From contig OZ023275.1 of NCBI GenBank assembly GCA_964007475.1, positions 17,215,829 to 17,279,828 on the forward strand: a stretch of 64,000 bases of DNA. The letters run 5' to 3'. The stretch comes from Hybos culiciformis. Taxonomy: Eukaryota > Arthropoda > Insecta > Diptera > Hybotidae. Position 1 is the stretch's first letter; every line of letters begins with the position of its first letter. Below the pieces are notes generated by a model. That model did no database searches. It saw nothing but the letters and a program-made list of their open reading frames with translations, and had not been told where the DNA came from. The position numbers were made by a program, and so were the translations under genes. Shown here one piece after another: positions 1-64,000 of the stretch.

Positions 1-89
1 TTGCGTTATAATTTTTAGTGGAAATAACTTAGTTTGTGCCGTTTTCATTTATTTTGCGCGACTTGTACTGTTTTAATTATAATGGCGAA

Positions 90-3000
90 CTAGCTCTGCC
101 CATTTACTTTTGGCTGTTGAACTGGTGAATTTGAAGTTAAGGTAATGGCAGCAGGAGGGGCTGTTGATGAGGATACATGATGGCAAGAACATTGTTGCAT
201 TCCAGGGAAATTGGTCGCACATATAGGAGTTTTTTCTATTTTCTTTGTTAACGTTTTCCAATATTCAATCTGAGCATTAAGTAACTCAATTTTTCTTTTA
301 CGTTCTTCTATCGCAAGAGACAATAATGATTCATTATTACTACTGTTCGAGCTTTCATTTAAATTTTCTGTATTATTTTGTAAATGATGACTAATTTTCA
401 GTTGACGTTGAGAAGCAGAACTTTGTTGTTGCTGCTGTATTTGTGGTTGTTGTTGAATTTGTTTTTGTTGTAGGGTCCTTTGTTGTTGTTGTTGTAATTG
501 TTTTTGTTGTAATCTCATTTGTTCGTTTTTTTGTAATTGCATTTGAAACTGCTGCTGTTGTTGCTGACTATAATTAAAATTTGATTGCTGATTATAATTC
601 GAACCAAATCCATTGCATTGTTGTGTGCTGTTGATAACTGGGTCAAAATCATCTTCCTCCTCCAAACATACTTCCGGAATATTGTTGTTATCGATTGAGT
701 CTAAATCATCATCGTGATGATATGACTGATCGTCGTTGTCACTCAATTCTTCAGATTTAATTACCACAATGTCATTTCCATCAGCATTATCTGTCGAAGG
801 TGAATGAAATGGATTCTAAAAATAAAATTAAAATATAAATTTTCTCATCTTTTCAATATGTTTTCTAAGTACAAAATTGCGTACTATCTTTGATAAGTTA
901 CATAGAGAATATTCAATAACACTTTAGATTTTTACTTTTGTTTGAGGTAAACACTATTAATTTATTCGTTTATAAAAATGTAGAAGAAGGAAAATTGTTG
1001 GAATAATTGAGTTTTCATATAATAGAAATCTCGAATAATTGAAAAAATATTGCATATCACAAAACTTAAAAGAAATTTATACAGGTAATTTATATTGACC
1101 GAAATATATGTAAATAGTTTTTGGGACAAATTGCGAAATTACCTTCCCATTTTCTTCATATTTGATTCGTTTATTTGAAGGCGGATCTGAAAGACAATCA
1201 AAAGTTTGTAACATTTGTGGTTGTTGTGATAATGCCGTCAAAATATCAATGAAATTTTCCGCTCGCCCATCAGTAGATAAATCTTTTTTTAATAATAATT
1301 TCATATTTTTATATAATTGTCTCAATTGCTTCGCTGTGCGTTGATGATAAACTCTCTCATTGAATTCTTTAGCAATGACACGCCAAACTTCATCTTTTTT
1401 TCTATTTGATTCTGCATCTGTTCTCTTATTTTCAATGATATCCTTGTACTGTGCCGCAAATCCTAATACCATATTACGCTCTCTTTGCGTATAACGAGGT
1501 GTTTTTTCCATAGCGCTGTTCGATTTTAATGCTGAAATCTGTTGCTACGAAAGATAAAATAGGTTATTTTATTATTAACAATAATAATAAAACTAAGTAT
1601 AAAAAATACCTTCTATAGGTAGGTACTGCTTAAAATTTAGGACAAGAAAGCTTCATATCTTGCTTGGATATTTGAATTTACAAAAAATATGCAAAAGTTT
1701 TAGTAATGCATAATAAAAACATGATTCGCAATACTATTGTAATAGCTTGGCTCAATTAAAATAAAAAAAATAATAAGGACGTGTATAAATATATGTATAT
1801 ACAATACACAGTTTTGTGCTTAGTAGTTTTGTCATCATGTTTGTATTATAAAAATAAAGTAAAACACCCTTTTTTTTAATATAATTTGAATAAATTTCAA
1901 TACAAACAAAATTTGGCAACGGGTAAGAATTTTCCATTTCTCTGTAATTTATAATTTCCCCCCATTGAACGATGGCTTTAAAAACAAACTAACATTGATT
2001 ATGTGTTAAAACATAAAAAGACAAAATTATGCGCATGACATCTTTAAATCTAGATTAAAAATAAAAAGGAGAGAATTATAATATAAAAATACGAAATTTA
2101 TGGTCTTGGCTTGTTTAAAAAATATATATTTATATATCTACATATATATTAATATCATGAAAAGCAGGGAAATTGTTTTTATTTTTTTACGTAAAGAAAG
2201 AATTTTTGCTCAATCATATTTAAGATTCGTTCGTTGTTTTTTTTTTTTTTTTTTTTTTAATATATAGTATTTTTGCTTTGAGAGGATTAACATTATTTGA
2301 TTTTCCTGTTTTTACTCTATTCAAGATGTGATTCAACTCAATTTTATTTCATGTCGAATATAAATAAAATAAATATAAAAAAAACTTATTGAATATATAG
2401 AACAACATTACTGAGTATAAAGTATTTTTTTTTTTTTTTTTTTAGAAAAGAAATAAAATGAATATTCGTTGCAATTCTATTGAAAAAAAAATATATATAT
2501 AGTTCATTTACCCTAAAATAATAGTTTTAAAATAATCTATCATTCTTAAAACTGGTATTAGATTCACTAGTTTTAGTTAGAAATATATATAATATTAAAT
2601 AGCTTACGTAGTTAGATTAAAATATGTAATTTAAATATCTAGTTTACTGTTTAGTAGCATACATTTTGGAAATACATATTATTTATCATAATTCTTTTGA
2701 ATTTATTAAAAGACAATATTTAATTAAAGATTATAATGTAATAAAATTTAAAATAAATTTAACTACCTGCTGGAAAAATAAATCAATTTTAATAATTATA
2801 TGTGATTGAGAAAATCGATTTTTAATAAAATGATTAGCAAAAATAATTAGAGACCTGGAAACATTTATAAAATATTCCATTTTTTCAACAATTTTATTCT
2901 ATGTGAAAAGAATACAAAGAAATGTAGCCCTTTTTAATTTATTGATCGAAGAAGAGAATTAATTAGTTTTCTTCTTAGTTAACATATATCGATTTAAATC

Positions 3001-3673
3001 TAAATCATGATTAAGACACCTTGCAAAACCAGGCTAGGTACAATAAATTATAACTTCATATTACTTTTTTTCGTAATATGAAAGTAATTTCATCTCATCT
3101 TGAAGATGGATTAACATTTTCATAATTATTTAATTAATTAACATTATCACTCTTTTTTATTAGAGAATTTTTAGAATTTTCTTAGTAATGCAATAAATTT
3201 TTAAATAGCTTTAAAAAATAATCAAATAATAATTTTCAAATTGAATTCTTAAATCGACAATTTAATTACGCATTTGAATAATATATTTCTATTGATCTAT
3301 TTTTAAAACTAATGAAAAAAAATTAAGAAGACAAGCTCTATGCAGTTTATTAATGTCAGTGACGTTTGAAAATCGTATTTTTAATATTATTTATTTATTT
3401 TTATTTTATTTTTATTTATTTTTTTTTTTTTTCAAATCAATAATGGTCTAATATTGTTTTTTTAGGTGAGCTTACTACTTCTAAAATATTCCATTTAGAA
3501 CAATATAGCCCTCAAATAATCTTTCTAAAGAATATAATTTTATATGATATAAAAAAAATGTTTACCTTGATTTGTAACTGATGATTTAAATTTGCATTGA
3601 CATTATTATTATTATTCATATTATTATTGTTTACATTATTGTTCAGATTATTGGTGTTCATATTGTTATCCAT
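90..3673 (-). CDS. Myb/SANT-like DNA-binding protein (FSBP-like), 3 coding exons
   Basis: Three exons join in phase: 3566-3673, 1143-1544 and 90-815, giving 411 residues. Donors (GTAAAC, GTAATT) and acceptors (CGTAG, TTTAG) are visible. The first exon is an Asn-rich tail starting MDNNMNTNN. Exon 2 holds a Myb/SANT-like domain at about residues 50-125 (TPRYTQRERNMVLGFAAQYK at its start, then KKDEVWRVIAKEFNE and RTAKQLRQLYKNMK), the pattern of the Myb_DNA-bind_5 family that includes fibrinogen silencer-binding protein and many insect paralogues. Exon 3 has an acidic stretch, several poly-Gln runs and a C-terminal helix (EERKRKIELLNAQIEYWKTL), probably a dimerising coiled coil as in relatives. 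Likely role: nuclear sequence-specific transcription factor; targets unknown. A minus-strand AATAAA lies at 48-53. A 5' non-coding exon further upstream is possible. Exon structure is solid; the exact orthologue is not known. Confidence 0.8.
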
Positions 3674-5354
3674 TAAGTATGATTAAGAGAAATAAATAAT
3701 ATCAATTTATTTCACTTTGATCCTATTTTAATTATATTTTATAATATTCGCCTGAAAAAAAAGGAAATATATGAATTATAATGATCATTCTATGGAAAGA
3801 ATTAACAAGAATCATTCTTAGACTCTTGCTTCTAGAACTCCAAGAACATAAAAAAAAATTGTACAACAACTACCTTTACAATTTTATTTTAACAATTATT
3901 AAAAATTAAGAGAATAGAATTAAATATAAGATTAATTAAGATCCAAATTAGAAGTCAAGGATTAAGGGTACGATTACATTGGTGCAGTGATAAACGATCT
4001 TCTCTATGATATATTATATTATTTATTTATTACATTGATTATTTCCCCTAAATGCTAGCTAGTATCGCAGATTTTTAAAATTATAACATCTATCAGTTAC
4101 TAACTTAAATACAATTTTTGCAAACATATTTCTAGAATAGATTTGTAAATTTTCTTTAAAAATATATTATTCACATTATCCACCATGAGAGATATGAAAT
4201 TTTGAAAAAATTTTTGTGACCTTATAGTCAATAAATTAGAAGAATATGTATATAAATCAAAAATTCATGAATTTATCAAAAAACTTAAAGATTGTTTTTT
4301 AGTTTCAAATTTTATTTTTATGGCTTCTGGTTAGAAATAAATGTGACCCCTAAACAACAGCTGCAGTTGAAGCCCAATATACTTGTTTAGAATTAGGCGC
4401 CAATTTAACGGGCGACATTTTTATTCATTTATTAATTTTTTTTATTTTAATTTTTTTCTAATTTTATTGATTTTTAATTTGTACTTTTCTTATAATAATT
4501 GCATAAATAATATATATATGTTAAAAAAAACTACTTATTTATGATTTCGTTTCACCTTTTTTTTATCGAATTCTTTTTCTTTAATTATATTTTTGGTGAC
4601 TTTTTAAATTCCACAAATAAATCAAAAAGCTATTTATCTTTAATTTTTTATTTTATTTCTACAATAATTATGCAAAAAAAAATATGCTCTGCATTATAAA
4701 AAACTTTGTATATAATATATACCTTAATATGCGATATATTTTTTTTTTAATTGATTCTTGATAGTCTATTTTTATATTTACACATATAATTTTTATTTAT
4801 TTTTTTTAAATTAATAGAGCTGAGCTATTTGGTTACTTATAATTATAAATTATATTTTGCATATAAATAAAATACATAATTTTTTTTATTTTTTTTGTTA
4901 ATATTTTTACCTATAGGTTTTTCTCAATTATAAATTAAAAATAAAATAAAAACAAAAATATAGATGTAAACGAAATTTCACTAAACAAAAAAAAAAAAAC
5001 AGATGTAGACCCAAGAGAAGACTAACTTTATCTAAAGCCAAAATTAAACTGATGTTTCTTTTCTCACATAAACAGAAAACATAAAAGAAATCAAAATATC
5101 ATTAAAAGAACAGAACAAAATTTACAAATTTTAATAATTTCGTTATTTTTTTTTTTTTTATTTGTATCTCACACATTCAAATAATCAGGAGAAAATATAG
5201 TCGGGAAACAAAATTGTACTTAATAAAATAAAATAAAAAAAAAAAAAAACAAAAATATTATATCTCAGAATATATTCAGTTTTCAGTTTTATGTTTTTTT
5301 TTTTTTTGTATTATTATTATTATTGTACGCTCTGCTCTGATGGTATATTTTCAA

Positions 5355-5375
5355 CATCATCATCATCATCATCAT
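5355..5375. repeat. (CAT)7 microsatellite
   Basis: Seven perfect CAT triplets in otherwise non-coding DNA. A preceding (TAT) run sits at about 5320-5335. Confidence 0.9.
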
Positions 5376-8151
5376 ACCCCTCGTAAATTTGAGCTTTGAT
5401 TGCAAATCTATAATCTATAGAAATAATATAGTATACTTATATACATTTATTTTAGGTATTTTTATTTCATAAATATTTATAGGATTGAATATATATAATA
5501 GTGTTCTACAATTGAAAAATTCTTCTTTTTTTTTTTAGGGTGACCAGAAAACGCATAATTAAAAGAGGTATGATATTCTACTATCTATGTAAATGAGATT
5601 ATGAAAAATAAAATTTTAAATTAGTATTAAAACTTATACTCTACAATAATTTTAATATTAGTTAAATTAATTATAAAATTTATAATAAATATATTTTTTA
5701 AATTATATTTTTATATATTAAGTATGATTGATAAAATTTTATACGATTTTTTTGTACTCAGCAATCTATTAGCCGTTAAGGGTTTTAAAAGAATATCTTG
5801 TTGAGGTAACACAACTTTTATGAGTTGGAATTAATTTTTTAGTTTAAGATAACCGATTTTTTGAAACTTACTTAATAAGCCTCGTAATAAGTTATTCATT
5901 ATTCCAAAGGTTTAATAATTTACATTTGGTCACCTTGAAAATTGGTAAAATAAATAATATTGAGTTAAAACTCATATTAAAATTTTGTAGGTATTTAGAA
6001 ATTGAAATAATATTTTGTCTTTCTTTCTTCAATAATAAGAAGCTAAAAATAATTATTTATGCGCTGTTCTTAAAATATTTTAATCTAAGCTAAACACATA
6101 AAAAATGAATGGAATATGGTAAAACACTGTTTTCCGTATTATTACACGTGTATTATGTTTTGTATCAAAAGTAATATTTTAAACTTTTGTTTTTGTATTA
6201 GAAATATGCCCAAATTAAAATAAAAAAAAAACAAATATCCTATTAATTTTATGGGGAATTTTATTTCTGCTTAGAAGGAGATGATGAATCAAAATATAAT
6301 ATTAAATGATTAAATCTATTTAAAATATTATGTAGGAATAGGAACATATAGTACGTATATGCATATTATGTACATGTTATACATTATTTACATAAGCACC
6401 TAGTTAATTTTTAGAGAATAACTAAAATTTTGAAAAATTTATTTCACTAATTCTAAACATGTCGAAAATTATTCTTATTATATTCATTTGTACATAGCTC
6501 ATCTAAAGTAATACTCAAATACAAACTCTGTAGTTGAACAAACTGTCGGTGCTAATAGAACTAAGGTAGTTACATACATATTGCTTATTATTTTTTCGTG
6601 TAAAAAAGTTTATAGTAATGTAATACTTAAAAAACTATTACAATATAAATCAATCCTAAAATAAATTTATTTAATATTTCAATTATGTGTAGTTTTAAAT
6701 ATTACTACATAAAAACTTCAAGTGACTTTTATAATAAACAAATTCTATTTATCATACAATTTTCTCTGTTTATAATTTTCAGTGTTTTTATTTTAAAGCT
6801 AGATGCGAGAATCTTTTTTATTTTTTTTTTTTAAAGAATTTTACATGGTACAAAAATAAATATTATAAAACTAGAAAAATACTTATTTCTCAAGAACAAC
6901 CTAAAATTGAAGTTTAAAAATAAACTTAAAAAAATTAATGTGAAAAAGAAAAATACATTTTCAAAACTGATTCCAATTAATGTGAAACAATATTTTCATT
7001 TTTGTAAAATAATTTTTTTTAGATACCTATCTATAGATAGGTGTAACTATGTGTAATTCAAGGTGTAATTATTTCTAGAATATTGATATTTTTATTGTAA
7101 GATTAAAATCTAACCCTTTTATTGAAGTATCATTTTAAAAGGTACGATCAGTATTTCCAATTGATAGACCAAGCATTAAAATGCACCCACGACATTGGAC
7201 TGGACTGTATAAAATAGTTCCCATTTTGAATTAAAATTGACTTCAAAAGAGAGCTGAATTTAAAAGATTTTTCTAATATCATCAGATTTATTAAAAACAA
7301 TCTTACAAACAAATTCCTCACTTAGAAAAATAAGAAATTACAAGACAGTATTTTGGGAAAACTCTACAAACTATTAACCGATAGAAAGAAAACAAATTGA
7401 ACTTTACAATGTAAATTGTTCAGTCATAATATACACATTTAAGCCTCAAAATCCAATACTTTAAAATAGAATCATGCAGATATTAAGGGAGACAAGAACT
7501 ATGTAGTTATATAAAAATTTAAACTTAAACATGGTGCTCCATGTTATTTTTCTATTCTTACTCATAATCGAATGTAAAAAGAAAAGTTTTTTTAAGACTT
7601 AAAAAAACTTCTTGCTTTATTATTCCTGAATTAACAAAAAAATTTGATTTTGTAGTGGTCTGATAAATTAAGAAAGTAACTCTTGAAAGTTTAATTAGGC
7701 TGTAAATTATGAGTTCTTCTAAGTATTCTCTAAAATCATAAAAATATGTATTAAGTAATTAATTTTTACTTATGTTCGTTATAAATGAATCATTTTATTT
7801 AAAACTTTTTTTTTCCTTTTCTACACCTTCAAAGGACGCTAAAATCCATGAGTTAATCAACAAAAAAAAATTCAAATTTTTATTCAACAAACTAATCAAT
7901 AAAAAGCAAATTTGAAGACCTTCTTTTAATAGATTTGAATATAAATATAATAATAATAACTAGTGATAAGTTTGATGAACATTTTGTTATAGTATTGAAT
8001 TATCCTCATTTACAACATTTCTATCCATATAATATTTATATTAGGTATATATTTGTATTGTACGTAATAATTTTAGAGTTTTATATAAATTATATCGTTT
8101 CTATGTGCATGTATACAAGAAAATCTTGAAATAAAATCTCCGTTTTGAATC

Positions 8152-8169
8152 CATCATCATCATCATCAT
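8152..8169. repeat. (CAT)6 microsatellite
   Basis: Six perfect CAT triplets in the same orientation as the tract at 5355, in non-coding DNA. Confidence 0.9.
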
Positions 8170-11100
8170 CAAGTTTTATATCTATTTTAATATTAGAATA
8201 TACATATATTCGCTTTTATTATTATATTCTTTTTTCTCAACATTATAAGTAGCGTATAGTATAAAAACGTAAATATCTCCTCTATCTTACTAAAATGAAT
8301 ACAATGTTAAATATGTGTACAAACATCTATCTTAATATGACTTATATCTATAAAATAAAAACATACCCAGAGTATAGTGTAAATTTTCAAAGTACCAAGT
8401 CACCCCAAAACAAAAAAAAAAAAGAATAAAATAAAATTTTTTAAGTACAAATTCTCTTCTTTATCCTTGGTCGTGTTTCAATATTCAGTTTTTCTTTTCT
8501 TTATTTTTATATTTTGATTTTTAAAACACACACCGTACTTCTCCTCGTTTGTGCTTCTGATACCTAAATAACGAAAATAGAATTTTCATTTCGTTGTTAT
8601 AATGCTGAAAAGAATATTATATTATGAGTTTTTGTATTTTTTTTTTTTAACTTTTGTGTTCTTAAATTATATTTTTAGAGAGCAGTTTTATACTCTGGTT
8701 GATTGGTGGCTGGCTGTGTACTAATAAAATATAAGTATCTGTATAAGAATATTTATAAGTAAGTATATATGATTATATCTATGTTTTATTATATTTGGTT
8801 GAATGAAACTAATCGATAAACAGTGTATTCAGAGACATAACTTTAGCTTGACGATTAATAATTTTCTATTACTTTGTTTTGTTGTTATTGTAATGCTAAT
8901 AAAAATATATATAATTCTATATTAGTATATAAAATTCTCTTTTTTAAATGTTGATGTTTCCCTTTCACTCCTTTCTTTTTCAAATTCTATGAAAAAATAT
9001 TTATTTTCCTTGCTGAACAAGGAGATATTATTTAATTTTTACACCACACAGATAAATTTTATTAAGCTAAGCTTTTTATAAATACCACTTTTGCGTTTTT
9101 GAAATCAAATTATTAGTTATTAGAAATTATAAAAATTAAGAAATTGCATAGTTACTGACTTACTAGCACTTGGTTTATGCAGTATGTAAGATATTCAACT
9201 TGTTCTAAGTTCGTTTTGTCTTTCTTAAAACTCAACATCTTGATTAAATTGGCAAATCAGCTGTTAATAAACAATCAAATTAATCGAAATATTTAGTTTT
9301 TTTAACCTCATAATAATTTATTATTCCAACTGATCAGATAAGAAGTTAAAATTTAAGAATTTCATTAACCTAACCTTGTGACATGTTTGACATAATCTTA
9401 TGTGTAGTGAAAATATTAAGAAAATGTCAGTAGAACACTCTTACCTCGAGCCTAAACACATTTGTAAGGCATGCATTAGATTGTATTTTGTAGGTATATA
9501 AGTATTTCAGAGAAATAGTTTTTTGAGCAAATAGGACAAGTTTGTGGAATTTACATCAAATAATACATTTAAAAAACATAAAAGGAGTAAATTATTATAA
9601 GTAAGCATCTTTAAGGGCACATTAAGCCAAATCATCTTTTTTTAAATTTTTAATTAAAATTATTTTTGTATAATTTTGTTATAAAGCGCGATTGTCCACA
9701 AAAAACTAATTATAAGTGGTCCGCAAGTCGAAATGATGATATAAGAATGATCGGCATGAAAAATCATTTTTTAAGACAGCAAATTGCTTAAATGAACTCA
9801 ATAATGATGTCAATAACTTCACATACAAGCTATGTATAAGTACTTTTTTACAAATTAGAAGCTGATTTTCTTAAGTTTTTTATAAAGTCAAAATAACGTT
9901 ACGTTATTTTATAACTACTTACTGGCGAAATAAGTATCATGTGAATATTTTTCTTGAATACTTTCTTGACTGGATTAAACATAAAATCTGGATGCAGCAC
10001 TAAATGTTTTTAATTGACCCCGACATATACTTAACTATAAGTTAAAAAAACAAAATTATTTTGTATAAGTTCTTATTGTAAGATATTCAGCGTTGGGTAA
10101 GTGTATACTTAGTTTGAACCAGGTTTTGTAGTAATTATAATAAAGTTTCTGAACCAAATTTGAGACTTGAAAAAATTGAGATTATATTTGAAAGTTAATT
10201 TCTAATCCTTTATAAAACGCTCTTGCAACAAATTAATTTTGCAAAAAGGAAATAAGTATATTGTAATTTTATTTTCTTGATGTAAGTATATATTTAGATA
10301 TTAAACGCGCTTTACCAATTCAGGTTATTTAAGAATCGTCGTCGTGTTGAAATAATTTCCTTTTTTTTTCTACATTTATAATAACTAGAGATATAATTAT
10401 GTAGGTACAATATAGTTAGGTCATATGTATATGTATAAAGAATTAAAAATATAGTTTGAGTTCTAGATTTAATTTCTACATTATAATGGCTTTACTTTTA
10501 GATAGATACATACTATATACAACACTTACCATAACTACAAACATAATGTTAAAAAAGTAGGTAGGTAAGTATGTAAGTAAAACTTGCTTTGTAGAAATTT
10601 CAATAAGGGAAAAAGCAAGAGTATGTTTTAATTCTGTCAAATCCCCTTTGTTTTTTACTTTAATTTAACTTTTTTTCAATACTTATTTGTATTTCATTCT
10701 TTTTGGTTACAACAATCGTGTACCTAGTAAAAAATTAATGGAATAAAAAAGATAGGTTGAGAAATTTTACTTAAATTGATGTAAACATTTATTTACATTA
10801 AAATTAAAACTATATTTCCCCTCCTTGATTCCTTGATTGAATGATTCAGTTAAATTTTAGTGAGAATTGTGCAAAAAAAATTTATCAAAAGTTCGGTAAA
10901 AAAGACTATAATAGTTGACAAAATAAAATGTATAGATTACTTTCAGTTCGATGAAAAATTTCCATTTTTTTTATTATTACAAGCTTGGTTAGATACCTAC
11001 CTACAAAAGTTGAGTTTTCTTATTTTAGGTAAGTAAGAATAAAGGAATTTAATTTTATAAATAACCAATAAATGTGCAATTGAATTTTAAGTTTAAACAG

Positions 11101-11264
11101 TTTAGAACTGGTTAACGAGAAATTTTCAAATTTTAAATTAAATCAAATCTTTTGTCTTTTGATTAAAACTATTCATTTGATTTATTAAAAGAAAAGCAAA
11201 GAACTATACATACCTTGCAATGAAGTTTGCAATGAAAATTATTCATTTTTATTATTGCCTTAAA

Positions 11265-11404
11265 GCCCTTTTTTAACGATCAAAGCACACCTTGTCCAAG
11301 TTACTCTTCTTTGATCCAAGTCGACTTTGACACCTGTTTACACGATCAAAAAGAGCGTCCAAATCGATTTGGACAAAGTGTACTTGGATCGTGAAAACTG
11401 GGCT
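11265..11404. mobile_element. Degenerate short inverted-repeat element (MITE-like)
   Basis: The left end GCCCTTTTTTAACGATCAAA and the reverse complement of the right end GCCCAGTTTTCACGATCCAA align over about 36 bases, continuing into TTGTCCAA on both sides. The interior holds a perfect 18-base palindrome (GTCCAAATCGATTTGGAC) near 11358-11375. No clear target duplication could be read, so the superfamily is open. It carries no coding capacity; open frames across it are incidental. Confidence 0.5.
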
Positions 11405-14400
11405 CAGGTATTAAGAAAATATCATTTGCAGTTATTATTATTATAAATGAGTCGTATTCTTTCTCCAACAATTTCTCAGTTAAAATCGGGTGTTTAATTT
11501 TGCTTATGAAAATCCTAATAGTATAGCCACTAATCACTCTATTTGGTAATGCACTACAAATCTCAACAGCAGTGGACATCAAGCTATTTCTCCTTCTGGA
11601 TGTGTATTTTGCAACCAGTTAATGAGAACTAAACATCACACATGAACTTTAACTCAAATTAATATTAAACGCCGCAAATATTATATGTACATAGGTTAAG
11701 CCCGAATAACAAAAATTGAAGGAGTGCAGAATCACGAAAACAAACCAATTTCTAAAAAATAATCAGTTTCAACGACCAGACAACAAGATTCCTCGGAAGA
11801 CTAATATAATGGTAGTTAACTAAGTACCTACCTACTCATTAATTGGTAGTTTATAAATTATAGTATAGGTAAGTTTTTTGACTCCTGACCCTGACGTTAC
11901 GATATTTTATTGTTTATTAATGTTTTGTGAGACTTCAAGCAAGGCTAAAAATATTTGTTAACAGATAAAAAAAAAAAAAAAACCTATATTCAGACAGCTG
12001 GGAATTAAATTTTTACTTACCTTCACTGGAATAAAAAATGAAAATTTTTGGTTCTGTTCCAGCGATAGGCGTAATAAATTTTACAGCGCGTTTAAATAGC
12101 AAAACACTGACTTGCTAATAAACATTAAAAATTATATTTTTTATTTTTATGTCCTTCACTGTTTTTTTTTTTTTTATATAAATCGCTATTTAGGAGTCCT
12201 TTTCGTTTATGAAACATTGAAAAAAAAATTTTTATTTATTGTTTCAAAATTAAATATTAAGAAAAAAATTGCGAACATTTTAATTTTATATTTCAAAATA
12301 GCATATTTTATTTTTTGTAATTTTTTATTTTAATTTTGAATTTTTTGTAACACAATTTTATTTTTTTAATTTATAAATTATTAAAGTTAAAATAAAAATC
12401 ATTAAATTTTTTTGGTTAATTTAAAATTTTTAAATATAAATATTATATTTTATTTATTTGTATTTTGGATTTTTTTTTTATTTTTATTTTTAAATTTTTT
12501 TTTATCAAGTTTTCAGTCCAATTTTTTTTTTTTAAATATAGAAAGAACTTCTTCAATCTTCATCAGTCACTTCACTCATCAGTCAGATTCTTTTGTTTTT
12601 TCTATTTACTTTTTTTTTTCTTCTTGCTCACTGCTAAGTAATGACTGCTTGCACAATTTGCTTTCAAAACTTAAAATAATAGAATTAATAGAACATAGAG
12701 TAGCATTGACAAGAATCAAAATGTCAAAATCCCCTGCAACATAAAAGCAGGTGATAAAGCAAAATAAAAAGGGGATTTTGAAAATAATTACGATCGATAG
12801 ATAAATTAAGGGCCTTGGGGCCAGATTGTATAACTAATAAGTAATAACTCTCAAAACACTGTCTTTCGAAAAACAAATGTTCACTTTTTTCTCTGTAGAA
12901 AATTTGTCAATTATTGAGGTTTTTCTCCATATCCTTTAAAAAATAAAAATATGATGGAATTTCCGTTTTTTTTTTTCCTATTGAATTTCCATAAAATCCT
13001 ATTCGAAAATATTTCACCATAAAGTTGCCTCATAACTAATTTTAATTTTATATACATAGTAAAAAAGACATTTAGATTGAAAAATCCGGCTCACTCACTC
13101 TGGAGCCAGGTTTATATTCTCTAGCATATCCAAAGAGTAGAGATTGTATTAGTTCAAATCAAACCAAAACTAAAATTAAAACTGTTTTCAATGGCCGGGC
13201 TAAGCCCGATGATAAACTTATCGTAACTGAGGCGTATCTATCACTTAGTTATGTCAATGAAGAAACTTCAATGAAGGAGGGTTTAGTTTAGAGCTTATAT
13301 AGCTTATACATACCTGAAATTTAGGATAAAGTTACTGAATGCCACTTACATTGAAAATATTAAAAATATTATTAAAATTTATTTTGAAATCCAAAGGAAT
13401 AATTTATTGATATTAATGGAGGGATGTTCACATTCACTGAATATAAAGTAGTTCTCTTATCAACAACTTATTAAAAAAGCAGTACGAATCAAATTATTTT
13501 TATATTTATCATGATTAAAATAATGTTGAATGAAGTATGTTAATTATATTGTATATATTTGTATGAACTCCTCAAATTATAATCTACAAGATATTTTATT
13601 TTCCACCGAAATTCGATCTCCTTTTTTGTGATTAACTTTTATCTTTGCTGAAAAAACAAAAATTTAAACATTTTCTCAAGATGTATATAAAGTCTGATAA
13701 TTTATTTTTTTTAAATCGATATTTTTATTTTACTTAGTTTTATGTATATATAGTTTTTTTTTTTTTTTGCTACATGAAAATATTTTTTTTTTATTTTATT
13801 TTCAAAAGAGTAAATAATTAATTTGTGTGTTATCTATTTATTTTATACGAAGCCCTATGCAATACTCCTAGGAGTGGTGATTTGACACGATACGTGTTAT
13901 TAAATTTTTATGATATTGTTCATAGAAAATAATTTTTTTTTAATAAAGAGCTTCCAAATGAAAATTTCAACGAAAAAACGCACATTACTCAAATTTTTAA
14001 ATTAAATTTATAATTTTTTCAATATTATTTTACGAAAATATGTTTTTTTTTTCTTCAGTTTAATTCTAGGAGATTTATTTAATTTTTATAGTATATTTAT
14101 ATTACATATATTTTTTTATTAAAAAAAAAAACAATATTCTTTCATAGTTTTCCTATTTATAAGTAAATTTATTTATTATCTAAAATTTATGCATCCCTAA
14201 TACGAACATTGAGATGTTTTTTTTTTGGTGAAAAATATGTTTACTTACTAAATTAAATATATAAAAAAATGTGCAGATTTTAAAATTAACACAATAACAT
14301 TAATCCTTATTTAAAACTATTACTGTGATGCCAATACTTACGATTCCTAAAATTTATACTTTCAAATTATCATCATATTCTAATACCGTAGTGACAGGTC

Positions 14401-16705
14401 AAAAAAATTAAAATTGAAATTCGAAATTTTCAATTTATTCGTAGAGCTCAAGTTTCATAGCCCAATCGTGGATATGACTTTTTTGACTATTGTAGATAAT
14501 TACAAATTTGTACCAAACAAAATTTGAAGATCATCTACTTCTAGGATAATGCGATTTGGATTTATTTCCTAGATCCTCAACATCATATTAAATAATATTT
14601 TCATAAAACTTATTTTTGTATGTGGCAAATTGTTTTTAAATTAGAAAAAATTATGCAGAGATACAGTAAACATTAATTTTTCACCAAAAATTAATTTTGA
14701 TTATTAAGTGTATTTATTTACAAAGATTGAATTGAAAACTAATAAATGAATTGCAAAAATTAGTTAACTAATTAAAAATAATATTATTAAAATCTACTTA
14801 AGAAAGAAGTTTATTTTGAAATATTTTTATTCTAAAAAGTGCATTCGGTTGTAGAGCAGTGAAATTATAATTTATTAAAAATTGGCAAATATTTTTTAAT
14901 CAATTTAAATTTCAATTTCCAAAGTTCAAATATTTTTGTAAATTAAATTAAAATTAGAGTAGTGGTTATTTGAATTTAAAAATTTTATTAACAGTCATTA
15001 CATTTGTTTTTGCAAAGGAAATCTCTTAAAGTAATTTGCTTTTATGATAAGTTTTTTTTATTGATTTAGCACGAAATTACTTGAAACAAAAAACGACAAC
15101 TTTGCAATGCAAGTGTCAATTAAATTTTTTTATGACCATAGATAAATACAACATGGTTTGTGTACATTTTATGTGAAAAATGTTAGTACCTATGTGCTGT
15201 CTCAAAAATAAAATGGAAATATAATGAGTTTATTGTTCTATTATCAATCGCACTGTAAATTAAATCTAATTGATTCAATTCAATTGTCATTTGAATTTTG
15301 TGTTGGATTGGATGGATGTCTTATAAAAAAAATTAGTTTCGATACAGAAAGGAATAAATAATGATTTTTTTTTCAAAATTTATTTTAATTGGCATTTAAA
15401 TTAAAAAAAATTGGAAACTGAAAAAAAAATTTAAACAGGATACACACAATACTTTTTTTCCTGTAAAAACAGTGAATAAGCATTCAATTTCGTTTTTAGT
15501 AAAATAATTTATAAAATCATGTGTATATTTATGGCATAAAAAAATAAATGTTATTTTAATTTTTATGTTATTTAACATTAATAATAATCTAATAAGTTAC
15601 TTCAGCAGTATTTTAATTAATAGGTACTTAGATTATACTCTAAAAAATCAACAAAAAAAAGAAAGAATACAAGATTAAAAAAAATTATGTAAACCCTATA
15701 AATTTATACAATAATCAAAAGTAATTAATTAAATTTAATAACAAATAATGAAGTTACGACAAATTGTTATACTTTGTAATAAATGCCCAAGAATTCGAAC
15801 TTTAGTAATATCTTTGAAATTAAATGATATATATTGACCATTAAAACATTCTTTTGCAGTTTCCTCTATTTTTAATTTAATGATTATTCACTGTTTTACA
15901 GAATAGTGCAGTTAAAGATTTCAAAATATAAAAATCTAATAAAGAAAACAACGTTTCCAACAAAAAAAATCAAAGACTGATTTGAAGTTGTTAAACTAAA
16001 TAAAAATCTTAAGTAACTAAAATAAAATTTAAAAAATTTGTTTTATTAGAACCATAAAGAGAAACTTGTTTTCGTTTCTAACATAAATGTAACGAAAGCA
16101 AATTAAAAAAAACAAATACAATCACCAATTATGGTTTTGCGGAACTTTACAGAAAAATGAACTTTAGCATAGTTAATTCTCGTAAGAACTTTAATAATGC
16201 TATTTAGCTTAATGCAATTAAAAAATATTTTTAATATATTATCTCGAGCACGAGCTCCATATTATTATTTTCAACGAATATGTTAGCAATATTTAATTTT
16301 CTTTTGCAAATAACTATTTTAATTCTCATTTTCGGAATAATACTTAATTTTTAATTTTTTTTCAGAATTTATTATTTTTAATATAATCTAAATAGTTTTG
16401 TCACATTTTTTTAATTAAATTTTTTCCCTCTAAGAAATCAACTTAACAGCTAAATTGATTACGCGAATGTTTTCCTATGTATATTTTTATATAATTTTTA
16501 AATATTTATAATGTGGATTAATTAATAGTAATTGTTATCAATCTTTTTTTAATTTTTTTTTTTTTTAACGTTTATGGCGGATGAATATTTTTATGTATAT
16601 TTAATTGTATATATTGTTTAAATGAATGCTTTTAAAACAAAAGAAAAAAATGAATTTCTTAATTTTATTCGTAAATAAAAAAAAAATTAAATATTGAATT
16701 ATTTT
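11405..16705. other. Gene-free AT-rich stretch upstream of the UBE2Q 3' end
   Basis: No exon-like or RNA gene signal was seen. T-rich open frames at 12112-12744 are low-complexity. A small hairpin (CGGGCTAAGCCCG) lies near 13196-13208. A minus-strand AATAAA at 16664-16669 is 37 bases past the UBE2Q stop and is the likely polyadenylation signal of that gene. Confidence 0.5.
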
Positions 16706-19700
16706 TTAGCCATCCTCTTTCGGTGGAGTAAACCAACCTAAAAAAAAAAAATAAAAACGTTAATAAGAAAACAAAAATTTAAGTTTACGAAAAGTAGCCG
16801 TTGATAACATGAGCTTTAAAGGATTTAAGAATAAAGTATATTTTAAGACCCTATAGAAAAACTAATTTGGTTGTTTTAAACAGTAACTATTACTTTTGAA
16901 TATGATTTAAAAAAGGGAAATTAAGTGAATCACAATTTTTCTATTAAAAGTAAAATTGATGAAAAAATGACTTCCTTAATAAAAATAATCTTGAATAAAT
17001 AGCCTCTTTCTGAAGTGGGCATCGTTTAAGGATTTCAGAAAATTTTTTCTCCAGAATTTTTACGAATTTATGCATATCAGAAATAAATCCGACTGAATTT
17101 GCTTTGCTTACCATTTTTTTCATGTATTTGAACCAAAGATTTGAAACTCTGCTGCGCTCTCGCTAAACTATATTGGCCCTGTGATAATACCTATAAATAC
17201 ATAATTATAATTATAATTAAAATTTGTTAGTGCAAATTTACGCTTTTAATTTTAAATAATTTGATTAAAAATATTACGTGAAATTCCATCAAATAGATTT
17301 TGGAAACATAAAAACTGACTTAAAAATTTTTTATTATTTATTTTTAAATAGAATGCCTATTCAACCTCATTGTTTTGATACGATGGGTGGAAAATTCGAA
17401 TTGATTTGAAAAGTTATACATAAATAAAAAAAAATTTTTTCCATTATAAAAATAAAAATTTTCATTTATTTGCATAGATTATGGTTTAATTTTAAATGCT
17501 CAGCAAAAAAAAAATGTAATTACCTTAGTTGCACCAAATTGGATGCGCGCTTTTCCTTTGACTAGTGTCGCTGCAATTTGCATTATTACAGCTTCCACAG
17601 TGTATGCAGAGCTCCATCCTTGTTTTGTTAATAATTCCATACAAATAGCGCCGCCAACTAATACATACCCGCCTAAGATAAAAAAAAATTATGAACAAAC
17701 AGTTCTATTGTATAAATTCATTTTGTATCTGAATTCAGTTCAGATTGATCCTCTGGCCTTTGTAGATAGCTAATAAATTTTTTTTTATTCATGTAACTTG
17801 AACTACCGCCATCAAGCAGACCTACGTGGTGCAGTCGTTAAACTGTGATATTAAGGTTTGATTCCACAGGATAAATTAGTGTTTATGATACTATAAGAAC
17901 TTAAAACACAAACCTCGAGAGTTAAATTTATAGTTGTTAAAAAACAAATTTAAGAAGAAAGTTCTGTCATTTTAATTTTAAAAAACCGAAAATTTAAAGC
18001 ATTAACAGTCTTTATCATTTTTAATTTATTTTATTTTTATAACATAATATTCTTAATATCTTTTTTAATTTTAACAAACTTTTGAAGTTTAAGAGTGAAC
18101 AGTTGTTTAAGTTTCTAAAAATTTAATAGAATTCATACTTCATCATTAACAACAAAATCGCAGAGAAGTCATGTGTCATAATAAATATTTTCTTTTTATG
18201 TACATATATAATAAAAAAAGAAATAAAATATTTTCTTTTTATGTAACTACAGTAAAGTAAAAGATAAAATATAATACATACTTATAATTTATTTTAGAAA
18301 AATAAATTGAAGTTTTCACCAAAAAACATAAATAGCAAACAAGTGGCAAGAATAATTTTTAGTGGCAATAAAATGTTTATTTAAAGATTTATGTAAATAA
18401 ATAATTATTCCGCTCTCTGATAAAACAACACTCTTAACTAATTATGATTACTTTTAAAAAAATTATTCACCTGATATTATTGGATGTACTACACGAACAA
18501 ACGGTGGTTCGAAAGGATAGGTTTCTTTGAACATAATATTTAATAATATACTATCTTTCCCCTCTTTCTCTTTCAACATTAATAAATCATTTTGTAAAGG
18601 ACTATCTGGATCAACAGATTTTAAACGTATATTCCATTCATAAATTGAATCATTCACCAATTCTATTGTGTACATATTCGATTTAAATGTATCGGAACGA
18701 TAGATATCACGTAATTCTTTCATTAAACGATCTGTAGCTTGAACCGATCCCGATACAGAACCCTATAAAGAAAAAAGTTATTCTTAAAATCATATAAAAA
18801 AAAATTATAAATTTTTTTTTTACTTTTAAATAATCTTGTCGTTGACTTTGACGTAGTCTTTCTAAAGTGGCTAAATGTTCCACAGACATGTCATCTTTCT
18901 GTTAAAAAAAAAAACATTAAATTTAAATTACACATTTCAAATAATAGGTATTGTATTTTTACTTTAGTTATATTCCTAGCATCGTCCATTTCCAATGGCA
19001 AATCTTCATCGCCTTCGCTTTCTTGTTCACTATCACCCACTGGATCTTCTATTTCTTCAGGATCTGAATCAATATCTTCGATTTGTTGATGTTGTTGTTT
19101 GGGTGGAATAGACTGATTTTGTTGTTGGGTATGAAATGGTATTGTTAATTTATCCAAATCTGGTGGTAGAGGGACGTTGTGCAATCGGCACAGTTCTCGT
19201 AATAAAATTCCAACCTTTAAAAAATGTAGGTCAGAAAAATGTTTTTACACCTATTATATTATAATATTGTAAAAAAATCGTTCTCTAATCCACGAATTGT
19301 TTTAATGAATGTTTTAATGAAGACAATGAATTAGATGCGTAATATTAGACGAATATTTTTGAATTTTTCTATTCAAAATAATTTACAACAGAAAATTAAT
19401 TTAAAAATTAACCATTTGCAATTTTTTCTTTTTTTTTTTGATCAATAAATACTTTTTTAATGACTTTACCAAGAGGGAATACAAATAATCTGTTGATTCA
19501 GCGTATGGTCAAATATATATATAAAATGAATTATTTACCTGATGAATTACGTGATTATTTAATCCGTTTGTATTGCTAAGAATTTGCACAGCATTAGTTA
19601 CACTTGTTTCTTCACTTTCTGCAAACCAAACTGGCGGTGATGACGGGTAAGTTTCCTATAAAAAAAAGTTACATTTAACACAAAAATATATTATATATAT

Positions 19701-22700
19701 TTAAAAGTAAGATTGAAGTTAAATTAAGAACAATAAGTTAAATTAAAATACAGAGAATTTCATTATTTTCATTAGAGAAGATAGTAAATTGACAATAAAT
19801 AAATTAATTAAAATTTACGAATACATATAACTACTATCTTCATTAGTACCTATAGTATAAAAATCCAGACTAATTCCCAAGTTTTATAAATTTTTATTGT
19901 CTTATTATTAAAATCATATATGAAATCGAAATAATGTTCTTCATGATGATGCAACATATATCAATTAATAATATTTTTCTTATTATTTGTATTTTTCTAT
20001 TTTAATTTTTATATTATGTAGTTTAAGTGTTAAATACTTAGTTTAAGAACAATCTGTAAAGAATTACTGATAGATTGAATTGAAATAAAATAAAATAAAA
20101 TAAAAAAAAAATACATTTGATAATAAGATATAAGTCCATTTTTGTCAAAAAAAGTAACCTGTGACAATTAAATTAGCAAGTATGTAGTTGTTAAACAATA
20201 TTATTTAATCTGTTCAAAACCTGGGTGGCTGATATGAATATAAATGCATTTTTATATATGACAGGACAATATAGTCCTTTCACCTTACGCAGGCTTACGA
20301 ATATTTTTATCTCATTAAGATTGATTCTCTGACATTGTTCCACCCACCAAGAGGATTAATTTTCATTTCCGAACCCTATAAATAGTAAAGATTAAGATTG
20401 AGTCAAATAATTTTCGTATAAAATTTACATATTTTATATTTTTTTTTACTTTTTTTATTGAATTCAATTCAGATTAGATTCGAACAGCGGTTTGGATTTC
20501 GGTGAAAATTTTTCTATTTGTATATGGTGTACCTAATCTATACACACTATATGATATATAACTACATGTTCTTTATTTTTCACGAGAATCCGGATTACCC
20601 TCCGGTCCGATTAACCTAATCTCTTGTAATAACTTCCTAGAAAGACTTCAGAAATATTTCCATTTTTCTCAACTTAAGAATTAAAATAACAATGTCTCAA
20701 TATAATTGGAAAATAAGGTCCAATGATGCTGTCAAAGTAATTGTCAATGAAAAAAATAGAATAAAACTAAGTATGTATATAATAAGTGTAGCGAAAGAAA
20801 AACAAAAATTCCTTAAAATTTTTGTTCAAGTATAATGCCCATTCAGAGAAAAGAAAAGCTAGTTTGAAATAATTTTCTTTTAATAAACCATTTAACTTTC
20901 ATTTTCATAAAGACTTCAATTTTTTAAGAAGCAGTATAATCTTATGAATTTGTTACTATAAGCTTCTTGATAATTAAATATTATATAAAATTAACATATA
21001 AGAGATTTAACTTTCTTGATAATTTTTTTTTTGTGAAAAAAAATAATAAAAAATAAAAAATTATATTAGTGACCTCAACCTCAGGGCATTCGTTTATTTT
21101 CACCAGGCAAGAAAGGTTCTTAAAACAAAGACAAAAGACAAGTAAATTTTGGGATTATTTTTGTATGTTGGTATTTAGTTAAAATAAAAACAAAACTATA
21201 ACAAAAAGAAATTTATCATGAATAAAAGTAATAACAAAATAAATGGAGAATTATTTGGGTAAGTATAAGAAATATACATATATAATACTTACACACAAAT
21301 TTATGCACATGGAACATACTTATATATGTACGACGCAAAACTATTTACTTACTTCATTTCATATTATAAGAATTATAAAAACTTAATCATAACAATAATT
21401 ATTATATTTAAGGTGCCGATACACTATAACTATATATTTTTAACATGTATTTGCTCTAGCTAGAGTTAGCTAGAGCTCTCTATTTGAAATCCGTAATTGT
21501 ACACAGCTAATAGAGTCACTATAAAATCTAAGCAGAGCACAAAATATTCTCTATAACTCTAAGCTCAAGCTAGAGATTGCTCTATCAATATTTTTCTAAC
21601 TTAAGTTTTTTCTCTGTAAGTAATAGGTAATAAAAAAATATATTTATTCGACCGAAACTAACACGCGAAAAATAAAACTCTAGCTAGAGAAAAATACTTC
21701 TATAGTGTACATTTAATCATAGAAAACTCTAGCCAGAGAATCTCTAATGTAGCTAGAGTTTTCTGTGTAGTGTACAAGTACCTTTAGATGAATAATATAT
21801 GTACTTATGAAATGAAATCTAATTTTTAAGATTTGACAATATTGACTTCAAGACATTATAAATAGAATTTGGACATATTTTTTTTTATTAAACATTTTCA
21901 ATATGATATGAGATTAAACATCGTTCATGAATTGAAAGTAATATAATCAAATAACTCAAAGACTTTAGGAATCGTTTAATATTATCGATGATACGCTTGT
22001 AAGTAGTTATAAACAACCATGACTAATCTAAGGAGTATTAATTTTCGACGACAAATAGGTCATGGTGGTACTGTGCTCGATAAAAATTGTTATTATTAAA
22101 TTTTATAATAAAAAATTATAATTATTCGAAATTTTTATAACAACACATGGGGGGGATGAAAAAATAAATGTTGTATGCTCCACATAAATATGACAAAAAA
22201 AATTTTTTTTTTTTTTAACATAACATAATATTATGTACTTTCTTAGTATAGTGTTTAACTTAAAAAATAAAAATTTATGTATCCCAATTATTTGAAAAAA
22301 AAAAAAATACAAAAAAAACAGCAATGAAAATGTAAGATAAAAAATTGACCTTAAAAATCAAAATATACATGAAAATTTAAAAATATTAAATCGGCAACAA
22401 AAAATTTATTTATTTTTATACCTACCTACTGCTATTTTTAATGCTTATATTTCTTATTAAGAAAAATTATTACATAAGCAAGTAAGTATGTTATTATTAC
22501 TTAGAACTTTACTAGAAATCCATTTTTTTTAGCTTAAAAACACTCCATAATTGCAAATTAACTTTTACCATAAAGTAATTTATATATTATCATAAAAATA
22601 ATTAAATATCATAGGGCTGCAGGCTTAGGAAAAAATTCCAATAAAAAAGGAATACCAAAAATTATTAGTTCGAAACTTCGAAACCCAATGTCCTTAAATT

Positions 22701-25700
22701 CTAAAAAAATATGTAGATGAAAGAATTTTTTCTATTTTGCTATGGGGTTGTGATAAAATAGACAAAAAAAAATAAAAAAGCGATTTGGAAATATTGTTTG
22801 AACAAAATACTCTATTATATATAATTACTTTATGCTTTAACGATAAGATTATCTAATTCAGCGTTTCTCAAAGTGTGCACCGCGGAGCGCTGGAGCTCCG
22901 CGAGTCAATTCATAGTGTTTCGGTAATCTCATAATCAAATTTGAAAAAAAATTATGAATTTAAATCCGCTAATAATTAATTTGTTGTTTTGAAACCTCGC
23001 CGATCACGACTACTTCTTGAAGCAAATTCCCAAACTATGACATATTTTGCACTATATTACACATAGCATATTTATGAATTTGTAAATACAAAGTATACAA
23101 AAATAAATTACTTTTCTGTGTTAAGTATCATCGATTGGAACACACAGAATTAGTCATTACTGAACCACTGGGGCTCCGTGTAAATTATTATGCCTTTGGA
23201 GGGCTCCGCAGTTCAAAAAGTTTGAGGACCGCTGAATTCTAATCTATCTGTTAAATTCCATAAAAATTTTCCAACATAATTTTTCCAATTAATTTAAAGT
23301 ACCTAATGTGCATAAAAGTTTCGTTATCAACTATAAACCCAAACGTAAGCGGTTTCTAATTTTTTTTTTTGTTTTTGCTCTGGCTTTTATATAGCTAAAT
23401 ATATTACACGTTTTTTTTGTTTCCTGTATATGTTCATTCGTTCAAAATTGTACTTTTATTGAAGTTTATATTTTTGTAAAAATTAATAAGAAACTTTTAA
23501 TGTTTTGTGGATATATTATTCTTGAATCTATGATAGTGAGTGAATAGTGTTCGTATAAAAAAAAAGGGAAAAACTTCTTAACTTGTCATATTGTGTTCGA
23601 TCAAATTCGGACAATTATATTACGCCAAAGAGAAACTTATAACTAAAAATATTGTTTTTAAAAGAAATAGTGTTGCCAGAAATTTCGAATTATTAAATTG
23701 TTATTTAGAGTCAATTGGGGTAAGTTTGAACGATTTTGCAACGTTACAAAAAAAAAGGTTTAAAATTTTTTTTCCTGTCTTTGCTTCGTCGTAGAAAAAA
23801 ACCCATACATTGCTGGAAATACGAAATTCTTCACTATCTTATGCAATTTTTGGAAATTAAATCTGAGATACATGTCCAGTGCTGTAGCTGATTTCGTAAA
23901 AGTCGACGATTTTCACATTTACCCCACAAAAATGGGGTAAATGTGAAGTGGTATTTACATATGACATAAATTTTTTCCTTTTTCGCCAATCGCACGTAAT
24001 CGACTAGGATCTTTTTTAAATCCACTTTCATCAGCGTTAAAAATAAAACAGGCATCTTTTATGTTAATTTTATTGCAAACACTTTCCAATTTTCATGCAT
24101 TTCGTGCAATAAATGATCTGAACCAATCGAATCCAGGCTTACCATTAATGAATGGTGTATTTAATTTTATGATAAGACAAAATTTTGTACAAGACCTAAT
24201 AATTCGTCACTGTCACATGGATAGTCACTTCTTGCACTAACTAATAGGCACGTCTTCCACGTCATGCATTAAATCGTCATTTGCATAGGACGGTCCTTGC
24301 GTTTTCTTAACGAAAATTCTGGGCATTTTTGGTCCACTTCTTTATCTTTAAACATAAAATAAGATTTTTTTTTATTTTCATGTTTACAAATTTAATACCC
24401 TATCCGTCAAAAATTAAGGGATAATATTGTGAACATTAATTATTTCACTTCGTTTTTATTTTTATTTAAAAATGTATTTAAATTTATTTAAATTAAAATC
24501 CTTTATATTGCTAAATTGAATAATTTTAATTTACTTACGTCAAATTTTCACTAAAAAAAATGATTTAAAAAACTCTTCTGAAAAGAAAAACACTGAAGTA
24601 AAACACTTCGAAACTTTTTACACGTGTGCAGAAAAGATGATAATTTGTGTTTATATTTTTAATTTTTTTTTAAATTATCGTTTTTTCCAAGCCTAATTTG
24701 ACCGTTCTCACAATTACCACAATTCACATTTATCCCACTTGAAACCAAAATTTAAATCAAAAATAATGTATATATATTTTTATCTTAATCTTCATAAATT
24801 TTAAATATTGGAAAATTGAACTAATATCTTTATTTTTTGAACATCAACGTTTAATCATTGTCATATGATCCCAAAACTCTGGAATCGTGTTCATTATAAA
24901 TTATTATTGTTTATTATTAATCTTGTAACATCAAAAATGAATTACAAAATTCCAAACAATACTATGATTTCAATAATAAGTATCTGAAACTTGTTCAAAA
25001 AATTTAAAATAAAACTTAGATCGAATTTCATAAAAATAAAGTCTATGTAATATTTAATTCAATATCAATAATTCTTTAATATTTGTTACTTATTCCAAGC
25101 CTGGGCAAACTACGATTCATGAACCGAATGCGGCTCTAACCATACTTTTTTGTGGCTCTAAAAATCTTCTTCTTTTTTTTAAATAATATGCGGCTCAAAA
25201 TTTAGTCATTCACATTCGAATTTTCTAATGGTTTATTACAAAATTTGCTCGCTTAGTGCTTTGTGGTGGTTAATACTAGTTTCAAAGATTTTGTTAGTTA
25301 GTTTTTTTTTTCTGGGAACATTTATACACATATCACTTGTTTATGTTTAACTACTTATAATGAAAATTTAAAGTAATTAAAAAATTAAAATAAATAATTT
25401 CAAAAAAAAAAAATTTGATTTTATCTTCGTTATTATTATTAATCAAGCGAATTGGTCTTTACATTTACCTTGGTATCGCTTGGCATAAACATGTTCTTAA
25501 TTGAAAGAATCTAATCTTCTTTTAAAATTTCTTCAATCCAGCAAGAAAATAATTTGTTATTTTTGAACATAAATATCATTGTGAACATTTCAACCATTTT
25601 AATTTATTTCCCAAGTAAAATGATTTAAGAAAATTTTTTTCTTTAAGAATTAAGAGTATAGAGGTAGTACATTCTAGATATAATCGAATTATAAAAGATG

Positions 25701-28063
25701 CGATTCGATTTATTAAAAAAAGTTAAGTAGGTATTTAAAGAAAATAATTAAAAAATAAAAACAGAAAAGACTTATAATAAAATGTGACCATAAATTGGAA
25801 ATTTGTAATTTAATGTTTTTGTTCTAAAATTTATTTGATAAGACAAAAAAAAAAAAAAAAACTGATTAAAAATAATCATGATTTTGTTCTTTGATACGAA
25901 ATCAATAAATAACAAAATTCACAAAAATATGTCCTGTTAGCTATACTTGGATGTACCGGAGCGGTGCCTTAACATCAAGAAACATCATAATAACATAAAC
26001 TGATTTAATGACCATTTTAAACGGACATAACTTCAAATTATTTTATGCCCAAATTAAATAGGTCATAAAATCAATTTATTTTATATATTTTTTTTTTTTT
26101 CTTTAATTCACTTTTTTTTTAACTTAATTGCACATGAAATAAAAAAAAATTGGATTTAATGTTATCTTTTTTATCTTTTATTTCCAAAATTTCATGTATA
26201 GGTATACTTATACATTATTATTGTAGGTATGTATATTTAATACAACAATCTGTTTATCTAACTACCTATGAAGGTTGGCGACAGACAAACATCTGTGACG
26301 GGGTCCCTTCTACTTCGTCTCATCATATGCTACACTCCGCAATTTTCTAATCTCGTTCGTTCTATAATTTTTATTTAAATCATCATTTATCTTAACAATT
26401 TCTATCAAAAGAAGCTGCAGGTTTTAACAGAAGGAATTTTTTTTAATATTTCGCATTTTAGACTTCATGGCATTTCCTTTTTTTTTTAATGAAAATGTCA
26501 TAAAGTCTAATATTTCTATAATTTAATCAATTTGTTTGATTCTAAATTAAAAAGACAAAAAAATTTGAAATGATTTTTGTTTTAAAAAAGATTAAATGAA
26601 GTATTTTAATTAACCTGACCAACAATTAGAATGATAAAAAAAAAGATGATTCAAACAAAAGAAAAATATTTAAAAAATTGACTTTAAGTCGCTTTCAACT
26701 TTTTCAACTTGAACATAAAGTCAAATTATGTTAGGTACCTAGGTACCTACCTACCTAGTATACTACCTATAGGAGAAACGTAGATACCTAGGTAGGCAGG
26801 AAACCTACCTAAGATCCATCATAAAATTCTCTTTATTTTCAAAAAAAAACCACACAAATTTATCAGACCACTACCACCCAGCGTCTGAACCCTAAGTAAT
26901 TGATATAATTGATTCATTGCCCTTTGTCCTTTTTTTCTTTGTTTGTGGTAGTGATGAAAACATGAATTTAAAAAATATATAATTCGTCGTTCGTTCGTAA
27001 GTAAACAAAAATATCTACAATGGACATATTTTTTTTATAATTATTTACGAATTACGAAAAATAATAAATATATGAAACAAAATCAATTTAAAAAAAAAAA
27101 TGTCTTGCCTTTTATTTTCGTGTGTCATTGGTTTTTTTTTTTTTTTTTTTTCATTAACATTTTAAAAAGTCTCCCCAGTCAAACTCCAGCAGTCAGTCGT
27201 TGCTTTGAGAAACCTTCATTTTTTAAAATAAATCTTCTTCTTCTTATCTTAAAGCCTTTTAAATTTTCATATATTTTTATTTATTTATTTTTTTTTTATT
27301 TACATTTTTTTGTTTTTTTTCTTTTTCTCTTATAATTTTTTTTTTTGTGCTTATGCTACGTGAAAACAGTGAAACTCCATTTTAGGTTTTTTTTTTTGGT
27401 TTCGACACAACTTTCACACAAAAATTTTATTTTTTCCTTCTTATTTTTTTTTTGTTCATCTAAAATCAATTTTCTTTTTTTTTGTCAATGATGAAGATTT
27501 TTTTTTTGTTCATTTGGGACTAAGTGAACTTGGTGATAAAAAAAAAAATGAACAAAACCAGCAGATTTAAGAAAAATAAATAAACAACGAACCATGCATT
27601 AAAAAATGTATATGTACCTAGGTATAGGTATACCTACAACCTACCTAGATCTTAGTATTTTTGTTGGAAAAATCATAAATTTCAGTTTGTTTTGTAACAA
27701 CCTATGTAGATATATTTATGTTTTTTATGATATTCAATATTAAAAAAAAAAAATAAACATACTAATAAAAAAAACTAAAAAAAAAACATTAACTTAATAA
27801 AGAAACATTGAAAAAATCAGATTGCAGCAGCAGCAAGTCAACCAAAAAAAAAAAACAACAGAGGAGCACAGAATGTAGAGAAAGAATAAAAAAAAACTTA
27901 CCGTAATATTCGCATGAATGTCGTATCTTTTGTTATTTTTTCCTATAAAACGACAGCTTAATTCGTCCACGGTGGCGTTTAAAATTTGGAAACGTTCATG
28001 ATTTTTAGGAAAAGTTTTTTCCAATGTTTTTATTTCTAATTTTAATGTATTTAAGCACGCCAT
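16706..28063 (-). CDS. UBE2Q2: Ubiquitin-conjugating enzyme E2 Q (UBE2Q), 8 exons
   Basis: Exons on the minus strand: 27902-28063, 19539-19655, 18963-19214, 18824-18898, 18471-18762, 17524-17672, 17112-17178, 16706-16737. All junctions are GT/AG and in phase; the product is 381 residues, close to vertebrate UBE2Q2. The N-terminus ([20 protein letters not shown]) is the RWD-like part of the family. An acidic linker follows (about residues 125-175), then the UBC fold: [20 protein letters not shown], the proline-rich [10 protein letters not shown], and the active-site segment [19 protein letters not shown] with catalytic Cys at about 310, ending WFTPPKEDG. It should accept ubiquitin from E1 and pass it to substrates with an E3. 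The first intron is 8.2 kb and carries much transposon debris. Which UBE2Q paralogue name applies is not settled. Confidence 0.95.
17818..17873 (+). repeat. tRNA-derived SINE-like fragment
   Basis: An A-box-like TGGTGCAGTCG (17827-17837) and a B-box-like GGTTTGATTCC (17855-17865) lie 17 bases apart inside a UBE2Q intron. The B box differs by one base from the usual GTTCGATTC. The segment between does not fold convincingly as a complete tRNA and no body or tail of a known SINE is recognised, so it reads as the head of a decayed SINE or a tRNA pseudogene. Confidence 0.5.
21412..21782. mobile_element. Short inverted-repeat element with CTCTAGCTAGAG words
   Basis: The left end GGTGCCGATACACTATA matches the reverse complement of the right end GGTACTTGTACACTACA. 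Flanks are TTAA on the left and TTTA on the right, a one-mismatch TTAA duplication (a TTA duplication is the alternative reading). The interior repeats the palindromic word CTCTAGCTAGAG or its variants at least six times. There is no coding capacity. It shares the GGTGC start and TTAA flank with the element at 32179. Confidence 0.65.
22859..23234. mobile_element. hAT-like non-autonomous element
   Basis: The left end begins CAGCGTTTCTCAAAGTGTGC and the reverse complement of the right end CAGCGGTCCTCAAACTTTTT; both continue into CGCGGAG / TGCGGAGC. CAG-something-TTCTCAAA ends are typical of hAT-superfamily elements. The 8-bp target duplication expected of hAT is not readable, so the copy is old or its ends are worn. 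The interior is non-coding. Confidence 0.65.
23830..24340 (-). pseudogene. Dead pogo/Tigger-like DDE transposase fragment
   Basis: On the minus strand, broken frames give [16 protein letters not shown] and then [20 protein letters not shown] with [10 protein letters not shown]. In pogo/Tigger/jerky transposases these match the P-G-x-x-W-x-x-x-F-x-x-R segment before the catalytic core and the first catalytic Asp block (N-A-D-E-S/T-G). Several stops and frame shifts interrupt it, and the later Asp motifs are absent. Terminal-repeat-like sequences near 23709 (TTGGGGTAAGTTTGAA) and, inverted, near 24725-24742 (TTCACATTTATCCCAC) may mark the element ends, giving about 1 kb. Confidence 0.65.
25096..25200. 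mobile_element. hAT-like element end, partial
   Basis: CAAGCCTGGGCAAACTACGA followed by CCGAATGCGGCTCTAA resembles the CAGGCCTGGGCAAACTACGG-type ends of hAT elements in many animals. GCGGCTC occurs again at 25189. No partner terminal repeat was found, so only one end is supported. Confidence 0.45.
26735..26820. repeat. ACCT/AGGT tetranucleotide tract, palindromic
   Basis: Interleaved runs of TAGGTACC, ACCTACCTACC and AGGTAGGC alternate strand repeatedly. The same kind of tract recurs at 27615-27655, 31800-31850, 38720-38735, 47545-47665 and 47850-47865. Confidence 0.7.
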
Positions 28064-28572
28064 ATTTTTTTTATTTTTTTTTATTTTCCTATTCTTTTAA
28101 AAAAAAATTTTTAACTTTTCACTTTTTTCACACACAGAGTTCAATTTTTTTTTTCGTCTTCATTCAATTTAAAAAAAAAAAAATTCATTCACCATCAAAT
28201 TCCAATAGTAACTGATTTCACAATTTATTTTTTAAATAAAAAAATTGAACAAAAAAATTTAGAAATAAAAATAAATTTTATAATTGAATTTTTTTAAAAG
28301 AAAAATAATATTGTTTTTTTTTTTTTTTTTTATTTATTGAAGAATTTTTATGAAGAAAAATTTTTTCTTTTCTTTTGAATGTCAAAAAAAAAATTAATGG
28401 TACCAGATGAAAGAGAAAAAAATTAATGTCAAAATTAAAAATATTTTGAAGAAAAAATCCTTAAAAAAAGTTCATCATGCAAAAATATATCATGGTTACA
28501 ACTACCATATAAGACTAAAAAATAATATGCTACGCTTGCATGATGGCATAATAAAATGTTTTCAATTTTATG

Positions 28573-28810
28573 TAGTTAACACAATTGGGGCGACAGCGAC
28601 TATCAAAAAAATAAAAACTATATATATTTGTATGAGAATGAATACAACTGAGACGACTAGCGACAAACGACATTGTCGCCTGGCGACAACGACAACCATA
28701 TATTTTTTCTATTTGTTTATTTTTTCCTGTTTTTTTTATTTCGTCGTCGCCGCCGTAATTGTGTTCACTCCAGTGATATCGCTGTCGTTGTCACTCGAAT
28801 TGTGTTTACT
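28573..28810 (-). mobile_element. Inverted-repeat element with CGACAG words, copy 1
   Basis: Ends AGTTAACACAATT and AATTGTGTTTACT are inverted repeats. The interior is rich in CGACAAC, GCGACAG and GTCGTCGCC triplet words in both orientations. It matches, in reverse orientation, the longer copy at 45605-45906, including the shared inner block GATATCACTGAAGTGAAC. No target duplication could be read. Confidence 0.7.
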
Positions 28811-28854
28811 CCGTTTACAAACAAGAATGAAAAACGGTTTTTTTTTGGCGGGAG

Positions 28855-28972
28855 AGATAGAGGCGGTGCCTAAACCCCAAAAAACCAGAAACAGTTCTTG
28901 CGAGGAAGGCCCTGTTTTGGAGATACGGCCCCCCAAGTTTTCATACATTTTTGTATGGGAAATTTTTTTTTT
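28855..28972 (+). repeat. Dispersed repeat with AGAGGCGGTGCC, copy 1
   Basis: AGAGGCGGTGCC, CAGTTCTTG, AAGGCCCTGTTT, GGAGATA, GGCCCCCCAA and TTTTCATACATTTTTGTAT occur in this order, as they do at 63788-63880. Conservation is far above the background of this AT-rich DNA. The repeat class is unknown. Confidence 0.7.
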
Positions 28973-29217
28973 TTGATTTGCCACTTTTTTGTGTAGAGTA
29001 TAGTATAGGGGGTGTACCAGAACGATAAAATTCGAATTCAATGATATAATACAATAATTAATCATTTTACAATGAGTTTGATAATATGCCTACTAAAAGC
29101 AATGAATGCGGTAGCTTAGCTGCTCTGGTTCACATAATTAGTAATAAAATTGTCTTTTATGAAAAATAATTAAAAATTAAATCAAAATCAACTTTTTTTT
29201 ATTGCAGATAAGAAAAA

Positions 29218-31989
29218 TTAATCAACCAAAATTTTTAAATTATGATATTCTGCTGAGGATGATGGCTTCATAGTACTCTTATTCTTAAGAAAATGAAAGC
29301 TCTCATCTTTTTCATCAACATTAGAAGCGGATAAAATACATTCCAAAGCGCCTTGTAATTCTAGTAGGTCATATGTTAAGTCAATTTCAGATTGAATGGA
29401 TTCAGCCATTTGTAAAAATAATTTACCTAAATCGCCTGTGAATTGATCAAATGAATCTTCATACACGTCTAATAATATATTAGCCACATTGGTTAAAACT
29501 CTTGTGAACCTATGTTCACCAATAAAATTTTTAATAAAACGAACAATTATTCCTATTGAATCATGGGAACGACCAGCCAAAGCTCGATGTAAACCTTTTC
29601 GATGAATTAATTCTTGGAAAACACTAACTGTCACATGAGGTCTTTTATTTCTATTATATGGCTTTAAAGCTTCGTCTAAAGCTTTTGAATAATCATATTT
29701 TCTTAGCCAGTGATCATATTTAGATTCGGCTAATTTTTTATAGTCGTCAACAACGTGATCAACATTTGTGATGACTGATTGTAATGCATGCTTGGGTACA
29801 TCAATTTTATCAATTTCTTTCTTTTCCATATTTTGTATAGAAACTAGACCATCAACCATTCCCGCAACTACCTAAAACAAAAAAAAAAGACAATTATAAT
29901 GAAAAAATTAAAAGTGAATGTGCATCATGAAATTTAATGAAGATATTAAAAATATTGACAATTGTTTATATATTAATAAATTAAAATTTAACGTAAATAA
30001 AACTAAATTAATGGTTTTAAATGCAATATGTTAATTTATTTTTTAATATAAAATTGTAAAAGAATAATATCGAACGAGTAGTGAAGGAAATGAAATACCT
30101 TGTGTTGAATAAAAAACTACAATTCAAAAACGATTTACTCAGAAAATATAAAAAATTGCTGAAAATATTGCAATTATTTGGAAAATAGGACAGAAAATAC
30201 CAAAATTAGCTTTAGTTAACATTTAGTGCCTCAAGGAAACTATAATATATTAATGAACTACAACCATATAACTTAAGAGATAAAGTAGATTTTAAAATCA
30301 TAATATTAACAACTAATCGACACTAATCCACACAGCCATATTATAGTCCAAGTACTAGAATGGTTAATTAACGTTCCAAAACATATTAAAAGTTTAACAA
30401 ATATAAAATCGTTGAAGGAGAAAATTGATAAAATATTTAAAAGTAAAAAATAACAAATATAGAATTAGCAAATAATATTGAAGTTTAATAAAACTAATAC
30501 TTTCTTAAAATAAAAATAAAGGAAAATCTTTTAAATAAAACTAAAAAAACATGCATCTTTACTTACAGTTTGATCATTTGGGGCCACTCCAATACTTAAA
30601 ACAGAATTAGGGAAATCCAAGCTATGAACAGTTTGATACGTGGCAACATCATAAATTTTGACATGTCGATCCAAACCGCCAGAAAGTATTCGTTTACCTA
30701 AAATATGATTTCATAAATAAAATAAAATTGGTAGTAAATGCGAATAATGCGATATTTTTTGTTAATAAAATCATACAGGCTGTTTTTTAAGTTTTATTAT
30801 TACGGAAGAATGATTTTTTAATAAATACGTCCTTATTTTACATTTGCAATATGTATTTATAAATTGCTAGAATATATTAAGATTGTTTTTTTGTAATTTT
30901 TCTATACCCTAATGATTTTTCATTTTCATGGTAACCCTACTAAATTAAATAGATCTACTTTTGTATCTAATTATATTAATTATATCGCTAAAATTTCTTA
31001 CCGTTGCTTGCTAATTTTAAACAGGTTACAGTTTTGTGATGCTGTGAGAGTTTTGCTAATAACTTCCCACCTCCAATAGCATCCCATACACAAATTTCAG
31101 TACCACCGGCGCTTAAGAATATTCCTCCAGTTGGTAGACAAATTATTGATTCAACTGGACTGCCATGATTTACACTGAAATTAATTTCTTCTGTTCGTGT
31201 ATCGTATATATTAATTTTACCATCATAACCACCAGAAAAAATTAAATTTGATGATGTTGGATGGTTACAGCCAGCTCGAATGTAATCAGTATGTTTTTCA
31301 AAGCTGTGAATTGATTTTTCAGTGGCTATGTCCCAAATTTTTACGGTTTTATCGTCAGAAAAACTAGAAACTTGTATCATATTAGGTAAGAAAAATGCTC
31401 TATGAACTGCTGCCTTATGACCTCGAAATAAACGTAGCATACTTTTACTCGATACATCAAATAATTTAATGAAACCTTCATCATCGCCAGCAATTAAAAG
31501 ACGACCATCTTGTCGGTAACTACCACCGTAAGCTGTTTGCTGAAATCGTGATATATTTTTTGCCACTAATTTTGTTATTGGATTATAAATCTGAACACGA
31601 ACTGAACATGTAACAGCAAAATAATACGGCTCAACTGGGCTGAAATCAATGTAATCAATTGCTCCGAATTCTTTTACCAGAGTTGGCACCTAAAAAAATG
31701 AGTAGGTATTAAGAGAACTTAGGAAATTTATTCTTTGAAGATTATAGATAACAATTTTTAAAAATTTAATACAATTCAAAAATTAGGTGGTAATAACTTT
31801 AGGTATTTGAATTTTTTTTAGCTAGGCACCTAGGTAGTACGCTTATGAACCTAGTTTAGAAAAAAACATCATATCTAGTACCTAGTCATTGTCACTTACA
31901 CTTAATTGTTTCCAATACAAATTATCTTGTGTTATCACAGATCCAGTTTTTTGATATTTTTTAATATTTAATGATTTAAATTTAGACAT
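29218..31989 (-). CDS. UTP15: UTP15, U3 snoRNA-associated WD40 protein of the SSU processome
   Basis: Exons on the minus strand: 31900-31989, 31002-31689, 30567-30697, 29218-29871. All are in phase with GT/AG borders, giving 520 residues against 518 in human. The start MSKFKSLNIKKYQ leads to SVITQDNLYWKQLS, a conserved UTP15 N-terminal pattern. WD40 repeats fill about residues 30-320; IFSGGYDGKINIYDTRT, SSFSDDKTVKIWDIATE and LSGGLDRHVKIYDVATY are clear blades. The UTP15 C-terminal helical domain follows (SKALDEALKPYNRNKRP, LAGRSHDSIGIIVRFIKNFI). The protein belongs to the t-UTP/UtpA subcomplex, which binds early pre-rRNA in the nucleolus and is needed for 18S processing. The last intron contains a dead LINE fragment. 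Confidence 0.96.
29933..30450 (+). pseudogene. Decayed non-LTR retrotransposon reverse-transcriptase fragment
   Basis: It lies in UTP15 intron 3, antisense to the gene. Reading across frame shifts gives IDNCLYINKLKFNVNKTKLM, then VVKEMKYLVLNKKLQFKND, then YNLRDKVDFK with YYSPSTRMVN, and finally VPKHIKSLTNIKSLKEKI. These are, in order, the thumb-side and C-terminal motifs of LINE reverse transcriptases (N-K-L-K-x-N-x-x-K-T-K, K-Y-L-x-x, Y-N-L-R, L-P-x-x-I-K). The catalytic YADD block is missing. At least two frame shifts and stops show it is dead. The clade cannot be assigned by eye. Confidence 0.7.
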
Positions 31990-32241
31990 TTCTCAATTGT
32001 TTATTTTAATTTTATATTAATAATTAAATAAATAAAATAAACAAAACTAAACAGAATTTGCAATAATTTAATTTTAATTGCAATTTGATTTGATTAAAAA
32101 AGTACAATTGTAATTTGTAAATAAAAACAAAATTATTTCACGTGCTTGCTTGTATTATTGTTTTTGCTGTCTTTTTAAGGTGCTTATAGACGAGTTAATC
32201 GTTTGATTTTGATATTTTATGAATGCCTACATGTTGAAAGA

Positions 32242-32363
32242 GGCGCAGTGAAATAAGACCGCGTGAAATAAGGCCGTGATAAGTTTTTTGTTGTGGTCTT
32301 ATTTCATTTTGAAAAATGAAATAAGACCGCAAAAAACTCCTCGCGGCCTTATTTCCATCCCCC
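32242..32363. mobile_element. Word-repeat foldback element, copy A, 9-bp target duplication
   Basis: It begins GGCGCAGTGAAATAAGACC and ends ATTTCCATCCCCC, flanked on both sides by GTTGAAAGA (32233-32241 and 32364-32372). The reverse complement of the right end, GGGGGATGGAAATAAGGCC, is an imperfect inverted repeat of the left end. The 122-base body is built from five copies of GAAATAAGACCGC or close variants, three in one orientation and two in the other, two of them forming a hairpin around CATTTTGAAAAATG. A 9-bp duplication fits Mutator-like or foldback elements. There is no coding capacity. Confidence 0.85.
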
Positions 32364-32450
32364 GTTGAAAGACAATGTTGAGTAGTGTGCAGCTGCAGTA
32401 ATGTTGAAAGACTTTTGAATGATATTAAAAGGCAATTTTTTCAACTTATA

Positions 32451-32854
32451 GGCTTAGTATGCTGACACAAAAAAAGTAGTACGCTGTGGAAAAAAATGAG
32501 ATTTTTCATATAAATTTTTGCTGCTGAAAAATGTTTGAAATTTTTTTTTTAGTTTTTGCTTTGTAGTACGCTCATAAAAAAAAAAAAATGTTTACTGGGT
32601 GACAAAAAATCTATTTTGCAGCTGCTTTTTTGCAAATATTTTTCTACCCAGGAACGGAAGATAAATGATTGCAAAAACTTGACATTACAAAAAAAGGTTT
32701 GTTTGATTTGTTTATTATTGGGTTAGAATAATAAAAAATTAATAAAAATAATCAGATGCTTGTGTCAAATAGTTGTCAAAATTTATCAAACATTTTTCAG
32801 ATATTTTTCAGTGATATTTTTTGCAACCTTTCTTTTTTCACAGCGTACTAAGCC
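32451..32854. mobile_element. Inner inverted-repeat element
   Basis: The left end GGCTTAGTATGCTG and the reverse complement of the right end GGCTTAGTACGCTGTGAAAA pair up. GTAGTACGCTGTGGAAAAAA near 32478-32497 and GTAGTACGCTC near 32564 repeat the end motif. A 3-base ATA flank on each side may be the target duplication. It is inserted inside the TTAA-flanked element. Confidence 0.6.
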
Positions 32855-34130
32855 ATAGTTTATACGTCTGTACGACCTGCAACAAGTTGGAAGACAAGTT
32901 GAAATATTCAACCCGTTTACAAGCACCTTAATGCAGAAAGACAACGTCGTTAAAATTTTGTCCGTCGGTCGATGTTAAAAAAATTTTAAAATTGGACGCG
33001 CGTTAAAATTCAGCAAAGCTTTATTCGATTTATTTTATCTTTAATAAACTGCTTGTTGAAAAAAAACAATAAAAAGAATGAAAAGAGTGAATTTCCTCAC
33101 GCGGCGTCTACTTGTGTCAGATACTTTCAGGTTTAACTCCACTGCATACTGGCAAAAATGACATTGACAAGCATAGTAGAAGAATTCATGGTAGGTTCAC
33201 TTAGAACAAAATTAATTTCAGTTTCTTAATGTGTTTCACCTTTCAACCACATGCGGCGCTCTTGTTTGTTTACGTTTTGTTTTATTGTCAACCCAGCCGG
33301 CTGAGCTTTTTTTCTTATTTATTCATTTTTTTGAAATAAAAGCATTTAGACGTGTAGGTGATTAATTTTGAGAAAAAAATAATTTGAATTTTATTAAAAA
33401 AAATTATAAACTGGATTTTTGAAAAACAATTTTAATTGAAGTTAAATTTTGAACTTATTTTAGAAAACAGACTAAATTATTATAAAAGTAATAGAAGATA
33501 TTATTTAAGAAAAAAAGAAACTGAATAAAAGTTGAATGTACATATTTGAATTTTAATTGTGGATTTTATTTAAAAAAAAACAAAAACAAAAACAAAGTTG
33601 GATTTATTGGAATTTAAGTTAATTTAAGATTATACATTTAATTTATTAATTAATAATCATTGCAATAAAATAAATAGAATTTTAAGTGAAAATGTTAGAA
33701 TTATATAAGTGATCAAATAGAAAAAAAATGCAATAATATATTTCAGAAAACATTTTATAAAAACTAAAAAAATTAAGAAAATAAAAAAATTGCTATAAAA
33801 ATAAATTTATCTTTTATTCATAATCTTCTTTTTTTCCTGCAAATTTGAATTTTAATAATTTTATTTGAAATATTAGAAATACTGCCACCTACAAAAATTT
33901 TATTTTTTTAGTTCACCTTCCCTCCACAAATCCATCAGGCGCTGTAGTAAATCTTTTGAGTGGGCCATCTATTACTATATCTTATCTATGGAAGAATTCT
34001 CTTCCAGGACTCCAGGTATAGGATTATAGAAACAGGACAACGGACATCGAATCACCCAGGACGACAAGATTTAAATTTAAAATTTATATTATTTTTATTT
34101 TTAATTAAATAAAAAGAAATTTATATAACT

Positions 34131-35075
34131 ATGGCAGCAAGATTATTAAGTGTTGGAAATAAATTTAATAAAATAATAAGTTCATTTAATGAAGCAAAAT
34201 TAAAAATTCAATTACCTGAACGTTTTAAAGGTACAATAATTGAAAAATGGGCAAAATACTGGAAGAGTTTAGGAACTGATTATCGAGAGGTAAGTCTTGC
34301 ATAAATAAGAAAGGATTGTTTTAGTTTTTAGTGTCCCCCCAGTTACCATTTCTAGTAATCGCAACTTTTAGATTCTGCAACTCAGTCACGATCAACCGGA
34401 CAATTGAGGACAACATAATTGTGATAATTGATGAATGTTAAAAAGGATCTGTTTTCCCTATTGTTACCAAGGTGCGATTACTAAGTATATTGTCATTTCT
34501 AACCATTTCCTATTGTATGTATTGGATCTTTGGCTATTTGATCCAGAAACACGAGAAAGAAAGCGGAGAAAACATTGTTCACTACAGTTCGACGGATCTC
34601 GAAATTATTTTTCATTACCTTGTACTTTTTCTTTTTTTAGGTATTTGTTGACTTGATCAAGGACGTTCGGGCTAAACCATTAAAAGCTTCAATTTATAGC
34701 GGAATGATTGCTTCAGTGTATGCATCTACCAAAAATAATCCAGAAATGATAGATTTCATAGATAGAATACGTTATTTTAATAATCAAATTTCTTTGGTAC
34801 ATGAAATTTGTCATAATCAAAACTCAGCAGAATATTTAAAATTTTTAGAACATTGTATAAATGAAGGTATTTTAAGACGCCTTTCTATTGGAATAATATC
34901 AGTTATATGGTTAGATAATTATGATCAAAATGTTGCACTCTACAAATCTGTTTGCCCTTACACAACAGTTGACTATTTAAAATTTCATGAGAGAATAATT
35001 GATATTGGGTTTTGGAATAGATGGTTTAAATTAGAACAAAATATGAAAGATTATGATGTAAATGTGCAATTGTAA
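34131..35075 (+). CDS. TIMM29: TIM29, mitochondrial TIM22-complex subunit
   Basis: Two exons (34131-34289 and 34641-35075) join in phase at CGAGAG|GTAAGT and TTTTTAG, giving 197 residues. The start MAARLLSVGNKFNKIISSFN is positively charged like a mitochondrial targeting region. LPERFKGTIIEKWAKYWKSL and YREVFVDLIKDVRAKPLKAS fit the conserved N-terminal part of Tim29 (DUF2366), followed by IYSGMIASVYASTKNNPEM, a weakly hydrophobic segment where the family has its membrane span. In animals Tim29 stabilises the TIM22 translocase, which inserts carrier proteins into the inner membrane. It is shorter than human TIMM29 (about 260), mostly at the C-terminus. AATAAA follows at 35089-35094. Family call is from memory of the pattern. 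Confidence 0.82.
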
Positions 35076-35503
35076 GAATAACTTTATTAATAAAAAATTT
35101 TAGTAAATTTAATTTTTTTTTTTAAATAAATTTAAATATCCGAAGTGTTATTTAACGCATAGTAGTTTTTAATTGGCATTATCATTCATACTTCAAACTT
35201 TGCTGGGTCGGACTCAGAACAGGAATTTACTCATTAAATATTTCGAATTTTTAGTATATTGAGAATTTAAATAACGATTAAAAGTGAATTCTGTTCCGAT
35301 TAATTCTATTATAATATTCTCTTTCTCGTTAATTGTAAAATTTTTATATATTACTTTTGTGAAACCGTTTTATTGTAAAACTATCAAATATCTGCTCAGC
35401 ACATTAAAGGAGCTAAAGAAAAAAATCCACTCTAAAGGTCTTAATTTAAAAAAAAACTTTAAATTAATTACTTATCTGGTTTTATTTATTCATCCATATT
35501 TTT
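35076..35503. other. Convergent 3' ends of TIM29 and the TAF1C-like gene
   Basis: The two genes run towards each other with 428 bases between their stops. The TIM29 AATAAA is at 35089-35094 and minus-strand AATAAA signals for the other gene are at 35481-35490. Nothing else is seen. Confidence 0.7.
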
Positions 35504-38500
35504 CTAAAAACCCATAACAAAATTAGTTTTTTTTTTCTTTTTTCTTGGAGGTTCTTTGTTTGATGTTAAAGTTTCATTAATACGTTTGACTGACTTATTT
35601 TTTATGCTTTGAAATGTTATATTTTCATTTAGTGATACTGAAGCTTCTTGTATTTTTAGCAAACTTTCTTCCAATACTATGGTTTGGGTTTCTTCTTTTA
35701 TAACATCATCATCGTTACTTGTTAAATTAAAATTGTTATTAACCATTGAATTATTTTCAATTTGTGTTGATGTTAAAATGTTTTCAAAATCAGGATCGTT
35801 ATCAAGATCCAACCAATTTTGAACTTTTGGGACTACACCAATTTTTTTCTTATGCCTAATATCATTAAACGACTCATTGTTGTCATCATTTTCGAGTTCT
35901 TTCTGTTTAATATCCCAAATTTCTAATAAACTTTGAGCAAGAACATCTTTGTATTGTGATAATTGTTTCATACTACGTTCCCATTTATATTTCCTATGAC
36001 GTTTATTAATAATTATTTCACTTTCGTCATCGATATCTTCATTAATCCTTGTTGAACTACTGAAATTTTTACAACGGGCTACTTTTAACACTCCTGATAA
36101 ATCACAATGATCAGTTACAGTCAATGAACATGGTTTTGAAGTAATATTATCTTTAATTTCATTATTATATCTAATCATAAATTTGGAATTAGACTTAATA
36201 TTGTCGGTATCATCAAAATCAAGTTTTTGATTAAATACATCACCTAAAAAAAATCGTGATTATCAGATTTTTCTATGAGTTATAGTTTTGGCTTTTAAAT
36301 CTATTTAAATTCATAAACCATTGTCACAAATGATTTTTTCGTTAAAAGCTAGCTGTGTAAATAAACATTAATGAAATTTAAAATTTACCTAAACTGTTTC
36401 CGAAAATAATACTAATTTGCTCATTACGTTTATAAAAATCAAGACCACATATAGAACGCTTTATTCGCATATCTAAATTTGTAATTGGATATAGGCACTC
36501 TCCCAAATTAGATTTTGTTTCTTGTAAAAAATCTGATAACGTAACTGGCATATATGGTAGACAATATGAAGCATAACGGACTTCGTCATTTTTAACTATT
36601 TTGTAATTTTCCATGCATCTGAAATCAGAATTTAACGGACTTGCGGCTGTAATAATCTCGTAATTTTCAACAAATTTGTTACTTTTTAGAATCAATGGTG
36701 GAAATTTCATCTGATGAGTCCAACGACTAGTTAACATTCTGCTATAATTGCTGTCTTCTGAACTTTTATTCATTGATACATATCTGGGGTCAATAGCTAA
36801 AATGTTATGTGTTGTACCCAAATACACACAATGTGCAAAATCACTAACAGCCATTGAAACAATATTCTCACAAGGGAATACATTTTCGGAAATCGTAAAG
36901 CTCTTTTTTATTTCATTAGGTCCCAATCGAAGATCTAATAAATAAAAATCTTTCATCGTTGTTAAAGCAAACAAATTATTTCCAAAATTGCGAAGACAAT
37001 TCCAATTTCCATTTTTTCCAATAGTTTTCAGTTGAAGAATATTTCTTTCTGGATTTTTTACAGATTCTTCTAAATTCCATAGTTTAATTGTTTTATCTAA
37101 ATCTCCAGTTAATAAAATTTCTAGTTGATTAGTATGTCTGGCTGATGTAATAAATGGAGGTGTCTTTTTTGTTTTTTCGCACTCAGGAATACATATTTCA
37201 TTATAAAGTTCATAGCTTTCGTCATATGAAAACAAAAATAGAGAATTTAACTGTCGAACGCAGTAATGATTTGAATTATTTTGAATTTCTAATATTTCAT
37301 TATGTTTTGATTCCGATGTTTTTAGTTGAAGCGATTTCAGTTCCTTAAGAATGTTTCGCTTATTTTGTTTTTTGAATCGTGATAAAACTAAAATTAGAAT
37401 AAATAATTATGTTAAATGAAATTCGTTTGATAGAGTACGATTCAAATCACTTGACCAATCCGTTATGCAAACCTTTCCCTTTCCATTACAATATTCCATA
37501 CAAAATTGCATGAGCTTTTTTTCGTAAATAATTTTCCCTAAATTTTGTATGGAATTTTGTATGGAATTTTGTAATGGAAAGGGAAAGCTTTGCATAACGG
37601 ATTGGTCAAGTGATTTGAATCGTACTCTATCTTTTTCGGAATAGATTTAGTCAACGATTACAAAAATTTGAACAAACATTTTATCTCTAAAAAATTCAAA
37701 ATCTGAGTGAACATACTTTTGATTGAATTTGTTGTTGTAAAATTATGAAAATCGCTATATAAATGTGATCAAGTATCTACATAATAAGGTATATATATTT
37801 AAAATTGTGGTTGCAAATTTAATATAAATATATTGGTATTCACCATGATTAATTTCATAATTATTTAGATTTTATCGAATTATGATGTACAATAAAAAAA
37901 ATTTTTTTAATTGGTTCCAGAACGAAGCATAAAATTCTTGATAGTTCAAAACAATATATCAATAACTATTTATTATGAATTATAACTACATATTTGTTTT
38001 ATTTTGGTTATGTACCTAAATTATTAAGGTTTTCACCATCGGCATGGCAAATTAAGTTTGAATCAGAGTCACAACATAAATTACCGCCACTGAAATACCA
38101 ATCATAAGTTCCGTTAAAATACGGATCTGGATTACACTCCAATAATTCGGCAATGTGAATGGCCATATGCGGATATATGTTATTTTTCTTCAATTTATTC
38201 TTTAATTTTTTTTTTTCTGTTGATAAATAAGAATTTGAATAAAAATTTAATTTTCGATTAAATTCATAATGAGCCATTGTTCTTTTGTAGCACACATCAA
38301 TATCTTTTGGTTTATTCTTTGACACTAGTATGGGCTCAGGTGCAATACATTTAAATAGTGGTCTTTCAGTTAAGAGTTTAGATTTTAATCCTGATAAGTT
38401 CGAATTAAAATTTGGAAATAACGAATGTGATATTCGATTTAACATAAATCCTTTAGGTTCAAATACATATTTTATGTTGTTATCAAGTTCTCGATTCTTA

Positions 38501-38954
38501 AAAAAAAAATTAAATATTATTTTAACTTTATTGTAATCTGTCTTTGGTAAATTTTTATGAATTTTGTTTTGCTTACAATACTTACATAGGTAGGTCGAAG
38601 GTATATAAAATATTTTATCTTACCTTCTCTTTTTTAGCTTGAGTCTCGGTATTTTTTTCTTCATTATCAACTATGGTCTTTTTAATTATTTTCTAAAAAA
38701 AATTATAATTTGGAAATAACTTAGGTACCTAGGTACTTAAAATTATAAATATCTTATTTTACCTTCTTTTTGTTTTGACGTTTAACTATTTTTTCATCCT
38801 CAACGACGACAACATCACTAGTCTAAAATTGGTAAACATAAAATTTGGTAGATACAAATAATGAAAGAAACAAATAGCATTTCTTCTAGTCGGGTCGCCT
38901 ACTTACGTTTTTTCTTTGAACAAAAGTTTTTTCGTTGGTTATAGATTGTTTCAT
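35504..38954 (-). CDS. TAF1C: TAF1C-like RNA polymerase I initiation factor (SL1 subunit), 6 exons
   Basis: Exons on the minus strand: 38907-38954, 38763-38822, 38624-38692, 38016-38496, 36389-37387, 35504-36243. All are in phase, giving about 798 residues. The first three exons are short, charged and low-complexity. A beta-propeller-like middle follows, with LTGDLDKTIKLWNLEESVKN, LRNFGNNLFALTTMKDFYLL, DLRLG and LGTTHNILAIDPRYVSMNKS. The basic tail ends PPRKKKKKTNFVMGF. This arrangement fits TAF1C/TAFI110, which in the SL1 complex places polymerase I on rDNA promoters. The start is uncertain: the ATG at 38954 lies 12 bases past a strong acceptor-like TTTTCAG, so an upstream coding exon may exist. 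A transposon sits in the intron at 37388-38015. Identification rests on weak patterns. Confidence 0.6.
37433..37627. mobile_element. Mariner-type MITE with near-perfect long arms
   Basis: The arms start GAGTACGATTCAAATCACTT and run about 75 bases with only about two mismatches to each other, around a short loop. TA dinucleotides flank both ends (37431-37432 and 37628-37629), the Tc1/mariner target. The copy is 195 bases, non-coding and inside the TAF1C-like intron. The near identity of the arms suggests recent insertion or an RNA hairpin under constraint. Confidence 0.85.
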
Positions 38955-39072
38955 TTCTTCATCACTGAAAACAAAGCCGGTGAAATTTACTTAAGATAAA
39001 ACTACACTACAGTATGTACCCAACGCCAACCAGTGTAGTTGCTTGGTTAGTGGATTGTGACTTTGTGACAAT

Positions 39073-39613
39073 CAGGGCTGCCAGATGGAATGAATGAAAT
39101 TTCCTCAAATTTTCAAGAAATTTCCCCAAAATAGACACTTTTTTAAAAAAATTCCTCAAATTTTTTTTTATATTTTTGTGTACTAAAATTTTTTTTTGCC
39201 CTAAATAAGAAAAAAAAAAAAATTGTATAACGGTCTTACTCACTTCTGTTTTTCCCCAAAAACAACTTAATTTTGCAAGATTTCCTCAAATTTTTAATGT
39301 GTTCAGATTTTATGCGGTACTTATATGTTGTAAATCAAAAAGTTTAGTTTCAACAATAGATTTTGAGTTCAACGTACGTAGAAGAATATGGTAATGATAT
39401 AAATTTCTTAAAATCATTAGGGTTTACTAGTCTGAAATTTTAAATATTATTGATTGCCAACGTTAGCACAATATTTCTGAATTTCTTCAAATTTTCCTCA
39501 GAAAAAAATATTTTCCTCAAGGTTTTCCCCACGTTTTTTTTTAACTTTTTTTTTCCCCCGAAATTAAAAATTTCCTCAGTTTGGGGAAAAAATTCCCCAA
39601 TCTGGCAGCCCTG
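39073..39613. mobile_element. hAT-superfamily non-autonomous element, intact 8-bp duplication
   Basis: Both ends read CAGGGCTGCCAGAT inwards (14 identical bases). The flanks are GTGACAAT at 39065-39072 and again at 39614-39621, a perfect 8-bp target duplication as hAT transposases make. The 541-base body is rich in TTTCCTCAAATTTTC and TTTCCCCA motifs on both sides and codes for nothing recognisable. Confidence 0.9.
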
Positions 39614-39808
39614 GTGACAATTCTCAACGCATGCACTACACACGCTGACACGCAACGCATTGCCTCAATTATGACTAGGTTAAACCCGAAAATAAAGTCG
39701 TAACTGGCACGAAGGAACGCCGCGCAATAATGTCGAGTCCCTAACATTCGTAAATTTCATATTTTTTCGGTCCATTTCAACTCAATGAAATTAATTCAGT
39801 TTTCATGG

Positions 39809-40201
39809 GGCGCAGTGACATTTGTCCGCGATGAAATTTGTATGGAAAACTTCGCGGACAAATGTCATTTTGCAAAATGTCATTTGTCCGCGATTGTAAA
39901 ATGACATTTGTCCGCCGCGGACAAAAGTTTCAAAATTAGCGGACAAATGACATTTTGCAAAATGACATTTGTCCGCGATTGAATTTTCTAACTTTAGCGG
40001 ACAAATGTCATTTTGCAAAATGTCATTTGTCCGCGATTGATTTTTCAGTTTTTTTAGCGGACAAATGTCATTTTGCAAAATGTCATTTGTCCGCGATTAA
40101 TTTTCAGATTTTTAGCGGACAAAAGACATTTCGAATCGCGGACAAGTGTCATTTTTATGTCCGCGATACAAAAACAAATCGCGGACAAATGTCCAACCCC
40201 C
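39809..40201. mobile_element. Word-repeat foldback element, copy B, 9-bp target duplication
   Basis: It begins GGCGCAGTGACATTTGTCCG and ends GACAAATGTCCAACCCCC, flanked by TTTTCATGG at 39800-39808 and 40202-40210. The reverse complement of the right end, GGGGGTTGGACATTTGTCCG, matches the left end. The 393-base body carries about fifteen copies of ACATTTGTCCGCG, complete or trimmed, alternating in orientation. Several are fused as head-to-head palindromes around CATTTTGCAAAATG, spaced by short AT-rich linkers. Open frames across it simply translate the word. This is the longer of two family members in the window. Confidence 0.9.
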
Positions 40202-40750
40202 TTTTCATGGAGCCCAACTCGAGTATCGAATTTAACCCGAAGTTATCTAACACTGAAACGTTAATAATTATAGTATTATTGACAATGAAATGGTACCCTT
40301 GTCATTTGGGAATATATATTTTTTTTTGGTATATTTTTATTTATTAACTATTTTCCAAACGTTACCTTTTTTCAACCCAATAGCTAACAATGCTTACATT
40401 AATTTTCAATACCTGTCACTTTACAAAAAGAAATGTTTAACTTACAACTCTTTTTGTTAGATACAGACCAATATTATTTCTACTATCCAGTAAAGGGTTA
40501 AATACAATTGTCAAAAAACGATTAAAATTAAATATTATAAATAATTAACAATAACAAACAGTTCAATACTAGTCTAGTGTCTAGTCTGTGTAATAGATAG
40601 ATATTCCTTTCTTCCTATATTTATATTGGCCCAACGTTAACCATACAAGCTAAAAATATTTGTATCTCCTTTGGATTTTGTTAGTTTTTAGATATCAGCC
40701 ATCAAGAGATTTTAATTCATCATTAAAGAGATTTTCATTCATCGTATAAA

Positions 40751-42549
40751 ATGAGTGAAATTGATGTTAAAAAATTTAGTGAAATTGATCTTTATGGTTT
40801 GATTGAAGTTGAAATAACAGCAACAGAAAATGAAATACGAAAAGCATATAGTGAGTATTAATTGTTTTCCAAAATAATATCTATAATCTATCTGCTTGTG
40901 ACAAAGATTTATATTTTTTTACTTTATCGTAAATAAATAGTTGAATAGTTTTCAGATTCTTTTTTGCTTATTCTTAGAACTAAAAGTTATAATAATGAAT
41001 ACCTATATAATTTTTTTTCTTTTAGGGAAGAAAGCTCTAGAATGTCATCCCGACAAAAATCCAGATAATCCAAAAGCCAATGAATTATTTCTTCAGTTGT
41101 CCAAAGCATTGCAAATTCTTTCGGATAAATCAGCGCGAGCAGCGTATGACAAAATTTTAAATGCAAAAAAAGCAGCAAAATTAAGAAATAACCTATTAGA
41201 CAGTAAAAGATTAAAATTAAAATCAGATTTAGAGAAACGAGAAAAAGCGGCGGAGCTTCAAAAACAAAGTTCAAATAAATATTCCACCACTAAAACTGAT
41301 GAGGAACAATTTCGTTCTGAGATCGAACGACTTCGAAAAGAAGGTTCATTATTATTAGAAGAAGAACAAAGAATTATGAGAAAATATGTACAAGATGAAA
41401 AGCTTAAGTCACAAAGTGAGTTACATTTAACATTATATTTATATATTTTATATCAACATATTATAATTGCTCATTTTTTGTAATTATTTTTGCAATATTC
41501 AAGTAATTGATGAAATTATATACCTATTTTTTGTCGTTGGAAAACTAAACTTTGGAAATGAAATTTAATCTTCATTTTATTTATAAAGTGCCACTTTTTC
41601 TTTTTTTTTTTGATATTTATTTTGAAAATGAATTCAAAACATTTTATTTCGATCGGAATGGAGAACAAAAATTCAATTCAGAGTGAAATGTATATATTTA
41701 ATTTTGATTTCACTCCACCAGAAACATTAGTGATAGAAAATAATGTACGTCATAACATACTTTAATTATTATGTTAGTTTCCCAATTAGAAAATATAATA
41801 CAGGTAAAACCAAAATTTACGAAAGAAGAGGTGTTATTACATAAACCGGAATCAGCATCAGAAATTTTATATTAAAATTATAAAAATATTTTTACATTCT
41901 GGCGCACTTGTTTTAAATCAAAACTCCCATATTTCGTGTGAGTTATAAAAGTTTGTGCCAAAAACGTACTTTTAAGGGTACATTATTGAAGTAGTAAAGG
42001 TATAAATAATTCGTTTTTTAAACTAATTTTCCAAATATCAATATATATTTTTCGCATTTATTATAATTTGAAATGGGATTTTTTTAGAAATATAACTTTT
42101 ATTGAAATAGAAATTTTACTTTTTAATAATAATTCAAACTTTTTACAGTTTATGACTCATCACAACACCGAATTAAAATTAAATGGAAAGTAGAAAAAGC
42201 AGATAACACTAATGGCGGATACACTGAAAGTATTTTAAAAACATATCTAATAAAATATGGAGATATAATAGCATTAGTTATGTCACCAAAAAAGCAAGGT
42301 AGTGCATTAATTGAATTCAAAACGCAGGAGGCCAGTGAAATGGCAGTTTTATATGAAAAAGGAAATTTGAATAATCCCTTAACTTTGCAATGGGTCGGTA
42401 AGCCGCCTGCATCTAGAAAAATTGTTGTTTCCTCATCTTCAACGATTACTGATTTGGACTTCGAGAGTTTAGTGCTTAGACAAATGCGTCAAACGGAGGA
42501 AAGAAAGCGTTTAATAGAAGCAATGCTCAATGAAGAAAATGAAAGTTGA
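40751..42549 (+). CDS. DNAJC17: DNAJC17, J-domain protein with RRM
   Basis: Exons 40751-40850, 41026-41415 and 42149-42549 join in phase, giving 296 residues (human about 304). The J domain spans about residues 10-75: DLYGLIEVEITATENEIRKA, then YRKKALECHPDKNPDNPKAN with the HPD triad at 41-43, then ALQILSDKSARAAYDKI. A long charged coiled coil follows (about 80-165). The C-terminal part HRIKIKWKVEK, ESILKTYLIKYGDIIALVMS and QGSALIEFKTQEASEMA is the RRM. This J-plus-RRM layout is specific to DNAJC17/Cwf23-type proteins, which act with Hsp70 in or near the spliceosome. AATAAA lies at 42559-42564. Confidence 0.95.
41628..41875 (+). CDS. Possible nested small gene in DNAJC17 intron 2
   Basis: Two exon-like pieces, 41628-41744 and 41804-41875, lie within the DNAJC17 intron (41416-42148). 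They join in phase at AATAAT|GTACGT and AATACAG|GTAAAA, giving 62 residues from an ATG to TAA. The protein starts MNSKHFISIGMENKNSIQSE and ends in an acidic, non-repetitive tail (KEEVLLHKPESASEILY). No membrane segment or known domain is visible. I do not recognise the family. Sequence composition is more protein-like than the surrounding AT-rich intron, and both splice borders are reasonable. It could instead be alternative DNAJC17 exons or a chance reading. Confidence 0.45.
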
Positions 42550-42908
42550 ATTGTATTTAATAAAATTGTTTATTTATTTTGTAATATATATTTTTTTCAT
42601 AAACTAAAAATGAAAGGAATGTTATAATTAATTTTTATTTTTTAACAACAAATACTAGAAGAATCTTACGTTTATATTGAACAGTTTTAATTATCGGTGT
42701 TTATTCAGATCTTCGCATGAATAATTAAATGCTAAATAATTTTGATAAATCTTAAGCAGGATTATGTAAATACAAGTCTTAAATTATAACAAATTAAAAA
42801 TTTATGGTACAGAAATTTGGTTTGACCTGGTTAGATATTTTTTTAAATCTAATTTTCAATGGAATAATGATAATTTCAACCTAGAAATTTCATTATATAA
42901 ACTAGTAG
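42550..42908. other. Convergent 3' ends of DNAJC17 and SIRT6
   Basis: 359 bases separate the two stops. The DNAJC17 AATAAA is at 42559-42564. For SIRT6 no close canonical signal is seen; minus-strand AATAAA matches occur only near 42640-42705. Confidence 0.6.
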
Positions 42909-45060
42909 TTATTCCTCCTTCTTTTTTTTTATTTTCATCAAATGCGTCTTTTCATTGCTAAATTCTGAAATGGCATCATTGAAAGATTTACGTTTTTTTG
43001 AGAATTCCTTCAATTTCGTAGAATACATTTTATCCATTTCTTTAACATTTTCTGCCGGAATATTCCATTCCAATATACGTTTATCATTAGTTTCTTTTGT
43101 AGGATCTTGCGATATATCGTATTCAGGAATTTCGATACCTAATCGTTTACAAACTTTAGTTAAAATTACATCTACGTAAGCTGAAATAATAAGATCGGCT
43201 TTTTTATCATGCTTGGTCGACTGTAAATTGCATATAACCAATTTTCCACAAAATTTTTTGCCTTTTAAAGGTAAATTTCCGCTTGGAATGATTTGCAATG
43301 TTGTTCCCAAAGTAATATTCAATTCTGCCAAAGATGAATGTAAAAATGCCATTTCTAAATCACGATCAGGTAAATCTGCATCCCAATCTAAAACATTATC
43401 TAATAATATTCCTCCACGACATGCTCTAGAATTTTTTCCACCTTTACAAAATCCACCAATAGGTTTTTGGCCAACTGTAGGAGAACATGTATTTCGCACA
43501 TACTGCTTTCGACACTTATTACTGAAATTAAATGGAATATCATGAATTCTGCTTCTATTTTTTATAGCTTTGTTTATAGCTTTGAATTCAAACTTTTCAG
43601 GGAGAGCAATTCAAAAATTTTTTGAAATATTATACAGTATTTTGTTTGAGATCATAGTTTAATTTATTTAACCAAGGAATAATTTGTGATGATATTGCTA
43701 TCTAATAAGTATCATTCTTTGATCAAAGAATTAATGTCAGCGTTTAAATTAATATTTAAATTAAAAAGTAAAAAAAGTCAGATACAAAAATGTTATTCAA
43801 GGAATCGAAATAATTTTATTTAAATTGGACCATATAAAGAAATTAAAAGACAAGGAAAATCATTATATTATATAAAATTTAAATAAAAAAGTTATGGATT
43901 TTTGTAACATATATCTACACACAAATTTGAGTTCTTGAAATTTTTAAACAAATTTACTTGCTACATATAGTGTCAAACCCTATTCTATTTCAGTGAATTC
44001 ATTATCTTAGCTACTCTAGAATCGGTTATTTGTAATTAATTACATTATTTTTATTAAAAATAAATTTACCACTGTTCAATATAATAATTTCCATGTAATT
44101 CTGATAAATATTTTCTATTTAAGCCTGATTTCAAATGTAATCCATCTATATTTTGACTTATTACATAATGTATGAAACCTTTTTCGATTAATGCTTTCAA
44201 AGCCATATGCGTTTTTGTTGGTTTAGCTTGATCAAATTCGATATTAGTTTGTGGTTTTTCGCCTAACAATAAATGTATTTAATATTATTTTTGATTTACA
44301 TTTATTTTCAAGAAACTGTTAAAATTTACCTTTCAATTCTAGAGTCCAAACTCCTCGGGGTCCACGGAAATCAGGTATTCCCGCTGCTGTACTAAATATG
44401 AAAATTTTATTAGAATAATTAAAATTAGGTTGGTTGGTAGGTATGTTCTAAAAATAAGTAGATGGGTATATAAACCTTATTCCAGCTCCTGTATGAACTA
44501 CAACGTGATTCGATATTTTCAGCAAATTTACCAATTCATCAACTTTTTCATTGATTAGATCTTCATCGTCGAATTTCTGAAAAAATAAAACAAAATGTAT
44601 AAAAACAAAGCAGGGAACGGTTTTTGTCCCTTAATTTTGTTTATCTTCTACTATTACCTACATTCTTGTTGGTCGTTAGTTCATTCTGATTCTGAGTTTA
44701 CTTATTTCCTGAAATTTCTTTTCTTCAACTAAAAACTTTTAGAAGAAGCAATTTTTCGAAGACAAGACAAGGCAAACGATTGAGAAGCATTAAAAAATGA
44801 TAGGTAGGTACAAGTAGCTAGAATTCGGTAAATGGAGTATTATACCTACCTGCAATAATGATGATGGCAGACTGTTGTAAGGCAAGATCAAGAAGTCAAA
44901 AAAAAAAATCAAGATCAAGTCAAAAAAAAATGCAAATTGAATGATTGAAATTGAATACCCAACACGAAAAATGTTTATTTCTTTTAAAAATCACCTCTGG
45001 TAAACCTAAAACTCCTTTATGTTCATACGGCGATAATCCATCAGCATAATTACAAGACAT
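42909..45060 (-). CDS. SIRT6: SIRT6, NAD-dependent protein deacylase
   Basis: Exons on the minus strand: 44995-45060, 44476-44576, 44330-44391, 44070-44262, 42909-43521. All are in phase, giving 344 residues. The start [20 protein letters not shown] is the SIRT6 N-terminus. The NAD-binding HTGAGIS is at 50-56, [13 protein letters not shown] at 60-72, [12 protein letters not shown] at 112-123, catalytic His 133 in ELHGNYY, and zinc cysteines at 141, 144, 166 and 175. Catalytic His and three of the four cysteines have the same numbers as in human SIRT6. [17 protein letters not shown] and [16 protein letters not shown] complete the fold. The C-terminus is a short Lys-rich tail in place of the long proline-rich extension of mammals. 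Expected role: chromatin deacylase in DNA repair and telomere/metabolic control. One donor is GTTTAT, weak but in phase. Confidence 0.97.
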
Positions 45061-45604
45061 TATTTTAATTATCAATATTTAAATTTTTCAATTTTCAAAC
45101 TACTTAATTCTTAATAATATTAATAAATTTGATTTAGAATTTAGATTTATACCTCGCGAAATGTCAAAAAAGTTTGAAATGTTTTGTTTGTTTTTATTTT
45201 TTTGGCGTTTAACAGCAGCGCGGGTGGCGCCTCAATCTCATTCCCAATTATTGCCAATTACAATAATTTTTATAGACGGCGCAGCACTCAGAATTTCTAA
45301 AGGTGCATTCACATGCACAAATTCGTGCCATTCGTACAGATGTTTTTATTTATAGGGCTGCAGATACTTTTAACTGCAGAATTCAATATCTAGAACGAAT
45401 CTTTCAAAATATTTTTGGGCCCATAAGCAACATCATTTATAGTGACGTTCAATATAATTTTGTATATTTTATTGAATAATTTACTTCGTCAAACTTCAGG
45501 TTACCAACCGTGAATTCCATAATTTCGCAAAAACAAGGTTCGTTCTGTGTTGTGTTCTTTGCCATATAAACATGTTTAGCTCTGTCAGATAAAACATTTC
45601 AAGA

Positions 45605-45906
45605 AGTAAACACAATTGGGGGCGATAACGACGGCGACAACGACGGCGACAACGACAACTACAACGACAGCGATATCACTGAAGTGAACAAAATTACGGC
45701 GACGAAATAAATAAACAGGAAAAAAATAAACAAATAGAAAAACAAATAAAAAAAAATATGGTTGTCGTTGTCTAATTTTTCGCCGGGCGACAATATCGTT
45801 TGTCGCCAGTGGTCTAGTGTTTATTCTCATACAAATACATTGTTTCTATGTTTTTTTGATAGTCGCTATCGCTGTCATAGTCGCTATCGCTGTCATTGTG
45901 TTTACT
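45605..45906 (+). mobile_element. Inverted-repeat element with CGACAG words, copy 2
   Basis: The ends AGTAAACACAATTG and CATTGTGTTTACT are inverted repeats. Next to the left end is a run of CGACAACGACGGCGACAACG type triplets; next to the right end are TAGTCGCTATCGCTGTCA words. It is the reverse-orientation partner of the copy at 28573-28810 and about 65 bases longer. No target duplication was readable. Confidence 0.7.
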
Positions 45907-47544
45907 ACATAAAATAATATCGGAGATAAGCTCAATGGAACTTACCCGCCCAAAAAAGTTAAAATATATGAAGTTGTGTCAAGGTTAAGAGGCTTTTTAA
46001 ATTTATTTTTGTAGAAATATGTTCAAGAACATGTTTTTGTTTTCATTTTTTTTATTATGCAAAAACAACATCAAAAACAACATCAAAAACATCAACGGAA
46101 CATATTCGGCGTTCGACCAAAGTGTATACCCTGTTTGGTTACGAGGTCTATATAATTTGTATGATAAACATAGCACAGCATACATTATATTATTCTGTGT
46201 TCTTAAAAAAATATTTGTTTCAAGTTTTAACTCCAATTCTTATTCAACTCTGTGCGAATAAATTTTAAAGTCTTTGGCCAAATGTCAGCTATGATTTCTT
46301 TGTTCAGTTGGCCATTCTTTTCAATAATTCATTTTCTTGGCATAAAATTAAAAGTTTAGTGAAAAACATTTATTTCCTAGAAAAAAAAAATACAAATAAT
46401 CTATTGGATTGAATTTAAATAATTAAAAAACAAAGAATTTTAATTTATGAAAACAAATTAATAAATATAATTAATAAAAAATAAACTTTTACCCAAAATT
46501 AGAACAAAATCAAAAGGAAAAAAGAAAAAAGCATAAAGGGAAAAAATATTTTCGCTTTTTCGAGAAAATTTTCTTTCTCGTTTTTTTCCTTTTCTTATTC
46601 TGTTTTTCTGCTGTCAAAGTATTTGTTTTTGACGCCATCTATCTTGCGTGTGTGTCATAAAATACATTGAACTGAAAATTATACCTATAATTCTTGACTC
46701 TTGTGTTAAAAAAAAAGATCGCAAAATTTATTGTGGTGGAGTTAGTTCCATTAAAAAAAAAAATAAAATGAAATATATTTTTTTATAATTAAATTATATT
46801 TACACAAAATAAAAAACTTAATAATTTGAACATTTGAAGAAATTTTGTGATAATGATGCAGTGGAATTAAATTTATTTACTTTATAAATAATATCTTTTT
46901 TAATAAATAAAAAAAAAATTAATCCACATAAGTGTTGTGTTCAACTTCAACTTCAACAAAAGTTTAATTTGGTTTTTTATTTTATTATTTTTTTTTTACT
47001 ACATGGATTTTCAAATATTTGTGGTAAATTTTTTTTTAAAAGAATAATTTTTTTTTTAGTTTTAAGTTTTAAAACTTTGAAAAAAAAAAAATACGAATTT
47101 TTAATTATTATTTAAAAAAAAAAACAATTGATATTTAAGTATAAAATTATTAAAGATATTGTCAATTGTCATCGGCCATTGAAAATTTGAAAAGCAAAAA
47201 GAAAGAATAATTTTTTTTTTTTGAAAGGAAATGGAATTTTTTTATCAATTTCTAGTTCAATAAAACTTGAGAAGGAAAGGAATGGCATTTTTTTATGACA
47301 AAAAGTCATCAAATAAAATGACTTTGGGGGGAAAACAAAATAAATCAAAATAAAAATAAAAGAAAAAAAAATTTGAATTAATTAAAATCGGTAAGTAGGT
47401 ATAATTTTCCAATAATATTCTAAATCAGGTCATTAAAAAATACAAGAATTGATATTGTTTAATGCCATTAAAATTAAATTCGGTGCCAACAAAATTAAAT
47501 TCGGTGGTTGTTGAGTCGAGTCCCAAATAAATTTTTATAGAGGA

Positions 47545-47665
47545 ACCTACCTAGGTAGGTAGGTACCTAAACTATGTAGATAAATTTTTTAGTATTGCTT
47601 TCATTCTTATTTTTAACTACAACTATCTACCTAGGTTTAGGTACCTATCTAGGGACATACCTTCT
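47545..47665. repeat. ACCT/AGGT tetranucleotide tract, palindromic
   Basis: CCTACCTAGGTAGGTAGG, GGTACCTAAAC and CTACCTAGGTTTAGGTACC alternate strand, like the tract at 26735-26820. Confidence 0.65.
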
Positions 47666-48118
47666 TGTATAATAAATTTGTAATGCCTAAATAAGTCTAA
47701 TTATTCATAAATGTAAGTGTAGGTAAATATTAAGATAGAATTAAGATTTTTTATTTTCCAACTCTGAACAAAATATGTATCAATCTAGACAGATATCTAG
47801 CTATCAATAATAATAAATAACTTTGAAAGCGTTTCCGATAATAGACGTAGGTACCTACCTACTAAACGAAATTACAAGGTTAGCTGTGTTAAAAAAATAA
47901 TAACTATAAATATCTATCTATTATAGATATTTGAATTTCGAAATCGAAATAATTATAAGTTTATTTTCTCGAAAATGAAAATCGAAAATTTCACAAATTT
48001 GCCCATATTTCGTTTTATTATTATACTAAATTAATGTTTATTTTTTTTTGTCTTCTAGTTAATCATAATTGAAATTTAGTATCACTGAAATATAACATCT
48101 AACTAACTAACTATCAAA

Positions 48119-51100
48119 ATGGCACAAGATTTTGAAGAGGGACAAATCGTTTGGGTAAAACTTAGTAACAGTTGGTGGCCTGGAGAAGTTTGTAGTGATT
48201 CAGAGATTCCTGAAGGTGCATTAAGCTCACTTAAGAAACGTCCAATAGCAGTTGTCAAATTTTTCAACGAAGATTCATTGTAAGTAAAATGTTTAAAAGT
48301 AAATTTATGTTTAGACAAATTTTAAAATCATACAAATTTAAATTTATTTTCATTTACTATTGAACACATATTAATTGAAATTTTTACTTTCAGCGAATAT
48401 GTAAAAAATCTGAATAATATTTTCAAATATAACTGTAACAAAAAAAATGAATTCATTAAAAAGGGCTTAGGTAAGTTTTGAATAATATTATCTATTTTGT
48501 TTTTTTTTTTTAAAGAAATGTAGCAAAGGTAACCCCGGAAAAATTTATTTTTTTATTTTTTTATGGAATGTGTAGTTCCACCTATTCTCATTAAATTATA
48601 TTGTGCCATAACTTTGAAGTAAACGATATATTTAACAATTTAAATTTTTTTTATAATATATCAGTTTTTAAAACCAGCATCTTAATTATATTTTTCTAAT
48701 TATAAAACAAAATTTAATTTAAAAAAATTATTCAACATTGAAATATTTGCAATATTAGTATTATCCATTATGTAGATCTTTATAAAATGATTAACAATAT
48801 GTTGTGTTTTTCTTTCAGAACTTTATCGGTCAAATAATAAATTTGCCGAAAAGTTTCCTTCAGATGTTCAAACTGCCGAGCTAAAAACGGGAGGGAATAT
48901 TGACATTATAGACTCAGAAGAGTTTTCTAGCAATTTTACTCAAAAAAGGACAAGCATAGTCAAAATGATTTTTGGAAATTCTACACCAACGCAAGGAAAA
49001 TCTATAGTCAATGCTTCTCATAGCGACAATCGAAGTGGTAGTGGAAACAAAAAGAAATCCTCTGTAAAAAATATTTTTTTAAAAGGGGCAAGTACTATGA
49101 TTATTAAAGATATTAAAACGAAAACACCGGAAAAAATAATTCAATCAAGTCCACAACAATTGTCCTCGACTCCAAATGGTTCTTATAAATGCCATTTATG
49201 CTCATTTACAACTCAGAGGCAGAACTTAATAATTATTCATTCAAAAACTCATAAGCCGACATCATCTACACATATGCAAACAATTAATTTATTAAGTTCG
49301 TCAGAAAAGTCACAATCGAATAAGTCAAGCTCATCATCGGTTATAATAATTGATGATGATTCTGAAAGTGAAACCAGAGTTCCGACACAAACTACAAAAA
49401 ATATAGGATTTCCAAAGTCTATACTAAAAAATCGAAATTTACGTAATAATGATGATAAACAGTCATCGCCAGCATCGTCTTCGTCATCGTCATCTTCTCA
49501 AATCACTTTACCAGATATTTTAACTAATACTTCAGAAGATTATGTTTTGAAAAGGCCGATTCGTCAACCACCTAAGAAACAAATAGCACAACGTCTTCCA
49601 CTGGCTGCTCCTTCAATGGACAAAGTTAAGGAAATAAATACACTTTTGGAAGATTGGAGTGATTCGGATGATCTTGTGAAAGATACAAAACATATTGATA
49701 ATAAATTATCAAAGCCTACTGACGATGAGTCCACAAAAATCTCAAGCTCATCAATTAGTGATACGGATCTAAATTTTTCTAATGAACAACAGCAACAGCA
49801 GCAACAACCAAAAATAAGAAATATTCCAAAAAAAGATAGGAGACCAATTATTATGGAAGAATTTAATACAGTTGATTTGAAAAATAGAAGCCTGGATTTA
49901 GAGTCCAAAATTGAAAATGGTGGTCATCAACTAGAAAATTCAGATAATTTGAATAATACAAATGATTCGAATAATATTGAAAATTCAAATAATTATGATG
50001 TTGGGGAAAAAAATATTGCAAGTGTTTCTGCAGCAAATGATATGAACGAAAAAAAATTACTTTCAGGATTGTCAGTCGAGTTAAATAATAAAGAAAAAAA
50101 CCAATTAGAGGAAATTAAAATTGTTTGTGATAAAAATGTTAGTGGAAAGAAACGTAAGCAAAATGATAAAAAAGCAAATCAACCTCAAATACACGGTGAA
50201 ATTACTGAAAAACTTGAAAGAACCAAATTGAAAAACTCGACTGGAATAAAGAATAAATCGAACGCTACGAGTAGGGAAAAGAATTTAGTAGAAAAAAATT
50301 CACATCATAGTGAGGATGAGAATGAAAAAAATAAAAATTCGGTCGAGTCAGAAAAACTTACAGAAGATATAGTAAATGAAGATGCATGCAATAAAATTCA
50401 AACATCTAATGAAAAAAATGCTAAAATCTTAGAAAATATTGAAATTTTTTTTGAAAAATTAGATGATTCTAACGACAATATTGATAATCTTTTCGAAGAT
50501 ACAAAAAAAGATTCAACCGATTTAAATAAAAAATCTGGACCTGAACTATCCAAAGCTGAATATGAGTCAGATGATTTAAAAAAAATATCTAAAATTACAA
50601 AAAAAGGCCAGAAAAAATTAAAGCGCACAAATAAAAGTAATGCGTCTGAAACTGATAATAAAAATTCGAAGCAAATCGATAGTAAAGAGTTGAAAGAAAA
50701 AACTGATAATGAAAACAGTGAAAAAACTTTAAAACAAGATAGTTCAGTAGTTCCGCACATCTCAAGAAAACACATTAACAAGACATTAGAAACTGAAAAC
50801 GAGTCTTCTGCTATGGAAGAAGAAACAGATACAAAAATAAGAACGACACGTAGCAAAAATAAAACAAATGAGTTGCAGAAATCTAAAAACGATTTCTGCA
50901 ACAAAGAATCAGAAAATGTTGATCACACAATTGTGAAAAAAGAAAAATTTAAGGGGCAATCAGTTGATTCGCAAAAGTTAGAGGAGAAGAGCTTTGAAAT
51001 ACAGCTTGAAAATGAAAATAGCGAAATGTTTATTAAAAAAAGTTCCAAGCCTGCAACATTAAATCGGAACAATAAATCAATTAAAGAAAAGTCAATTGCT

Positions 51101-54100
51101 ACTGAGCTTTTGGCTACGCCTACGAAAGAGAACAAAAAAGAGGAAATTACAGAAGTGATGGAAATTAAATCTGAAGAAAATACTGAAGAAGTAGATGACC
51201 GAAAAAGTGTGCAAGAGGAATCCAAAGTAAATGAAAATTTAAAAACAGTACAGAAGCCAATTTCGAGTGACAACATTAGATCTAGTCGTCGTAAGAAACC
51301 GGTAGTTGGCTCTGCGACAAGTCCAACAAACACAGAAAAAGATATTGAAATAAAAGAACCTCCTTCATCAGAAGATGACAGTATTCACACAAAACGTAAA
51401 GAAGTATCTAAAGATATCGAGAAAATTATTTCTCCTAGAAATACTAGGAACCGAAAGGGTATGCAAAATGTAGAATCGAAATCAGAATTGACCAAAACAT
51501 TTAACTCGAGTTTGCTTAAAATTGCTAAAACTGAGACCAGAGTTGTAATTGAAAATCTAGTGTTACCAATAAAAAAAACAAAAGAAACTCGAAAATTGAA
51601 AACAGCATTTGAAAGAGATCAGCGAGCAATGCAAGGCAATAAAATTCGAAATATTCATACACAATTAATGTTAGAAGAAGTGGAAGAAGAAATTGAATCT
51701 CCTGCTATGTCTCCATTAATAAAAACACATGTAAAAACTGAATTGCATGAAAAAACTAATCAAGAATCAAAGGAAGTTAAAAAGGAACATTTACCAGAAG
51801 AAATGATAAGAAATCTACCAGAAGAAAAGAATAAAAATAAAAGTACTGAAAAAAGTGATCAATTAAATTTGGATTCTCTTGATAGTGTTAAAATTGAAAA
51901 CGAGGGTAGGATATCCCCGAAATCAAAAAAAAAAGAAACATCAAAACATTCCAAATCTTTAAATGAGAACGAAATGAAATTACCTCTTTCAGCAAATGAT
52001 TCAACCACAGAAGACCTTAAAGCGCCAGAATTAAAAAAACGATTACGTGATTCTTCAAAAAATAACAAAGAATCCTTAATTAATCAAAGTAAGTTTGTGG
52101 CTGAAAATTCAAAAGAACTCAAACTAGACCTAACTGAAGAAGCTGGAACTTCGACAGCATTATTGGAAATTCAACCCTCTCATTTAACAATAACCAATGA
52201 AAATAGTAACAGAGTATTAGGCGAAATAAAACCTAAATCTGAATTATCTGAACAAAATGAATATAATTTGGAAAAAGAATCTGAAATGCTTGTTAAAAAA
52301 TCAAAGGAACACAACTCTGAAGCTACTTCAACTGAGATTATAGATTTAGTAGGAGAAGTACCAGATACTGTTGGATCATCTTATGATGGTTCGAGAGAAG
52401 AAAAAAGCAGTGGTAGGAATGCAAAAAAAGATAAAAAAATTAGGAAATCGAATGATCGGGAAAGTAGTGTTGAAAATATAGAAACAAAAATAGTAGAAAT
52501 TCCTAAAATTATAATTCGGTCACCAGGAAAACATTCCAAAGAAAATCCGAAAATAGTTTCCAAAATCATGGACTCGGAGTTATCTGAATCAAACACCGAA
52601 GATATTACAGTTATTAAAGAGCAATTTCAAGAAAAGCAGCCAGAAGAACAAATATTTATTCAAGGGACAGGCATTAAGTGTGAATCTACCATAAAAACAT
52701 CTAAAAAAAGCAAAAAGCCAAAAGAACTCGAAGAGAAGATAAAAGAAACCCCAATCATAAAGAAAGAAATTCTTTCGAAAATTATGTCATTAAAAAAATC
52801 TCCAGCAGATCGTTCAATAAATAAATTATTGACAAAAGCAAATGATCGACAATGTGAAGGTTCTTCAGCTTCTGCTCCAGAATTTGCAGTGTTCGAATAT
52901 CGAGATGATGAGAGTGAGCATGATATTGAATTGATTCCGACAATAAATGAACTAAAGCAAAAATATTGTTCACCAGATAAGTTAAAATTGATTGAAGATG
53001 ATTTAAAATCATTTAAAAAACACGAAATTGAAAAATCAATGCATGATAAAGGGGAAACAACTACAGAAAATCAGGGTGAAATTCAAAAGGAAATTGCCAA
53101 AGAACTCCCAATTAAAGAACGTGGTAAGCGTATCTTTAAATCGAGAAATCGTTCAATGGAAATCTCTTTAAATCAACTTCCTTCATCTTCAGAAGTAAAT
53201 TATCTTATGTCGATGCCTCCTGATGAATCTGTTTTGATAACAGCTGAGTTGAAAGCAGAAAATAAATCGATCATTTCTGAAAAAAAGGAAAACAAGGAAG
53301 TTATTACCGGTAATATTTCTACAAAAACTGAACAAATCACTGAAAATTCTGAAGCTAGGGATACTACTAATTTAATAAAAAGTACAGATCCAGCATTGAT
53401 AACAGAACAACCATTGGTAAGGGATAAGTCATCAACAGCAGAACCTTCATTAGTTGCAACCAAAGCATTGGACTTATTCAGTTATTCAGATAAATTTGAA
53501 ATAGATTACATAGAATCACAATCATCTCCCAAAAAAAATGTAAATTCAAAAGATGACCCAAAATCACATATTTCCCCAAAGCATAATGTGGTAAGACCTA
53601 TTACTCATCATCGTCGTCGGACTTCTCATATTAAATATACTAAAGTTAGAGAAAAAAAATCAACAGAAAAATTAACAGAGGGATCGTTATTGAATAAAGA
53701 ACATCTAAAAAAATTAAAGCAAAAAGATTCTCCACATAACGAAGACATAGAGAAATCAATTAAACTTGATGAAATAAAACACCTAAAAAAGGATGTTATT
53801 AAAGAATTAAAACGAAATGAAAATTCCGATTTAATAAAAACAGATAGAATATTTAGTACTAAATCTTCACCAGATATTTGTACGGAAAAATGTAGTGATG
53901 AAAAAGATCACAATGAAATTTTTTTGACTGAGCCAAGTGATAAAAAAGTATCTCCCACGAAGCAAGATTTATTGGTTCAGTTACCTTCAACAAGTAAAAG
54001 TGTTGACGCAATAACAATATCATCAAGTGAAGGGTCTAAGGATGCAAAAATCTTGCAATTAGAACAAAAAACCTTTTCTAGTTCTGGAGGTGCAACTGAT

Positions 54101-57100
54101 TCTAATCAAAATAAAAATAGCTTAACCAATGATCAATATGTTAATTCAAACAAAAACGAAAAAAAAATAAATGAAAAAGTTGAGAAAAAAGTGGAAGTCA
54201 TTGAAAGTGAAGTATCAACGGGAAACTGCTTAGCTACCTCTGATTCCGGTAACAAAAAAATAGACATAATCAAAAATATTGTAATCAGGAAAGAAAGTAG
54301 AAAATTTAGTACAGATAATGAAGTTGAAAACAAAAAGGTCGATAAATATTTGTGTAAAAAATCTTCAGAAGATTCTAAAGGGAAGAAACATTCAAAAAGA
54401 AGTTCCTCTGCTGAAGATGTTGTCTGTAGTGAACATAAATCTGTGAAGTTAAATGAAGAAATTAATGTGGAGCTCTCCGGTAAAGACTTAAAAAAATCAG
54501 CAAATGAGGAAAAAGAATTATGTCCAATAGAAGTTGAAAAAAATAATGACGCTAATTCTAATAAATTTGATACAGAAATAAATACTAGCGCAAACTACGA
54601 GAAAATAAAAACCCTTTCGAAAGAATTAAGCTCTCCTAGTTGCAGTGATTTTAGAATGAATCCTGAACAAAAATTAAAACAAGATATTTCTATTGTAGGT
54701 GAAATAGAGACTCAAGAATATGTTGGTGGATTACCGGAAGAAGAAATTGATCCTTTATTCAAAACTTCTAATTTGATGAAAAATTTTCCAAAGATTGAAA
54801 AAAAGAATAAAGAAATTCAGGAAAATAATACTAAAAGCGAAAACTTTGTTGAGCAATATATGAAAGATGAAAGTACCGATTATGCTACTAAAGAACTATG
54901 TGACAATGATTCTGAAAACCAAGACCAAATTTTACACACATCTGACCAGAAGTCCACTCTAATTTCAGTGACACCGGCTGAAACTACAGCTGACATTAGG
55001 TCATTTCGTCGTCGTAAGATAGTAAACAAGTCAAGTCCTGATAGAGAACTTTTGGCATCACCTACTGCAACAGAAATGTCGCACGAAAATGATTGCAGTA
55101 CACCATGTTTTCAGGAAACATCTCCAATAAAACAAGTGAAACAACTAACACAACAACAGTCAACAACTATGCAATTGTCCACAACTTTATCAAAATTAAA
55201 AGATAATTCAAAAACTGATTTAGATATAGTGAAAGCTGCAGACCAAATAGCAAATTTGCAAAAATCTCCATCAATCGCAACTTCAATTGGTCAGTCCGAA
55301 AAGCAACAAACACAAACGGTAGAAAAGGTTCGGATAACAGTTGACAGTGAACACCCTTTGACAGCTCAAATCGCCAATATTTTGTCAGGTGAATCAATGA
55401 ATACAGATTCAAATGCTGCAAAAAAGAGAAAGCAAACTATAGAAGAAGAAATTCCAACTTTTGTTATAAACAAATCAACTTCGCCTACTTTTGATGCGTC
55501 ATCTCCAGTACCACCGAAATTGCAAAAATTAAATCAACAAAAAACATTTTCAACAGATATTTCAGGAGAACATTCAGATTTTGCAACATCGGTGGATAAT
55601 TCTAAGCATTCACAACTTCCAGCAACTAATCAACAACATCTGATAATTGACGACATTTCTTCCGAAATAATGCCATTAATTTTGGCATCTTCATCTACTT
55701 CAAATTTGACAGAAAATGTTCAATATATTTTAACACCATCTGTTGAACAGGCGTCCATTATTACATCAACTTTATCTTGCCCTCAACCACAATTAATTCA
55801 GCAGCAACAAACACAAATAGTTCAACAAATTCAGCAGCAAGTGCCGAAAAAAGGCCGAGGTAGACCTCGTAAAAATCCGGAATCAACTCTAGTTTCCCGC
55901 CCGCAACCATCAACACAATTGCGACAACCCGAGACCTCGGAAAATTCTAGCCAAACTTATAATAAAGGTAATTATGACATTTTTTTTAAGAATATTATGC
56001 AGGATCTTAAATTACGATGTCCAATAGGACGTATAGAAAATTCCAGCTAAAATTAAAAAATAAATTCTGCTAAAAATTTGTCGTCTACGAGCTAATTAGT
56101 TGATTTATTTCATTCTGAAACTAATAAGATTGATTGGAGTTCATTTATTTCCGAGTAAAGTTTTTTATTCAAAAAATACTCTACGAGCTAATTACTCAAA
56201 GCATAAGCATTCATTGACATAATAATTTTTTGTTTTGGTTTTTATTTATTTTTTTCAAACCCAAAATGTAATTTCTAGATAAATCAAATTTTCAAAAAGT
56301 AGAAACATACCACATGATTTAATTCCGCGACACAGAAACTTACCAGTAATACCATTTGAAAGACTATAAAAAAGTAGATAATTTTAGGCCATGGAATTTT
56401 ACCCCTACGAAAAAAAGTGTGTCAAAAATCTTCTTTGAAAGTCAAAATAATAGTTAAAAACCGCTGGAATTTTGTAAAGAAATTTTGTGTAGAGTTTTTG
56501 AAAATTAGATTTTACGCAAAATTTAATTTTGGAAATTTTTTTTGTCCAAAAAAAAAGTTGTACTTAGAGTACCTCTAAATGACTTATGAACAAAAAATAT
56601 ACAAACAAGATCTATGTAGGCTTTAATTTTTTACTGTATATAATTAACAATTCTTTTAATTATGCAGGCAAATACAAAAGTCCCGCTGAAGCAAAAGGAA
56701 ATCGTTTAGTAATTCTAAACTACGGTCCATCGAAAGCGAAAACTGAGGACATATTAAAACAACAGTCTGGGACAAATGTTTTAAATTCCGAAATCGTGAT
56801 GCAAACTCCAAATAGTGAACATCAAGTTACAACAGACAACACCAATCAGTTAGCCATCACAAATAAAAGTTATACGATGCAACAATCTTCAAATCCAAAT
56901 GTTGCAGTTCAATCTTCCAGCAATTTTGGACATCAATCCTATTATCAAGAAAAAAATAAAACACAAATTACACAAAAAAAGAAAGTGCAACAAAAATTAC
57001 AGCAAAAACAGCATCAACAAGGATCTCGAAAAAGAAAAATTGAAGAATCTGTTGTAGAAACTAAACAGCAACAACATTCTACCCCATTGCATCAGGGAGC

Positions 57101-58937
57101 ACATGTTCCTTCAGATCCCAGTCCAGGTCCAACTGTTATCGTTCCTGATGATGAATTACAGACAGATAGTATAATGGCGATTCCAGCTGTTCATTGTGGA
57201 GTGCGTGGATCATTATACTATTTGTGTTCACCTGATAAAGATGGACAGTACAAGCGAATTGATAATCAACTGTTGTATTTAGATCGAAAAACAAATCAGT
57301 TAGTACCTGCAACGTTGCCCGAAGAACACCAAGAACACCAAGAGCAACAGCAAAATTTGATTAATACTTCTGAGGACTCCGCCTCTTCAAATAACATAGT
57401 TTGCATGGAAATCAATGAACAGCAACAAGTTGAAAACTCTGAAGTATCTAATTTACTTGAAGAGCAACCACAAAATCAGCAAATTGTTATTAATGTGGAT
57501 GGTCAACAGTTAATTTTAGGTATGTCATAAAGGTCCAGTTCTTATAAATTATTTCCTTTTTTAAATAAATGGTCATAATATATTCGATAATTTGAATTTT
57601 CCAATCGGGTAATGCATGTCCATTTGAAAAAGACATAATATTTTCAATTTAGATCAATAAATAATATTTTGGATAAATTAATCCACTGGAAAAGGTCATT
57701 AGGTTAGATTAGGTTAGGTTGTTAGGTCGGAAATGCCAAGAATGCTTTGCACCTAGGCCTGTTGGCCCGTTTGAACCACCCTATCCGATGGACCTTTATT
57801 TCTTATTTTCAGTAAACTATGTGCCAGTAACTTATGACATCTACCCAAAATTTATATAATAAGTTATGACAACTGCCCAAAATTTATATAATAAAATAAT
57901 GGTGGGTTTTTCAATCAAGCTCTAAAATTTATTATATTCTTCGTTATTTAGGCGAATTTTTCACGTGTTCAGAAGTTTAGATTTGGAGATGTTTTTGAGC
58001 CCATGCCTTGAATTAGAATGAACTTTGGCTGATTATTATTAATCAGAATCGGATCAGTTGTTTCATGCTTTCGCCAATTTTAAGAGATGATGTACTTTCT
58101 TCTCTTATTTACCGAACATTTATCTACCATTAAAGATTATATTTTTTTGAGTGTTTATTATTTTAAAAATTTTGTTAATGAAGGCTTCAATTTCATTTTC
58201 TAGATTATCAAGATTTTTTGGCGCTGGCCGCCGCTGGTGGGAGTCAGTCCCAATTAGTTACTGCAGATGGTCAAACTTTCGTAATATCTCCGGAATTTTT
58301 ACAAGCATTAGGTATCTGCAGTAGCAGTAGTGCAGACGACGAATCTGCCTTAATTCAACAAGAAGAATGTGAACTTAACGATCAAGCAACTTTAATTGAT
58401 GATGTCTTACAAATTGAAAATAGCGCTGATGATGCACTAATCCAGCATACTCAAGCTCAAACAAGTGAGACAAATGCATTGCTCACTCAACCCCCAATTA
58501 TGTCAACATTAGAAACCCCATCAAAAAAGAAATCTACAAAAGCTCAAGTTTCTAATTATGAGAGTGGAGATGTTTTAACACCGCAAAATTATAATGAATG
58601 CATTGCATTTATATCAACATCTAGATCAGTGCCATCTTCGTTAGAATTGCCAATTACTGTTACAAATCCTGCAATAGCACCGAAATTAAATTCTACAAAT
58701 CTATATAATACCAAAGTTTTATTACCAAGCCAAATGTCACCAAATGCTCAGCTAACATTGACAGCGTCATCGGAGCAAGATCTACATGAATTATTCACAT
58801 CTAGTGCTAATGATCCTCATCAGCAACAACAGAAAACGACATCAACAAATATTGATAGAAATTCAACGTCTCTGGAATCCAACGAACTAAATGACTTTTC
58901 AAACCAATCAGTTGGTATAAATTTTGACGACAGATAA
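48119..58937 (+). CDS. Giant PWWP / C2H2 / AT-hook chromatin protein, 5 exons
   Basis: Exons 48119-48279, 48394-48470, 48819-55967, 56668-57519 and 58204-58937 join in phase, giving 2990 residues. Exon 3 alone is 7.1 kb. Residues 1-110 are a PWWP domain (EGQIVWVKLSNSWWPGEV, KRPIAVVKFFNEDS, then KKGLELYRSNNKFAEKFPSD), which in relatives reads methylated histone H3 on nucleosomes. One C2H2 finger is at about 204-224 (YKCHLCSFTTQRQNLIIIHS). About 2100 residues of Ser/Lys/Glu/Asn-rich disordered sequence follow, then an AT-hook (KKGRGRPRK) at about 2425 and Gln-rich stretches. The C-terminal exon contains a small hydrophobic module (FLALAAAGGSQSQLVTADGQ, FVISPEFLQALG). Likely a nuclear chromatin-bound regulator; I do not recognise the orthologue. 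Reading through the exon 3 or exon 4 donors would give alternative ends at 56050 or 57530. Confidence 0.88.
57698..57727 (+). repeat. TTAGG-like interstitial tract in a PWWP-gene intron
   Basis: ATTAGGTTAGATTAGGTTAG and its continuation resemble the insect telomere unit TTAGG with an extra T. A GC-richer non-coding segment (57728-57790) follows, possibly the rest of a dispersed repeat. Confidence 0.55.
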
Positions 58938-61900
58938 TATCTACAGAATTTTTTTCTATTAAATTAAATTTTAAATTTGATTTATTATTTTTTTTTGTAG
59001 GGAAGAGAGATACAATATATACAAATTGTACATATATTATATATTTCATAAAACATATTTTTTATTATCATTTTTACATACGTATATGTATATAGGTGTA
59101 CGAAATAATTCATTTTTAAACTTTTTTGTGCGTTTGAATTGAATTCGATTAATTTGATTTGTATTATTTTTTACTACGAACTTCTTTGAATTGGAAACGG
59201 TTCATGTTGCTTTGAAAATTTTGTTTATAGACATTATTAAAGCTTTAACTAACCTTTTGAAAATTATTCAAACATAGTTTTATTAATTAATAATAAAACA
59301 AATTTTTTTAAATGCAAGTATTCATTCGAACATTAAGATAAATTATTGTGCAAATATTAACAGGAATTAAACTTTATATTATTGGTGAAGAAAGCAATGA
59401 ATTAAAGAAAACAATTTTATTTAATTTAGATTTATTAAATAAATAATTTAGTTAATTTTAAAGATCTAATGAAAACGAAGAATTATTTATTGGTACTGAA
59501 CATAATAATGTTCTTTTTCAGAAACAACGATGTCGTCTTCTGAGAAACATTTTCATTTGAAACAGAGAAGTTGATAACAGTTAAAAAGTAAATGATCTTG
59601 ATCTTTTGTTTTTTATTTCTACACCAGCCATAAAATATCCCTGTGACCACTAACTTGTGTTGATATACTCATTAAACTTATTACGATTGCTTTAACCAAT
59701 ACAATTTTTGACTGACAGTCAAAAATCAGAAAAAACTGCACCCGGCCACCTACAAATTGCTTCAATAGAAAAATTATAATTTATATTAATTTTTTCTATA
59801 AAAATGTTAACCGAATCAAACTATTTTTATCAGTTGTTTTTCAAAATGTAATCCAAAAAATTGAATCCTTCATTTTTTCGTCTCATCACTCATTAATCTG
59901 GTTTGATTTTCGAATGCTTTAAGTAGAATCGCTATCGATTGTTAACAAAAATATTTTTTTTTAAAGTACGATGAACACACAATGTTTAAAAACAGATTTG
60001 ATTTGAATTGTTTTGTTTGAAATTATTTATTGCTTGAATTAGTTTGATTTGTTTTTAAATGGTTATTTCGTTGTCTAGATACATAATTGAAAATGACAAA
60101 CAGCAAACAAAATTAGTTAAACTTTTCTGATATTTAATTTAAAAACTAATCCTCAAAATTCTACATTATTCATAACCACATAATAAATAAGGTTATAGTG
60201 AATATTTTTTAGTGATCAAGCGGAATATTAAAAATTAATTCTAAAGTTTAATTTAATTTGAAACTGCTTAGTGGATAAAAACTTTAAAAATTTAGTTATA
60301 ACGCGAAAAAAAACAAAATTACAGAATAAAACGCTAACGTGTGTTGGCTGCAATAATGTTCAAAATAATCCTTTTGCTTATAATAAAAAACCAATTTAAG
60401 GCATATGAATGTTATTATTTATTATTAATTTTTGTACATATTTCGTACCTTTTATTATTATCATCAATGCATATCTTGAAATATTATTTATAATGGCAAG
60501 AATTGTATTCAAGAATACGAAAGGTTATGTCTAAAATAAGCTGGAAACTATTTAAATTCATATTTAAATAGAACATTTACAAAAAAGCAGAATAAACAAT
60601 ACATTTAAATAGTGCTAAAGCTTCAAATATGTCTTCAGCAATCAAATAATTAGTTTGGCAAAGGTATGTTTCTCACAAATTTTAAATAGTAGCAAAAATT
60701 AATAATAAATAATATTAGGTACGTATTCTGGGAATTGTGTTTAATTTATTTATTTTTTAATTCAATTGTAATAAGTTTCAATCAACTAAATAATTTTTTC
60801 GATCATACAGGAAAACACATTTTTTAGATCAGCAATAATTTAACGCATATAATACAAAAATAAAATAACCATATCCTAAATGCAATTTTATATTTTTCAT
60901 TTCTTACTGAATTTATGTTAGAACTAATTCAGCATTAAAAAAAAGGGAAATTAAATTTTTTTTGTTATGTTTTCATTTTTTTAAATTAATAAATACATAT
61001 ATATATATAATATATTTTTCTATTATTATATCACACAGTAACTTACATAAATTTTTTATTAATGAGTAAACTAGGAATAAAATTAAGTTGATATTTTAAG
61101 AAAATAAGGTAGTGAATATTTCTTTAAGATTAAAAAAAATATTATGTTTAGGTCTTAATATTTTGGTAAGAGATCAAATTCGAATTAAATGAAGCTTCAA
61201 TTAAAGTTACAGCTAACTTATATATAGATATACATATATGACCTTGATTATAGTATATGACAGTAAAATTATTCAGGATTTTGCCTCCGTTATATTGTGA
61301 GCCTGTGTTTATATTGTGAACCTGTGTTTAAATTAGTCTCTGCCAATCCTCACGCAATTTTTATTTTGCCACTTAAACGATATAACAAGGAAAACAGCAT
61401 TACTTTTTTTTATTTTAATCCTTAAAAAGTTCAAATAAAGTTGATATTTAATTTGTTGTTAACATAATTCGAATAACTCTACCAAAATTATTAGATTTAA
61501 TGAAATTTATAATTAAAAAAATAATAAATAATGATAAAATTAATATATAATTTATATAATACATAACATAATAAAATTTAGTAAAAAGAAATTTTATAAA
61601 ATTACGGAAATAAAAAAAAAATTAATTAAAACAAAGAGTTCTTATAATATTGATGTTGATTGATTGTCAATAAAATAAATCTAAAATTCTCAGCTCTATT
61701 TTTTTTTTTTTTGAAAACACATATGTAATTAAAACAAATGATAGTCGTTTGGTGTACCTTTTTGATTTGATATTGTTTCAATCAATTTTAGTATTCTGTT
61801 TGACATTGAAATAAAAAGTAAATGGTTCTTGCAAGCTTTGCTTTTTTTTATAACATGTTTAAACACTATTGTACCATGGAATTAGTTCATAAAAGAAATA

Positions 61901-63463
61901 AAAATTGATTATAAAAAAGGATTATTGTGTGTGTGAATTTTTTTCTTTTATTATGTTAAAATATAGATGAAAATTCCACAGTAAATATTTTCATGATTTC
62001 TAGTTTATTAGTTGTTAAATGAGTGTTACTTTACAGTGAAAATAATAATTAGAAAAAATGACAAATACCTATTATTCAATTTATATTTTTATAAATAATT
62101 TATGTAAAAGTGCGTAAGTTCGTAAATTGCAGCCATATATATAAATATATAATGGAGGGTCTGAAGAACCTCCACCTGCTCCAACATAACCATAATCTGT
62201 ACATAAAGAATATCTTGATTTTTTTCTTATTATTTTTAATGCAGGGAAAAACGATTTTATACTATGAAGTTATACATATATATACATATATATTTGTTTT
62301 TTTTCAATTCAGATAAAACTACAAACAATAAAACCATGTCAAATTTATTCAGTTTAAGCAAGATTTGAAAAAATACGCATACACAATTTTCCTGTTTCAT
62401 AATAATTAAAGTGAAAATATAAAATAAATATGAAAAAATAATACGTATAATGTATTTATCTAAACTCATATGAATTAATTTATATAATTTAAATGGTATA
62501 TCGAAATATGTACATTTGTTAACAATTTCAATAAAAACTATCCTTATTGTTGAAAATTTCATGATTTCATTATGTTGGCTTGTTAAAGATATTGATTTTA
62601 TTTTATTCACCATCTTTATTGTGAAATGCTTTGTATCTTTGAATTAATAATAAAATAAAAAATAAATAAATTAAAGAAAATGAAATAAAAATATTTAAAT
62701 TTGTGCTCTTAGAAACAAATAAAATTTAATATTAACATTTTTCTTATCGTTTTAGGTTTCTGTTAATATTTTTGCGCGTTTTTTTAAATTATAATGGCTT
62801 GAGAGTTGTAATAATATTTCATTCAATGAACCCTAAATACATTACACACTTCTCATATACATAAGCCAGGCTATAATCAAAATTTTTGTAAAAACTTTAA
62901 AAAAATATTTTTCAAAGCTTAACTATAAATTAAAATATGTAAGTTTAAAAGTTATATTAATAATTATAATATTAATATTAAAATGGTATGAAATATTATA
63001 TATTCGATGTTTATAGCATAGAACTGTAATAAAAATTATTGAAAATCCATAACATCTTAAATAATTTAATAATTTATAGCAATTACAGAAATAGTTCGTA
63101 AATTTGACTAATAAAGTCTTAGACAGAAATTGTACTTTTAATGATCATTACTTTTTTTCAAAGTGTTGCTAATTAATGGTTAAAAATATATTTTATAAAA
63201 GGTGTTGATAAATAAGCTTTAATGGATTAATTGACGCACATTATTGTATCATTACTATAACGTGTACTATTGCTACAAAGGCCCTTATCATGGAATTCGT
63301 TTTCACCTTTCGAATTCGCTAAAAGCGAATTTCCGAATCATGGAATTCGATAGTGAATTTCCTTATAAATTTTCAGTTTTGGCGAATGTCAATTTTCAAT
63401 TTTCAATTAAAAATGCAATTTCAATTTCCATTTTTACTCTTTTTTTTATTAACATTCCTATTA
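58938..63463. other. PWWP gene 3' UTR and gene-free flank
   Basis: The first clear AATAAA after the stop is at 59292-59297. Beyond that there is no exon-like signal. Small items only: a 10-base hairpin TTTTTGACTGACAGTCAAAA near 59705 and a direct repeat ATTGTGAGCCTGTGTTTA / ATTGTGAACCTGTGTTTA near 61295-61330. A cluster of GAATTCG motifs lies at 63291-63350. Confidence 0.5.
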
Positions 63464-63502
63464 CTAGGTGGGGCAACTTTTTATTTAAGCTGCCCCACCT
63501 AG
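63464..63502. repeat. Perfect 12-bp inverted repeat with GC-rich stem
   Basis: CTAGGTGGGGCA (63464-63475) and TGCCCCACCTAG (63491-63502) surround a 15-base loop. The stem is GC-rich in strongly AT-rich surroundings. It may be a tiny MITE or a structured RNA; nothing else identifies it. Confidence 0.75.
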
Positions 63503-63785
63503 AAATTTTTTTTTTGGGTTTTTTATTAAAATCACAATTCGCCGCGTATCTAACTTTCGCTCTGCATCTCTAACCATATCATAGAATTCGACACCTAACT
63601 GAGCGAAACGTCAAAAAAAATCGAATGTAAGAATACAAAAGCAAAAACAAAAAAGTATATAATTTTTTTATGAAGAAGTGTTTTTTTATAATTTTCAAGT
63701 CTCTTTTTTTTAAATAAAAATAAAAATTGTTAGCTAAAGTGCCGTTTCCTTGAACCACTCAGAAAGGGCTGAAACTTGGAGGAGT

Positions 63786-64000
63786 GGTAGAGGCGGTGCC
63801 CAAACTCCCAAAACTGAAATCAGTTCTTGGGGCAAAGGCCCTGTTTCGGAGATAGGGCCCCCCAAAGTTTTCATACATTTTTGTATAGAAAAAATTTTTT
63901 TGTGCCCGTTTTGCCCTATTTTTGGGCAGGTAATAGAGGTGGTCCCTAAAATGTTAAATCGGAGACGGTTTTTGCGGGAAGGCCCCCATTTCGGAGTTAT
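63786..64000 (+). repeat. Dispersed repeat with AGAGGCGGTGCC, copy 2, possibly tandem
   Basis: It shares ordered blocks with 28855-28972: AGAGGCGGTGCC, CAGTTCTTG, AAGGCCCTGTTTCGGAGATA, GGGCCCCCCAAAGTTTTCAT and ATTTTTGTAT. A second, more diverged unit begins near 63932 (ATAGAGGTGGTCCC, then GGGAAGGCCCCCATTTCGGA), suggesting a tandem array of about 145 bases per unit that runs off the window edge. Confidence 0.65.

Follow-up and report, generated by a model that had tools for sequence, protein, structure and literature searches.

Two families of foldback elements, each with its own repeated word, in the genome of Hybos culiciformis

The window analysed here, a stretch of 64,000 nucleotides, contains two foldback elements that share the left end GGCGCAGTGA and carry different internal words, which raises the question of whether such a word belongs to the single element or to a family. 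A sequence-only reading of the window had proposed the former, suggesting that conversion or hairpin-primed copying spreads one word through a whole element. Both elements and their repeated words were confirmed in the sequence (Table 1), as were the hairpin centres, CATTTTGAAAAATG in element A and CATTTTGCAAAATG in element C, and the perfect 9-bp duplications. The right ends are TCCATCCCCC and TCCAACCCCC, respectively. Element C contains 14 word copies at ≤3 mismatches (13 at ≤2), with the units of its hairpin array spaced by 85, 58 and 60 bp. The close agreement of copies proposed for each element holds for the word type, of which there is one per element, and not for the letters, as the five words of element A are non-uniform. 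The 9-mer GTTGAAAGA is present a third time in the window, at 32403-32411, and is thus locally repeated regardless of the duplication.

Table 1 Features of the two foldback elements in the window.
Feature	Start	End	Strand	Remark
Family A foldback element	32242	32363	+	122 bp with five copies of the word; genome copies define the family
Left target-site duplication GTTGAAAGA, A	32233	32241	.	Exact repeat at 32364-32372
Left terminal motif GGCGCAGT, A	32242	32249	+	
Word copy GAAATAAGACCGCG, A	32250	32263	+	
Word copy GAAATAAGGCCGTG, A	32265	32278	+	
Word copy GAAATAAGACCACA, A	32292	32305	-	Left arm of central hairpin
Word copy GAAATAAGACCGCA, A	32318	32331	+	Right arm of central hairpin
Terminal word copy GAAATAAGGCCGCG, A	32342	32355	-	
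Right terminal motif, A	32356	32363	-	Inward reading GGGGGATG
Right target-site duplication GTTGAAAGA, A	32364	32372	.	
Family C foldback element	39809	40201	+	393 bp; family defined by genome copies
Left target-site duplication TTTTCATGG, C	39800	39808	.	
Left terminal motif GGCGCAGT, C	39809	39816	+	Usual in other C copies: GGCGCCGT
Left terminal word copy GACATTTGTCCGCG, C	39817	39830	+	
Hairpin array, C	39853	40150	.	Opposed word pairs around CATTTTGCAAAATG, A+T-rich spacers
Right terminal word copy GACATTTGTCCGCG, C	40180	40193	-	
Right terminal motif, C	40194	40201	-	Inward reading GGGGGTTG
Right target-site duplication TTTTCATGG, C	40202	40210	.	

The word is a property of the family

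Searches of the 342-Mb genome revealed hundreds of copies each of family A (word GAAATAAGGCCGCG) and family C (word GACATTTGTCCGCG). The common left end GGCGCAGTGA is not a chance string, with 360 + 340 exact matches where its reversed sequence, used as control, gave 6 + 11; one locus that has it without words was rejected as a family copy and regarded as a chance match (L029). Family A has the ends GGCGCAGT...CATCCCCC and family C usually GGCGCCGT...CAACCCCC. The ends are near-constant, as proposed, and not strictly so, for the families differ by one letter at each end. A-type words follow the left motif GGCGCAGT at 60 of the first 63 listed genome places, while eight of the first ten places listed for C yielded a left end, GGCGCCGT in every case, and the other two yielded none. 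The left end of the window C element is a rare form, seen at 2 of 100 listed C places, versus 97 right ends. The outer motifs are asymmetric: one end carries GGCGCAGT or GGCGCCGT, the opposite end GGGGGATG or GGGGGTTG, and the words lie inside them.

Target duplications were surveyed at 33 left ends, 22 of which could be assigned a right end partner; the 9-bp duplication is exact in 18 of these 22 elements, has one mismatch in three and two mismatches in one, in support of the earlier view that these are DNA elements of foldback type which duplicate 9 bp of their target. Arrays contain 5 to 30 words, and the terminal word copies are single or double in both families (15-bp duplications). The smaller copies include a complete 239-bp A element situated near a MULE hit (L058).

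All 14 A elements read (243 words) have a common word and all eight C elements (158 words) another. The word is thus a property of the family and not of the element; the sharing of one word by genome copies, which the sequence-only reading had named as the outcome that would speak against it, was found separately in family A and in family C. Nor are the two words alike in their CCGCG tail alone, as had been claimed: aligned as 14-mers they have 10 of 14 positions in common, the same four mismatched positions recur from one copy to the next, and at the best cyclic shift they agree at 11 of 15 positions (P 0.0004 by shuffling).

No mixing of the two words was found, in support of the sequence-only reading. 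The other family's word was not found inside the sampled elements (14 A, 8 C; ≤2 mismatches), and a genome-wide search for exact A and C words facing each other across a spacer of 2-32 nt, a search restricted to pairs in that arrangement, gave 0/0 matches, against 3335/3338 for A-A and 5317/5317 for C-C. A search for yet another word next to these ends (A after GTG, a CCGCG tail and a letter other than T at the third variable position, which is T in both words) gave three mutant-like matches, each similar to an A or C word; this pattern is blind to a third word with T at that position or with a different tail. The A and C left-end patterns had no matches in viral contigs.

Homogenisation inside each element, by gene conversion or hairpin-primed copying, would account for the uniform word type in every element read and for the recurrence of the same four differences. 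It would not account for words held in common across elements. Comparing elements position by position, corresponding words show fewer differences on average than do words within one element (0.80 versus 1.10 in A, 1.15 versus 1.43 in C), and when element labels were shuffled within positions, 288 of 500 shuffles in A and 336 of 500 in C gave values at or below the observed one. Words are therefore alike by position across elements and not inside an element, so conversion within elements is not supported for the copies sampled and we consider it very improbable. The spacers, moreover, are repeated along with the words, which points to duplication of whole units.

Kinship of the two families and probable growth of their arrays

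Sequence comparisons indicate that A and C are related sister families. The central palindromes of an A element (L022) and a C element (L026) are 77.6% identical over 116 columns (E 1.7e-23), their hairpin arrays align at 64-70% over at least 150 columns, and differences in their first 39 bases are confined to the two word copies. The spacers are family-specific: the 50-bp unit of A has one of about 12 nt, the 58-59-bp unit of C one of about 21 nt. When matched by slot they are 47% identical, against 39% when shuffled, too little to demonstrate that the arrays descend collinearly from a common one. It seems that hairpin-plus-spacer units were multiplied in tandem in each family.

Transposase genes and the putative role of the word

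Autonomous copies of Phantom-type Mutator/Foldback transposons encode a transposase with FLYWCH and MULE domains. This combination was found at nine loci of the genome (L043-L048, L050, L051 and L057), and the MULE domain alone at two (L053 and L055). These elements follow the same plan as A and C, with asymmetric ends, exact 8-10-bp duplications in seven of eight tested, and arrays of their own words of about 15 bp, which differ from those of A and C (the word of L047 is unclear); unlike the A and C copies, they encode transposase. Within the coding families the words are constant in place and orientation, and near-perfect palindromes recur. L044 and L050/L053 have the end GGGTTGGGTACG in common and a similar other end (GGGAGCGGTACG, GGGAGTGTCACG), while their words differ (CATTTCACTGTATTT, AAAATCCCAAAAATT).

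Across eight families, with words taken from the arrays by eye, word likeness tracks transposase likeness (Mantel r 0.42, 257/40320 permutations), two deep clades supplying most of the correlation. The per-domain tests (FLYWCH r 0.45, 624/40320; MULE domain 0.41, 743/40320) gave no separation, and the correlation is not specific to FLYWCH; L046 and L050 run contrary to it, with words alike at 12 of 15 positions and FLYWCH domains 33% identical.

Of 145 MULE hits, 33 were examined, 16 of these on one flank only; none lay within an A or C element, and no transposase-coding element bearing the A or C word was found among them. One of them, L049, has clear A words nearby, in one hairpin situated upstream at about 1.9 kb; L052, with an identical frame start, is without this hairpin. 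Five others (L042, L045, L046, L047 and L074) have one word match apiece, at three mismatches. Among family left ends with no right end within 7 kb, two (L009 and L014) gave no frame recognised as transposase among frames of at least 70 aa. Another such locus, L015, has a 313-aa frame about 4.8 kb downstream with DDE_1 and HTH_Tnp_Tc5 domains; A words are absent near this Tc1/pogo-like frame, which was rejected as the A transposase and taken for an unrelated element.

The result for the 33 hits would suit mobilisation of A and C by a transposase of another superfamily, much as Galileo has a P-type transposase inside foldback ends. We think this quite unlikely, since seven local MULE elements, with 8-10-bp duplications, resemble A and C in duplication length, in their asymmetric G-rich ends and in having words inward of these, and the C word is nearest to that of the MULE family L048 (11/15, 0/2000 shuffles).

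The reading we favour is that A and C are large sister families, each with one member in the window, of non-autonomous foldback transposons that move by cut and paste in the manner of the Mutator/Phantom type, and that a transposase specific to each family probably docks at the word. Such an element has asymmetric 8-bp G-rich ends, a word of about 14 bp just inside them and, in longer copies, further words in opposed pairs that form hairpins around a central palindrome. We infer that a MULE-type transposase, acting in trans, most likely reads the word and would cut and join at the outermost bases, insertion producing the 9-bp duplication. The word would be inherited as a family trait along with the whole element, having presumably changed, together with the transposase, in the founding element of either family before the units multiplied.

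The word might instead be a by-product and not a transposase site, if slippage or fold-back repair made the hairpin arrays grow and the differences between families arose by drift that turnover of the arrays then homogenised. The single or double terminal words, the range of array sizes and the recurrent palindromes in MULE families are consistent with this. It is nevertheless unlikely, given that short elements (the 122-bp window element and L058) retain the word directly inside both ends, that words are constant in place and orientation within coding families, and that their likeness correlates with that of the transposase.

If the word is a docking site, a wider suggestion, which we make tentatively, is that Phantom-type transposons here gave rise to more than ten families, docking word and reading domain changing together and the outermost cutting ends staying nearly constant. 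A new word could become fixed when short seed elements with few copies are re-amplified to full arrays. On this view A and C are a pair seen after such a split, with common ends and centre still recognisable, and a word-and-reader code would stop sister families from moving each other, which bears on the question of what prevents cross-mobilisation within one genome; otherwise they are an ordinary pair of MITE-like families. With hundreds of copies each and four word positions between them, A and C form, together with about a dozen MULE-linked word families, a natural series that allows direct comparison of transposase sequences with the ends and the binding words.

Comparison with known systems

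Several foldback systems resemble A and C in part. Drosophila FB/NOF elements have 9-bp duplications and internally repetitive fold-back ends. Galileo, also of Drosophila, has 7-bp duplications, much longer ends than A and C and, as a P-type foldback element, a THAP-domain P-type transposase. It is described as conserving about 40 bp of terminal sequence between families (PMC3573991, PMC3688188), its footprinted binding site is internal and recurs in the inner repeats of its own subfamily (PMC3688188), and binding to the ends of other subfamilies was weak or absent in most tests (PMC3573991, PMC3688188). Rehavkus is described as having 9-bp duplications, a PHD-finger transposase and a minisatellite before the 3' end (PMC6446971). 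The main text of a 2026 survey of arthropod MULEs contains no mention of foldback, subterminal repeats, tandem repeats or Phantom (PMC13359780).

The element plan matches those of Tm1 in nematodes and Muta1 in a mosquito. Tm1 of Meloidogyne, a Phantom-class Mutator/Foldback family, is described as having asymmetric 7-bp outer motifs, unlike at the two ends, then GGA and 1-9 tandem Motif C units of about 14 bp (CGATTCAGTATCGC in M. incognita, with a consensus that varies between species), as well as 9-bp duplications and mostly non-autonomous copies (PMC3169594). A and C resemble it in their asymmetric outer motifs, repeated units, duplications and non-autonomous copies. Unlike in Tm1, their words stand mainly in opposed pairs that make hairpins along the entire element, one genome has both sister words, and a coding copy was not found in the MULE hits examined.

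For the Muta families of Aedes aegypti, the passages available report 8-9-bp duplications, a terminal motif of 10 bp in Muta1 and 8 bp in Muta5, subterminal tandem repeats of 9-15 bp in 10 of 12 long-ended families (12-15 bp in Muta1 and Muta5) and more than 300 putative Muta1 derivatives, often variable in repeat number (PMC5225508). A and C are like Muta1 in their terminal motif with short subterminal repeats, duplication length and variable repeat number; they are known from non-coding copies, whereas Muta1 has an identified active transposase, and those passages describe no shared ends with exchanged words (PMC5225508). That no described family follows such a rule, as first supposed, was too strong, as comparable plans are on record: terminal motifs with 12-15-bp subterminal repeats in Muta1 and Muta5 (PMC5225508), asymmetric ends with a repeated unit of about 14 bp in Tm1 (PMC3169594), and inner binding sites that differ by subfamily, within conserved ends, in Galileo (PMC3688188).

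Ends and target duplications of families A and C

Two non-autonomous foldback transposon families, A and C, are each represented by one element in the window. The positions, ends, hairpin centres, words and perfect 9-bp target duplications given for both elements by a sequence-only reading were confirmed on re-reading the sequence. Searches covered 342 Mb in 509 contigs, in which the window is C3:17215829-17279828. The left end GGCGCAGTGA gave 360 + 340 matches genome-wide, against 6 + 11 for its reversed control. At the first 63 among the matches listed, every one on contig C1, it was followed by A-type words in 60 cases (some decayed), the C word in two and neither in one. The C-family end pattern gave 685 + 686 matches at ≤1 mismatch (control, 0); among 100 matches listed, all exact, there were 97 right ends GGGGGTTG, two GGCGCAGT and one GGCGCTGT. 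C elements usually have the left end GGCGCCGT, a form that the pattern reaches only by allowing a mismatch. Among the first ten of the listed matches, eight yielded a left end, in every case of this form, and none was found at the other two. The presence of GGCGCAGTGA in both window elements is therefore partly luck.

Pairing was strict: a right end had to match with ≤1 mismatch and lie ≤1.6 kb away, the duplication could have ≤3 mismatches, and the best partner was retained. On these terms 22 of 33 left ends were paired with a right end. The 9-bp duplications were exact in 18, had one mismatch in three and two in one; as the rule is biased toward agreement, it is the exact cases that carry weight. 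Among the unpaired copies, taking the right end one base shorter gives an exact duplication in L010 and L019 and a one-mismatch duplication in L025, and L030 and L033 show a one-base offset. At L021 a right end is present (CCATCCCTC) but no duplication matches; no right end was found within 7 kb for L009, L014 and L015, or in the stretch read on their side for L040 and L041.

In a sample of 40 A left ends, 11 (L081, L083, L084, L088, L090, L094, L096, L098, L100, L101 and L115) have GTGGAGGTMTAATTTCATG where a second word normally follows, and so has L019. L088, L096 and L100, whose flanks were read beyond a single base, show the flank gcRctagggc, which resembles that of L019. It seems that a single A insertion was multiplied inside another repeat, so that A-end counts overstate independent insertions.

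Open frames were found at L015, where the METTL16 (U6 methyltransferase) frame lies about 100 bp downstream of a decayed A-type left end. Its six best matches are flies at 48–51% identity, the best being Condylostylus longicornis, and the seventh is a bee (52%). These matches, though weak evidence, make a fly the probable host. A frame through the window C element, with DKCHFAKCHLSA repeated, is regarded as a side effect of the word array rather than a gene.

Words and kinship of the two families

The sequence-only reading had proposed that each element carries its own word, spread within it by conversion or hairpin-primed copying; in the copies sampled, the word is tied to the family and not to the element. 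None of the 243 words read in 14 A elements, or of the 158 in eight C elements, was of the other kind at ≤2 mismatches; at three mismatches one match in L013 scored C-like. Genome-wide, no exact A word faces an exact C word across 2–32 nt, while A faces A 3335 and 3338 times and C faces C 5317 and 5317 times on the two strand counts, which are largely the same pairs. Other words ending in CCGCG were also sought; three matches resulted, each close to the A or C word.

Homogenisation inside elements was not borne out. Eleven A and seven C elements, each carrying 12 words or more, were compared over six word positions inward from either end. Mean differences were 0.80 (A) and 1.15 (C) for the same position in different elements, 1.10 and 1.43 for different positions in one element, and 1.10 and 1.42 when both differed; thus same-position words across elements are the more alike. 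When element labels were shuffled within positions, 288 of 500 shuffles (A) and 336 of 500 (C) did not exceed the observed value. The words are inherited together with the element.

An A copy (L022, 739 bp) was aligned with a C copy (L026, 1008 bp) whose left end is A-like. The central G+C-rich palindrome aligns at 77.6% (E 1.7e-23) and the arrays at 64–70% in several registers and both orientations; in the first 39 bases every difference lies inside the two word copies. The words of A and C differ at positions 3, 6, 7 and 9 of 14. In three elements per family, inter-hairpin spacers (A, ~12 nt; C, ~21 nt) were more alike within an element (0.50–0.57) than between families (0.42 for any slot, 0.47 slot-matched, 0.39 shuffled). 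Our reading is that both families descend from an ancestor with these ends and this centre, that the word changed, and that hairpin-plus-spacer units then multiplied in tandem separately in each family; the sequence of these steps is inferred.

MULE transposase loci of the same genome

The Mutator-like element (MULE) transposase domain has at least 145 matches in the genome, and 33 loci were inspected, whole or in part (16 by one flank). A Pfam scan of 13 frames found FLYWCH with MULE in nine (L043–L048, L050, L051, L057); for L053 and L055 it gave MULE only, and the MULEs of L042 and L049 were of ZSWIM type. Further arrays occur in L062–L064, L067, L068, L073 and L076, and the L043 and L045 words recur in L065 and L066; no clear word was read in L042, L047, L049, L052, L054, L056, L059–L061, L069–L072, L074 or L075. 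Exact 8–10-bp duplications flank the asymmetric ends of seven of eight MULE elements tested, L046 having none. The chance of any 8-mer match against shuffled flank is 0.02–0.125, so the A-rich duplication of L050 is weak.

Of the 11 MULE loci that code for a transposase, eight have a palindrome of ~90–310 bp near one end array; six of these palindromes lie 5′ of the gene, and four have (GC)n centres. The A-type hairpin of L049, ~1.9 kb upstream of the frame, is probably an unrelated insertion, since L052, with an identical frame start, lacks it.

Array words and positions of features at MULE loci, L015 and the window C element
Locus	Array word	Palindrome	Other feature
L043	CAATTCACCGTATGG		
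L044	CATTTCACTGTATTT	3668-3764	906-1133, second, different foldback-like array inside the element; word like GACATAAAGTCAATT, end CACCCCCCC
L045	CAATTCATCGTAAAT	3338-3531	
L046	AAAATCCCGGAAATC	1076-1171	
L047		1319-1629	
L048	ACATTTGTTCGTAAA		
L049			178-240, one A-type hairpin
L050	AAAATCCCAAAAATT (also L053)	1212-1403	
L051	ACTTTTGTTCGTAAA	1147-1343	
L055	AATTCCACTAGGCAC	1264-1356	
L057	AAAATCTTGTTTTTT	3217-3398	
L015			301-1330, METTL16 frame, Methyltransf_10
L015			5051-5989, 313-aa frame, DDE_1 + HTH_Tnp_Tc5, Tc1/pogo-like transposase
Window C element			39940-40347, + strand, 135-residue open frame

L044 and L050/L053 have one end in common (GGGTTGGGTACG), a similar other end and different words; L044 and L050 share 25% identity in FLYWCH and 62% in the MULE domain, and FLYWCH was the less conserved in 12 of 12 within-clade pairs. 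Across eight families, word similarity correlates with transposase similarity (r 0.42; 257 of 40320 permutations), about equally for FLYWCH (0.45) and MULE (0.41), with L046–L050 as a counter-example. Among the MULE-family words compared, the nearest to C is that of L048 (11 of 15), and by the same measure none is close to A (best 8 of 15).

Comparison with described systems

A and C are a real, tidy pair of sister foldback families, known in kind, and are candidate Phantom members by analogy, not filed as proven. Their use lies in the comparison they permit of ends, words and transposases over about a dozen families of one genome. Analogy with the local coding families, Tm1 (nematodes), Muta1 (mosquito) and Galileo (Drosophila) lends most support to the reading that a family-specific transposase would dock on the words, that cutting would occur at the G-rich ends and that insertion would make the 9-bp stagger. 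In Galileo, the footprinted site lies in the inner repeats, and the outer ~40 bp are common to families.
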